Assembly: GCA_002011735.1 (NCBI GenBank)
Contig: MTOQ01000082.1
Span: 1 to 53,644 of the forward strand
Direction of reading: 5' to 3'
Origin: Nitrospirae bacterium JdFR-81
Lineage (GTDB): Bacteria; Nitrospirota; Thermodesulfovibrionia; UBA6902
DNA: 53,644 bases
The position numbers were made by a program, and so were the translations under genes. The stretch's first letter is position 1, and each line of letters opens with the position of its first letter. The notes under the pieces are model-generated. The model saw only the letters and a program-made list of their open reading frames with translations. It was not told where the DNA came from and did no database searches. This document shows positions 1-53,644 of this stretch, piece after piece.

Positions 1-114
1 GAGTATAGAAAGGATAGTATATGCAGTAATAAGTCACTTAAATGATCAATGGAGGAGAAAACCCTTAAAAGAATTTACACAAAACTATTGACATTACCGG
101 AGAGTTTTTAAACC

Positions 115-144
115 TTGACAACTTTAATTTTAATATTTTATGCT
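115..144 (+). promoter_or_regulatory. Sigma70-like promoter of the LamG lipoprotein gene
   Basis: A perfect TTGACA (115-120) is followed after 18 bases by TATGCT (139-144), four of six matches to the -10 consensus. The expected transcript start near 151 leaves a leader of about 43 bases carrying AGGAGG (183-188). A second TTGACA at 88-93 has no -10 partner at a usual distance. Confidence 0.6.
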
Positions 145-193
145 TTTATACCCTAATCTTCGAGAAAAAATAAATAAAACGCAGGAGGTTATC

Positions 194-1201
194 ATGCTTA
201 ATGAGGGGAAGGGGAGTTCAAGAGTTTTTTTAATCCTTATTGCTGGGATATTAATTCTTGGTATGGGATTTATGTTTACAAGCTGTGGTAAGGATCCCCA
301 ATTTAAAGTGGCAGATTCAGACAGAGGGCAATTTGCTGTTGATTTCAGTCTTGCACCAGCACATGTAGGGCTTGGTACAGGTGTGAATCCTGAGTTTCCA
401 AGTATTGCGGATAAAGAGCTAACTATAGAAGCATGGGTGAAGAGCAAGTCTGATAATCTAAGTGGTGGTATCTTTGGTCGAATGGATGCAAAAGGCATAG
501 CACTTTATGTTAAAAATAATGAACCTAAAATGGTGGTTAGGCGGGAGCCAATTGCTGGAGATGAAATGAGGTGTAGCAGTTTGACCCCAACTTCTACCGA
601 ATGTATTGTAGAAAGTAATTTCAGTCTTGTTAAAGATGTATGGACACATATTGCTGGTGTCCTTGTTAATGAAGACCATACCGGCATCCACCCTCCATGT
701 AGTGCAGGGGATGGTGCAGAGGCTGAAACACCTCATATGGACATATATATTAATGGAGTTTTTCAGGACTGTGCAACTACAGAGTCCCGTTTTGCTGGTA
801 ATACATTTACCGATCCTGCTGATCCTAGTAAGGATAATGTATTTTTAACTATTGGAGTCATAGGATATATTCCCTCTAATGACGTGTTAACTCTTGAAGG
901 ACTATCAGGGGATACAAGGTTTGATGGGGTTATTGACGAGGTTAGATTCTGGGGGGTTGCACGAACACAGGCTCAGATTCAAGCCTGTATGAATCAGGAA
1001 CTCAGTTTTAGTGTTCCCGGGGATTGTTATATAGACCCAACTATTCTGTTAGGGTATTGGAGATTGAATGAAGGCGAAGGACATGAGATGTTTGATATTT
1101 CTGGCAACGGCAGCTCCGGTGTTTTAGAGAGTCCGGGTCTGGTGCCATGGTCGACAGGCTGGGTAGAGGGTGCGCCTATAACGAGAGACCCTGGATATTA
1201 G
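194..1201 (+). CDS. LamG-domain outer-membrane lipoprotein
   Basis: Predicted secreted lipoprotein of 335 residues with a concanavalin/LamG jelly-roll fold. This fold usually binds glycans or other surface ligands; the ligand here is unknown. The N-terminus is short and positively charged, then hydrophobic (about residues 11-28), ending in a lipobox with the acylated Cys at residue 31. Gly follows the Cys, so outer-membrane sorting is expected. The LamG domain spans about residues 45-310 and shows the typical late motif IDEVRFWGVARTQ. I chose ATG 194 because AGGAGG lies 5 bases upstream; an in-frame ATG at 140 has no ribosome site and would put 18 polar residues before the signal. It is monocistronic, with its own promoter and terminator. 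Its base composition is visibly more AT-rich than that of its neighbours, which may indicate transfer. Fold assignment is good; function is unknown. Confidence 0.8.
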   Translation: MLNEGKGSSRVFLILIAGILILGMGFMFTSCGKDPQFKVADSDRGQFAVDFSLAPAHVGLGTGVNPEFPSIADKELTIEAWVKSKSDNLSGGIFGRMDAKGIALYVKNNEPKMVVRREPIAGDEMRCSSLTPTSTECIVESNFSLVKDVWTHIAGVLVNEDHTGIHPPCSAGDGAEAETPHMDIYINGVFQDCATTESRFAGNTFTDPADPSKDNVFLTIGVIGYIPSNDVLTLEGLSGDTRFDGVIDEVRFWGVARTQAQIQACMNQELSFSVPGDCYIDPTILLGYWRLNEGEGHEMFDISGNGSSGVLESPGLVPWSTGWVEGAPITRDPGY

Positions 1202-1218
1202 GATAAAAACATGCGGGA

Positions 1219-1251
1219 GAGGGGAGGGGGTTAACCTCTCCCCTCTTTTTT
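1219..1251 (+). terminator. Rho-independent terminator
   Basis: An 11-bp GC-rich stem (1219-1229 with 1235-1245, one G-T pair) with a 5-base loop is followed by six T (1246-1251). It ends the lipoprotein transcript. The right arm is also the last codons of the opposing glycosyltransferase gene (stop at 1231-1233). On the minus strand a run of five T follows about 8 bases after the stem, so it may act in both directions. Confidence 0.85.
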
Positions 1252-2181
1252 ATTGTCCTGATCTTTTAGGACATACAACGGCCTTTTCTGGCTTTCATGA
1301 TATACACTTACAAGCATCTCACCAAGGAGCCCCATGCCTATAAGCTGAATCCCGATGATCATGAGCAATATGCCAAGCAGGAGCAGGGGCCTGTGCCCGA
1401 TGGACTGACCTGAAAACCATAATATGGTAAGGTAGAGGTTTATCAGGAAGCCTGTGGCTCCCAACAATAACCCAACAGGCCCGAATGCCTGTAGGGGTTT
1501 GGTGGAAAAGCTCTGGAGGAACTTGATTGTTATTAAGTCCAAGAGCACGATAAGGGTTCTTGATATGCCATACTTCGATTTCCCCCGTAGCCTTGGATGG
1601 TGTATGGTCTCTATCTCCTTTATCTTTACTCCATACCAGCTTGCAATCACAGGGATGAACCTGTGCATCTCTCCATATATACGTATGTTTTTGACGACAT
1701 CCGCCTTATAGGCCTTGAGGCCTGAACCATAGTCACGAAGCTTCACCCCTGTCACCTTGCTTATAAGCCAGTTTGCGATTATAGAGGGGAACCTCCTTAT
1801 AATAAACGGATCCTTCCTCTTCTTCCTCCATCCATTAACAACATCATATTCGCCGATTAAAGAGACCATCTTTGGTATGTTCTTGGGGTCATTCTGCAGG
1901 TCGGCATCGATCGTGACGATCACATCGCCTTTTGCATGATCAAAGCCTGCTGACCAGGCTGCTGCCTTTCCAAAGTTCCTCCTGAAGGTCAACACCCTTA
2001 CCTTTGTATCCTTCTGCGCGATCTCCTCAAGGAGGCTGGGGGTCCTGTCCGTGCTACCATCATCAATGAAGAGTATCTCATAATCATACTCCTGGGCATC
2101 CATCACCTCTTTAAGGGCCCTATGGAGGGGCTCTATGTTCTCTTCCTCGTTATATATGGGGACAACTATCGAGACAAGCAA
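1231..2181 (-). CDS. Family 2 glycosyltransferase, polyprenyl-phosphate type
   Basis: 316-residue membrane-associated glycosyltransferase of the DPM1/ArnC/GtrB-like GT2 group, which moves a sugar from a nucleotide sugar to a polyprenyl phosphate. The GT-A core (about 1-220) shows VSIVVPIYNEEEN at the N-terminus, IDDGSTD near residue 40 and the metal-binding DAD in IDADLQNDP near residue 93. Two hydrophobic segments (about 230-300) anchor the C-terminus. The start is TTG 2181, with GAGGT 5 bases upstream, 8 bases after the hslU stop, so it is the last gene of the xerC-hslV-hslU unit. The gene neighbours do not reveal which sugar is used. Family confidence is high. Confidence 0.88.
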   Translation of the reverse strand: MLVSIVVPIYNEEENIEPLHRALKEVMDAQEYDYEILFIDDGSTDRTPSLLEEIAQKDTKVRVLTFRRNFGKAAAWSAGFDHAKGDVIVTIDADLQNDPKNIPKMVSLIGEYDVVNGWRKKRKDPFIIRRFPSIIANWLISKVTGVKLRDYGSGLKAYKADVVKNIRIYGEMHRFIPVIASWYGVKIKEIETIHHPRLRGKSKYGISRTLIVLLDLITIKFLQSFSTKPLQAFGPVGLLLGATGFLINLYLTILWFSGQSIGHRPLLLLGILLMIIGIQLIGMGLLGEMLVSVYHESQKRPLYVLKDQDNKKEGRG

Positions 2182-2189
2182 TTTTTACC

Positions 2190-3554
2190 TCAAAGGATGT
2201 ATCTGCTCAGGTCTTCATCCTTAACGATCTCAGAGAGTTTCTCCTTCACATAGGATGCGTCTATAGTTATCTTGCCATTCCTCCTTTCAGGGGCATCAAA
2301 GGATATATCCTCAAGCAGTTTCTCAAGTATTGTATGTAGCCTCCTTGCACCTATATTCTCTGTCTTCTCATTCACCTTCTCTGCTGTTGATGCGATCTCC
2401 TCGATCGCATCCTCTGAGAATTCGATCTCCACCCCTTCTGTGCCTATAAGCGCTGTATATTGTTTTATAAGTGCATTCTTTGGCTCTTTCAGGATCCTTA
2501 TAAACTCCTCTTTTCCAAGGGGGTCGAGTTCTGCCCTTATCGGAAACCTGCCCTGTAGCTCTGGTATGAGGTCAGAGGGCCTTGAGGAGCTGAAGGCCCC
2601 TGCAGCGATAAAGAGTATGTGATCGGTCCTTACAGGGCCGTGTTTGGTAGAGACCGTTGATCCCTCAACAATCGGGAGCAGGTCCCTCTGGACACCCTCT
2701 CTTGATACATCAGGCCCATAGCTTGTGCCCTTTGAGACTATCTTGTCTATCTCATCTATAAAGATTATCCCGTTCTGTTCTGCCCTCTCTATGGCCTCCT
2801 TCACCACCTTGTCCATATCGATCATCTTGTTTGCCTCTTCCTGTGTGATGATCCTGAGTGCATCTGGTATCTTGACCTTCTTTCTCCTTGTCTTTTCAGG
2901 GAGGAAATTTCCGAGCATTTCTTTCAGATTTATCTCAAGCTCCTCCATACCCACATTTGATATGACACCGAATGGCACGATCTTCTCCCTCACCTCAAGG
3001 TCGATATATCTGTTGTCAAGCTTTCCTTCTCTTAGTTGTGCCCTCAACTTCTCTCTCGTCTCTTTATAGCTGTTCCTTTCTGCCTCTTCTTCAGCAGTTG
3101 ATAATCCGCCAGGATGTGTATATCTTGACCCTCTTGGTGGTGGGAGGAGGATGTCGAGTATCTTCTCCTCGGCATGCATACGGGCCTTCTCCTGCACCTT
3201 CTCCATATGCTCTGCCTTTACCATGTTGAGGGAGAGGTTCATCAGGTCCCTCACCATGGACTCCACATCCCTGCCAACATATCCAACCTCTGTAAACTTC
3301 GATGCCTCAACCTTTATAAATGGTGCATTTGCAAGCTTGGCAAGCCGTCTTGCGATCTCTGTCTTGCCAACCCCTGTTGGCCCTATCATGAGTATATTCT
3401 TTGGAAGGACCTCGTCCCTCAGGTCTTCCGAGAGCCGCTGTCTCCTCCAGCGGTTTCTCAGGGCTATGGCAACCGCCTTTTTCGCGGCCTTCTGTCCAAC
3501 TATGTATTTGTCAAGCTCCTCTACTATCCTTCTTGGTGTCAGGTCTTCCATCAT
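2190..3554 (-). CDS. hslU: HslU, ATPase subunit of the HslVU protease
   Basis: 454-residue AAA+ unfoldase that feeds proteins into the HslV peptidase in the cytoplasm. The Walker A motif GPTGVGKT is at residues 58-65, the Walker B motif IIFIDEID lies in the second half, and the HslU-specific I domain lies between them. The C-terminus ends in LSRYIL, the conserved tail that docks into HslV and activates it. Length is normal for the family. The start ATG overlaps the hslV stop (ATGA, 3551-3554), which suggests translational coupling; GAGGAG lies just upstream. Confidence 0.97.
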
Positions 3555-4084
3555 TTCAGCTCCTCGATCGTAATGGATTCGTTTGTGTATATACAGATCC
3601 TTGCCGTTATCTTCATCGCCTCTTCAACGATCTTCTTAGCATCAAGGTCTGTATGCTCCTTCAGTGCCTTTGCGGCTGCATGGGCGTATGGGCCTCCAGA
3701 GCCTATAGCGGCTATCCCGTCCTCGGGTTCAAGCACATCACCATTGCCAGAGATGATGAATGAGTGATCCCTGTCAGCAACTATAAGCAGGGCCTCAAGT
3801 CGCCTGAGTATCCTGTCAGTCCTCCATTCCTTTGCCAGCTCAACAGCGGCCCTTGTGATGTTACCCCTGTAGGTCTCTATCTTTGACTCAAACTTTTCAA
3901 AGAGTGTGAGGGCATCTGCCGTGGCCCCTGCAAAACCCGCAAGGACAGTATTATTATACATCTTTCTTATCTTATTGGCATTATGCTTCAGTATCGTCTG
4001 ATCCAGGGTTACCTGCCCATCTCCAGCAATGGCGACCTTGCTGTCCCTTCTAACACAGAGTATGGTGGTTCCTCTAAACATCAT
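3551..4084 (-). CDS. hslV: HslV, peptidase subunit of the HslVU protease
   Basis: 177-residue proteasome-like threonine peptidase. The N-terminus reads [14 protein letters not shown]. Cleavage after Gly, as in HslV proteins with a short propeptide such as that of Thermotoga, would expose the catalytic Thr. Further family motifs are [20 protein letters not shown] and GSGGPYA. It forms hexameric rings capped by HslU. The gene overlaps the xerC stop by 4 bases and hslU by 4 bases. Two adjacent ATGs (4084, 4081) are possible starts, with AAGGAG upstream. Confidence 0.97.
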
Positions 4085-4959
4085 TTCCTCTCCTTTGCTA
4101 TTGGATGTGCCCTGTCGTATACATCTGTAAGATGAGTTATATCAACATGGGTGTACTTCTGTGTTGTTGAGAGAGAAGAGTGCCCAAGAAGCTCCTGGAT
4201 CGCCCTCAGATCCGCCCCTCCATGAAGCATGTGTGTCGCGAAGGTATGCCTGAGGGTGTGTGGACTGAGGTTGCCTTTAATGTTTAAGAGCCTGCTATAC
4301 ATAGATAATATACGCCTCACACTCCTGTCTGTCAACCTGTCCCCCCGGTTATTCAGGAATATGGCAGGGGACCGCCGCTTCTTTGTAATCCTTTCCGGGA
4401 GATAGTTTCTTATGGCCTCAAGCGCCTTTGAACCGACAGGCAATATCCGCTCTTTCCTGCCCTTACCCCTGACCCTTATGAGCCCCTCTTTTAGATCGAG
4501 GTCAGACATATCAAGTGATACAAGCTCTGAAACCCTCAGCCCAGAGGAGTACAGGAGCTCGAGGATGGCCTTGTCCCTTGCCCTCCTGAAGGTATCACCC
4601 CTCGGGACATCCATCAGGGAGAAGACCTCATCTATAGAGAGGAACCGTGGCAGTCTCTTGGGTATCCTCGGGCTGGATACGAGTTTGGCCGGATTTTTTT
4701 TGACCACACCCTCTCTGTGTAGGTATTTAAAGAAAGACCTTATAGTCGCAAGCTTCCTGGATATAGAGGTCTTCTTCATGCCCTTCTTGTGGAGTGTGGC
4801 AAGAAAATTCCTTATATCGATATTATCAATATCCTGTGGCTCCTTCTTGACAAAGGATAAAAATTCATCAAGGTCACCTGCATAAGCCTTCTCCGTGTGT
4901 ATCGAGATGGCCCTCTCTGCCCTGAGGGAGTCTATGAATCCCTTTATATATCTCTCCAA
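4081..4959 (-). CDS. xerC: Tyrosine recombinase XerC
   Basis: Site-specific tyrosine recombinase of about 292 residues that should resolve chromosome dimers at dif. The N-terminal SAM-like core-binding domain is about residues 1-90. The catalytic domain has the Arg in SSGLRVSEL, the Lys in [24 protein letters not shown] and the nucleophile Tyr in TTQKYTHV. The position upstream of hslV-hslU matches the codV-clpQ-clpY arrangement of Bacillus, which favours XerC over XerD. I prefer TTG 4959: GGGGT lies 4 bases upstream and the protein then starts like other XerC proteins. The in-frame ATG at 4977 has no ribosome site and lies 2 bases after a possible -10 box. Confidence 0.9.
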
Positions 4960-4979
4960 TTTTACCCCGTTCCTCATAT

Positions 4980-5006
4980 TTTATAGGGATGTGTCCTATC
5001 TTGCAA
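4980..5006 (-). promoter_or_regulatory. Possible promoter of the xerC operon
   Basis: On the minus strand TTGCAA is followed after 15 bases by TATAAA, ending 2 bases before ATG 4977. The spacer is short, so this is tentative. If it is real, transcription starts inside the first codons after 4977, which would support the TTG 4959 start of xerC. Confidence 0.3.
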
Positions 5007-5113
5007 GCCGAGGTGTGATTTGATTCACCTGCAAGAAAAATATGACTCTATTTATGTTATTATAAAATAAATCTTCTAAGATGTTTGCCGTGACTGAAAG
5101 GGGGAGTTAGAGG

Positions 5114-5317
5114 ATGCCGATCTATGAATATGAATGCATGGACTGCAAGAAGACCTTCTCACTATTACAAAGTGTATCCGCCTCTGAAGAGGATACAGAA
5201 TGTAGTCATTGCGGGTCAGGGAATGTGAGGAAGAAGATTTCCCTGTTCGCATGCTCAACAGCAGGTAATTCAGCACCCAGTGCGCTTGCCACACCCCTTC
5301 CATCAGGTGGTGGCTGA
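5114..5317 (+). CDS. FmdB-type zinc-ribbon protein
   Basis: 67-residue small protein of the FmdB/CxxC_CxxC_SSSS family. The zinc ribbon has Cys at residues 8, 11, 30 and 33, and the N-terminus MPIYEYEC is the family hallmark. The C-terminal third is a short low-complexity tail rich in Ala, Ser, Pro and Gly, ending in GGG. The family was named for a putative regulator of formamidase/amidase genes, but a general role is not established. AAAGGGGGAG lies upstream of the ATG. The next gene follows after about 50 bases containing a stem-loop. Family assignment is firm; function is open. Confidence 0.88.
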   Translation: MPIYEYECMDCKKTFSLLQSVSASEEDTECSHCGSGNVRKKISLFACSTAGNSAPSALATPLPSGGG

Positions 5318-5330
5318 GGGATAAGGTCGT

Positions 5331-5349
5331 GCTGAACCGTTGGTTCAGC
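5331..5349 (+). other. Intergenic 8-bp stem-loop
   Basis: GCTGAACC (5331-5338) and GGTTCAGC (5342-5349) form a perfect 8-bp stem with a 3-base loop between the FmdB-like gene and the DUF362 gene. No clean T-run follows (TTTAATCT), so it may be a weak terminator, an mRNA stability element or a processing site. Confidence 0.5.
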
Positions 5350-5366
5350 TTTAATCTCATCTAAAG

Positions 5367-6242
5367 ATGAAGGCCACTGTTTATATTGCGAGATGTGACG
5401 ATCCATACAGAGGCACCACCGAGGCCCTTGACGCCCTAAACTTCAGGATAGAGGGCAGGCGTGTCTATATCAAGCCCAACCTCACTGGTGCAAGGCCCTC
5501 AAATGAAGGTATGACGGTTGATATTGGTGCCGTAAGGGCGGTGCTTGAACGCCTGAATGGCTGCCCTGAGATCACCATTGGTGAGTCCTGTGGTGATACA
5601 GACAGGGCCTTTGATGAGCTTGGATACAGGGAACTCACCAGGCAGTTCCTAGGTGTTAGGCTTGAGGACATAAGATATTCAGATATTGTGTGGAGATCTA
5701 TACCAAGACCCTTCCATACAAGGGAGATGCCCTTTAACGCAACGGTATTCAGACACGATTACATCATCAATATAGCCAAGATGAAAACCCACTCCCTTGC
5801 AGGCGTGACCCTCTGTATGAAGAATATATTCGGTTTCATCCCTACCAGGAGACAGAAGCTGATGTATCATCCGTTCATAAGAAAGGCCCTCCTTGACATG
5901 AATCAGGTCATAAGGAGTGACTTCTGTATTGTTGAGGGTGTATGGGGTAATGAGTTTGATGAAGTCCAGAGCACACCAAAATATACGGGTGTTATCGTTG
6001 CAGGGGAGAATATGCTTGCTGTCGATATGGTCGCTGGCAGGATAATGGGGATAGATCTCCGTGAGATAGATACCTACAGGATGGCCTTTGAGCTATGGGG
6101 AGAGCCGGATATCCAGATAATGGGTGCTGATCTGGATGAGGTCATAGTCAGTTACAGGAGGGGGTGTCTATTCTCCACAAGGATAAGATATATAAAAGAG
6201 ACCATCGCAAGCCTTGCATACAGGGCCATCTACAGGCATTGA
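5367..6242 (+). CDS. DUF362 domain protein
   Basis: 291-residue protein of the DUF362 family. Members occur alone or with ferredoxin domains in anaerobes and have no settled biochemical role. Visible family features are the N-terminal IKPNLTG segment (about residues 36-42), GESCGDTDRAF near 72-82, INIAKMKTHSLAGVTLCMKN near 135-154 and a late segment with MLAVDMVAGRIMG. No CxxC iron-sulfur motifs are seen, so this is the stand-alone form. The ribosome site is poor, so translation may depend on the upstream stem-loop or on coupling. It is convergent with the TtuA-like gene with only 8 bases between stops. Confidence 0.85.
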   Translation: MKATVYIARCDDPYRGTTEALDALNFRIEGRRVYIKPNLTGARPSNEGMTVDIGAVRAVLERLNGCPEITIGESCGDTDRAFDELGYRELTRQFLGVRLEDIRYSDIVWRSIPRPFHTREMPFNATVFRHDYIINIAKMKTHSLAGVTLCMKNIFGFIPTRRQKLMYHPFIRKALLDMNQVIRSDFCIVEGVWGNEFDEVQSTPKYTGVIVAGENMLAVDMVAGRIMGIDLREIDTYRMAFELWGEPDIQIMGADLDEVIVSYRRGCLFSTRIRYIKETIASLAYRAIYRH

Positions 6243-6250
6243 AGGGGTTT

Positions 6251-7198
6251 TCAGTTGACATGCTGTCTCCTTGCCTGGCCTGCCCTTTCTATCAGGAGAC
6301 AGAAGGCACATCTTGTTGGCGAGGTGGTGGGCTGGCCACATGACGGACACCTCTGGAGCCTTTCCAGCCATGTGTGCTCTCCTGCAGAGAATATGCCCTC
6401 CTCCTTTGCCCTCAGAAAGTTGAGGTAAAAGGAGAGCTTTAATGCAGGCCTCTCCTCCTCGAGCCTGTTGAGGACATCCTTATAAAAGAGGCTAGTGGCG
6501 CCCTCTGCATAGGGACAGTCCTCGGTGATATAGCTTATCCTCCTGAGGAACGCGTAAGAGGCAACCTGTTTCTCATAGAACTTGAAGAGGGGTTTCACCT
6601 TTTTTGCAAGGCCCTCTGAGGCTGGAAGAACAGGCCCCTGCCTTATGAGGTAACCTGTAGACCACTCAAGGGTGTTCCCAAGGAGTGTGGCTGCCTCATC
6701 ATCAAGGTTGTGCCCTGTTGCAAGCACATCATACGCATTTTCAATGCAGAATCTGTTCATAACATATCGTTTCAGGAGTCCGCATAGAGAACATACCTTC
6801 TTCCTCCCCCTTGGTGTCTCCATCGCCATATCCACCATGGAATGCCCGTACTCCCTCTTTACATCGATGATGTGGAGTTTCAGGCCCCTCTGCCTTGCGA
6901 AATCCTCGGCAGAGGCCCGTGATCTCTTGGAATACTGGTTGGAGCCATCGATCCCGAGGTCTATATACAGTCCTTCTGCCTGATAACCAAGGCGTGTAAG
7001 TATGTCCCAGAGGGAGAGGGAGTCCTTGCCTCCTGAGACAGCCACGAGTATCCTCTGGTGTGGGTAAAACATGCTGTACCTCTTTATGACCTTTTCGGTC
7101 TGCTCGGGTATCCATTCAAGGTAATGCTCTTTACAGAGCGCAAGCCTGTGCTGTCTCATATGCACAGAGGCCTTTGCCCTGCACTTCCTACACCTCAT
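6251..7198 (-). CDS. ttuA: TtuA-like tRNA 2-thiolation enzyme
   Basis: 315-residue ATP-dependent sulfurtransferase of the TtcA/TtuA group. Such enzymes adenylate a tRNA uridine or cytidine and replace oxygen with sulfur. An N-terminal zinc finger has C3, C6, C22 and H25. The PP-loop SGGKDS is at 55-60. C136, C139 and C228 fit the three ligands of the [4Fe-4S] cluster, and a C-terminal zinc finger has the pattern CPSC...CAFC. This architecture with two zinc fingers and the Gly-Gly sulfur carrier next to it match TtuA of Thermus, which makes 2-thiouridine at position 54. The start ATG has GGAGGG 6 bases upstream; that sequence is the last two Gly codons of the carrier gene. TtcA-type cytidine-32 thiolation is the main alternative. 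Confidence 0.85.
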   Translation of the reverse strand: MRCRKCRAKASVHMRQHRLALCKEHYLEWIPEQTEKVIKRYSMFYPHQRILVAVSGGKDSLSLWDILTRLGYQAEGLYIDLGIDGSNQYSKRSRASAEDFARQRGLKLHIIDVKREYGHSMVDMAMETPRGRKKVCSLCGLLKRYVMNRFCIENAYDVLATGHNLDDEAATLLGNTLEWSTGYLIRQGPVLPASEGLAKKVKPLFKFYEKQVASYAFLRRISYITEDCPYAEGATSLFYKDVLNRLEEERPALKLSFYLNFLRAKEEGIFSAGEHTWLERLQRCPSCGQPTTSPTRCAFCLLIERAGQARRQHVN

Positions 7199-7201
7199 CC
7201 A

Positions 7202-7393
7202 CTACCCTCCGGATATTACCGAGATAAGCTCGATCTCCTCTCCGTCCATCAGTGGTTCATCCTCTGGTATAAGCTCATCGCCCCTTACTGGTATGACCGT
7301 CTGTGACGGAATATCAAGCATCTTCAGGGCCTGAAGGATGGTGATCCCTCCTGGTAGCTCAAACTCCCTATCCCTGAATACTATCTTTACCAT
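7202..7393 (-). CDS. ttuB: ThiS/MoaD/TtuB-family sulfur carrier
   Basis: Ubiquitin-like sulfur carrier of 63-64 residues ending in Gly-Gly. The terminal Gly is normally adenylated and turned into a thiocarboxylate that donates sulfur. The beta-grasp pattern is visible (MVKIVFRDREFELPGG at the start, GEEIELISVISGG at the end). It sits directly before the TtuA-like gene, so tRNA thiolation is more likely than thiamine or molybdopterin synthesis. Two adjacent ATGs are possible. The first (7394-7396) shares its A with the CCA end of tRNA-Ala; the second (7391-7393) lies 2 bases after the tRNA end. There is no Shine-Dalgarno sequence because the upstream bases are the tRNA acceptor stem. The activating E1-like enzyme is not in the window. 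Confidence 0.85.
   Translation of the reverse strand: MVKIVFRDREFELPGGITILQALKMLDIPSQTVIPVRGDELIPEDEPLMDGEEIELISVISGG
7205..7210 (-). promoter_or_regulatory. Shine-Dalgarno of ttuA formed by Gly-Gly codons of ttuB
   Basis: The last two codons of the sulfur carrier, GGA GGG, read GGAGGG and lie 6 bases before the ttuA ATG. The functional C-terminal Gly-Gly and the ribosome site of the partner gene are the same six bases, so coupling of the two genes is expected. Confidence 0.75.
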
Positions 7394-7395
7394 CA

Positions 7396-7471
7396 TGGTG
7401 GACGGTAGGGGATTCGAACCCCCGACCTCCAGAGTGCGATTCTGGCGCTCTCCCAGCTGAGCTAACCGCCC
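7396..7471 (-). tRNA. tRNA-Ala (anticodon CGC)
   Basis: 76-base cloverleaf including encoded CCA (7396-7398). The acceptor stem GGGCGGT pairs with ACCGTCC and includes G3-U70, the alanine identity pair; the discriminator is A. The anticodon stem CCAGA/TCTGG has loop ATCGCAC, giving anticodon CGC (7436-7438) for codon GCG. The T arm carries GGTTCGAATCC. The gene lies between leuC and the sulfur-carrier gene on the same strand, with its own extended -10 box upstream. Confidence 0.95.
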
Positions 7472-7482
7472 TGATTGTCTTT

Positions 7483-7491
7483 ATTATAGCA
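7483..7491 (-). promoter_or_regulatory. Extended -10 promoter of tRNA-Ala
   Basis: Minus-strand TGCTATAAT is a perfect -10 hexamer with the extended TG. The predicted start is near 7476, about 5 bases before the mature tRNA 5' end. The -35 region (CTGAAG, 18-base spacer) is weak, as is common for extended -10 promoters. Read-through from leuC is also possible. Confidence 0.6.
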
Positions 7492-7495
7492 TGTC

Positions 7496-8752
7496 TTATA
7501 CCACCTCTTCAGGTGTCCCTATCCTTCCAAGTATCGCAGAGGCAGCGGCAACTGCTGGGTTTGAGAGATAGACCTCGCTCTCCGGATGTCCCATCCTTCC
7601 AACAAAGTTCCTGTTTGTGGTTGCAATGGCCTTCTCGCCCCTTGCAAGTATACCCATATGACCCCCGAGGCATGGGCCACATGTGGGGGTAGAAAAGACT
7701 GCCCCTGCACTAACGAATATCTCGGCAAGGCCCTCTCTAACTGCCTGGAGATAGACCTGTTGGGTTGCGGGTATCACTATCATCCTTGTATTGGGATTGA
7801 CCTTTTTACCCCTGATCACCTCGGCAGCCTCCCTGATGTCTTCGATCCTCCCGTTTGTGCATGAACCTATCACCACCTGGTCTACTGTGACATGCGACAG
7901 TTCAGCCGCTGGCCTTGTGTTTGAGGGCAGGTGGGGGCATGAGACGGTGGGGGGGATCCTTGAGCAGTCATACTCCCTGACCTCAACATACTCGGCATCC
8001 TCATCAGATGTATAGAGCCTGTAAGGCCTCTTTGCCCTTCCGTCCACATACTGTCTGGTTATCTCATCAGGCACGATGATACCGCTCTTGCCTCCTGCCT
8101 CGATAGCCATGTTACACATCGTGAGCCTTGCGTGCATTGGAAGGGACCTTATCACCTCACCATCGAACTCCATCGCCCTGTATAGTGCACCATCAACACC
8201 TATGTCACCAATTGTATGGAGGATCAGATCCTTCCCACCAACCCATCTGTTGAGACTCCCATAATATATAAGCTTCATGGATTCCGGCACCTTAAACCAG
8301 CATTCACCTGTGGCCATCGCCGAGGCAACATCGGTTGAACCCACACCTGTTGCAAACGCACCGAGTGCACCATAGGTGCATGTATGGCTATCGGCACCGA
8401 TGACTAAATCCCCAGGAACCACCAGTCCCTGTTCAGGGAGCAGGGCATGCTCTATGCCCATCCTTCCAACCTCAAAATACAGGGACAGATTATACCGTCT
8501 TGAGAACTCCCTGAGCATCCTGCACTGTTCTGCTGCCTTGATATCCTTCTGAGGGGCAAAGTGGTCTGGGATAAGGGCTATCCTGTCTCTATCAAAGACC
8601 TCCTTCACACCTATCCGCTCGAACTCCTTTATTGCTATTGGAGCGGTTATATCATTTGCAAGGATGAGGTCGACCCTGGCATTGATCAGCTCTCCAGGGC
8701 CAACCTCCTCCCTCCCACAATGTGCGGCAAGGATCTTCTCTGTTATCGTCAT
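7496..8752 (-). CDS. leuC: 3-isopropylmalate dehydratase large subunit
   Basis: About 418-residue aconitase-family subunit that, with LeuD, isomerises 2-isopropylmalate to 3-isopropylmalate in leucine synthesis. It has the family motifs GADSHTCTYGALGAFATGVGS, IGSCTNGR and PTCGPCLGGHMG; the three Cys in the last two are ligands of the [4Fe-4S] cluster. It belongs to the short LeuC/HacA type of about 420 residues. I chose the second ATG (8752): GGAGG lies 6 bases upstream of it but abuts the first ATG at 8758. The gene follows leuA after a short gap. leuD and leuB are not next to it, so they must lie elsewhere. Homoaconitase activity cannot be excluded from sequence, but leuA context favours LeuC. 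Confidence 0.94.
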   Translation of the reverse strand: MTITEKILAAHCGREEVGPGELINARVDLILANDITAPIAIKEFERIGVKEVFDRDRIALIPDHFAPQKDIKAAEQCRMLREFSRRYNLSLYFEVGRMGIEHALLPEQGLVVPGDLVIGADSHTCTYGALGAFATGVGSTDVASAMATGECWFKVPESMKLIYYGSLNRWVGGKDLILHTIGDIGVDGALYRAMEFDGEVIRSLPMHARLTMCNMAIEAGGKSGIIVPDEITRQYVDGRAKRPYRLYTSDEDAEYVEVREYDCSRIPPTVSCPHLPSNTRPAAELSHVTVDQVVIGSCTNGRIEDIREAAEVIRGKKVNPNTRMIVIPATQQVYLQAVREGLAEIFVSAGAVFSTPTCGPCLGGHMGILARGEKAIATTNRNFVGRMGHPESEVYLSNPAVAAASAILGRIGTPEEVV

Positions 8753-8802
8753 TCCCATCCTCCCTCGGGGTTATAAGGATTTTTCCTCTGGATCCTGTGG
8801 AT

Positions 8803-10335
8803 TTAAGGTCTTGGTTCTTTATCAGTGGCCTTTGTTCTTGAGGCGAGTTTGTTCAGTGCATTAACATACGCCTTTGCTGAGGCCACTATGATGTCTGTAT
8901 CCGCTCCGCTGCCCCTTACCGTCCTTCCATCCTCTTCAAGTGTTACCATGACCTCTCCAAGGGCATCTGTACCACCTGTGATACTCTTGACCTCATATTT
9001 AAGCAGACTGCTCCTCGTTCCTGTTATCCTTGCGATGGCCCTGTAGGCCGCATCAACAGGCCCATCGCCATGCTCTGTCATCTCCACGATCTGACCGTTC
9101 ACATTGAGCCTTGTGAAGGCGGTTGGTCTCTCGTTTATTCCACATGTTATCTTCAAATCAACAAGGCTGTATATCTCAGGAACCGTGCTTATCTCCTCTG
9201 ATATCAGTGCCTCGATGTCCTCATCATATATCTCCTTCTTCTGGTCAGCCAGCCTCTTGAACCTCTCAAAGGCATTATTGAGCTCTTCATCGGTCAGTTC
9301 ATATCCGAGCTCCTTCAGCCTCGTCCTGAATGCATGTCTGCCTGAGTGTTTTCCAAGGACAAACCTCGTCTTGTGGAGGCCGATGGTCTCGGGCCTGATG
9401 ATCTCGTATGTAGACTTCTCCTTTAGCAGGCCATCCTGATGGATGCCTGACTCATGTGCAAAGGCGTTTGCACCAACAATGGCCTTGTTTGGTTGGACAA
9501 ACAGGCCTGTGATCTTTGTCACCAGTCTGCTACTGCGTATTATCTCCTCTGTGTTTATATTTGTGTCTGCGTTAAATATATCCCTTCTCACCCTGAGCGC
9601 CATCACCACCTCTTCCATTGAACAGTTACCAGCCCGCTCTCCTATGCCGTTTATGGTGCACTCGATCTGTCCAGCGCCATTAAGCACAGCAGAGAGGGAG
9701 TTTGCCGTGGCCAGGCCAAGGTCATTGTGACAGTGCACAGAGATGACCGCCCTGTCTATATTCCTGACCCTCTCCCTTATCGTCCTTATCAATCTGCCAA
9801 ACTCATCAGGTGTGCTGTAGCCAACGGTATCAGGGATGTTCACCGTGGTTGCACCTGCATCGATGACCGCCTGGATGACCTCGCACAGATAACCTATATC
9901 AGACCTCGTTGCATCCATCGGCGAGAATTCGACATCATCCACATAGCCCTTTGCAAGCCTGACCATCTCTACCGACCTCCGCAATGCCTCTTCTCTGCTG
10001 ACACGGAACTGGTATTTGAGGTGTATGTCAGAGGTGGAGTGGAATGTGTGTATCCTCTTCTTTTCGGCATCCTTGATCGCCTCCCACGCCCTCTCTATGT
10101 CCTCCGCCTTTGCCCTTGCAAGACTGCATATAACAGGCCCCTTCACCTCTGCGCTGATCGCCTTTATGGCCTCGAAGTCTCCTGGGGAGGCGATGGCAAA
10201 ACCTGCCTCTATGACATCCACACCAAGGCGCTCAAGCTGTTTGGCGACCTGGAGCTTCTCGTGCACATTCATCGTTGCCCCAGGTGACTGCTCGCCATCC
10301 CTCAGGGTTGTATCGAATATCCTGATTATCCTCAT
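8803..10335 (-). CDS. leuA: 2-isopropylmalate synthase
   Basis: 510-residue enzyme that condenses acetyl-CoA with 2-oxoisovalerate, the first committed step to leucine. The HMGL-type TIM barrel (about 1-270) shows [14 protein letters not shown] at the N-terminus, [14 protein letters not shown] near residue 200 and [11 protein letters not shown] near 230. The C-terminal LeuA dimer domain, the site of leucine feedback inhibition, spans about 375-500. Length matches the bacterial family. The ATG overlaps the pssA stop (ATGA, 10332-10335). Confidence 0.97.
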
Positions 10336-11057
10336 TGTGTCTGCCCCTTCTGTCTGCTCCTCTTCCTCCTGAATATTATAACACTCTCCACCAACCCCCA
10401 GAGCATGTAACAGAAAGAGAATGTGAATATCATGATCTCGGGGAACATGAATATCAGTATTATTGTAACAACAACCACAACCAAAAGCCAGAAGGGCATC
10501 CTCTTCCTTGAGGAGAGTTCCTTTATACCATGATACCTCAACGAGCTGACCATCAGTATTGCGAGGAGAAAGGTCAGGATGAGCATCAGGTAGTTATCCT
10601 CAGGTTCTCCACCCCATATCTCTGTATAAAACAATACAAGTGCTGCAATCAGAGAGGCAGCACCAGGAATCGGTAGCCCGGTGAAGGCCTTGCTCTCGGT
10701 TGAGCCCATCTGGACATTATACCTTGCGAGTCTGAGCGCGCCACAGATGACATACAGCAATGCCGCTCCCCAGCCAAGGCGACCAAAGGACTGTAACGAC
10801 CAGCTATAGATCAACATGGCTGGTGCCACACCAAATGCTACCAGGTCAGAGAGTGAGTCAAGCTCGATACCAAATTTTGTTGTTGTATTGGTCATCCTGG
10901 CCACCCATCCATCAAGCCCGTCAAAGATCATGGCCACAAGTATGGCCCATGCCCCGTGTATATACTGTCCTTTAAAGGACAGGAGGATGGCGTAAAAACC
11001 GAAAAACATGCTACACAGGGTCACGGTGTTTGGTAAGAGATATATCCCCTTCTTCAT
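10332..11057 (-). CDS. pssA: CDP-diacylglycerol-serine O-phosphatidyltransferase
   Basis: 241-residue integral membrane enzyme of the CDP-alcohol phosphatidyltransferase family. It joins serine to CDP-diacylglycerol to give phosphatidylserine. The catalytic motif is complete: D49, G50, A53, R54, G63, D67 and D71, in DGLDGWVAR and ELDSLSD. Several further hydrophobic helices follow, ending in a basic tail. It lies directly after psd, the next enzyme of the pathway, and overlaps it by an ATGA, so the two genes together make phosphatidylethanolamine. Confidence 0.94.
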
Positions 11058-11701
11058 AAACCCCCTGGTGCCTGTTCAATCACCCCTATAACGGTCTGGC
11101 CTGCCCTCACCCTATCATTCAGGCCCACCCTGATAGAGGTGTTTAATGGCATGTATATATCAACCCTTGAACTGAACTTTATCATACCATACCTCTGTCC
11201 CTGATTAACGCCGTCGCCTGGCTTGACCCTGCATACAGCCCTCCTTGCCAGGAAGCCCGCAACCTGCCTCACCACCACCCTTCCGTACCTGCTCTCAATC
11301 AGCATGGTTATGTGTTCATTTGTCATTGAGGAGTCATCCCTGTAGGCCGCGATGAACCTGCCTGGGTAGTGTCTGACCTCTCTCACCACCCCGTCACAGG
11401 GTATCCTGTTGATGTGGACATCAAGGGGAGACATGAATATGCTGACCTCGATGGCCTCCTCCCTGAGGACCTCTTCCTCACGGGTCCTTCCAATAAAGAT
11501 CACCCTGCCGTCTGCAGGTGAATAAAACACACCCTCCCTCTTATCTATCACCCTTTCGGGGTCCCTGAAGAAGAAGATCATGAAGAGGGTGAGGATGAGG
11601 AACGGGATTGTGAGTAGCGGGTTGCCTGACAGTGTAGTTATAAACGTGACAGAGGCAGAAAGGAGGATAAAGGGATAACCTTCTTTTGCGATTTTAAACA
11701 T
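11054..11701 (-). CDS. psd: Phosphatidylserine decarboxylase, short proenzyme type
   Basis: Membrane-bound pyruvoyl enzyme of about 215 residues that turns phosphatidylserine into phosphatidylethanolamine. An N-terminal hydrophobic pair follows EGYPFI. The core has PADGRV, FMSPLDVHINR with the conserved His, and a C-terminal segment around IKFSSRVDIYMP. In this short class the self-cleavage site is usually FGSR, and the Ser becomes the pyruvoyl group. Here the preceding Gly is replaced by Ser (FSSR); the codons read TTC AGT TCA. I chose ATG 11701, which lies just past the ilvC stop. A TTG at 11746 inside ilvC would add 15 residues. Confidence 0.88.
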   Translation of the reverse strand: MFKIAKEGYPFILLSASVTFITTLSGNPLLTIPFLILTLFMIFFFRDPERVIDKREGVFYSPADGRVIFIGRTREEEVLREEAIEVSIFMSPLDVHINRIPCDGVVREVRHYPGRFIAAYRDDSSMTNEHITMLIESRYGRVVVRQVAGFLARRAVCRVKPGDGVNQGQRYGMIKFSSRVDIYMPLNTSIRVGLNDRVRAGQTVIGVIEQAPGGL

Positions 11702-11723
11702 ACCTTCTGTAAAGGGTGGTGGT

Positions 11724-13234
<1,511 letters not shown>

Positions 13235-13270
13235 CTCATCCCTCGTAATGTGTTATGCATAGTGAGCCTT

Positions 13271-15004
13271 CTATTTTACCGCCCTCAATCTCCTCTTTGG
13301 TTTCTTCTCCTCCTCTTCAAACAGCATCTCATCAATCGCCCCTCCTGCAGGAACCATTGGATATACCTTCTCCTTCCAGTCCACAATAAAGTCCATGAAC
13401 ACCGGCCTGTCCTTGACCCTGAGCCCCTCACGGAGTACAGGCTCTACCTCTTCGGGCCTTGTGGCCCTGAGCCCCACTGCACCATATGCCTCGGCCACCT
13501 TTACAAAGTCAGGCACAACATCAAGATGGCTGTAGGAGTATCTCTCCCTGTAGAAGAGCTCCTGCCACTGCCTGACCATCCCAAGATATTGATTGTTGAG
13601 GATGGCCACCTTGATGGGCAGCTTGTTTACCACCGCTGTTGCAAGCTCCTGTATATTCATCTGAATACTCCCGTCGCCGGCTATATCGATCACCATCTTG
13701 TCAGGGCAGGCTATCTGTGCCCCTATGGCTGCAGGGAAACCATAACCCATTGTCCCAAGACCACCTGAGGTGAGGAGTCTCCTTGGCTTGTCAAACTTAT
13801 AGTACTGGGCTGTCCACATCTGGTTCTGTCCCACCTCTGTGGTGATTATAGCATCACCCTTTGTGAGTTCATATATCTTCTCCACCACAAACTCGGGCTT
13901 GATGATCTCCTTGTCAAACCTGTATCCAAGTGGCCTCTCCTTCTTCCATTTGCCTATCTCCTTCAGCCACGATGCCCTTACAGCAGTCCACTGGCCCTTT
14001 ATCTCCTTGAGGAACTGGAGGAGGTCCCTCAACACAAGCTTCACATCCCCGACCACCGGAACATCCACCCTCACATTCTTCCTTATCGAGGTTGGATCGA
14101 TATCAATGTGGATGATCCTTGCGTTTGGTGCGAATGAGGCTATCCTTCCTGTGACCCTGTCATCAAACCTCACCCCGATCCCCACTATAAGATCGGCATG
14201 CTGCACCGCCATATTGGCCCAGTAGGTGCCATGCATACCGAGCATCCCGAGAGAGAGCCTGTGGGTTCCTGGGAACCCCCCAAGGCCCATCAGGGTCATG
14301 GCCACAGGTGTCTCCGTGTATTCTGCCAGCTCCCTGAGCTCCTTTGATGCCCCTGAGATGATCACACCACCACCTGCCATGATGACCGGTCTCTTTGCCC
14401 TTGCTATCTCGTTGGCTGCCTGCTTTATCATCCACCTATTGCCATGGTATGTGGGATTATAGCCCCTTATCTTCACCTGTTTTGGCCATGTGAAGTCTGC
14501 CGTCCCACCTGTGACATCCTTTGGAAGGTCAATCAGGACAGGGCCTGGTCTTCCAGTGGATGCGATATAAAAGGCCTCCCTCACGACCCTTGCGAGGTCT
14601 GCCGTGTCCTTGACGAGGTAGTTATGTTTGGTGCATGGCCTGGTGATGCCAACGATATCAGCCTCCTGAAATGCATCGTTACCTATCAGCATTGTGGGCA
14701 CCTGGCCTGACAGCACCACTATCGGCACAGAGTCCATCGAGGCGGTCGCTATGCCTGTTACGGTATTTGTTGCCCCTGGGCCTGATGTGACGAGCACAAC
14801 CCCGACCTTTCCACTCGCCCTTGCATAGCCATCTGCCGCGTGGACAGCGCCCTGCTCATGCCTTGTCAGGATCAGCCTTATGTCCTTATCATCATAGAGG
14901 ATGTCAAATATATTGAGCACCACGCCTCCAGGATAACCAAAGATATGCCTGACACCCTCTCTCTTTAAACATTCAACGAGTATCTCTGCTCCGCTTTTTT
15001 TCAT
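13271..15004 (-). CDS. ilvB: Acetolactate synthase large (catalytic) subunit
   Basis: 577-residue thiamine diphosphate enzyme making 2-acetolactate or 2-aceto-2-hydroxybutyrate from pyruvate. The Pyr domain holds the catalytic Glu in [14 protein letters not shown] (about residue 50), the central domain has the FAD-linked segment, and the PP domain has [15 protein letters not shown] with the metal-binding Asp and Asn. The N-terminus ALS-type motif IFGYPGG is present. Length is typical. The ATG lies 4 bases after the ilvD stop and AAAGGG precedes it. Confidence 0.98.
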
Positions 15005-15007
15005 TGT

Positions 15008-16675
15008 TCAATCCCTTTCTCTGACCTTCATTATAGCCCCTGTGCCTGCAGATGTTACAGAGGCAGAGTATCTTGCAAGCCATCCACTGTCTATCCTTGG
15101 TCTGGATGGTCTCCATTTAGAGAGCCTCTTCTTGACCTCTTGTCTGCTGAGGAGAAGGTCCACCTTTCTTCCTGGGATGTCTATGTCTATGATATCGCCG
15201 TCTCTGACTATGGCGATCGGCCCGCCCTCCATGGCCTCTGGAGAGACATGGCCTATACATGGGCCCCTTGTGCCGCCTGAAAACCTCCCATCGGTAATGA
15301 GTGCAACAGACTCACTCAATCCCATCCCTGCGATTGCAGATGTAGGCCCGAGCATCTCCCTCATGCCAGGTCCACCCTTTGGCCCCTCACATCTTATCAC
15401 CACGACATCCCCTGCCTTTATCCTCCTGCCAAGTATCGCCTTCATGGCATCCTCTTCCGAGTCGAACACCCTTGCCCTTCCCCTGAACCTCAGCATGCCC
15501 TTACTCACAGCAGACTGCTTTACAACAGCCCCTTCAGGTGCAAGGCTACCCTTGAGTATTGCTATACCACCCTCCTTATGATGGGCCCTTGTAACGGGCC
15601 TTATTACCTCAGGGTCGATCACCTCTGCATCATCTGCAATCTGATGTATCCTTTTGCCAGAGACCGTTAGGGTATTATGCAGGGAACGCTTCAGCCTCTT
15701 CATCACAGCAGGTATTCCTCCTGCATACTCAAGGTCTTCAAGATAATGACTTCCACCTGGGAGCATATCAGCAATATGCGGTGTCTGACGGCTTATCCTG
15801 TCGAATATCTCAAGGGGCAGGGAGATGCCTGCCTCATGGGCTATTGCTGGTATGTGCAGGACCGTGTTGGTTGACCCACCGAGTGCCATATCCACCCTTA
15901 TGGCATTCTCAAAAGATCGACGGGTCATGATCCTCCTTGGGGTTATATTCTTCTTTATGAGTTCGACTATCCTCACACCGCTGTGAAAGGCTATCCTCCT
16001 CTTCCTGGATGATACCGCGAGTGATGTTGCACATCCTGTTAGACTCATGCCGAGCGCCTCGGTAACGCATGCCATTGTATTTGCTGTATACATGCCCTGA
16101 CACGAACCAGCCCCGGGGCAGGCACACACCTCAAGCTCTGCTATATCCTGGTCACTCAACAGGCCCTTTTTGTACTTACCGATGGCCTCGAAGGTATCAT
16201 TAACAAGAGAGAGTCTCCTTCCCCTTAAATGGCCTGAGAGCATAGGCCCTGCTGTCACCACTATGGATGGGATGTTGACCCTTGCCGCTGCCATCAACAT
16301 CCCAGGGGTTATCTTGTCACAGTTCGTCAGTAGCACAAGACCATCAAACTGGTGTGCCTCTGCTATGGTCTCGATCATGTCAGCGATCAACTCCCTGGAG
16401 GGCAGGCTGTAGTGCATGCCCCTGTGACCCATGGCAATACCATCACAGATGCCCGGGATGCCAAAGAAGAATGGGTATCCGCCTCCGGTGTGAATACCCT
16501 TCTCAATGAACCTCTCAAGATCACGCATGCCGATATGGCCAGGGATGATATCGGTAAAGCTCGTTGCAACACCTATAAAGGGCTTGTCAATCTCTGTGCG
16601 CGGGATGCCCGTGGCATAGAGCAGTGCCCTGTGAGGCAGCCTCTCAAGACCCTTTTTGATTGAATCGCTCTTCAT
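15008..16675 (-). CDS. ilvD: Dihydroxy-acid dehydratase
   Basis: 555-residue IlvD/Edd family iron-sulfur enzyme that dehydrates dihydroxy acids to 2-oxo acids, the third common step of branched-chain synthesis. Cluster and metal motifs are visible: [29 protein letters not shown] and DGRFSGG near the C-terminus. Length is as expected. It follows the DUF465 gene after 4 bases and begins the ilvDBNC block, which continues into psd-pssA-leuA-leuC. Confidence 0.98.
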
Positions 16676-16679
16676 GATA

Positions 16680-16913
16680 TCATTGATTGGCCTTCAGTTT
16701 CTGTCTGTATTTCCTTATCATCTCTGCCATGAGGTCCTTGTTCCTGAGTTTCTGCTTCTGTATCTTCTTTCTCTCGATCTCTTCATCCGTTGTGAGGAAC
16801 CTCTTTTTGTCAATACGGGCAAGGGTTTCGTCCAGTCTCCTGTGCTCCTCCTCGAGCCTCCTGAATTCTTCACTCTCCTTCCTCAGGATCTCTGCGATCT
16901 CGTGATCCTTCAA
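16680..16913 (-). CDS. DUF465 (YdcH-like) small coiled-coil protein
   Basis: 77-residue protein, almost entirely charged alpha-helix with heptad-like spacing, matching the DUF465/YdcH family of unknown function. The start is TTG 16913 ([10 protein letters not shown]), preceded by the very strong site GGGGGGAGGAG. It is the first gene of the long ilv/leu unit and ends 4 bases before ilvD. A TATAAT lies upstream on this strand (near 16957) without a convincing -35. No leader peptide rich in Ile, Val or Leu and no T-box structure is visible, so control of the operon is unclear. Confidence 0.8.
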
Positions 16914-16982
16914 GACTCCTCCCCCCTCTCTTTATATAAGTTTGAAAGTTATCATATTATAACAAAAATTACAAGGGCTGTT

Positions 16983-17012
16983 TTGACAAATCTCTCGGTA
17001 TTTCAATAAGAT
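16983..17012 (+). promoter_or_regulatory. Promoter giving a near-leaderless tatD-radical SAM mRNA
   Basis: A perfect TTGACA (16983-16988) is followed after 18 bases by TAAGAT (17007-17012). The ATG is at 17022, so transcription should begin only 2-4 bases before it. No Shine-Dalgarno sequence lies between, consistent with a leaderless mRNA. Confidence 0.6.
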
Positions 17013-17021
17013 ATCATAGCC

Positions 17022-18395
17022 ATGGAATACGAACTCTTCGACACTCACTGCCACCTCGAGATGGATGAATACGAGGATGACAGGGACGATGTGGTAGAGA
17101 GGGCCGAGGCTGCAGGTGTCAGATACATCATAAACGCAGGCTCTGACATGGAGGCCAATCTGAAGGCCCTGAGCCTGTCAGGCAGGTATAGCACCCTCTA
17201 TCCCTCTGTTGGTATCCATCCGCATGATGCAGATACCCTGAATGAGGCCACCCGCACCAGGTTAGAGGAGCTCCTTGAGGATCACCGTATTGTGGCCATT
17301 GGTGAGATCGGACTCGACTATCATTATATGAATTCGCCAAGAGAGACACAGATAGAGGCCTTCAAGCTACAGATAGGGCTTGCAAAGAGGCACAATCTAC
17401 CCATAATCATCCATAGCAGGAAGGCAAAGGATGATACGCTGAGCATACTGAAGGACGAGGCGACAGGCATGAGGGGCGTGCTTCATTGCTTCTCAGGTGA
17501 CATAGAGATGGCGAAGAAGGCAATGGATATGGGGTTTTATATATCGATTGCAGGGCCTGTCACATTCAAGAATGCAAACAGACTGCGAGAGATCGTATCT
17601 TTAATACCCGATGACTATCTGCTCATAGAGACAGACGCACCATATCTAAGCCCTGTGCCTATGAGGGGCAGGAGGAATGAACCCTCATTCCTGAGATACA
17701 TCGCCGAGATGATCGCCCAGATAAGAGGAGTTACACTGGATGATATAGCAAGGATAACCACACTGAATGCAAAGAGGCTCTTTAGGATAGGAGAGCTGCC
17801 TGACGAAGGAGAGGTTGCATACAGGATCAGGAACAACCTCTATCTGAATATCACGAACAGGTGTACAAACAGGTGTGGTTTTTGTGTGAGATTCCAGACA
17901 GACTATGTCAAAGGGCACAACCTCAGGCTGAAGAGGGAACCGACATTAAAGGAGATCATCAGCGCCATAGATGACCCGGCCTCCTATAAGGAGGTGGTAT
18001 TCTGTGGTCTTGGAGAGCCGTTGCTGAGGCTTGATGTGGTAAAGGAGGTGGCACGCTGGGTCAAGGATAGGGGAGGGAGGGTCAGGATCAACACCAATGG
18101 GCATGGTAATATGATAAATCAGAGGAATATCCTGCCTGAATTATGCGGCATAATCGACAGCATCTCCATAAGCCTCGATGCAGAGGACAGGGACAAGTAT
18201 GAGAGGATATGCAGGCCGGTATTCAAGGATGCCTTTGATGGTGTGATCTCCTTCATAAAGGAGGCCAAAAGATATATACCCGATGTGAATATCACGGTGG
18301 TCGATATACCTGAGATAGATATAGAAAGATGCAAGGCCCTTGCCAGGGAGCTTGGGGTGGGCTTGAGGGTCAGACGGTTTAACGTGGTTGGTTGA
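17022..18395 (+). CDS. TatD-family nuclease fused to a radical SAM domain
   Basis: 457-residue two-domain protein. Residues about 1-255 are a complete TatD metal-dependent hydrolase: FDTHCHLEM (HxH metal ligands), GEIGLDYH, IIHSRKA, LHCFSGD and LIETDAPYLSP. Residues about 270-457 are a radical SAM domain with the cluster Cys at 281, 285 and 288 (CTNRCGFC), FCGLGEPLLR and a SISLDAED strand. A radical SAM family linked to TatD, as neighbour or fusion, is known, but its substrate is not. Possible roles are tRNA or DNA repair and quality control; this is inference. The gene overlaps the truA stop by 17 bases, tail to tail. Confidence 0.9.
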   Translation: MEYELFDTHCHLEMDEYEDDRDDVVERAEAAGVRYIINAGSDMEANLKALSLSGRYSTLYPSVGIHPHDADTLNEATRTRLEELLEDHRIVAIGEIGLDYHYMNSPRETQIEAFKLQIGLAKRHNLPIIIHSRKAKDDTLSILKDEATGMRGVLHCFSGDIEMAKKAMDMGFYISIAGPVTFKNANRLREIVSLIPDDYLLIETDAPYLSPVPMRGRRNEPSFLRYIAEMIAQIRGVTLDDIARITTLNAKRLFRIGELPDEGEVAYRIRNNLYLNITNRCTNRCGFCVRFQTDYVKGHNLRLKREPTLKEIISAIDDPASYKEVVFCGLGEPLLRLDVVKEVARWVKDRGGRVRINTNGHGNMINQRNILPELCGIIDSISISLDAEDRDKYERICRPVFKDAFDGVISFIKEAKRYIPDVNITVVDIPEIDIERCKALARELGVGLRVRRFNVVG

Positions 18396-19179
18396 AGATT
18401 ACCCTCTCCAGGAAGAGCCCACATGCCGGTGCGGTAATCCCTGCACGCCTCCTGTCCCTTGAGTCGAGTATATCTCTTATATAAGAAGGGCTGAGCCTTC
18501 CTTTCCCTATCTCTACAAGTGTCCCAACAATGTTTCTCGCCATATGTCTTAAAAAGGCATTGGCCTCGATGGTTATCTTCAGCAGCCCTACATCGAGCCT
18601 GAATGTAAAAAACTCAAAACATGGAGAGAGCGAGATGTTGATGTTATATATAGTCCTCACAGGATTTTTTGATGCACACCCGGAGGCCCTGAAACACGAG
18701 AAGTCGTGCTCTCCTACGAGATAGTCAGCAGCCTCACGCATCAGGTCAACCCTGCCCGACAGGTCATGGTATATCTGCCAGGTATATCTGCCGAGAAATG
18801 GAGAAGGGGGGTTGGAGTATGAGATGAGGTATGAATAGACCTTCCTTATCGCACTGTATCGTGGGTGGAAGTCTTCATCGACCTCACTCACATCCATTAT
18901 CCTTATATCAGGTGGGAGATTGGCATTCAATGCCCTCCTCAGTGTCTCTGTATCAAGGGTGGTATTGGTCTTAAACGAGGCCACCTGACCGAGCGCATGG
19001 ACACCCGCGTCTGTCCTTGAGGCACCTGTCACCCTTGATCTTCGGGCTGTTACCCTCTCGATCGCATCCTCCAGGACCCCCTGGATTGTGACAATCCGTT
19101 CAGGTGTCCTGACCCTCTGGACCTGCCAGCCTGAATAATTCGTGCCATCATACTGGAGGATGAGCCTGATGTGCCTCAC
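18379..19179 (-). CDS. truA: tRNA pseudouridine synthase A
   Basis: 266-residue TruA enzyme that makes pseudouridine at positions 38-40 of the tRNA anticodon arm. The N-terminus LILQYDGTNYSGWQ and the catalytic Asp in GASRTDAGVHALGQ are visible, and the later LVGEHDFSCFRASG and RHMARNIVGTLVEIG motifs are intact. The start is GTG 19179, overlapping the stop of the upstream gene (GTGA). The 3' end overlaps the opposing radical SAM gene by 17 bases. Confidence 0.97.
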   Translation of the reverse strand: MRHIRLILQYDGTNYSGWQVQRVRTPERIVTIQGVLEDAIERVTARRSRVTGASRTDAGVHALGQVASFKTNTTLDTETLRRALNANLPPDIRIMDVSEVDEDFHPRYSAIRKVYSYLISYSNPPSPFLGRYTWQIYHDLSGRVDLMREAADYLVGEHDFSCFRASGCASKNPVRTIYNINISLSPCFEFFTFRLDVGLLKITIEANAFLRHMARNIVGTLVEIGKGRLSPSYIRDILDSRDRRRAGITAPACGLFLERVIFNQPR

Positions 19180-20006
19180 TTCTCTGATGATACACTATCG
19201 ATCAGGGCTATGAGTCTGTCTGCCGTTGTATAGCCCGAGACCACGGTGCCATCCTGGAGTATAAGCGTTGGTGTGCCTGTTATCCCGAGGGACCTACCAA
19301 GCTGTATATTCTCATCCACCTGATTGGTCTCACATGTGGGCGGTGGGATCTCCTTGCCTGAGAAGGCGTCATCAAGCAGCTTCAGTGATCTCTCGCAGAC
19401 GATGCTCTTGGATTTTCTATAGGCATCGGGATGGAGCTTTACAAGCGGGAAGAGCTTTATATAAAATGCGATATCCTTCCTTTCTGATACGATCTTTTTC
19501 AGCTCACCGTGCAGCTTTCTACAATACGGACAATCAGGGTCATCAAAGATGATCACCGTCTTTCTTGCCATGGGATTGCCCATGACAATGGCATCATCAA
19601 GGGGTATCTTGCCAACATCCACCTTTTTCTTGGGAGCAGGTTTAACCTCGCCACCGACAAGCCTTTTATTCTCTATGTCGATGATACTGCCGGCAAAGAA
19701 ATACTTCTTTGAATAATGGAGATACACAGGGAACCTCTTCCCCTTTGCCTCCACCTCCACCATCCACATCCCCTTCACAGGCCCCTGCTTTACATCTATC
19801 ACCTTCTCAACAAAATCCTTGAGGATCTCTGATGCCTCGTCCTTTTCGATCTTGTGACACTGGATGCAATCTGTGCCACAACCCTCACCCTCTATGTTGA
19901 ATGGATAGGCAAGGCTATGAATTGAGATGATAAAAAAGGACAGCCCTGTTAAGAACGCACCCTTCAGACACGACCTGATGACCTCTCCCTGCAATATAGA
20001 TCCCAT
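19176..20006 (-). CDS. DsbC-like periplasmic thiol-disulfide protein with a heme c motif
   Basis: 276-residue exported protein. The N-terminus has a hydrophobic segment (about 14-33). Next comes C47-I-Q-C50-H51, a standard heme c attachment motif, with C43 just before it. A DsbC-type N-terminal (dimerisation-like) region follows, then a thioredoxin fold with the active site C159-P-Y-C162 in [13 protein letters not shown] and the cis-Pro in [10 protein letters not shown]. It should isomerise or reduce disulfides in the periplasm, possibly of c-type cytochromes. A single CxxCH could bind heme, or the Cys pair could pass electrons. The ribosome site AAAGGAGGG is strong. Confidence 0.85.
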
Positions 20007-20082
20007 AGTCCCTCCTTTAACAAATCCTCATTAAAGCATTTTAACATTTATCATTATCATGATACAAAGGAAACACAACCCC

Positions 20083-20110
20083 TTGTAAAACCAAAAATCT
20101 TTGTTATATT
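20083..20110 (+). promoter_or_regulatory. Promoter giving a near-leaderless comM mRNA
   Basis: TTGTAA (20083-20088), a 16-base spacer and TATATT (20105-20110, five of six matches). An overlapping TATTAT starts at 20107. The comM ATG is at 20121 and no Shine-Dalgarno sequence precedes it, so the leader should be only a few bases or absent. Confidence 0.5.
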
Positions 20111-20120
20111 ATTTCTCACT

Positions 20121-21653
20121 ATGCTCTCCAAGGTCCTCAGTGCAACACTGATCGGTATCGACGCACATATTGTTGAGGTCGAGGTTGATATAACATCACG
20201 GGGGCTGCCTCATTTTTCAATGGTCGGTCTGCCTGACACAGCGGTTAAGGAGAGCAAGGACAGGGTAAAGGCAGCATTAAAGAATACAGGCTTTAATTTC
20301 CCACTAAAGCAGATAACCGTAAACCTTGCGCCAGCGGATATAAAGAAAGAAGGCTCTGCATTCGACCTCCCAATAGCTATAGGGATTGTGACAGCAGAGG
20401 GCTTTATAGAGCCACGCTCTGTGGAGGGTTACATGCTTTCGGGGGAACTCTCTCTTGATGGAATGATAAAACCCGTTAAGGGCGCCTTATCTATGGCCAT
20501 AAAGGCAAAGGCCAGGGGGCTGAAGGGTATAATCATACCCAGGGAGAATGCCAGGGAGGCTGCGGTTGTGGAGGGTATCGATGTGTATGGCTTTGAAAGC
20601 CTGCCAGAACTGATCGGATTCTTCAGGGGAGAAGACAAAAAGACACCGATCAGGATAGATATCACAAAGGTGATGAGGGAGAATTCCGTATATCAGGATG
20701 ACTTTATGGATGTCAAGGGCCAGGAGCATGTCAAGAGGGCGCTTGAGGTTGCCGCTGCAGGCAGCCATAACATCCTGATGATAGGCCCGCCAGGCTCTGG
20801 CAAGACCATGCTTGCGCGGAGGATACCCACGATACTTCCTGATATGACATTCGAGGAGGCCCTTGAGACGACCAGGATTCACAGTGTGATGGGATATGTG
20901 GGGAGTGGTCAATCATTGATCGCCACAAGGCCATTCCGTTCACCCCACCATACGGTGTCTGACGTTGCAATGGTAGGAGGTGGACAGGTGCCGAAGCCTG
21001 GTGAGGTGAGCCTTGCACACAATGGAGTGCTCTTCCTTGATGAGCTACCAGAATTCAAGAGGAATGTGCTTGAAGTCTTGAGACAGCCCATAGAGGATGG
21101 GGTTGTTACAATCTCCAGGGCGGTCAGTTCCATCACCTATCCTGCATCCATTATGCTTGTATGTGCCATGAACCCCTGTCCATGTGGCTACTTTGGAGAT
21201 CCACGGCATCAGTGCACATGCACCCCATCCCAGATACATCGTTACAGACAGAAGGTCTCAGGGCCGCTCCTTGACAGAATAGATATCCATGTAGATGTGC
21301 CGGCTGTCGCATACAAGGATCTGTCCAATGAACTATCCGGTGAGCCATCCAGTGCCATTAAACAGAGGGTTCAGAGGGCAAGGGAGATCCAGATAGAGAG
21401 GTTCAAAAAAGACGGTATCTATTCTAATGCGAAGATGCGATCAAGGCACATAAAAAAATACTGCTCCCTCAAAAAGGAGGCGAGGGAGATACTGGAGACA
21501 GCCATGCAGAGACTCGGTCTCTCAGCAAGGGCATATACAAGGATACTGAAGGTCTCAAGGACGATAGCAGACCTTGCAGGCTCAGAATTGATAGAGGCAG
21601 AGCATATCTCAGAGGCCATCCAGTACAGATCACTTGATAGGGAATCGGCGTAA
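20121..21653 (+). CDS. comM: ComM/YifB-family AAA+ ATPase
   Basis: 510-residue Mg-chelatase-like ATPase. In transformable bacteria ComM is a hexameric branch-migration helicase that extends recombination of incoming DNA; other hosts keep it with less defined roles. The N-terminal Lon-protease-like domain (about 1-170) contains [17 protein letters not shown]. The AAA+ core has Walker A GPPGSGKT (about 222-229), [22 protein letters not shown], Walker [10 protein letters not shown] and a small zinc segment [10 protein letters not shown]-like ([11 protein letters not shown], then CTC). The Mg_chelatase C-terminal domain ends the protein. The promoter is close and the mRNA is probably leaderless. 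Confidence 0.96.
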
Positions 21654-21691
21654 CCTCCTCAGGAATCAGGGCTCTCTATACGGATTCACTA

Positions 21692-22005
21692 TTTATGAGC
21701 AATATCCCTTGGCAATACTCCCCCATCTTGACCTTGCAAATCCGCTACTGATGTGGAGCTGTTACAGAAGGCGAGGGTAATGAAGAGACTTTTTGTTACC
21801 AGGGATAAAGATTTTGGTGCACTTGTATTTCTAAAAGAGGAGATAGCTACAGGGGTAATATTTTGAGGGGGGACCTTTAGATATCAACGCAATACATGAC
21901 GAATTATCCAGGCTGCTAAAAAGCCACAAAGAGGACGAATTGCATCATTATTTCTGCGTTGTAGAGAAAGATAGATATAGGACAAGACGTATTAGAAATC
22001 CATAA
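21692..22005 (+). pseudogene. Broken DUF5615-type PIN-like protein gene
   Basis: Reading across three frames recovers most of a DUF5615 protein. It has an N-terminal trace (NIPW, from 21695), the core SATDVELLQKARVMKRLFVTR-DKDFGALVF from about 21741, then a frameshift near 21860 into ILRGDL, and a second shift into DINAIHDELSRLL and FCVVEKDRYRTRRI, ending at 22003-22005. DUF5615 proteins are PIN-like nucleases usually paired with a DUF433 antitoxin. No partner is visible. At least two frameshifts, an internal stop and a shortened N-terminus make this a decayed gene. Confidence 0.75.
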
Positions 22006-22037
22006 AGGCTTGTTCTATAGAAGATTTAATCCTTTCA

Positions 22038-22080
22038 AAGGGGGCTGTCCATCGAACTGTGTAAATTGATAAACTGAGGA
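22038..22080 (+). mobile_element. Probable IS256-family terminal remnant
   Basis: GGGGGCTGTCC followed by AACTGTGTAAATTGA (22040-22069) resembles the terminal inverted repeats of IS256/mutator-type elements, which share a GTCC...TGTGTAAA core. No transposase gene and no matching second end were found within the window, so it is at best a solo end left after deletion. It lies directly after the broken DUF5615 gene. Confidence 0.45.
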
Positions 22081-22284
22081 AAGCACAGGAGGTGGTCAGC
22101 CCGAACTCATGTCACTTCATGGGGCTTCCTGTTTTATGATCTGAAAGCAGGTTGTGGAGGTCTCACCACTAAGTCTCCAGGGGCCTGTTCTTGGACCCTT
22201 CATGGCAGGTTATTCTATGCTCAGGTGATAGCATGTTAGTATTTGTGTTATTCTTTATAGAATCCTTAACAAAAAGGAGGGTAG
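22081..22284. other. Intergenic remainder without recognisable genes
   Basis: About 200 bases between the IS-like end and the MacA-like gene. Six-frame reading gives only short, stop-rich segments that I do not recognise. A weak -10-like TATAGA at 22256-22261 has no good -35. The segment ends in AAAAAGGAGG, the ribosome site of the next gene. Confidence 0.5.
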
Positions 22285-22287
22285 ATC

Positions 22288-23367
22288 ATCCTTAAGAGGG
22301 CTGTAATATGGCTTACTGTCCTGGCATTTGTTGCCTTAATAGGGTTCCTTGTCTATAAGAAGAGGTTTGCACCCATTGAGGTCAAGGGGGCCACCGTGAC
22401 GAGGCAGGAGATCGAGGCAACGGTTACAGGGACGTCCACAGGTATAATCAGGTCCGATGTCGAGGTGAATGTGACCGCTCAGAGGAAGGGGAAGATAACA
22501 GGGCTTTATTATGATGAGGGTGACACAGTGAAGAAGGGAGCACTGATAGCAAGGTTTGATACCGATGAGGTCATGGCAAACCTGAGAAAGGCAGAGGCAG
22601 AGCTGAGACGGGCAGAGATAAATCTATCGAATATAGAGAAGGAGTATGACAGGAAGAAGACCCTCTTTAAGGAACAGCTACTGAGCAAACAGCAGTTTGA
22701 TGACATAAATGCAAGGCTCCTGCTTGCAAGGGCTGCGCTTGAGGATGCGAGGGCAGTGTATGACATGGCAAAGCTCCAGTATGAATACTCGTTTATAAAG
22801 GCACCGGTTGATGGCGTAATCGCTGAGAGGCCAGTAAAGGTCGGTGATACTGTTGCACCAGGACAGAAGATCGTCTCTATAGTTGATCCCTCGTTACTCT
22901 ACATCTCAGCCCCTGTTGATGAGGCCGATGTTGGCAGGGTCTCAGTCGGTCAGGAGGTAAGGATAACTATGGACGCCTATCCTGGCAGGACATTCAGGGG
23001 AGAGGTGATAAGGCTCTCCCCGATAGTGACCGGCGGCAGGCTTGAGACCAGGACGTTTGAGGTGAGGGTCTCGGTGCCCCAGGATGATATCATTATCAAG
23101 CCAGGGATGTCTGCTGATATAGAGATAATAACCGGCAGGGTCAGGGATGCCCTTGTCGTGCCATCACAGGTGGTCATTGAGGAGGGATTGAGGCGGTATG
23201 TGTATGTCGTTGAGTCAGGGAGGGCAAGGCTGAGGGAGGTCGAGACAGGGCTCTTTAACTGGAACCTTACCGAGATAAAATCAGGCCTTAAGGAGGGAGA
23301 GACGGTTATCTTCACACCTGATAATCCTGGCTTCAGGGAGGGCGTGAGGGTAAAGGTTGTTGATTAG
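22288..23367 (+). CDS. MacA-like periplasmic adaptor (membrane fusion protein)
   Basis: About 359-residue HlyD/MacA-type adaptor linking an inner-membrane ABC exporter to an outer-membrane channel. An N-terminal membrane anchor (about residues 4-24) is followed by a lipoyl/barrel-sandwich half (TGLYYDEGDTVKKGALIARFD), a coiled coil (about 85-150), the second lipoyl half (FIKAPVDGVIAERPVKVGDTVAPG) and a beta-barrel domain. No ATG, GTG or TTG precedes the anchor in frame: the frame opens after TAG at 22282-22284 with two ATC codons. AGGAGG (22275-22280) lies 7 bases before the second ATC (22288), so I place the start there. A GTG at 22396 would remove the anchor. The adaptor stop overlaps the ATPase start. 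Confidence 0.85.
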   Translation: MLKRAVIWLTVLAFVALIGFLVYKKRFAPIEVKGATVTRQEIEATVTGTSTGIIRSDVEVNVTAQRKGKITGLYYDEGDTVKKGALIARFDTDEVMANLRKAEAELRRAEINLSNIEKEYDRKKTLFKEQLLSKQQFDDINARLLLARAALEDARAVYDMAKLQYEYSFIKAPVDGVIAERPVKVGDTVAPGQKIVSIVDPSLLYISAPVDEADVGRVSVGQEVRITMDAYPGRTFRGEVIRLSPIVTGGRLETRTFEVRVSVPQDDIIIKPGMSADIEIITGRVRDALVVPSQVVIEEGLRRYVYVVESGRARLREVETGLFNWNLTEIKSGLKEGETVIFTPDNPGFREGVRVKVVD

Positions 23368-24031
23368 CCTCAGGGATATCAGAAAGAGCTATCTGTTGGG
23401 CAGGGTGAGGATCGATGTCCTCAGGGGTATTAACCTTGATGTTGAAAGGGGAGACTTCGTGGCCATCATGGGGCCTTCAGGCTCTGGCAAGTCCACCCTT
23501 CTCAATATCATAGGGTGTCTTGACAGGCAGTCGTCAGGGAGGTATCTGTTTGAGGGTATCGATATAGCAGAGAGGACGGATAATGAGCTTGCTGAGTTGA
23601 GGAACAAGAGGTTTGGCTTTGTCTTCCAGAGCTTCAACCTGCTGCCAAGATATTCAGCATTTAAAAATGTTGAATTACCAATGATTTATAGTAATATACC
23701 TCAAGCAAAACGTGAGGAAAAAGTGGCGGATGTGCTGGAGAAGGTCGGACTCATCGACCGCAAGGACCATACCCCTGCTGAACTGAGTGGAGGCGAACAG
23801 CAGAGGGTGGCCATTGCAAGGGCGCTCGTGATGAACCCCTCTGTGATCCTTGCTGACGAGCCAACAGGCAACCTTGACAGCAGGGCAGGGGCGGAGATAA
23901 TGAAGATATTCAGGAGCCTCAATGAGGAGGGGATAACCATAATCCTTGTAACCCATGAGATGGCCGTTGCCAGGACAGCGAAACGGATAATCACCATAAA
24001 GGATGGGGTCTGTCTTGATGGATGTTATTGA
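23357..24031 (+). CDS. MacB/LolD-type ABC transporter ATPase
   Basis: 224-residue ATP-binding subunit of the MacB/LolD branch. Walker [10 protein letters not shown] (about 38-46), signature [15 protein letters not shown], Walker [13 protein letters not shown] and the switch His in VTHE are all intact. The start is TTG 23357 (or 23360), inside the end of the adaptor gene, with GAGGG 6 bases upstream. It powers the FtsX-like permease encoded next. Unlike E. coli MacB, ATPase and permease are separate polypeptides. Confidence 0.94.
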
Positions 24032-25223
24032 GGTCTTAAAGATGTCTCGAACCACTATCCTGATCAACAAGACACGGTCATTCCTGACCGTGCTTGGCGT
24101 TGTGATCGGTGTGACCGCCGTTATATTGATGGTCTCGATAGGCGAGGGGGCGAGGAAATACATCAGGGATGAGTTCACAGGGCTCGGGTCAAACATCCTG
24201 GTGGTTGTCCCTGGAAAGACATCATCAGAGGGGGGACCACATATGGGGACGAGTGCCGTCAGAAAGCTCGTCTATGGCGATGCCGAGCTGATAAAGAGGC
24301 GATCGAGGTATATAGAGTCGTCGATACCTGTTGTGGTGGGCACATCCCTCATCAAATACATCTCAAAGAGCAGATACACGTATGTGGAGGGCGTGTCAGA
24401 GGAGTTCTTCAGGGTAAGGAACCTCTCGGTCGACAGCGGCCGTTTCTTTACAAAGACGGACGTGGAGGCAAGGCGGAGGGTGTGTGTGATAGGAAGGACA
24501 GTGAAGCGGGAGATACTGGGTGAGATAAACCCCCTCGGCAGGCTTATCACCATTGGAGAGACCAAGTTCAGGGTCATCGGCCTGATGGCCCCGAAGGGCG
24601 TTACGCTCGGTTTTGACTTTGATGACCTTGTGTTTATACCTGTTACAACCGCAATGGAGCTTTTTGACACCGACAGCCTTTTCAACATAACGGTTAAGGT
24701 GAGGAGCGAGAAGGAGATACCCCTTGCAAAGGAGGACATCAGGAGGACCCTGCTTAAAAAGCATGCTGGGGAGGAGGACTTTACCATACTCAGCCAGGAT
24801 GAGATGCTCTCTGTTATGGAGAGGATACTGAAGATCATGACCGCTGTGCTTGCAGGTATCGCCTCCATATCACTGCTGGTGGGAGGCGTTGGGATTATGA
24901 ACATCATGCTCGTCTCTGTCAAGGAGAGGACACGGGAGATCGGACTCAGAAAGGCGATCGGTGCGAAGAACAGGGACATACTCTTCCAGTTCCTTGCCGA
25001 GGCCGTTGTGCTGAGTCTCGTAGGAGGGATAATGGGCATACTGATCGGGGTTGTGCTCACATGGATGATACCCCTCTTTGTGTCCTATCTGCCCACCAGG
25101 TTGAGTGGATGGTCGGTAATAATGGCATTCTCGTTCTCTGTGTTCGTGGGTATATTCTTTGGTGTCTATCCTGCAAAGAAGGCGGCAGGTCTTGACCCAA
25201 TAATTGCGCTCAGGTATGAATAG
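24018..25223 (+). CDS. MacB-like ABC transporter permease
   Basis: About 401-residue inner-membrane permease with the MacB_PCD/FtsX layout. There is one N-terminal helix (about 20-42, [18 protein letters not shown]), a large periplasmic domain (about 45-270) and three C-terminal helices, with the conserved [16 protein letters not shown] coupling segment between the first two. Together with the adaptor and ATPase it forms a mechanotransmission-type exporter; the substrate is unknown and no TolC-like gene is adjacent. ATG 24018 has GGGGT 8 bases upstream. An earlier ATG at 24003 would add five residues. The gene overlaps the end of the ATPase gene. Confidence 0.92.
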
Positions 25224-25225
25224 TG

Positions 25226-28200
25226 ATGAAGGAATTCTTTACCAGGAGGAGATGGATATTCTCGAGGCTACTGCCAGGACTGCTGATATTCCTGGTTATA
25301 TTCTTCCTCCTGAGGGGGCCGTATCTCTCTAATTCAATAAAGAGGATCATTATCCCCATCCTTGAGAATGCCACCGGCGAAAGGATCATCACCGATCATG
25401 CAGTGATAAACCTACTTCCTCTCTATATCCAGATAAAGAGCATCAGGGTCTTCAACGATGAGGGACGCAGACTCGTATGGATCACAAAGACCCGTGCATA
25501 TATAGACCCCCTTGCACTCCTGCGCGGTGAGGTAAGGCTCAGCAGGCTGTCACTCAAAGAGCCGAATATTACGGCTTCAAAAGAGGAGATCCAGAGGATG
25601 ATCGACCACATCAAGGGATATCTCTCTGGTGGCAGGGAGGGTGTCGTGGTTACATTGAAGGGGATCAAGATCATCAGAGGAGAGTTTGATCTGAGCGGGA
25701 TGAATGGGCTCAGGAAGGTCTCGGGCAGGGGGCTCATGGTGAGCGGGTTTTTTAGAGGGGATGAGCTTATCCTCGATTGGTCACTCGATGAGGGTCACAT
25801 CTCCATCAAGGGGCTCTCAGAGGTGGTCTATGATGCAGACGGTAGGGTGAGGATAGGAAGGGATGGTGTGGTGGAGCTCTCGGACATAGATATAGGAGTT
25901 TATGGCTCAGAGCTTCGGGCAGATGGCAGGCTGTCCTTCTCGCCTGATGAGGGTTTCAAAAAGGGGGTGATCAAGGGGAGGGCAAGGGTCCTGACTGAGA
26001 CGGTCAACAGGATCATGGGTGTAAGGTCTGATAGGGCGAGTGAGGGCGAGATCAGACTCACAGGAGGTGTTGAGATCCTGCCTGACAGGGGATGGCCTGA
26101 CTTTGTCCTTGATTTAAAGACAGAGGGGTTCTTTTATCTTGAAGACCTCATGAGGCTCCTCAAGGTCAGAGACAGGATAGAAGGGAGGATATCACTGGAT
26201 GGGAGGATAAGCGGCAGTTATAAGGATCTGGTGGGAGAGGGCAGGGTGAGACTCAGGGATGGCCTCCTGAGCACCCTGCCTCTGGATGATGCCGAGGGAG
26301 ATATCCGATACAGGAACAGGAGGTTTGACCTCAGGGATTTTATAGCACATACATATAAGGGAGAGCTGAAGGGGGATGCATACCTTCTCATCCCTCGTGG
26401 AGACTATTTTGTCAGGGCAAGTGTTGATGGTATAGATAGCAGGGATTTCTTCGGATTTATCGGGTGGGACGCCCCCTTCTCAAGGGGCATCATCGATGGG
26501 GAGTTTGATCTAAAGAAGATCAAGGGAAGGGACTTTGATGTTGTCGCAGATGTGAATTACACAAACAGGGATGTTACGGAGGAGGGTCCGATCACCAGGC
26601 TCAGGGGCATTGAGGGAGTGGTTAGGTTTAAGGACAGGGTCGTCACGATCAAGGACGCAAGGTTCTTTACACCCCTGTCCGAGATGTTCATGGACGGAGA
26701 TATCAACCTCATGGACAGAAAGCTCCTTTTAAAGATCAGGCTCAACAGCAGGGATGCATCAGAGCTCATGGATAATCTGGAGGGGAAACTCGTATTCACC
26801 GGCAGTGCAGGTGGGTCAATGGAGGATATAAATATATCAGGCTCTCTACAGATGTCATCAGGCAGTATCAATGGTTTTATATTCGATACCCTTGATTCAG
26901 AGCTCACATACTCCGTCGATTCCCTGAGATTAAAGAGGCTCGAGATCCGCAAAGGCAGGTCGGATTACAGGATCACAGGAACGGTGAGCTTCAGAGATGC
27001 AGAGAGGCTCTTCTCATTCAACAGGCCACTGTTTGATCTGAAGGTCCTGTTGAATAATGCCGATGCAGGGGTGCTGGCAGGGTTCTTTTATAAAGACGCA
27101 CCACTTTCAGGTTATGTGGATGGAACGCTCTACTTTAAGGGCACAAGAGAGGATTATCAGGGCAGGGGAAGGCTCCTTGTCAGAGAGGCCATGCTCCCTA
27201 TGCAGGCCTTTGACAGGATAGGCATTGAGGTGGGATTCTCTGAAGAGGCGCTGGAGTTTAAGTCCATCGCATTGAGCAGGGGAGAGAGTGAACTTACAGG
27301 GGACGGGACGCTCTACCATAACAGGAGGTTTAAACTCGCGCTCGTATCCAACAGACTGAGGCTCGAGGATGTGGATGGTCTGAAGGGATACGGGATTGGC
27401 GGAGTGGTAAAGGCCCTGAGGTTGAATGCACATGGTTCAATAGATAATCCTGATGTTGCCCTGTCCATGGATCTGGGGGATATCAATCTCAAGGGTATCG
27501 TGTTTCATAAAGGTTCAATGAGTGCAAAGATGAAGGACAGGGTCATCCGTTTTAATGCCAGCCTTCCAAGGGACAGAGTGGGTGTTGATGGTAAGGTGGT
27601 GGTTGGAAGGGTGCCTGAGTGGGAGATAAATATGAGGTTTGATCAGGGTGACTACGGGATGATTGTCAGGGGTGTGATGGATGTGCCTGATGAAGAGATG
27701 CATTTAAGAGCCAGGGGGGCGATTAATCTGGGTGGAAGGGGCAGGAGGGTGCTGTCCATGACAACAAGGTTTGATTCCATCGACATGGCTCTCTATGGAT
27801 ACAGATTTAAAAACAAGGGTGTGATACTCATCAGGCTTAATAACAGGAGGCTTGAGATAGGCTCTTTTGAGCTCATGGGTGACAGGGCCTATGTCTCAGT
27901 AACAGGTGGGATTGATATAGGCCAGGGATACGACATAAGGATGGTCGGGCACCTTGGCTTAGCGCCATTGAGTGCCCTGAGCAGGAGGGTGTCGTCACTC
28001 AGGGGTGAGGGTGATGTCACTGTTGAGATATCAGGCAGGTGGCAGAGGCCTGATATTACAGGTGAGATAAGGCTGAAGGATGTTACGGCATCGATAAAGG
28101 GGTTTCCATATATAATAGGGCCATTCCAGGGGAGCGTTGGTTTTAAGAGGGACAGGGTGGTCATCGATTCCCTTTATGGCCAGTTTGCAGGTGGAAGGGT

Positions 28201-29209
28201 GGAGGTGTCAGGTGTGGGGTACCTCAAGGGCCTTTCTTTTAAGGGTTTCTCCATCATGTCAAGACTCGATGGGATACGCCTGAGCCACCTTGAAGGCATA
28301 AAGGCGGTGTTTGATGGTCAGCTTTTTTATGAATCATCCGCAGAGGGTGATATGCTCTCTGGAGATTTATATATAAAGAGTGCAAGATATGAGCGGAGGG
28401 TGGAATGGAAGGGCTGGCTGACAGGGCTTACAGAGACAGGAGGTGAAGGGGCCATCGTTGAGACGCCCCCCTTCTTTGCTGATACCGGCCTTAATATACA
28501 CATATCAGGCTCAGAGGGGATAATGATCGACAACAATATACTCAGGAGTCCTGTAAGCCTCGACCTGACAATCACAGGCAGGGTTAATAGATATGGCCTT
28601 ATCGGCAGTGTCAGGGCAGATGACGGAAACATCTACTTCAGGGATAATGAGTTCGAGATCATAAGCGGTAGGGTCGACTTTGTAGAGACAGGACGGATAA
28701 GCCCTGTCTTCAATGTCAAGGCAGAGACATTCACCAGGGGTTACAGGGTCAGGATGACCATAGAGGGACCACTTGACAGACTCGGCCTTTTCCTCTCGTC
28801 AGATCCACCACTTTCTGAGAATGAGATACTCATGCTCCTTACAGCAGGCAGGGTTGATAAGGAGGGCAGGGGGTTTGAGAGTGGCATAGCTGCAGGTGAG
28901 GCAACCGCAATCCTTGCCGGTGGCGTGGAGGATGTGTTCACAGAGGGATTGAGGAGCATGGTCGGGGTTGAACGTTTTGAGATCAACCCCCAGACCACAT
29001 CAACAGGTGCACTGAGTCCGAGGATCACCGTGGGGAAGAGACTCCTAAATGAGAGGCTATCCATCAGCTATACAATATCCATCGGCACAACAGAGGAGAG
29101 CATTATAAGGGTTAAATACAGGATCGGCAAGAAGATCTCCATTATAGGCACAAGGGATGAACTTGGCAGTATAGGGATGGACCTGAACTACAGGTTCGAG
29201 TTTGAATGA
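25226..29209 (+). CDS. tamB: TamB/AsmA-like translocation and assembly protein
   Basis: 1327-residue protein with one N-terminal transmembrane helix (about 14-30) and a very long beta-rich periplasmic body made of repeated short strands, as in AsmA-like bridge proteins. The C-terminal DUF490/TamB domain (about 1000-1327) contains the late motif FLSSDPPLSENEILMLLTAGR and ends in a beta-signal-like NYRFEFE. TamB works with TamA, encoded immediately downstream, in outer-membrane protein assembly, and AsmA-like proteins are also linked to phospholipid transport to the outer membrane. The ATG follows GTG 25223 at the permease stop. Confidence 0.92.
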   Translation: MKEFFTRRRWIFSRLLPGLLIFLVIFFLLRGPYLSNSIKRIIIPILENATGERIITDHAVINLLPLYIQIKSIRVFNDEGRRLVWITKTRAYIDPLALLRGEVRLSRLSLKEPNITASKEEIQRMIDHIKGYLSGGREGVVVTLKGIKIIRGEFDLSGMNGLRKVSGRGLMVSGFFRGDELILDWSLDEGHISIKGLSEVVYDADGRVRIGRDGVVELSDIDIGVYGSELRADGRLSFSPDEGFKKGVIKGRARVLTETVNRIMGVRSDRASEGEIRLTGGVEILPDRGWPDFVLDLKTEGFFYLEDLMRLLKVRDRIEGRISLDGRISGSYKDLVGEGRVRLRDGLLSTLPLDDAEGDIRYRNRRFDLRDFIAHTYKGELKGDAYLLIPRGDYFVRASVDGIDSRDFFGFIGWDAPFSRGIIDGEFDLKKIKGRDFDVVADVNYTNRDVTEEGPITRLRGIEGVVRFKDRVVTIKDARFFTPLSEMFMDGDINLMDRKLLLKIRLNSRDASELMDNLEGKLVFTGSAGGSMEDINISGSLQMSSGSINGFIFDTLDSELTYSVDSLRLKRLEIRKGRSDYRITGTVSFRDAERLFSFNRPLFDLKVLLNNADAGVLAGFFYKDAPLSGYVDGTLYFKGTREDYQGRGRLLVREAMLPMQAFDRIGIEVGFSEEALEFKSIALSRGESELTGDGTLYHNRRFKLALVSNRLRLEDVDGLKGYGIGGVVKALRLNAHGSIDNPDVALSMDLGDINLKGIVFHKGSMSAKMKDRVIRFNASLPRDRVGVDGKVVVGRVPEWEINMRFDQGDYGMIVRGVMDVPDEEMHLRARGAINLGGRGRRVLSMTTRFDSIDMALYGYRFKNKGVILIRLNNRRLEIGSFELMGDRAYVSVTGGIDIGQGYDIRMVGHLGLAPLSALSRRVSSLRGEGDVTVEISGRWQRPDITGEIRLKDVTASIKGFPYIIGPFQGSVGFKRDRVVIDSLYGQFAGGRVEVSGVGYLKGLSFKGFSIMSRLDGIRLSHLEGIKAVFDGQLFYESSAEGDMLSGDLYIKSARYERRVEWKGWLTGLTETGGEGAIVETPPFFADTGLNIHISGSEGIMIDNNILRSPVSLDLTITGRVNRYGLIGSVRADDGNIYFRDNEFEIISGRVDFVETGRISPVFNVKAETFTRGYRVRMTIEGPLDRLGLFLSSDPPLSENEILMLLTAGRVDKEGRGFESGIAAGEATAILAGGVEDVFTEGLRSMVGVERFEINPQTTSTGALSPRITVGKRLLNERLSISYTISIGTTEESIIRVKYRIGKKISIIGTRDELGSIGMDLNYRFEFE

Positions 29210-29231
29210 TACACAGGGTGAGGAGAACGAG

Positions 29232-31946
29232 TTGGTAAGGTGCTGGATCGGCTGTATTAGAGGACGAAATCAGCATATCGGTGTCTTGACAGGTATACTC
29301 TTACTCCTCCTTCTCATCACACCCTCTGCCACCCATCCATCTGACAGGGTGATAAAGGCCATAGAGGTGGAGGGCCTCACAAGGATGAAGGAGGAAGATC
29401 TGATCGACCTCATCTGTCTCCATGAGGGCGACAGGCTTGACAGGGAGGTGCTGGGTCGTGGTATAAGGAGGGCCTTTAAGAAGGGGATATTCCTTGATAT
29501 AAAGGCTGTGGCCGAAGACTATGAGGACGGGGTCAGGCTCAAGTATATTGTAGAGGAGGTTCCCCTGGTAAGGGATATCATTGTGCACGGCAACCTATGG
29601 GTCTCCACAGGGGATATCAGGAAAGCCTTCCTGTTTAAAGAAGGGAGGGGGTTAAGGGAGGAGTTCCTCCAGAAGGCGAGGCGGGGGCTCATAACATTCT
29701 TTCACAGGAAGGGTTTTATAAATGCAGAGGTTGACATCAGGGTCGTGGATGCAGGCAGGAATAAAAGGGATATAATCATCGATGTCAATGAAGGAGCCCC
29801 CCTCATTATAAAAAGGATAAATGCTCCACCTGAGGTCATGGAGCATCTTACACTCAGAGAGGGCAGCATCCTTGATATGGATGTTATCGAGCAGGATATA
29901 AGAGAGATAGAGGGTCTTTACAGGAGACAGGGATATATAAATCCTGTTGTGGGACCTTATAAATTCCATAATGGAGAGTTGATAATCCCTGTTAAGAAGG
30001 GGGACAGGCTTGAGGTCCTGTTCAGGGGTAACACCGTCTTCAGCACGAAGGGCCTCCTCAGACTCACGGGCATCACCGAGTATAAACAGATTACAGAGGA
30101 GAGGATCGAGGATATGGTGAATGTGATCAAGAGGCACTATATGAAAAATGGTTATCCTGGTGTGGAGGTGGCTGCAGGGATTGAGAGGGAGGAAGGGCTG
30201 ATCAGGCTCAAGGTCTTCATCTCGGAGGGCAGGAAGGTGGTGGTTAGAGGTGTGCGGTTTGCAGGGGCGAGCCTCTCCCAGGATGTGCTCAAGAGGGTCG
30301 TCCTGCTTAAGGCAGGAGGACCTTACAATCCAGCCCTCATCACCGAGAGCGTGGATGCACTCAAGAGGTTCTATAATGCACTTGGCTATATCCACATGGG
30401 GGTGGATGGGGTCAGGGAGTATCCTGATCAGGAGGGAGGCATCGAGATAGAGTTCCTCATAAATGAAGGGCCCCGTGTGAGGATCGGCTCGATAGAGATC
30501 AGGGGTAATGCATCCATTGATGAACACAGCATAAGGGATGCCATCAGGCTCAAGCCTGGCTCTCCTTATAATACAGTGGATATAGGGGATGCGAGGTACA
30601 GGGTTCTGTCCCTCTACAGACGAAACGGCTTTCTTGATGCAGAGGTGAGGGTCAGGGGTCTCTTCGAGAAGGAGAGGGCAGAACTGGAGTTTGTGATAAC
30701 CGAAGGCATACCCTCACACCTTGGCAAGGTGATCATCCGTGGCAACAGGAAGACAAAGGATGAGGTCATCATGAGGCAGATGGGCATCAGAGAGGGGCAG
30801 AGGATTGATTATGATGAGCTCATGAGGATCAGGGAGGCGTTATTCAAGCTCGATCTGTTTGACGAGCTCTCCATAGATCTGCTTCCGCCATATGAGACAG
30901 ACGGCAGGCTCACGAGGGACATGCTTATTACAGTGAAAGAGGCAAAACCAGGGAGTGTGGATGTGGCAATAGGGTATGGTGATTATGAACAACTGAGGGG
31001 GTCAGTACAGATAAGCTACAGGAATCTTGGCGGGTATAACAGGCGGGTAGGTCTCGGGATCGAGATGAACGCCATGAAGAGTAAATACAATCTGAGTTTT
31101 AGAGAGCCATGGCTCTTTAACATACCCGAGCTTCCACTGTCGCTTTCGCTCGTAAAGGAGGACAGGAGGGTGATAAATCTTGATACAAAAGACCTGCTTT
31201 ACAAGGTCAAGAAGCTCTCCTTCATCGCCAGTACAGAGAGGCAGTTGAGGAGTGCCCTCAAGGCAGGACTAAGCTATGAATACTCCTTTGTCAAGACCAC
31301 CGATGTGGCCCAGGGCGTTATATTAAGCAGAGAGGATACAGGCACTGTTGCAATAAGCAGTATCTCACCCTCCCTCTTCTATGATAAGAGGGATGATCCC
31401 TTTGATCCCTCCTCTGGTTCACTGAATGGGATTATATTGAAGTTTGCATCAAAGGCGCTCCTGTCAGAGGCAGAATTTATAAAGATGGTCTTTCAGAGTT
31501 CCTGGTATACACGATTGCACAGGGGTGTGGTCCCTGCATTCTCTGTCAGGGGCGGTGTTGCCCATGCCTTTGGCGAGACAGAGGAGCTGCCCTTGATCGA
31601 GAGGTTCTTCCTTGGGGGGAGGAACACAGTCAGGGGCTACAGTCACGATACCCTTGGACCAAAGGGTGAGGACGGCTCTCCAACAGGTGGCAATGTATTC
31701 GCGCTTGTCAATGCGGAGCTGAGGGTGCCCCTTAAAAAAGGACTCGGGGTTGTTACATTTATCGATGGTGGTAATGTCTGGAAGGTGATAGATGATGTGG
31801 ATGCCAAGTTGAGATACACTATTGGTGTGGGTCTGAGATACAGGACCCCTGTCGGCCCCCTGAGGATAGATTATGGATATAAGCTTGACAGACTGCCTGA
31901 TGAGAGTGTCGGTGAGCTCCACTTCAGTATAGGCCATGCATTCTGA
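29232..31946 (+). CDS. tamA: TamA/BamA-like Omp85 outer-membrane protein
   Basis: About 904-residue Omp85 protein. A signal peptide (hydrophobic stretch about residues 18-30) is followed by several POTRA domains (roughly 36-560) and a 16-strand-type barrel. Barrel hallmarks are SPSLFYDKRDDPFDPSSG, the lid-loop motif NTVRGY, GPLRIDYGYKLD and a terminal Phe in HFSIGHAF. More POTRA domains appear than the three of E. coli TamA, so it could also be a BamA paralogue; the adjacent tamB favours TamA. I chose TTG 29232 because GGTGAGGAGA lies 5 bases upstream and gives a clean signal peptide. A TTG at 29202 would add 10 acidic residues. Confidence 0.92.
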   Translation: MVRCWIGCIRGRNQHIGVLTGILLLLLLITPSATHPSDRVIKAIEVEGLTRMKEEDLIDLICLHEGDRLDREVLGRGIRRAFKKGIFLDIKAVAEDYEDGVRLKYIVEEVPLVRDIIVHGNLWVSTGDIRKAFLFKEGRGLREEFLQKARRGLITFFHRKGFINAEVDIRVVDAGRNKRDIIIDVNEGAPLIIKRINAPPEVMEHLTLREGSILDMDVIEQDIREIEGLYRRQGYINPVVGPYKFHNGELIIPVKKGDRLEVLFRGNTVFSTKGLLRLTGITEYKQITEERIEDMVNVIKRHYMKNGYPGVEVAAGIEREEGLIRLKVFISEGRKVVVRGVRFAGASLSQDVLKRVVLLKAGGPYNPALITESVDALKRFYNALGYIHMGVDGVREYPDQEGGIEIEFLINEGPRVRIGSIEIRGNASIDEHSIRDAIRLKPGSPYNTVDIGDARYRVLSLYRRNGFLDAEVRVRGLFEKERAELEFVITEGIPSHLGKVIIRGNRKTKDEVIMRQMGIREGQRIDYDELMRIREALFKLDLFDELSIDLLPPYETDGRLTRDMLITVKEAKPGSVDVAIGYGDYEQLRGSVQISYRNLGGYNRRVGLGIEMNAMKSKYNLSFREPWLFNIPELPLSLSLVKEDRRVINLDTKDLLYKVKKLSFIASTERQLRSALKAGLSYEYSFVKTTDVAQGVILSREDTGTVAISSISPSLFYDKRDDPFDPSSGSLNGIILKFASKALLSEAEFIKMVFQSSWYTRLHRGVVPAFSVRGGVAHAFGETEELPLIERFFLGGRNTVRGYSHDTLGPKGEDGSPTGGNVFALVNAELRVPLKKGLGVVTFIDGGNVWKVIDDVDAKLRYTIGVGLRYRTPVGPLRIDYGYKLDRLPDESVGELHFSIGHAF

Positions 31947-32469
31947 GGTAATGCACACAGGGATTAGAGTTATTATACTGGCGTCTTTTATCGCCTCTCT
32001 CCTGTTCCCTGCCCCAGGCAGTGCAGGGGTCATCGAAAGGGTTGTGGCCATTGTGGATGATGATATCATCCTGCTCAGTGAGCTGCAGGAGGCGATGAAG
32101 GAGCCTGAAAACAGGGGAAAGAGGGACATGGATGTGTTGAACGAGATGATAGATGACAGGCTTCTGCTGAGGGAGGTGGAGAGGTTCGTCCCTGTCTCAG
32201 AACTGGTCACATATTCAGGGAAGGATATAAACAGGATTATAAAAAAGAAGTACATAGACCTCAGGATAAGGCCCTTCATCCACATCCCCATAGAAGAGAT
32301 CGAGGGATATTTCAAGACCCACAGGGAGTCCTTTGGAGGGAGAGAGTTCTACGAGGTGAGGGGTGAGATAGAGGATTTGCTTATAAAAGAAGAGATCAAG
32401 AAGAGACTGGATGAACATCTGAGGAGGATGAGAGAAGAGGCGTATATAAGGATACAGCTGTTTGAGTAA
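31936..32469 (+). CDS. SurA-like periplasmic chaperone without a PPIase domain
   Basis: 177-residue exported protein with a signal peptide (about residues 8-29, cleavage near GSAG) and a SurA N-terminal domain that begins with the typical VIERVVAIVDDDIILLSELQEA. The chain ends with a helix resembling the SurA C-terminal segment, and no parvulin PPIase domain lies between. It probably chaperones outer-membrane proteins towards the Omp85 protein encoded just upstream, whose gene it overlaps by 11 bases. An alternative start is ATG 31951. It is the last gene of the envelope operon. Confidence 0.85.
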   Translation: MHSEVMHTGIRVIILASFIASLLFPAPGSAGVIERVVAIVDDDIILLSELQEAMKEPENRGKRDMDVLNEMIDDRLLLREVERFVPVSELVTYSGKDINRIIKKKYIDLRIRPFIHIPIEEIEGYFKTHRESFGGREFYEVRGEIEDLLIKEEIKKRLDEHLRRMREEAYIRIQLFE

Positions 32470-32572
32470 GGATTCACTGTTTTATAATCATAGGGGTGGT
32501 CTTTGTTGTGATGCCTCTGAACATCGGGGTTTTTAAGAGGAAAGGCCCGGGATAGAACCTGAAAATATCGAG

Positions 32573-33037
32573 CTATGGTGTTAACCGTATGTCTTTAATC
32601 ACTGCAACCTCATTACATTCAGGAAATTTAGGACACTTCAGGCAGTCACCCCATATCTTCTGTGGCAGGGTGTTCTTGTCTATCTCCCTGAAACCCATCT
32701 CTATAAAGAATTCTGGATTATAGGTGAGTGCAAAGACCCTGTTTATCCCGAGTGACTTTGCCTCTTTAAGACACTCCTTCACGAGCCTCTTGCCTATCCC
32801 CTTCCTCTGGTAATCCTTCAGCACGGCAATCGACCTCACCTCTGCAAGGTCTTCCCATAGTATGTGAAGTGCACACACCCCTGTAATCCTTCCCTTTTCA
32901 ATACAGACCAGGAAGTCCCTGATATTCTCGTATATCTCGTTCAGGGATCGTGGCAGCATCTTGTCCTTCTTTGCAAATTTATTGATGATACGATGTATGT
33001 CCCTTACGTCACCTATCCTTGCCTTTCTTATGACCAT
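32573..33037 (-). CDS. argA: GNAT acetyltransferase, short ArgA-like
   Basis: 154-residue GNAT protein. The acetyl-CoA loop is YQRKGIGKRL (about residues 77-86). The C-terminal part LPQKIWGDCLKCPKFPECNE with its Cys cluster resembles the stand-alone N-acetylglutamate synthases of delta-type bacteria and Mycobacterium, which start arginine synthesis. No other arg gene lies nearby, so the substrate is an inference from family resemblance. Its start overlaps the end of the ppx/gppA gene by 10 bases. Confidence 0.75.
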   Translation of the reverse strand: MVIRKARIGDVRDIHRIINKFAKKDKMLPRSLNEIYENIRDFLVCIEKGRITGVCALHILWEDLAEVRSIAVLKDYQRKGIGKRLVKECLKEAKSLGINRVFALTYNPEFFIEMGFREIDKNTLPQKIWGDCLKCPKFPECNEVAVIKDIRLTP

Positions 33038-33984
33038 CCCCTGACCCTCTTGAATAGCTCTATGATTATCCCCTCCCTGAGCCCATAATCACTCACGATT
33101 ATCTCTTTAAACCCGAATGTCGCCATTATCGATTTAAGGATCAACACCCCTGGCACTATTATATCCATTCTCCTGTCCAAAAGCACAGGATAGATCTCTG
33201 CCCTCTCCTTCATGCTTAGCACTGCTATCTCATTGTAGATCTTATTTATTGAATCTATAAAGAGGGTGCTCTTGTGGATCCTCTCATGGCTGTGGCTGTC
33301 AAGCCCCTGGAGCATGGCGGAAAGGGTGGTGATGGTCCCAGCCGTGCCGACAAGCATGGATCCCCCTGTAGTGAGCTGTCTCACCTCCTTGGTCTCCTCA
33401 AGCCTCCTCATCACCTCTCCCTCCATCCCTTTCAACTCACTCTCTGTTGGGGGGTCATGCCTCATAAAGCGATCTGTCATATAGATCACACCCAGTTTAA
33501 TGCTCTTGATGCATGATATCCTGCCATCATCCATGAATATGAATTCCGTGCTTCCACCACCTATGTCTATGAGGAGAGCCGGTCCAGACAGGGGTATATC
33601 CATCGTCATCCCACTGGCAGTGAGCCTTGCCTCCTCCTCCTCGGTGGCTATCTCGACCTCGATCCCTGCCTCCTCCTCTGCCTTCCTGATGAATGTATCC
33701 CTGTTTTCTGCCTCCCTCAATGCACTCGTTCCGATGGCAAGCACAGATGATACATTGTGCTCCCTGATGGCCCTGCTGAAATCCTTTAACGTCTTTATCC
33801 CCTGCCGGATGCCCTCGTCAGTGAGGATGTTGCCACCTGATACACCCTCACCAAGCCTTGTGATGACCCTCTCTGAATGGATCTCCCTGATGGTATATCC
33901 GTCAGGCCCCTGATGAACCTCTCCTATTAAAAGCCTGAATGTATTCGTCCCGATATCAATTGATGCAAGAGGGCCATCACCCAT
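33028..33984 (-). CDS. Ppx/GppA-family phosphatase
   Basis: 318-residue protein with the actin-like ASKHA fold, acting as exopolyphosphatase and/or guanosine pentaphosphate phosphatase. Motifs are IDIGTNTFRLLIGE at the N-terminus, IGTSALREAENRD, LIDIGGGSTEFIF and GTAGTITTLSAM. It lacks the extra C-terminal domains of E. coli Ppx, as do many short family members. It overlaps mqnD by 8 bases and the argA-like gene by 10 bases, so it is co-transcribed with both. Polyphosphate and (p)ppGpp activity cannot be told apart from sequence. Confidence 0.93.
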   Translation of the reverse strand: MGDGPLASIDIGTNTFRLLIGEVHQGPDGYTIREIHSERVITRLGEGVSGGNILTDEGIRQGIKTLKDFSRAIREHNVSSVLAIGTSALREAENRDTFIRKAEEEAGIEVEIATEEEEARLTASGMTMDIPLSGPALLIDIGGGSTEFIFMDDGRISCIKSIKLGVIYMTDRFMRHDPPTESELKGMEGEVMRRLEETKEVRQLTTGGSMLVGTAGTITTLSAMLQGLDSHSHERIHKSTLFIDSINKIYNEIAVLSMKERAEIYPVLLDRRMDIIVPGVLILKSIMATFGFKEIIVSDYGLREGIIIELFKRVRGWS

Positions 33985-34792
33985 GCCTTATTATCCCTGC
34001 CTCCTCTGCCCTGTGCAATAGTTCCCTTACGGCCATCTCCCCCTCTTCACCTATATCAATGGAATAGTCATTCACATAGAGTGCTATGTGTTCTCTTATC
34101 ACCTCATCTGACAGCTCCTGTGAGTACCTCTTTATATAGCCCATGGGCTCCTGTGGGTTTGCAAGGCTGTACTCGAGGCTCCTCCTTATCAGCCCGTTGA
34201 CCTCCTCAATCAGTGAGTCGCCAAGGGACCTTCTTGCAATGATACACCCAAGGGGGATGGGAAGGCCTGTCTCGTCCTCCCACCACCTGCCAAGGTCCAT
34301 GATCTCCGTAAGACCATAAAGCGGATAGGTGAATCTACCCTCGTGTATGATCAGTCCTGCATCCACCTCTCCGTTCCTTACAGCAGGCATTATCCTGTCA
34401 AAGCTCATTATGTATGGGTTGATACAGAGTTCATGGTCATAGAGCCTTAATAGCAGGAATGCCGTTGTGTATCTTCCAGGGATTGCGATCCTTTTGCCCC
34501 TGAGCTCCCTGACATTACATGACTCTTTTGCCACGAGCAGCGGGCCACAACCCCTCCCAAGTGCACCACCGGCCCTTAACAGGTTATACTCCCCTTTAAG
34601 ATATAGATAGGCATGGTAGGAGACCTTGGTTATGTCAAATTCGAGATCAAATGCCTTCTGATTGAGCGTCTCTACATCCATGAGGGTCTCTTTAAATTCA
34701 AGCCCCCCTGTGTCTATCCTTCCATGCACCAGGCCATAGAAGATGAACGTGTCGTTTGGGCAGGGTGAATAGCCTATCGTGAGTCTCCTCAC
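33977..34792 (-). CDS. mqnD: 1,4-dihydroxy-6-naphthoate synthase
   Basis: 271-residue MqnA/MqnD-family enzyme of the futalosine pathway, converting cyclic dehypoxanthine futalosine to 1,4-dihydroxy-6-naphthoate for menaquinone. The N-terminal GYSPCPNDTFIF is characteristic of MqnD, and KVSYHAYLYL and GCGPLLVA segments are present. The start is GTG 34792, overlapping the stop of the radical SAM gene (GTGA). The other mqn genes are not in the window, so the pathway is scattered. It implies a menaquinone-based respiratory chain. Confidence 0.92.
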   Translation of the reverse strand: MRRLTIGYSPCPNDTFIFYGLVHGRIDTGGLEFKETLMDVETLNQKAFDLEFDITKVSYHAYLYLKGEYNLLRAGGALGRGCGPLLVAKESCNVRELRGKRIAIPGRYTTAFLLLRLYDHELCINPYIMSFDRIMPAVRNGEVDAGLIIHEGRFTYPLYGLTEIMDLGRWWEDETGLPIPLGCIIARRSLGDSLIEEVNGLIRRSLEYSLANPQEPMGYIKRYSQELSDEVIREHIALYVNDYSIDIGEEGEMAVRELLHRAEEAGIIRHG

Positions 34793-35865
34793 AGCCGCAG
34801 ATACTCCCTTATCAGCGATGGATACATGCGTGGATTAAAAAGTATATTCGTCATGAGGTAACATTCATGTGTGCAGTAACAGCGGTCTCTCTCTATTGAC
34901 TTGATGATCTCCTTTGCGCCTGTGGTGTTCAAGACCTTTGATATATCGTAGTCATGCTCCCTTACATTGCCAAGTCTCATATCGAAAGACTCACACGGGT
35001 ATAGGTCGCCTGTCTCTGTCAGGACGATATTGAGCCTCCCTGCATAACAGGGAATCAACTGTCTCTGCCGTGTGATGGTATTGTAGATGATGCGTCTCTG
35101 GAGGATGTCCTGTGCTGCCTTCAGCCTTGAGCCCCTGAACCTGTAGATGCTTGCCCTCTTGCCCCTGAGGAGAGACTCCATCCTTTCAATGGTCCTGAGA
35201 TACCTCTCCGTATCAATATCCTTTAATCTCCCGTTAAATACACTGCCCCTTATGAGTGAGACCGTATGGGTCTTGATGTCATCGAGCCTGCCGACATATT
35301 CGATAAGCTCATCCATCCTGTCCTGGTTCTCCCTGCAGAAGACCGTATTAATACCCAGCTCAAAGTTCGGATATTCGTTGATGAACCTCCTGAGCCTCTC
35401 ATATGTCTTGATCGTCTTCTTAAAGCACCCATCTCCCCTGATCCTGTCATTCACCTCTTCAGGACCATCAATGGACAATTTGACAACGATGGTGCTCTTT
35501 CTGCATATTCTGAGGATCGATCCAACCGCATCCTCAATCCTCTCTGTGAGGAGGCCATTTGTAGAGAAGAGGATGATCGAGGGCCTGTTTCTTTCATAGA
35601 ATATCCTCGTTATCTCTACAATATCGTCCCTCAGGAATACCTCGCCCCCTGAGAATGCAAGCCACAGGAGGTCTTTCATCGATGAGGAGACCCCCTCTAT
35701 CTCATCTACAGAGAGTTCAGGTGCGTTATCCTTTCCGTCTCTTGACAGATAGAAACAGTATGAGCACCGCAGGTTACACCGCCCTGTAACAAAGAAGGTG
35801 AGGTGTATGGGCCTCTTCTTATAAAAGATCGATCCAACATGCCTGAATGGTGAATACATGCTCAA
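34789..35865 (-). CDS. Radical SAM protein with SPASM-like C-terminus
   Basis: 358-residue radical SAM enzyme. The cluster motif is CNLRCSYC (about residues 31-38), with LAFSGGEVFLR near 70-80 and VVKLSIDGPEEVND near 130. The C-terminal third has Cys in LIPCYAG, YPCESFD and the cluster CYCTHEC, as expected for auxiliary iron-sulfur clusters of SPASM/twitch proteins. No precursor peptide gene is visible nearby. Its neighbours are mqnD downstream and a GT2 glycosyltransferase upstream, each overlapping by 4 bases, so a role in modifying a small molecule or glycan is possible but not shown. The start is TTG 35865 or ATG 35859. Confidence 0.87.
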   Translation of the reverse strand: MSMYSPFRHVGSIFYKKRPIHLTFFVTGRCNLRCSYCFYLSRDGKDNAPELSVDEIEGVSSSMKDLLWLAFSGGEVFLRDDIVEITRIFYERNRPSIILFSTNGLLTERIEDAVGSILRICRKSTIVVKLSIDGPEEVNDRIRGDGCFKKTIKTYERLRRFINEYPNFELGINTVFCRENQDRMDELIEYVGRLDDIKTHTVSLIRGSVFNGRLKDIDTERYLRTIERMESLLRGKRASIYRFRGSRLKAAQDILQRRIIYNTITRQRQLIPCYAGRLNIVLTETGDLYPCESFDMRLGNVREHDYDISKVLNTTGAKEIIKSIERDRCYCTHECYLMTNILFNPRMYPSLIREYLRL

Positions 35866-36863
35866 TATATCCTGCCCCTCCTTAAGAGATATCTTACCAC
35901 ACCCATGATTGAGCCGATACCAACAGAGAGTGAGTAGAGGGTAATATAGTAGAGGGAGGCCATAACACAGAACCCCAGACCACCTGCCCTATAGAATGCC
36001 CTGAACAGACCGGCATTGACCAAGAGATTCAAAAACTGCAGGATGACCGTGGCATAGAGAAAGGGTGGTTTGTGTGTGAGGAGCCACAGGCAGAGGAGCA
36101 TAAGGCTCAGGAATATCACAGCAACGCTTGTCTTCAGTTCAGTGGATGCCGTGCCTGAGTCCCTGAACGCATCTCTGTTCCTGAGTGAATACATGCTCCA
36201 GTATCTGGTCTTTCTTATTGCGTTCCTGATGGATTTGAGGAGATTGAAATTGAATATGTGCCTCACCTCGATCTCTGGGTTCATGATCAGCCTCAGGCCC
36301 TGCCTCTTGAGCCTGTGGCTGAACTCCACATCCTCTATTATCGGCATGAACCTCTCGGGGAAGCCACCACTCTTTATGAATGTCTCACGACTCATGACCA
36401 TTGCGTGTGCTGCGATATAATCAGGCCTTTCAGGCCGTCTCGTCTCAAAGTAATTGACAAAGACCGCCTGAAACTTGTTGAAGAATCCCCTATCATATGG
36501 CTCACATGAATATGTGCCCCCGATGACCACCTCCTTACCATGACTGTTGAGGGTCCTGTTTATGATGGAGAGCGTGTCCTCCTTTGGAGGGCAATCCGCA
36601 TCGATGAAGAATATGTAATCACCCCTGCTGTTTAATGCACCGGTATTCCTTGCCTTTGACGTACCCTGGTGTCCGTTCAGTTGGATGAGCCTGCAGGGAT
36701 ATCTCTTTATAATCTCGATAGAGTCATCATCAGAGCCATCATCAACCACTACCACCTCAAAATTCCTGTACCCTGATGCAAAGACAGCCTCGAGGGTCTT
36801 GCCTATGGTGGAGGCACCATTAAGATTCGGTATAACCACAGAGATGAACCTCTCGGATTCCAT
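35862..36863 (-). CDS. Membrane-anchored family 2 glycosyltransferase
   Basis: 333-residue GT2 enzyme. The GT-A domain (about 1-240) shows ISVVIPNLNGASTIG, VVVDDGSDDDS near residue 38 and the DxD-type FFIDADCPP near 92; a late EDVEFSHRLKRQG segment supplies the catalytic-base region. Two or three hydrophobic helices follow (about 240-325). It resembles surface-polysaccharide transferases (WcaA/RfbA-like). It is the first gene of a five-gene overlapping unit with the radical SAM protein, mqnD, ppx/gppA and the argA-like gene. A perfect TATAAT ends 6 bases before the ATG, so the mRNA is probably leaderless. Confidence 0.88.
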   Translation of the reverse strand: MESERFISVVIPNLNGASTIGKTLEAVFASGYRNFEVVVVDDGSDDDSIEIIKRYPCRLIQLNGHQGTSKARNTGALNSRGDYIFFIDADCPPKEDTLSIINRTLNSHGKEVVIGGTYSCEPYDRGFFNKFQAVFVNYFETRRPERPDYIAAHAMVMSRETFIKSGGFPERFMPIIEDVEFSHRLKRQGLRLIMNPEIEVRHIFNFNLLKSIRNAIRKTRYWSMYSLRNRDAFRDSGTASTELKTSVAVIFLSLMLLCLWLLTHKPPFLYATVILQFLNLLVNAGLFRAFYRAGGLGFCVMASLYYITLYSLSVGIGSIMGVVRYLLRRGRIY

Positions 36864-36869
36864 GATACT

Positions 36870-36913
36870 ATTATAAGCCTTACCACAGGTCAGGTCTATA
36901 AACCGTTTAGACC
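36870..36913 (-). promoter_or_regulatory. GT2-operon promoter with inverted repeat over the -35 region
   Basis: On the minus strand TATAAT (36870-36875) lies 6 bases before the ATG at 36863. The expected -35 position, 17 bases upstream, is TAGACC (36893-36898), a poor match. It is the first arm of an inverted repeat, GGTCTA...TAGACC (36893-36913), extendable to 9 pairs with a 2-base bulge. This looks like an operator or activator site at a promoter that lacks its own -35. Confidence 0.45.
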
Positions 36914-36969
36914 AGTTCTAACACCTTAAGGGTCTTGAAGGGGGTCACCAGGGATTTCTTGAGATCGGT

Positions 36970-36984
36970 CTTGATCATATCAAG
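36970..36984 (+). promoter_or_regulatory. Palindrome upstream of miaB
   Basis: CTTGAT-CAT-ATCAAG is a 6-bp inverted repeat with a 3-base centre, 61 bases before the miaB start. Three direct TCTTGA hexamers (36933, 36957, 36969) stand 24 and 12 bases apart, and the palindrome includes the last of them. It may be a regulator site; no clear -35/-10 pair is visible here. Confidence 0.3.
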
Positions 36985-37045
36985 AGGCAAAATTCTTTCC
37001 TTAAAATATTGTAAAATAAGATTATCTTCCTGAGGTGGGATTTTT

Positions 37046-38347
37046 ATGAGCAAGAGGTTTCACATACGCACCTTTGGGTGTCAGATGAATGTGCATGATT
37101 CTGAGAAGATAGCAGGCATCCTCTCGGAATCGGGCTACATGGAGACCGACAACATCAGGGACGCTGATGTGATAGTGATCAATACATGCAATATAAGGCA
37201 GAAGGCCGAGCAGAAGTTCTACAGTGACCTTGGCAGGTTGAAGAGGATGAAACAGCACAGGCCTGACCTGAGGATAGCCGTGGCAGGCTGTATTGCACAG
37301 CAAAAGGGTGAGGAGCTATTTAAGAGATTCCCGTATGTTGATTATATCTTCGGGCCTGACAATATCGACAAGCTCAGGGAATGGATAGATACCAGGGCAC
37401 AGGCAATAGCCCTTGAAGAGAACCCTGAATATCATCTGAATGAGCTGCCTGTAAAGAGGGTAGGGCAGGTAAAGGCATGGGTCTCTATCATGTATGGGTG
37501 CGATAACTTCTGTGCCTATTGCGTTGTGCCATATACAAGGGGCAGGGAGAGGAGCAGGCCAGGCAGGGATATATACAGGGAGGTCAAAGGCCTTGCAGAG
37601 AAGGGCTACAGGGAGGTCACCCTCCTCGGGCAGAATGTGAATTCATATGGAAAAAATCTCAATGAAAACCTGGACTTTCCTGATTTACTTAAAGTATTAC
37701 ATGAAATAGAGGGGATAGAGAGGATAAGGTTTGTTACATCCCATCCAAAGGACCTGTCTGATAAGCTCATTGAATATATGAGGGATCTGCCAAAGGTGTG
37801 TGAGCACATACACCTGCCGATTCAGGCAGGCTCTGACAGGGTGCTCAGGCTCATGAACAGGGGTTATACCTACGGCCATTATAAAGAGAAGGTGGATAAG
37901 CTCAGAAAGGCGATCCCTGGTATCGCCATAACGACCGATGTGATCGTAGGATTTCCAGGAGAGACAGAGGAGGACTTCAGGTGCACTGTGAAGGCCCTCA
38001 AAGAGATAGGGTTTGACGGCATATTTGCCTTTAAATATTCAGAGAGGCCAGGGACAAAGGCGGTGGAACTGCCTGATCATGTGGATGAGGAGACAAAGTC
38101 ACAGAGGCTCACCGAGATACTCGCACTACAGGAGGAGATCACATACAGGAAGAATAAGGGGCTTGAGGGAGAGGTCGTGGAGGTGCTCGTCGAGGGCAGG
38201 AGCGAGACCGACCCTGAGAAGATGACTGGAAGGACGAGGACAAACAAGATCGTCAATTTCTATGGAGATGAGGAGGATACCGGAAGGTTGGTTGACATAA
38301 AGATCATCGAGGCAAAGCAACACTCCCTGTATGGAGAGAAGGTGTAA
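37046..38347 (+). CDS. miaB: tRNA methylthiotransferase MiaB
   Basis: 433-residue radical SAM methylthiotransferase that converts i6A37 to ms2i6A37 in tRNA. The N-terminal UPF0004 domain has the three auxiliary-cluster Cys in TFGCQMN, INTCNIR and VAGCIAQ. The radical SAM motif is CDNFCAYC (about residue 152), and a TRAM domain (about 370-433) ends the protein. Length is normal. GAGGTGGG precedes the ATG at a good distance. It is followed directly by a paralogue, mtaB. Confidence 0.97.
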   Translation: MSKRFHIRTFGCQMNVHDSEKIAGILSESGYMETDNIRDADVIVINTCNIRQKAEQKFYSDLGRLKRMKQHRPDLRIAVAGCIAQQKGEELFKRFPYVDYIFGPDNIDKLREWIDTRAQAIALEENPEYHLNELPVKRVGQVKAWVSIMYGCDNFCAYCVVPYTRGRERSRPGRDIYREVKGLAEKGYREVTLLGQNVNSYGKNLNENLDFPDLLKVLHEIEGIERIRFVTSHPKDLSDKLIEYMRDLPKVCEHIHLPIQAGSDRVLRLMNRGYTYGHYKEKVDKLRKAIPGIAITTDVIVGFPGETEEDFRCTVKALKEIGFDGIFAFKYSERPGTKAVELPDHVDEETKSQRLTEILALQEEITYRKNKGLEGEVVEVLVEGRSETDPEKMTGRTRTNKIVNFYGDEEDTGRLVDIKIIEAKQHSLYGEKV

Positions 38348-39640
38348 TTGAGGATGCGGGTTGCAGTAGTGACACTGGGGTGTAAGGTGAATCAATCAGA
38401 GAGTGCCATTATTGAGGGTGAGCTCAGGAGTCGTGGATACGAGGTGGTGGGTATCGAGGACAGCCCGACGCTCTGTATCGTGAATACATGCACGGTGACA
38501 TCAAGGAGTGATCAACAGTCAAGGCAGATTATAAGGAAGGCAGTGAGGCATGGTGCAAGGGTCATAGCCACTGGCTGTTATGCACAGCTCAGGCCCAAGG
38601 AGCTCTCGGAGATCGGTGGTGTTATATATGTCACGGGCAATTCAGGGAAGGGATGCCTTGTTGATAGGCTTGAGGAGGTGCTGGCCTCTGATAGGGTTGT
38701 GTCCTCTATCAGCCAGCCTGATGCGCCAGTAACCACAGGCACATACCATTCAAACAGGGCAAGGGCCTTCCTGAAGATACAGGATGGATGTGACCGCTCA
38801 TGCTCTTACTGCACGGTCCCGTTTGCAAGGGGGAGGAGCAGGAGCCTTGGGGTGGATGATGTGTTAAAGGCCGTGGATGGCCTGTATGCCAGTGGATACA
38901 GGGAGGTTGTGCTTACAGGTATCCATACAGGCCTGTATGGTCGTGATCTTAATCCCTGTTCATCCTTATCCATGCTCGTCAGGAGGATCAAGGATGCCTG
39001 TCCTGACGTCCGTATCAGGCTCAGTTCGATCGAGCCGGATGAGTGTGATGATGAGATCCTCTCCCTGTTGGAGGAGGGCCTCATCTGTCCCCATCTGCAC
39101 ATACCGCTCCAGAGTGGTTCTGACAGGATACTGGACATGATGAATCGGGGATACACCACTGCCTCTTACAGGGGGTTGATTGAGAGGGTGGTCTCGATAA
39201 ACCCTGATGTGTCAATAGGCACGGATGTTATAGTCGGTTTTCCTGGTGAGGGAGAGAGGGAATTTCAACAGACCCTTGATCTCATACAGGAGCTGCCCTT
39301 CAGTTATGTGCATGTATTCCAATACTCAAAGAGGCCTGGCACACGTGCGGCATCCATGACAGGACATATTGACCCATCCACCAGGAGGAAGAGGGTAGGG
39401 CTGATAAGGGCCATTGCATCAGAAAAGAAAAGACAATATATCTCAAGGTTTTGTGGCAGGATCCTTGAGGTTATTATTGAGGAGAACAACAGAACCAATG
39501 GATTTTTAAGGGCAATATCTGATAATTACATAAGGGTGCTGGTCGAAGATGGTGGGCTCAGGCCACGGTCAAGGACCCTTGTCAGGGCGGTATCCCTCCT
39601 TGACAATGAGCTCCTCTGTAAACCCCTCAAAAATACTTAA
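38348..39640 (+). CDS. mtaB: tRNA methylthiotransferase MtaB
   Basis: 430-residue paralogue of MiaB that adds a methylthio group to t6A37, giving ms2t6A. The MtaB-type N-terminus VAVVTLGCKVNQSES distinguishes it from MiaB and RimO. Other cluster Cys are in IVNTCTVT and ATGCYAQ, the radical SAM motif is CDRSCSYC, and a short TRAM-like tail is present. The start is TTG 38348, directly after the miaB stop (TAATTG), with AGAAGG about 5 bases upstream; ATG 38354 is an alternative. A tandem pair means both A37 modification routes are transcribed together. Confidence 0.94.
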   Translation: MRMRVAVVTLGCKVNQSESAIIEGELRSRGYEVVGIEDSPTLCIVNTCTVTSRSDQQSRQIIRKAVRHGARVIATGCYAQLRPKELSEIGGVIYVTGNSGKGCLVDRLEEVLASDRVVSSISQPDAPVTTGTYHSNRARAFLKIQDGCDRSCSYCTVPFARGRSRSLGVDDVLKAVDGLYASGYREVVLTGIHTGLYGRDLNPCSSLSMLVRRIKDACPDVRIRLSSIEPDECDDEILSLLEEGLICPHLHIPLQSGSDRILDMMNRGYTTASYRGLIERVVSINPDVSIGTDVIVGFPGEGEREFQQTLDLIQELPFSYVHVFQYSKRPGTRAASMTGHIDPSTRRKRVGLIRAIASEKKRQYISRFCGRILEVIIEENNRTNGFLRAISDNYIRVLVEDGGLRPRSRTLVRAVSLLDNELLCKPLKNT

Positions 39641-39800
39641 AAGCAGTCTAAGTAATTGATTTTTATAGTTTTTTAATCTGCACAAAAATTAGTCAATCTA
39701 AAAAATTTTAGTATGGAAGCCTCATTCTGGAGAGGGGGTAAGGGGCTTAACCACACCTTTTAAACATCAGGACACAGCACCAAATGTCCGATAAGATATA
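39641..39800. other. AT-rich convergent intergenic region
   Basis: 160 bases between the stops of mtaB (plus) and cca (minus). It is much more AT-rich than its surroundings. ATTGA...TTTTT and AAAAA...TCAAT can form an imperfect hairpin around 39655-39696, followed by a CTAAAA-AA-TTTTAG palindrome (39698-39711). It may act as a bidirectional termination zone, but there is no canonical GC stem with T-run. Confidence 0.3.
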
Positions 39801-41042
39801 TTATGTAAAATTAGAGAGGATCAGGTCTTTTGCCATTGTCTTTGTCCTGATCTGGCCCATAAACTGGGCCCTGTGTAAAAGGGCCTGTGCCCTGCCGATC
39901 ATAACACCCCTAACACCCCCTAATATCTCTCTGATCTCCTCACCGTTAAGCAATGGTCTCTTTTTGAATCTGATAAAGTCGTCTGCCCTTTCCAGGAGTT
40001 CTTCAAGCCTCTCTTCACGCCGTATTGATAAGACCATGGATGCCTCATAGACATGACCACCTGAGGCAGAGAATATGTCATAGAGCCTCTCCTCTGTAAT
40101 CCTTCCCCTGGATAGCTCGAGGGCCTTTGAGAGGTCTCTTATGGCCTTTTTTATCCTCCTGGCCACCCTAAGGAGGCCCGTCCTCTTATTGAGGCCATGA
40201 CCCTTCAATATCAGGCACAGTTTGATAAGGCCTGCACGCTCAAGCCCCTGGCTTATCTCTTCATCAAGGAGGCCGACAAGCCTCCTCCTTCTTAAAAGAC
40301 GCCCGAGCCTGTCGTGATTTCTATCCATGAATGATTCAAATCTCCTCAAGACCCTGAGATTCTCCTTCAGAGAATCCCCGTCTATCCTTATAATGACCTG
40401 AAGGACACCGTCTTTAAAGGCCCTGACGAGGTAACGATGGCAATCTTCCTGGTTCAGTATCCTGAAGAATTCGTATGTGATCCTCTCAGGTGATACCTGT
40501 TTAAGACCTGATGCGTTCTCCTCAAGGAGCCTTGATGTCTCCCTGTCTATCCTGAAGGATAGCTCTGCTGCGTGCCTGTATGCCCTGAGGACCCTCAGGG
40601 GGTCATCCTCAAGGTTTGCAGAGGAAAGCACCCTTATAATCCCTCTCTCCAGATCCCTTATACCACCTGAAGGATCGATGATACCGCCCTCTGGAGTCCA
40701 TGCCATTGCATTAATTGTGAAGTCCCTCTGCATAAGGTCATTATGTATGTCTCCCTTAAGCGGGGTGAAATCTATGATCCTCCTGTCAGGCAGGACGACC
40801 CTGCATACATGCCCCTTGAATATTATAAGCGTGCCCATGAAGACCCGTGAGGCCTCCCTTGCGATCTCAAGTGGATCACCATCCACCACATAGTCCATGT
40901 CCATTGACCGGCGCCCGAGGAGGATATCACGCAGATGGCCACCGACAAGAAAGACCCTCGCTTTTGCATTATTGAATATCCATTTGTTAATGGTGTCTGA
41001 GAGTATCCTCCTTGAGAGGTCGGGACGGTTGATCAAGGCCAT
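39801..41042 (-). CDS. cca: CCA-adding enzyme / poly(A) polymerase family protein
   Basis: 413-residue class II tRNA nucleotidyltransferase-type protein. The catalytic head has VFLVGGHLRDILLGR and the metal-binding pair in SMDMDYVVDGDP (about 28-56), followed by VRVVLPDRR-like and RDFTINAMAW segments. RNA-binding helices include LRVLRAYRHAAEL. Both tRNA genes in the window encode CCA, so a role in CCA repair or in poly(A) addition is possible; sequence does not decide. It is the last gene of the translation operon, overlapping the pheT stop (TGATG). Confidence 0.9.
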   Translation of the reverse strand: MALINRPDLSRRILSDTINKWIFNNAKARVFLVGGHLRDILLGRRSMDMDYVVDGDPLEIAREASRVFMGTLIIFKGHVCRVVLPDRRIIDFTPLKGDIHNDLMQRDFTINAMAWTPEGGIIDPSGGIRDLERGIIRVLSSANLEDDPLRVLRAYRHAAELSFRIDRETSRLLEENASGLKQVSPERITYEFFRILNQEDCHRYLVRAFKDGVLQVIIRIDGDSLKENLRVLRRFESFMDRNHDRLGRLLRRRRLVGLLDEEISQGLERAGLIKLCLILKGHGLNKRTGLLRVARRIKKAIRDLSKALELSRGRITEERLYDIFSASGGHVYEASMVLSIRREERLEELLERADDFIRFKKRPLLNGEEIREILGGVRGVMIGRAQALLHRAQFMGQIRTKTMAKDLILSNFT

Positions 41043-43096
41043 CAGCCTCTCAATTCTGCATTAATGGTGTGCCTGAGTGTGTCTATGATCTTTGAATGGA
41101 GTTCATCCACCTCATCATCGGTCAGTGTCCTGTCAGATGACCTGTAACGGATGGTAAAGGCTATGCTCTTTTTCTCAGGAGGGATCTGCTTGCCGGTGTA
41201 TATGTCAAACAGCCTCACAGACTCTATTATCTCTGAATTCAGGGAGGAGATGACCCCCTCTATCTCTGCCACAGGCACATCCTTGTTAACGAGTATGGAT
41301 ATATCCCTCTCGACATAAGGGAACCTTGGTAACTGCCTGTAGGTTATCCTTGATGGTATCGCCCTGATGAGTGCCTCGAGGTCGTTTATCTCAAAGATGC
41401 TTATGTCACCCCTCAATTCATATAGAGAGACGACAGAGGGGTGGAGCTCTCCAACCGAGCCCACGACCTCCCCGTTTATCACTATCGCGCATGACCTCAC
41501 AGGATTAAGATATGGCTGGGGGGGCTTATCGCTTCTTTGGAATGAATATCCCTTGATCTTCAAGAAGTCGAACAGGCCCTCGATTGCCCCTTTTATGTCG
41601 TAAAAACCATTGTGTGCCTTCTCCCATATCGAGGGCCTCAATGGTCTGCAGTGGATCGCTGCCATCTGCATAACCTCATCAGGTAATGCCTCGGCCCTAT
41701 CAAAGAAGACCCTTGAAAGCTCAAAGAGGCTGAAGGCCCTCTCACCCCTGTTCTGGTTAAGCACTGCGTTATTAAGGAGTGAAGGCACCAGCGTCGTCCT
41801 GAGGCAGGACTCCTCTCTTCTCAGTGGGTTCTTTATATGGACCAGTCGCCTCCTCCTGTCATTATCAGGTATATTGAGTTCATCAAGCGCCGATGGATTC
41901 AGGAAGCTTGTATTTATAACCTCTGAAAACCCTGCCTTCACCATGGCATCCTTTATGAGCCTTATGGTCCTGAAATTATCATTTCCCTCTATCCTTTTCA
42001 ACCTTATCGCAGGCATGGTTGACGGTATCTTCTCATACCCATAGAGCCTTGCCACCTCCTCGATCACATCAACATCCTGCTGTATATCCCTCCTGAAGCT
42101 CGGAGGTGTTATAACAAACCCCTCCCCTTCCTTCTTGTATTGGAGGTTCAGCCTCTTCAATATCTCGACTATGGAGGACTCATCAATCTCAATACCAAGC
42201 AGCCCCCTTATCCTCTGGAGACTCACAGATACCTCTGGTGGTGTATAGGGGATGGGATAATTGTCTGTCAGGGCCGTAACCCTGCCACCTGCAAGCTCCT
42301 TTATGAGGGCCGTTGCCCTGTCAAGGGCCCTCACTATCATCTCTATATCAGTGCCCCTCTCAAACCTGTAGGATGCCTCGGTTGTCAGGCCAAGGGCCTT
42401 TGATGTCCTCCTCACAGAGACAGGATCAAAATATGCACTCTCAAGCAACACGTCCGTGGTGGAGGGTGTGACCTCGCTGTCAAGGCCACCCATAACCCCT
42501 GCTATTGCAACAGGCCTGACAGCATCCCATATCATCAGCATATCCCTGTTCAGCCTCCTCTCCTCACCATCAAGGGTCTTGAACCTCCCCACATCACCTG
42601 CCCTCTTCACCACGATCCTCCTGCCCTCAAGCCTGTTGAGGTCAAATGCATGCAGTGGATGACCCATCTCAAGCATGACATAGTTTGTTACATCCACCAC
42701 ATTATTGACCGCCCTCATGCCATGGGCCTCAAGCCTCCTGACCAGCCACTCAGGAGACTGCCCTACCCTCACACCATATATTATCCTCGATGCATATCTG
42801 TGGCATATCTCTGTGTCTATGATCTCTATATCTGGTGAGGTTGTCTCATCCTCCTTAACGGATATCAGAGGCTGTCTGATAGGGACGCCAAGGTTTGCTG
42901 ATATCTCGCGTGCTATCCCGAGGACAGAGAGGCAGTCAGCCCTGTTGGGTGTTATCGAGACATCCAGTATTGTATCCCCATCAACCGTCTCTGACGCCTC
43001 CACCTCAAGGCCTGCCATCGTCAGCAGGTGTGAGAGCTCCTGCGGTGAGAGTTTGAAGTCAACAAACTCCTGCAGCCATTCTATCGATACCTTCAT
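41042..43096 (-). CDS. pheT: Phenylalanyl-tRNA synthetase beta subunit lacking the EMAP domain
   Basis: 684 residues, about 100 shorter than the usual bacterial PheT. The N-terminus MKVSIEWLQEF leads to GLEVEASETVDGDTILDVSITPNRADCLSV-type sequence. The region normally between these segments, the EMAP/OB-type tRNA-binding domain of about 100 residues, is missing cleanly. The B3/B4 editing module, B5 DNA-binding-like domain, the catalytic-like core and the C-terminal FDX-ACB domain (RLPRFPYVERDISI to the end) remain. The frame is continuous, so this is a natural deletion rather than a frameshift. It forms the alpha2-beta2 enzyme with PheS encoded upstream. Confidence 0.95.
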   Translation of the reverse strand: MKVSIEWLQEFVDFKLSPQELSHLLTMAGLEVEASETVDGDTILDVSITPNRADCLSVLGIAREISANLGVPIRQPLISVKEDETTSPDIEIIDTEICHRYASRIIYGVRVGQSPEWLVRRLEAHGMRAVNNVVDVTNYVMLEMGHPLHAFDLNRLEGRRIVVKRAGDVGRFKTLDGEERRLNRDMLMIWDAVRPVAIAGVMGGLDSEVTPSTTDVLLESAYFDPVSVRRTSKALGLTTEASYRFERGTDIEMIVRALDRATALIKELAGGRVTALTDNYPIPYTPPEVSVSLQRIRGLLGIEIDESSIVEILKRLNLQYKKEGEGFVITPPSFRRDIQQDVDVIEEVARLYGYEKIPSTMPAIRLKRIEGNDNFRTIRLIKDAMVKAGFSEVINTSFLNPSALDELNIPDNDRRRRLVHIKNPLRREESCLRTTLVPSLLNNAVLNQNRGERAFSLFELSRVFFDRAEALPDEVMQMAAIHCRPLRPSIWEKAHNGFYDIKGAIEGLFDFLKIKGYSFQRSDKPPQPYLNPVRSCAIVINGEVVGSVGELHPSVVSLYELRGDISIFEINDLEALIRAIPSRITYRQLPRFPYVERDISILVNKDVPVAEIEGVISSLNSEIIESVRLFDIYTGKQIPPEKKSIAFTIRYRSSDRTLTDDEVDELHSKIIDTLRHTINAELRG

Positions 43097-43103
43097 CCCT
43101 GTA

Positions 43104-44120
43104 CTAAAACTGTTCTAAAAATCTCTTGTCGTTTTCAAGGAAGAGCCTGATGTCACTTATCCCGTATTTCAACATGGTGATCCGCTCAACACCCATGCCG
43201 AATGCAAAGCCTGTGTATCTGCCTGGCTCATACCCTGCCATCTCAAACACGCGGGGGTTGATCATGCCAGCACCAAGGACCTCAACCCACCCGCTGTTCT
43301 TACACACCCTGCAGCCCGAGCCATTACAGAGCACACACGAGATGTCAACCTCTGCGCTCGGCTCGGTGAAGGGGAAGTAGCTTGGTCTGAATCTGATAGC
43401 GGTCTGTGGCCCAAAGACCTCGTGGGCGAATACCTCGAGAACACCTCTGAGGTCACCCATCGTGATATGCTCATCCACCATAAAGCCCTCTATCTGGTGA
43501 AACATCGGTATGTGGCTTATGTCTGCATCACACCTGTAGACCTTCCCTGGTGCGACAACGCTCAGAGGCGGGGTATGCTTCTCCATCACCCTGACCTGCA
43601 CAGGCGATGTGTGGGTCCTCAGGACCACATCGTCGGATATGTAAAAGGTATCCTGCATGTCCCTGGCCGGATGGTCCTTTGGGATATTCAATGCCTCAAA
43701 ATTATAATAGTCAAGCTCAACCTCAGGGCCTTCCATCACGCTGAAGCCAAGGGAGACGAATATATCAATGATCTCGTTGAGCATCCTGGTGGCTGGATGG
43801 AGATGTCCAAAGGGGATGCAGAAACCAGGAAGGGTAACATCGAATGATTCGGCCTTGAGCCTCCTGTCAAGATCTGCCTCCTTTAGATATCCCTCCCTCT
43901 CTTTGAGGAGCTCCTCTATCCTGTTCTTTATCTGATTAAGCAGTCTTCCATACTCGGGCCTCTTTTCAGGCGGGAGCGACCTGAGGGATCTTATCCTTTC
44001 GGTGATGAGTCCTTTCTTTCCTAAGTACTTGGCCTTAACAGAGGTAAGGGCGTTGAGGGTCTCTGTGCTCTGTATCTCCTCTTCCGCAAGGGAGGCTATG
44101 GACCTTAGCTCCTCTATCAT
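43104..44120 (-). CDS. pheS: Phenylalanyl-tRNA synthetase alpha subunit
   Basis: 338-residue catalytic subunit. An N-terminal coiled coil (about 1-90) binds tRNA. Class II motifs follow: the motif 2 region near [26 protein letters not shown], and the C-terminal motif 3 in [31 protein letters not shown] segment with four Cys near residue 275 is a known feature of many PheS proteins. The start overlaps the rplT stop by 4 bases and pheT follows after 7 bases. Confidence 0.98.
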
Positions 44121-44470
44121 TCACCTTTCTTGACCATCTCGACCAGTTGATTGAAGGAGTTGGGGTCATGATAGGCCATGTATGCAAGGGCCTTCCTGTC
44201 TAACTTGATGTTTGCCTTCTTCAGTCTGTTCATGAATTGGCTGTAGGTCATCCCAACCGCCCTCACAGCAGCATTTATCCTCGTGATCCAGAGCGACCTG
44301 AATTCACGCTTCTTTGTCCTCCTGTCCCTGTAGGCATAGAGGAGTGCCCTGTCAACCGCCTCGGTGGCAATCCTGTAGAGACGGCTCCTTGCACCATAGT
44401 AACCCCTTGCCATCTTCAGGACCTTCTTCCTCCTCCGTCTTGTCTTGAACCCACCCTTAGCCCTTGGCAT
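44117..44470 (-). CDS. rplT: Ribosomal protein bL20
   Basis: 117-residue large-subunit protein. It is highly basic with the family N-terminus [29 protein letters not shown] in two stretches, then RINAAVR and the C-terminal NRKALAYMA-like segment. AGGAG lies 6 bases before the ATG. In E. coli L20 represses its own operon by binding leader RNA; no such structure was checked here. A separate promoter sits between rpmI and rplT. Confidence 0.99.
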
Positions 44471-44510
44471 ATGTGTCTCCTTTTTGTCTCCCTGATTTTA
44501 GAAAGATATA

Positions 44511-44539
44511 ATTATACAGGAAAGATCAAAATACATCAA
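44511..44539 (-). promoter_or_regulatory. Internal promoter before rplT-pheS-pheT
   Basis: On the minus strand TTGATG (44534-44539, overlapping the rpmI stop), a 17-base spacer and a perfect TATAAT (44511-44516). Transcription would start near 44504, about 34 bases before the rplT ATG. It would let rplT, pheST and cca be expressed apart from thrS-infC-rpmI. Confidence 0.65.
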
Positions 44540-44730
44540 TAAGGCAGTAACTTCCTGACTGCGTCAAGGTTCGACCTGTCCACAAGCCCTCCCCTCCTCA
44601 GGCGTCTCGTCCTCCTTGAGGGCTTGCCTGTCAGGAGGTGGCTTTTGTAGGCACTGCTCTTCTTTATCTTGCCAGTTGCTGTCTTCTTGAACCTCTTTGC
44701 AGCCCCCCTATGTGTCTTTAACTTCGGCAT
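44536..44730 (-). CDS. rpmI: Ribosomal protein bL35
   Basis: 64-residue basic large-subunit protein starting [17 protein letters not shown], typical of the family. ATG 44730 is the start, with GGAGGTAGAG upstream; a longer frame from 44760 would add ten non-family residues. The first codons overlap the end of infC by 23 bases, so the two genes are tightly coupled. Confidence 0.98.
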
Positions 44731-45241
44731 CTCTACCTCCACGTTTATTACTCGGTGCAAGCACCATGGTCATCCTGTAGCCTTCCATCCGTGGCTTCTG
44801 CTCTACGGTGGCATGCCCTGAGAACTCCTCGGTGATCCTGTCGAATATCCTCCTTGCAGAATTGGCATGCACTATCTCCCTGCCCCTGAACATCATCGTT
44901 ATCTTTGCCTTGTCACCATCCTCAAGGAACCTCCTTATGTTCTTCATCTTGTTGAGCAGGTCGTGTTCATTTATCTGGGGTCTTATCTTTATCTCCTTTA
45001 CGGTGATCGTCTTGTGTTTGGACGAATGCCTCTTGCTCTGCTGATAACGATACTTACCATAATCCATTATCTTACATACAACAGGGTCTGCGTTGGGTGC
45101 CACCTCAACAAGATCAAGGCCCTGCTCCTCTGCCATCCTGATAGCCTCATCCCTGCCAAGGATGCCTAACTGCTTTCCATCAGGGCCGATGACCCTGACC
45201 TTTGGCGCCCTGATCTGTCTGTTAACCCTTAAATCCTTTAT
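44708..45241 (-). CDS. infC: Translation initiation factor IF-3 with an AUA start
   Basis: About 177-residue IF-3, which keeps subunits apart and rejects wrong start codons and initiator tRNAs. The N-terminal domain ([41 protein letters not shown]) and C-terminal domain ([30 protein letters not shown]) are complete only if translation starts well upstream of the first ATG at 45136. In frame, GGAGGT is followed after 5 bases by ATA (45239-45241), which I take as the start. Many bacteria start infC with AUU or a relative so that IF-3 limits its own synthesis. The ribosome site overlaps the last codons of thrS. Confidence 0.95.
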
Positions 45242-45244
45242 AGG

Positions 45245-46984
45245 CTACCTCCGACCCTTTATCTCCTCTTCGATCATCCCTGTGAAGTCCTCAAGCCCCA
45301 TCTCGCCAAGATTCCTTCCGTCCCTCATCCGCACATTCACGCTCCTGTTGGTCACTTCTTTTTCACCTATTATACACATATAGGGTGTCTTTAGCATAGT
45401 GGCCCTTCTGATCTTGTACCCTATCTTTTCGTTGTCCTCATCTATATCTGCCCTGATGCCCCTGTTGATCAGGTGTGCCAGCACATCCCTCGCATATCCC
45501 ACATGCCTCTCGGAGATGGTCAAAATAGAGACCTGCACAGGGGAAAGCCATACAGGGAATGCGCCTGCATAGTGTTCTATCAGTATGCCCATGAACCTCT
45601 CGAGTGATCCCATGAGTGCCCGGTGGATCATGACAGGCCTGTGATCCCTGCTGTCTGGGCCCCTGTATTTGATATCAAGCCTTTCGGGTATATTGAAATC
45701 CACCTGGATGGTGCTGCACTGCCAGGCCCTCCCGAGACAGTCCTTTACCTTTATGTCGATCTTGGGCCCATAGAATACGCCCTCTCCAGGGTCGATGGAA
45801 TAGTTCAGTCCCTTGTCCTCAAGTGCCATCCTGAGTGCATTGGTTGCCTTCTCCCATCCTGCCTCGGTTCCGACATATTCATCAGGCCTTGTGGAGAGAT
45901 AGATGTCATAATCCTTGAAGCCAAAGGAGCTCAGTATAAAGATGGTGAAATCGAGCACCGCCTTCACCTCATCCTCGATCTGTTCCTCTGTGCAGAATAT
46001 ATGTGCATCATCCTGCGTAAACCCCCTCACCCTCAAAAGCCCGTGGAGCACCCCTGACCGTTCATACCTGTAAACGGTGCCTAACTCAGCGTATCTGAGG
46101 GGCAGATCCCTGTAACTCCTCAGGTGGCTCTTATATACCGAGACATGGAATGGGCAGTTCATCGGTTTTATCTCGTATTCAAGACCCTCTATCTCCATTG
46201 GAGAGTACATGTTCTCTCTATAAAAGTCCACGTGACCTGTCTTCCTCCAGAGGTCGAGTCGTGCGATATGGGGCGTGTAGAGGATGTGATAGTTGGCCTT
46301 TATATGCTCCTTCAACCAGAACTCCTCGATCACCCGCCTGACCGTGGCACCACGGGGATGCCACAGGACAAGGCCAGGCCCGATCTCCTCATTTATGCTG
46401 AAGAGGTCGAGCTCCTTGCCGAGCCGTCTGTGATCCCTCTTCTTCACCTCCTCAAGGAACCTGAGGTGATTGTTCAGTTCCTCCTCGGTAAAGAACGAGA
46501 CACCGTATATCCTCTGGAGCATCTTGTTCCTTTCATCACCACGCCAGTATGCGCCTGCAACGGAGAGCAGTTTGAATGCCTTTACCTTGCCAGTGGACTC
46601 AAGGTGCGGGCCCTTGCACAGGTCGATAAAGTTGTCCTCTTCATACACCGTCACGTATTCATCCTCCATCTCCTTGAGGAGCTCCACCTTGTATGGTTCA
46701 CCGAGCCTCTCGAAGAGCCTTATCGCCTCCTCCCTGGGCATCTCCCTCCTCACAAAGGGACTGTCCCTCTTGATTATCTCCCGCATCTTCTCCTCTATCT
46801 TCGGGAGGTCATCCTCTGAGAAGGTGTGCTCAGAGTCGAAGTCATAATAAAACCCCTCGGATGTGGCCGGACCTATCGCTAATTTTATATCAGGATAGAG
46901 TTCCTTAACGGCGTGGGCCATGATGTGGGATGTGCTGTGGCGGTATATCTCTAATCTCTCCTTCTCGCTGTCCTGTGCCTCTAT
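45245..46984 (-). CDS. thrS: Threonyl-tRNA synthetase lacking the TGS domain
   Basis: Class II synthetase of 558 to about 579 residues, against about 640 in most bacteria. The missing part is the N-terminal TGS domain; the tRNA-Val gene lies just upstream, leaving no room for it. The editing domain, catalytic core (zinc Cys in KPMNCPFH, motif 2 YRYERSGVLHGLLRVRGFTQDD, motif 3) and anticodon domain are present. The editing motif HSTSH lies upstream of the first ATG (46921), so the real start must be earlier. The only in-frame initiator-like codons are ATA 46984 (AAGGGGG 9 bases upstream) and ATA 46948 (AAGGAG 9 bases upstream). I give the outer one as the boundary. Confidence 0.92.
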   Translation of the reverse strand: MEAQDSEKERLEIYRHSTSHIMAHAVKELYPDIKLAIGPATSEGFYYDFDSEHTFSEDDLPKIEEKMREIIKRDSPFVRREMPREEAIRLFERLGEPYKVELLKEMEDEYVTVYEEDNFIDLCKGPHLESTGKVKAFKLLSVAGAYWRGDERNKMLQRIYGVSFFTEEELNNHLRFLEEVKKRDHRRLGKELDLFSINEEIGPGLVLWHPRGATVRRVIEEFWLKEHIKANYHILYTPHIARLDLWRKTGHVDFYRENMYSPMEIEGLEYEIKPMNCPFHVSVYKSHLRSYRDLPLRYAELGTVYRYERSGVLHGLLRVRGFTQDDAHIFCTEEQIEDEVKAVLDFTIFILSSFGFKDYDIYLSTRPDEYVGTEAGWEKATNALRMALEDKGLNYSIDPGEGVFYGPKIDIKVKDCLGRAWQCSTIQVDFNIPERLDIKYRGPDSRDHRPVMIHRALMGSLERFMGILIEHYAGAFPVWLSPVQVSILTISERHVGYARDVLAHLINRGIRADIDEDNEKIGYKIRRATMLKTPYMCIIGEKEVTNRSVNVRMRDGRNLGEMGLEDFTGMIEEEIKGRR

Positions 46985-47020
46985 AGTCTACAACCCCCTT
47001 TGAATTTTATTCTTGAAAGA

Positions 47021-47095
47021 TGGTAGGCGCGGCGGGTTTCGAACCCACGACCTCTTCCGCGTCAAGGAAGCGCTCTCCCCCTGAGCTACGCGCCT
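47021..47095 (-). tRNA. tRNA-Val (anticodon GAC)
   Basis: 75-base cloverleaf with encoded CCA (47021-47023). The acceptor AGGCGCG pairs fully with CGCGCCT; discriminator A. The D arm is GCTC/GAGC, the anticodon stem CTTCC/GGAAG has loop TTGACGC (anticodon GAC), and the T arm GTGGG/CCCGC has loop TTCGAAA. The thrS frame begins about 36 bases downstream, so the tRNA is probably the first gene of the thrS transcript. Confidence 0.95.
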
Positions 47096-47115
47096 TCCAA
47101 GGTATAGCAAAGAAA

Positions 47116-47144
47116 ATATTAAAGAATATGAGACTGCTTGTCAA
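47116..47144 (-). promoter_or_regulatory. Promoter of tRNA-Val and the thrS operon
   Basis: On the minus strand a perfect TTGACA (47139-47144), a 17-base spacer and TAATAT (47116-47121). The start is expected near 47109, about 14 bases before the mature tRNA. No terminator is visible between tRNA and thrS, so this promoter may serve both. Confidence 0.65.
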
Positions 47145-47158
47145 GAAGTCGTCCGTGA

Positions 47159-47740
47159 TTACCTGTCACCACCTGCCCCTTTTGCAGGCAACTCCATGTT
47201 TATGACCTTCATCTCTGCCTTCTTCTGTGTAGCCACCTCTTCCTGCATCCTGTTTATCTGTGCCTCTATCTTTGCACCCCTTGAGATGGAGATGGATTCC
47301 TTATAAAGTAACTCTCCCTTCCCCTTTGCATTCGGCCCTATCTCGATCTCCTTACCCTCAAGCCTGCCACTGAACTCACCGTTTATCTTGATCCTGCCCT
47401 TTGATATGGCCCTGCCTCCATTGAACTTACCTGTAACCGTTATGTCGCCCCCTGCTATGATGTCTCCATCACTCAACTCACCCTCTATAGTCGCACTGCC
47501 CTCCTCTGTCTTTATACTCCCCCTGCAGACGCCCTTTATAACGATATTGGCGTTCTGCTCACATGTGATGTTGCCATCAACCTCTCCACTCAGCTCCATA
47601 TCACACGAGACCGTGATGTCACCTGTCAGTCTGCTGCCTTTCAGCAGAGTATTAACCTTCTGCGGGGGGGTGATGTTGCCCTTATAAACACCCTCCCTTG
47701 AATCAGTAGTGGTGGTTGTTGGCTCCTTCCACTTAAACAT
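47159..47740 (-). CDS. Bactofilin-family cytoskeletal protein
   Basis: 193-residue polymer-forming protein (bactofilin, formerly DUF583). A Thr-rich N-terminal tail (about 1-25) precedes a right-handed beta-helix (about 30-165) of short repeats with regular Gly and hydrophobic spacing, for example LSGEVDGNITC and VTGKFNGGRAISKGRIKINGEF-type turns. A charged helical C-terminal tail follows. Bactofilins form filaments that shape the cell or position proteins at the membrane. AAGGAGGGG precedes the ATG. It lies between the lipid kinase gene and tRNA-Val on the same strand but has intergenic spacing on both sides. Confidence 0.9.
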   Translation of the reverse strand: MFKWKEPTTTTTDSREGVYKGNITPPQKVNTLLKGSRLTGDITVSCDMELSGEVDGNITCEQNANIVIKGVCRGSIKTEEGSATIEGELSDGDIIAGGDITVTGKFNGGRAISKGRIKINGEFSGRLEGKEIEIGPNAKGKGELLYKESISISRGAKIEAQINRMQEEVATQKKAEMKVINMELPAKGAGGDR

Positions 47741-47829
47741 GACCCCTCCTTTCTGCCATTTATGGCATGGCTTTTTGTCCTTCCCCGATTATATAATTTA
47801 ACCCTAATCTGCCATGAATTGTAAACCCT

Positions 47830-48717
47830 CTACCATATGAGCCTTATGGCATCAGGCACGACATCTATGTATGCCGGGGTTGTCCCCAGATAGTCCCCAT
47901 CCACCTGGATGTGAACAGGCTCTGTTGATGTCACCTCTACCTCAGGATACTTCCTGTACAGGACATCCTTATACTCAAGGTGTCTTCCCCTGATAACGCC
48001 ATATACATATCTCAGAAGGTCTGCCCTTGATCCTCCCTTAAATAGGCAGAGGTCAAGCAACGGTTCCGTAAGGCTTGCTTCAGGAGTTACTTTATAATAC
48101 CCACCATAACAGCTCGACTTTCCGATGATAGCTGTATAACCCTGAAATTCACCATCAGGGGTCTTTATCCTGATGGAGGGGGGGGTATAACCGAGCCATG
48201 TCTTGAGCCCTGACAGTATATAGGCACCCTTGCCCGATATCTTCTTAACCATGTTATCCCTCACCCCAAACACCGCCGTGCCATCAAACCCTATGCCTGC
48301 CATGAGACAGAAGTAGCGGGTGATGGATGATGGATGGCGAGAGAGGACGATCCTTCCAAGACACACATTCCTTGCAGAGCCTGTCAGTGCAAGTGTAACA
48401 GCCCCTTCTATATCCTCTGGTATACCGAGCTCCTTGGCGAGGACGTTCGTTGTTCCAAGGGGGATGAATGCAAGGGGTATGTCGTTGCCTGAACTCATCA
48501 GGCCGTTCACCACCTCATTGAATGTCCCATCGCCTCCTGCGACCATCATGAGGTCAGCATCCTGCCTCTTCTGTGCAAATGAAAAGGCATCGCCTCTATA
48601 CCCTGTAATGTGAGTTGTTAAAGAAGAGACCCTGCCCCTCAATAGGGACTCGATGTGGCTTATTGACCTGAATGCCCTGTTGCCTGCAACGGGATTAATG
48701 ACGAGACTTACCTTCAA
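47830..48717 (-). CDS. Diacylglycerol kinase-like lipid kinase (YegS/DagK family)
   Basis: 295-residue soluble lipid kinase. The catalytic domain has VINPVAGNR at the N-terminus, the nucleotide motif GGDGTFNEVVNGL (about 61-73), PLGTTNVLAKELG and a late GIGFDG. The C-terminal beta-sandwich ends in VQVDGDYLG-like sequence (HIQVDGDYL). Family members phosphorylate diacylglycerol, undecaprenol-like or sphingoid lipids; the substrate is not known here. The start is TTG 48717, with AAAGGA upstream, inside the end of bioW (23-base overlap). Confidence 0.9.
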   Translation of the reverse strand: MKVSLVINPVAGNRAFRSISHIESLLRGRVSSLTTHITGYRGDAFSFAQKRQDADLMMVAGGDGTFNEVVNGLMSSGNDIPLAFIPLGTTNVLAKELGIPEDIEGAVTLALTGSARNVCLGRIVLSRHPSSITRYFCLMAGIGFDGTAVFGVRDNMVKKISGKGAYILSGLKTWLGYTPPSIRIKTPDGEFQGYTAIIGKSSCYGGYYKVTPEASLTEPLLDLCLFKGGSRADLLRYVYGVIRGRHLEYKDVLYRKYPEVEVTSTEPVHIQVDGDYLGTTPAYIDVVPDAIRLIW

Positions 48718-49492
48718 GGATGTCCTTTATAGATACCACACCCCTGCAAGGCCCGATCCTGTTTATCAGGACAGGGGTCGTCTGCAGGTATTTAATCAGT
48801 GTGTTTACCTCTCCACCGGTGATAAAGAACGCCCTTCCACCATAGGGGCTACCACGACCCTTTATATGTGGGAGCCTGACATACCCATATCGCCGTGTTG
48901 CCACATATCCGGTTGTGTAATTGGGGTCATCGGAGATGCAGAGTTCACCGAGAACCATCGGATGTCTGTGGACCTTGCTTGCAAGGATGAGGGCCTCCTT
49001 TACGGTGGTGTTGTTGAGGCCAAGCCTGCCAAGTCTCCTTGCAAGTGTCAATGATGCTGACCTTGTTATGCCCATCCTCGTGACCCTCACGCCCCTCAGG
49101 AGGTCAGGCTCAAGCCTTACACCCTCTATATTCATCAACATCGCACCCCGCATCACTATACCCATTGTAATGGCAGTGAACGCCTCATCAATCGCCCTCT
49201 CTGTTATCCCCACAGACATGAGGAGATCCTTTGCCACCTTTTTAACCATCTGGGGGTTCCTTGTGTTGACCGTGCACAGAGGCAGCGATGGTATCCTCTT
49301 TGGCCTCTCCTTCAGCTCCTCTATCGTCAGCCTGATCTCCTCTGCCCTTCCCTTTTCATGGGTGAGGGCCCTGCTGGTGTATCTGCGGATTATATCAAGG
49401 ACATCCCTCCTCTCATAGATACCCTCAGCCCCTGATATATGTGTACCATCCTTTGCGGCCCTCATCCTTATGCTGTAGTAATGTCTCGGCAT
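48695..49492 (-). CDS. bioW: 6-carboxyhexanoate-CoA ligase (pimeloyl-CoA synthetase)
   Basis: 265-residue BioW, which activates free pimelate to pimeloyl-CoA for biotin synthesis. Recognisable against Bacillus BioW are YYSIRMRAAKDGTHISGAE at the N-terminus, RGVRVTRMG, KEALILASKVHRHP, ELCISDDPNYTTGYVA and RAFFITGGEVNTLI. It lies directly after bioB, which does the last step of the pathway; bioF, bioA and bioD are not in the window. I chose ATG 49492, 2 bases past the bioB stop region; a TTG at 49504 in the same frame would add four residues. Confidence 0.94.
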   Translation of the reverse strand: MPRHYYSIRMRAAKDGTHISGAEGIYERRDVLDIIRRYTSRALTHEKGRAEEIRLTIEELKERPKRIPSLPLCTVNTRNPQMVKKVAKDLLMSVGITERAIDEAFTAITMGIVMRGAMLMNIEGVRLEPDLLRGVRVTRMGITRSASLTLARRLGRLGLNNTTVKEALILASKVHRHPMVLGELCISDDPNYTTGYVATRRYGYVRLPHIKGRGSPYGGRAFFITGGEVNTLIKYLQTTPVLINRIGPCRGVVSIKDILEGKSRH

Positions 49493-49504
49493 ATTATATC
49501 TCAA
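49491..49504 (-). repeat. Copy 1 of a 14-base junction motif (bioB/bioW)
   Basis: Minus-strand TTGAGATATAATAT, identical to 50482-50495. It spans the bioB stop and leads into the bioW ATG. It includes a perfect TATAAT, so it could be an internal -10 element or a regulator half-site. No good -35 lies upstream. Confidence 0.5.
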
Positions 49505-50447
49505 GCCCCATGTCCTGGATCATGCGTATGTCCTCAGAGGGCTCCCTCCCAGGTGTTGTGAGATAGTTCCCGATGAGCAGGCCATCTGCACCTGCCATAA
49601 ATATATACGAATTTAAATCCCTGAGGGTCACAGGCCTTCCACCACATATCCTTATCTCGCGCTCAGGCATTATAAGCCTGTAGATGGCTATGATCTTTAA
49701 TGCCTCGAGGGGCTCAAGGAGACCCCTCTTCTCTGCAAGGGGGGTGCCTGCTATGGGTGTGAAGAAGTTGATAGGCACAGAATCGACTCCTATATCCCTC
49801 AATGCAAAGGCCAGATCTATACGATCCTCCCATGATTCACCCATCCCGAATATCCCGCCACTGCATATGGAGAGCCCAAGAGACCTTGCAGATGCTATGG
49901 TCTCAAGCTTTTGCCGGTATGTATGGGTTGTGCAGATCTCCCTGAAGAATGCCTCAGAGGTCTCAAGGTTGTGGTGATACCTCTCAAGGCCTGCATCCTT
50001 CAGCATCTTCAGTTCAGGGGTTGTAATGATCCCGAGTGTGGCACATGGCAGGAGCCCGAGCCTCTTAAGCTCTGATATATAGTCACATATCCTCTGTAGA
50101 TCCCTCTCGGACGGCCTCTTCCCGCTCGTAACTATACAGAATCGCCTTGCACCATTGTCCCTTGCTGATCGGGCTGCCTCGATGATCCTGTCCCTCTCAA
50201 TAAGCGGATAGACCTTTACATCCGTCTTACTGTGGATGGACTGGGCACAGAATGCGCAGTCCTCAGGGCATGCACCTGACTTTGCATTCACTATTGAACA
50301 CAGATCGACCCTCTTGCCCCTGTGTCTTGACCTCAGCCTGTTGGCGATGAGGAAGAGCTCAAAGAGCTCGTCTCCCCTGACCTGAGAGAGGGAGAGTGCC
50401 GTGTCCCTGTCAATGCCCTGCTCTGTTGTTAAGGATATGTCAATCAC
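49494..50447 (-). CDS. bioB: Biotin synthase
   Basis: 317-residue radical SAM enzyme that inserts sulfur into dethiobiotin. The radical SAM cluster Cys are in GACPEDCAFCAQS, and further biotin-synthase motifs are YHHNLETS, CSGGIFGMGES, NFFTPIAGTP and the late ICGGRPVTLRDL. I chose GTG 50447, with AAAGGG about 6 bases upstream; a TTG at 50495 overlapping the priA stop would add 16 residues that do not belong to the family. It forms a unit with priA upstream and bioW downstream. Confidence 0.95.
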   Translation of the reverse strand: MIDISLTTEQGIDRDTALSLSQVRGDELFELFLIANRLRSRHRGKRVDLCSIVNAKSGACPEDCAFCAQSIHSKTDVKVYPLIERDRIIEAARSARDNGARRFCIVTSGKRPSERDLQRICDYISELKRLGLLPCATLGIITTPELKMLKDAGLERYHHNLETSEAFFREICTTHTYRQKLETIASARSLGLSICSGGIFGMGESWEDRIDLAFALRDIGVDSVPINFFTPIAGTPLAEKRGLLEPLEALKIIAIYRLIMPEREIRICGGRPVTLRDLNSYIFMAGADGLLIGNYLTTPGREPSEDIRMIQDMGLEI

Positions 50448-50481
50448 TGGATTCCCTTTTGGCCACGGGTTTGACTTGATT

Positions 50482-50495
50482 ATATTATATCTCAA
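50482..50495 (-). repeat. Copy 2 of a 14-base junction motif (priA/bioB)
   Basis: Minus-strand TTGAGATATAATAT, identical to 49491-49504. It covers the priA stop (TGA) and ends 34 bases before the bioB GTG. If it is a -10 box, transcription from here would give bioB its own leader. Confidence 0.5.
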
Positions 50496-52453
50496 AGTAG
50501 ATTTACAGGGTCCACGTCGACATCCACCCTGAGACCCTTCATCCTGTTCAGATATGCCAGTATCTCTGATGCCCTCCTCCTCAACAGGCTCTGTTCCCTG
50601 CCCTTGAGGATGAGATGATACCTGTATCTGTTCCTTATCTTTTCTATTGGCGCCACTGATGGCCCAAGGATCTCAACACCGTCTGTCTCCATCTCCCTGA
50701 CCTTTTTAGAGACCTCCTCCATCGTCCCTTCAATCCCCTCCCTCCTGGTGAAGCTTATAAGGATCCTTATCAGCCTGCTGAAGGGTGGATAGCCCAGCTC
50801 CCTCCTGAGGGACAGCTCCTTTTCATAGAAGCCTTTGTAGTCATTCTTCCTCACGTATTCAAAGACATAATGATCAGGCTCATATGTCTGGATATATACA
50901 TTTCCAGGCACCTCGCCCCTGCCTGCCCTGCCTGCAAGCTGTGTGAATAGCTGGAATGCCCTCTCGGCAGACCTGAAGTCCGGTATGTTCAGTGCTATCT
51001 CGGCAGAGACAACACCTGCAAGGGTCACCTTAGGGAGGTCATGGCCCTTTGCGACCATCTGTGTGCCAAGCAGCACATCCACACTCCCCTCCTCCACCTC
51101 CTTGATCATCCTGTAATGGGATAACTTTTTTGAGGTGGTATCCCTGTCCATCCTCCTGAGCCTGAATCTTGGTATGAGACGTGTGAGTTCCTCTTCAAGC
51201 CGTTGTGTCCCGATGCCTGCATACCTCAGCCTTATCCCCCTACACTTGGGGCATGTGGGATCAGGGTATTTAAAGGAGCCACAATAGTGGCAGTTAAGGG
51301 TCTTTGTATCCTTGTGGTATGTGAGGGTTATACTGCAGAGGTCGCATTTATAGGTATAGCCACACTCTGTGCATATTATATATGGAGAATATCCCCTCCT
51401 GTTGAGCAGCAGGAGCGACTGATGGCCTCTCAGGTTATTCTCCTCCAATGCCCTTATCAGCCTCTCAGAGAATATCCATGTCTTTTTGGGTTCCCTTGTC
51501 ATATCGATTATCTCGACATGCGGGAGTGGCTTATCATCCACCCTCCTTGTAAGTTGAAGGTAACGGAACCTCCCCCTCTCTGCATTATAATAGCTCTCCA
51601 TTGACGGGGTTGCAGAGCCGAGGATGACCCTTGCACCCTCTATCTCTGCCCTTGCGATGGCAACATCCCTTGCATTGTATCTGAGCCCCTCAAACTGTTT
51701 ATAGGAGGATTCGTGTTCCTCATCAACAACGATCAGCCCGACCTCCTTAAATGGTGCAAATACCGCACTCCTTACACCAAGGACGACCTTTGCCTCACCA
51801 TTCCTCATCCTCCACCAGTGCCTCAACCTTTCACCCTCGGAGAGCCCGCTGTGAAAAAAGACCACATCATCCCCGAAATGGCTCCTGTAACGGTCCACCA
51901 TCTGGGCGGTGATGGCTATCTCAGGCACAAGCACTATCGCGCCCTTGCCCTCTGGCAGGGACTTTATAACATGGATGTATACCTCTGTCTTTCCACTGCC
52001 GGTGACACCGTGAAGAAGAAAGACCCCCTTCTCTTCCCTGCATATCTCCTTGACCGCCCTATCCTGCTCTTTGTTGAGCCTGACAAGCCCTGTCAACCTT
52101 GTCGCCTTCCCATACACGATCCTTGGCCTTCCTGGCCGTCTAAGCAAGAGCAGGCCTGATGGCAGGATATTCTTCAATACAATGCCTGGAGATGACATAT
52201 AATAATTGGTGAGCCATCTCATCAGGCTCAAGAGGCCATCTGTCAGCAGCGGTTGCTTATCAATAACACCCATCAGTGGTCTGAGTCCCGCCCTCCCTGA
52301 AGGGCCATTAATGCCTGTAATTATACCGACCCTGGTCGTGCCCCTGAACGGTGCACTCACCCTGACACCGACCTTTATATCCCCTCTTAACTCCTCAGGC
52401 ACGGCGTAGGTGAAATGGCCTGCATTTATAGGGAATAAGACCTCGACCTCCAC
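50492..52453 (-). CDS. priA: Primosomal protein N' (replication restart helicase)
   Basis: 653-residue PriA, a DEAD-like 3'-5' helicase that reloads the replisome at stalled forks. The N-terminal 3'BD and winged-helix domains (about 1-110) are followed by Walker A LLHGVTGSGKTEVY (about 147), Walker B VDEEHESSYKQ and the zinc region with pairs CTECGYTYKCDLC and CHYCG...CPKC, then helicase motifs V-VI (LAGRAGRG). The start is GTG 52453 with GGGGGAG upstream. The protein is slightly shorter than E. coli PriA (732) but complete in motifs. Confidence 0.97.
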   Translation of the reverse strand: MEVEVLFPINAGHFTYAVPEELRGDIKVGVRVSAPFRGTTRVGIITGINGPSGRAGLRPLMGVIDKQPLLTDGLLSLMRWLTNYYMSSPGIVLKNILPSGLLLLRRPGRPRIVYGKATRLTGLVRLNKEQDRAVKEICREEKGVFLLHGVTGSGKTEVYIHVIKSLPEGKGAIVLVPEIAITAQMVDRYRSHFGDDVVFFHSGLSEGERLRHWWRMRNGEAKVVLGVRSAVFAPFKEVGLIVVDEEHESSYKQFEGLRYNARDVAIARAEIEGARVILGSATPSMESYYNAERGRFRYLQLTRRVDDKPLPHVEIIDMTREPKKTWIFSERLIRALEENNLRGHQSLLLLNRRGYSPYIICTECGYTYKCDLCSITLTYHKDTKTLNCHYCGSFKYPDPTCPKCRGIRLRYAGIGTQRLEEELTRLIPRFRLRRMDRDTTSKKLSHYRMIKEVEEGSVDVLLGTQMVAKGHDLPKVTLAGVVSAEIALNIPDFRSAERAFQLFTQLAGRAGRGEVPGNVYIQTYEPDHYVFEYVRKNDYKGFYEKELSLRRELGYPPFSRLIRILISFTRREGIEGTMEEVSKKVREMETDGVEILGPSVAPIEKIRNRYRYHLILKGREQSLLRRRASEILAYLNRMKGLRVDVDVDPVNLL

Positions 52454-52471
52454 CTGTGTCTCCCCCGTAAC

Positions 52472-53473
52472 TTAGACCCGTCCCCTCATCAAGAATAACA
52501 GGGCCATGTTGATTACATAGAACAAGACCATGCATATAGAGTCCCATGCCATGAACAGGGCCTTCCTCTCGGCCCGATAGGTCAGGCCGATGATGGCGAT
52601 GCTCATCATAACCACAGCAGAGATAGAGGGGATCGCATGGTTGACACTTACAGACGAAAGGAGCGGGCCCTTTGTATAAAACATATCATCAATGCCGAGT
52701 ATCATTATATTGAATATATTGCTGCCGAAGAGGTTGCCTATGGCAAGGTCAAGGGCTCCCATCCTTATTGCAGACAGAGAGACCACCACCTCTGGCAGTG
52801 ATGTTGATATTGCTATGAGGATGTTCCCTACAAAGGTCTGTCCCAGACCTGTCGTCTCTGCGATGCTCTCTCCGATCCTCGGAAGAAAGGTAGCAGCGAC
52901 AATGACGATGGACGCATTTATAGCGTATCTTACGGCTACATCCCTTGTGGATACATCCTGATATTTAAGCTCAACAGCAACCCCTCTTATATATCTTGAG
53001 ATATTCCTCTTTTCATAGACAAAGATCAGTCTTACCGCTATAAGGTATATAAGTATAAACAGAAGGCTATACAGTCCGATCCATCCTACAGTATATGTAT
53101 ATTCACCTGCGAGTATGTTTATAGCAACCATGCCCAACAGCAGGATGCCTATACTGCCTGAGAGTACATGACCATGATGTGCCTTTGAAGAGATCGGCTC
53201 ATGGGGATGAAACAGATCAAGGAGTGCGAGTATCAGCATATTGAAGACACAACTCCCGAGCACATCACCTGCAGCAATGTCAGGCAGGTCTGATGTTACA
53301 GAGCTTATGCCCGTGACAAGCTCGGGCAGAGACGTGACCGTTGCCATGAGCACCATACCTATCCATGTCCTGCCCATACCTGACTTCTCTGCAATGATAT
53401 CACCGTATCTCGAGAGCCTTGACCCCGAATAGACTATTACCGTGGTGCAGAGGATGAACCATATCCAGACCAT
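52472..53473 (-). CDS. Calcium/sodium antiporter (CaCA family, YrbG-like)
   Basis: 333-residue membrane exchanger with about 10 hydrophobic helices in two inverted halves. The two alpha-repeats are ATVTSLPELVTGISSV...GDVLGSCVFNM (about 45-85) and AISTSLPEVVVSLSAI...GNLFGSNIFNI (about 215-255). They carry the conserved acidic residue and the G(S/N)xxxN ion-site signatures. It should exchange Ca2+ (or another cation) for Na+ or H+. GGGAGGGGG precedes the ATG. It lies 18 bases before priA and 25 bases after the stop of the next gene. Confidence 0.93.
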   Translation of the reverse strand: MVWIWFILCTTVIVYSGSRLSRYGDIIAEKSGMGRTWIGMVLMATVTSLPELVTGISSVTSDLPDIAAGDVLGSCVFNMLILALLDLFHPHEPISSKAHHGHVLSGSIGILLLGMVAINILAGEYTYTVGWIGLYSLLFILIYLIAVRLIFVYEKRNISRYIRGVAVELKYQDVSTRDVAVRYAINASIVIVAATFLPRIGESIAETTGLGQTFVGNILIAISTSLPEVVVSLSAIRMGALDLAIGNLFGSNIFNIMILGIDDMFYTKGPLLSSVSVNHAIPSISAVVMMSIAIIGLTYRAERKALFMAWDSICMVLFYVINMALLFLMRGRV

Positions 53474-53498
53474 CCGCCCCCTCCCTGTTTAGAATGAA

Positions 53499-53644
53499 TT
53501 ATACCAATATCGCTGTTAATCTACCATTGTTGACGGTGATAGCACGGTCATTGGTTGAGACATAGTATCCACCCTTATTAAGACTTTTTGGGAAGAAAAT
53601 CTGAAAGATATCTATCATCCTGTCAAGATCCATCACTGGAAACA
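53499..53644 (-). CDS. 3' end of an unidentified gene (partial)
   Basis: An open frame of 48 residues runs off the window edge and ends with TAA at 53499-53501. It reads FPVMDLDRMIDIFQIFFPKS, then NKGGYYVSTNDRAITVNNGR and LTAILV. I do not recognise the family. It is on the same strand as the antiporter with a short gap, so it is probably the upstream gene of that unit. Confidence 0.5.
   Translation of the reverse strand, partial: FPVMDLDRMIDIFQIFFPKSLNKGGYYVSTNDRAITVNNGRLTAILV

Follow-up and report, generated by a model that had tools for sequence, protein, structure and literature searches.

Does the maturation of a bacterial tRNA create the message for the protein encoded directly behind it? 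The question is raised by a locus of Nitrospirae bacterium JdFR-81 in which a gene for tRNA-Ala(CGC) runs into a reading frame resembling ttuB, the gene for a sulfur carrier in tRNA thiolation. We analysed the whole 53,644-nucleotide stretch of DNA that holds this locus (contig MTOQ01000082.1, hereafter the window) and compared it with related genomes and homologous loci.

A tRNA-Ala(CGC) gene shares its last base with ttuB

The genes on the minus strand follow the order leuA, leuC, tRNA-Ala(CGC), ttuB, ttuA (Table 1). The tRNA cloverleaf is complete, with all four stems paired, a G3:U70 pair and T54, and its CCA is encoded in the gene (7398-7396). The junction reads ACCGTCC A CCATGATGGTAAAG, and base A76 of the tRNA is also the A of the first ttuB ATG. 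This shared base, the starting point of the original prediction, was confirmed by the tRNA end assigned by ARAGORN, by the junction sequence and by the ORF starts. No ATG, GTG or TTG lies in frame upstream of ATG 7396, which is the first start of its frame.

Table 1 Coordinates of the features at the tRNA-ttuB-ttuA locus
Feature	Position	Strand	Evidence or remark
leuC, native upstream gene	7496-8758	minus	gap of 24 nt between its stop codon and the tRNA
TATAAT, putative -10 box of a tRNA promoter	7483-7488	minus	exact match, 11 nt before tRNA position 1
tRNA-Ala(CGC), 76 nt	7396-7471	minus	ARAGORN; Rfam RF00005, 63.8 bits; stems checked
GGAGG within the tRNA, positions 42-46	7426-7430	minus	anticodon stem and variable loop; seen in the sequence
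ttuB-like gene, ubiquitin-fold sulfur carrier of 64 or 63 aa, C-terminal GG	7202-7396	minus	Pfam ThiS; PDB 5ztb; homologue alignment
First ttuB ATG, its A common with tRNA A76	7394-7396	minus	sequence; ARAGORN; ORF starts
Second in-frame ttuB ATG, two bases past the tRNA	7391-7393	minus	sequence; ORF starts
GGAGG, ribosome site of ttuA	7206-7210	minus	7 nt spacing; overlaps the end of ttuB
ttuA-like gene, tRNA 2-thiolation enzyme	6251-7198	minus	PDB 5gha, 8e-91; Pfam TtuA_LIM_N

The ttuB product matched Pfam ThiS above the cut-off (2.4e-7), its closest protein in the PDB was Thermus TtuB (5ztb, 2.5e-5), and its ...ISGG end is conserved in the homologue alignment. Because of these two matches, the C-terminal GG and the ttuA gene directly next to it, the frame is by sequence a real sulfur carrier, which upholds the earlier assignment. 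The ttuA start lies 3 nt past the ttuB stop codon. The TtuA-like protein combines Pfam TtuA_LIM_N and ATP_bind_3 with a zinc-finger N-terminus, and alignment to 5gha located the SGGKDS loop, the CxxC and the later Cys. Its score against the NCBIfam TtuA model, which is of the Pyrococcus type, was 282.5 bits (3e-84), below the cut-off of 450; since this model is narrow, the miss argues against orthology to the Pyrococcus-type subgroup only. Judged by sequence, both TtuB and TtuA belong to their families on every count except the cut-off of this one narrow TtuA model. The genome also encodes a ThiF-family (ThiF/MoeB-type) E1-like protein (297.7 bits), a candidate TtuC that could activate TtuB.

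Homologous TtuB proteins begin with MTVK, which aligns with ATG 7396, or with MVK, which aligns with ATG 7393. Either ATG fits the homologues and the true start may be ATG 7393, which becomes the likely one if cutting takes place at the CCA end. The next Met downstream is residue 26, and starting there would cost much of the fold.

On the other side of the pair, a plus-strand protein gene (5367-6242), which we take to be of the DUF362 type, converges on ttuA and ends 8 nt from its end. On either side, very little DNA separates the ttuBA island from its neighbours.

How ordinary is such a junction? For a gene already adjacent to the tRNA, the A is shared whenever CCA is followed by TG, which is expected once in 16 cases at equal base frequencies. 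TG followed CCA in 3 of the 27 CCA-encoding tRNAs inspected in the genome, against 1.7 expected at equal base frequencies. A pattern made of a T arm ending in CCATG gave four matches in this genome and at least one in 186 of 229 genomes of the class, and the reversed control was almost empty. CCATG behind a tRNA is ordinary, and the shared base alone is weak evidence; the unusual part is a real gene that starts at the tRNA end or 2 nt past it. Among 131 tRNAs read in the retrieved loci, a sample partly chosen for CCATG, ttuB was the sole abutment to survive inspection. The CCATG count of 25 in 110 is not a rate, as 30 of the loci had been picked for CCATG.

Two further candidates were rejected. 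Another CCATG tRNA of the genome, tRNA-Ser(TGA), is followed by a 92-aa frame with no known-looking sequence, which by eye appears antisense to an ftsH-like gene. A tRNA-Met from the same class has a CCATG that opens a 255-aa frame, and 14 sister loci show a GTG start downstream with its own Shine-Dalgarno sequence.

In 15 genomes of one genus of the class, a tRNA-Met is followed after about 19-27 nt by a coiled-coil, zinc-ribbon-like gene, which has a ribosome site of its own; at the one locus read fully, the next genes encode an RNase H-like and a TtuA-like protein. Here too a tRNA leads a unit that includes a TtuA relative, the second such case, but the spacer is of normal length.

Predicted transcription, processing and translation of ttuB

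The exact TATAAT lies within the 24-nt gap between leuC and the tRNA, where 0.010 occurrences are expected per 24 nt of the window, and several other tRNAs of the genome are preceded by a similar box at a similar distance. No good -35 box was found for it, and a strict promoter scan returned no site. No terminator-like site was detected in the region, and the space between the tRNA and ttuB is too small for any terminator. Because a perfect TATAAT precedes the tRNA and there is no room for a terminator before ttuB, the tRNA, ttuB and ttuA likely form a common transcript, started at the tRNA or read through from leuC. The common transcript on which the original prediction depended is thereby supported as likely.

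No Shine-Dalgarno match of at least 3 nt precedes ATG 7396 or ATG 7393, and ttuA has its own GGAGG. By lenient tests, a match of at least 4 nt was present at one of the first starts in 36 of the 42 long ORFs of the window, and in 23 of 34 TtuB homologues when the start was chosen leniently. The genome contains a gene for RNase E/G and encodes RNase Z-like proteins scoring under the curated cut-off. A cut after the discriminator base is predicted to yield a message beginning CC-AUG, a cut after CCA one beginning UG-AUG, and a cut 2 nt downstream one beginning AUG. In E. coli, RNase E reportedly cuts 2 nt downstream of the tRNA metU (PMC4191395); this offset, transferred here, would place a 5'-AUG end at 7393. 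Two claims of the original prediction held at this point: ttuB has no ribosome site before it, and the cut at the tRNA 3' end would, by sequence, leave 2 nt before ATG 7393. Near-leaderless translation of ttuB is plausible on these grounds.

RNA folding was examined for the precursor and for the cut message. In both, the ttuB start was predicted to pair with downstream sequence, which would hinder initiation; folds of naked RNA are weak evidence. A near-palindrome, ACCATGATGGT, at 7391-7401 could allow pairing between the 3' strand of the tRNA and the beginning of ttuB. We rejected a structural switch at this element: one short fold gave a hairpin, a longer context kept the cloverleaf, and the z-score against shuffled sequences was -0.77.

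Our best explanation, to which we give about an even chance of being right as a whole, combines acquisition of the pair, a tRNA-driven transcript and near-leaderless translation without a Shine-Dalgarno sequence. A foreign pair of ttuB and ttuA genes, probably Chloroflexota-like, would have been acquired and have settled directly behind tRNA-Ala(CGC), and the tRNA promoter would now drive a tRNA-ttuB-ttuA transcript. The tRNA would be released by RNase P together with a 3' endonuclease. The remaining message, with a leader of 0-3 nt, would be translated into TtuB without a Shine-Dalgarno sequence; alternatively, low-level translation of ttuB would occur on the uncut transcript. TtuA would be made from its own site inside the end of ttuB. 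This explanation involves no feedback. The narrower proposition, that a bacterial chromosome here uses tRNA punctuation and that tRNA-Ala maturation makes a functional leaderless or near-leaderless ttuB mRNA, we regard as possible and on balance doubtful.

The closest rival keeps the same transcript and has ttuB translated mainly from the uncut precursor, independently of a Shine-Dalgarno sequence, so that processing destroys the message and each transcript yields either a tRNA or an mRNA. A Shine-Dalgarno sequence is needed in neither case, and the predicted cloverleaf tolerates downstream RNA, lying within 1.2 kcal/mol of the optimum. However, with the folded acceptor stem ending 4 nt short of the start codon, almost no single-stranded standby site is left, and tRNAs usually undergo rapid RNase P cleavage and 3' processing, which counts against translation of the precursor. 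A 3' cut inside ttuB could destroy the message, and in the E. coli scheme an endonuclease cut followed by trimming (PMC4681348) could fall within ttuB. Weighing both sides, we consider this rival unlikely.

Origin of the ttuBA pair

The acquisition that forms part of our best explanation was examined through the relatives of each gene. True TtuA was absent from the 46 other genomes of the order, which returned only distant PP-loop proteins. TtuA relatives in two other families of the class shared 44-50% and 31-34% identity with the protein of the window, and the best public relatives, at 57-60%, came from Chloroflexota, mostly Anaerolineae. A maximum-likelihood tree placed the window TtuA among Chloroflexota and away from both same-class groups; on its long branch, it had no supported exact neighbour within Chloroflexota. 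About 35 of the 80 homologous loci have ttuB just upstream of ttuA, and a tRNA adjoins ttuB in none of the 80 named ttuA loci.

The surroundings are native. The tRNA-Ala(CGC) is up to 95% identical to those of the order, LeuC is 80-86% identical to proteins of family and order relatives, and HslU, encoded on the other side of ttuBA, is up to 82% identical to that of the family. In 22 tRNA-Ala(CGC) loci of relatives the gene never lies beside leuC or ttuBA, and its surroundings differ. At 25 of 29 loci in relatives leuC is followed by leuD, often with a 4-base ATGA overlap; here it is followed by the tRNA. In this genome leuC and leuD lie apart.

From this distribution we infer that ttuBA is probably an acquisition of this lineage that came to lie after the tRNA. 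The simplest history would join the gain of ttuBA to a rearrangement that broke leuC-leuD and brought both the tRNA and ttuBA to the position after leuC. A search of the window for an integration scar, in the form of a further copy of the tRNA 3' end, found none. Conservation of the junction was not found in the family, order or class, and this genome is the sole examined member of its genus. Conserved tRNA-ttuB-ttuA adjacency, which the original prediction had proposed to look for, does not hold: the genes are unlinked in relatives and the overlap occurs in this genome only, the outcome that the prediction itself had named as speaking against it.

An assembly or binning artefact, in which a conserved tRNA sequence would have led to the joining of contigs from two organisms, we judge very unlikely. 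The assembly is a metagenome-like draft (95 contigs) in which the foreign genes start right where the tRNA ends, and the genus is represented in the comparison by this one genome. Against this, the flanking LeuC and HslU are native to the same lineage and the GC content is even (0.43-0.53), and therefore an artefact would need two joins; moreover, the tRNA 3' end has no second copy in the window. Because LeuC and HslU, which flank ttuBA, both match the family, the contig is, by sequence, not a join of two phyla.

Control of ttuBA and comparison with known systems

Separate control of ttuBA from within the tRNA gene is highly improbable. Here a promoter in the tRNA gene or its anticodon arm would drive ttuBA, with the 3' half of the tRNA as leader; a weak -10-like CAGAAT in the anticodon stem, followed by GGAGG, fits such an arrangement. 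However, this GGAGG stands 29 nt upstream of ATG 7396, too distant to serve as a normal ribosome site, and the T-arm hairpin separates the two; the strict promoter scan returned no site here either.

The regulatory meaning first proposed for the overlap, a feedback circuit in which the ttuB message arises from tRNA maturation and TtuB in turn provides tRNA with sulfur, tying thiolation capacity to tRNA production, deserves hardly any credence: the functions do fit (TtuA/TtuB thiolates U54, and tRNA-Ala(CGC) carries T54) and the genome has a ThiF/MoeB-type activating enzyme, but the arrangement occurs in none of the 46 order relatives, 22 tRNA-Ala(CGC) loci or 80 named ttuA loci, a single tRNA out of 39 would sense poorly, the sequence revealed no sensing element, and the foreign origin points to recent assembly. 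The link is unsupported, and nothing in the sequence tells feedback from simple packing after gene transfer. A regulatory story would matter only with a conserved link, of which the relatives examined gave no sign.

The arrangement looks like a by-product of foreign gene uptake rather than a conserved control circuit, and the locus offers one clean case open to testing and no conserved system. Should the cut message prove to be translated, the locus would be a simple counterpart, in a bacterium, of mitochondrial tRNA punctuation: a captured gene would have gained expression by landing behind a tRNA, with neither promoter nor ribosome site of its own, and housekeeping tRNA processing would be the step that renders an mRNA translatable. 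If it is not translated, the locus warns that tRNA-gene overlaps may be leftovers of recent gene transfer.

Several known systems share parts of this layout. The TtuA and TtuB proteins of Thermus thermophilus are homologous and ttuB likewise precedes ttuA, whereas here the order otherwise lacks TtuA and the unit carries a fused tRNA at its front. Co-transcripts of tRNA and mRNA include tRNA-tufB of E. coli. In T. kodakarensis a tRNA-Lys lies in the 5'-UTR of TK0306 (PMC4247193). These examples likewise carry a tRNA and an mRNA in a single transcript, but they retain a spacer before the gene, and tRNA-ttuB has none. Leaderless bacterial mRNAs have been described in Caulobacter (PMC4117421) and P. 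acnes (PMC3848588); they resemble the proposed ttuB message in having the start codon at or a few nucleotides from the 5' end and no Shine-Dalgarno sequence, but they mostly arise from transcription starts at the AUG, whereas the ttuB end would come from tRNA processing. No report of a bacterial mRNA made leaderless by tRNA 3' processing was found in the open-access literature, an absence that is not proof.

The nearest parallel is the tRNA punctuation of mitochondrial transcripts (Ojala et al. 1981, as cited in PMC10941002). There, as here, a tRNA stands directly before a protein gene and its excision would leave an mRNA almost without a leader; at our locus the tRNA abuts the ttuB reading frame without a spacer, as tRNA punctuation requires. 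In contrast to the genome-wide use in mitochondria, the present case is a single site on a bacterial chromosome, has an encoded CCA and is known from sequence alone. By analogy, the locus could work in the same way: the tRNA would mark the cut that sets the 5' end of the mRNA. A lineage-specific bacterial case resembling mitochondrial tRNA punctuation appears to be the best reading of the locus.
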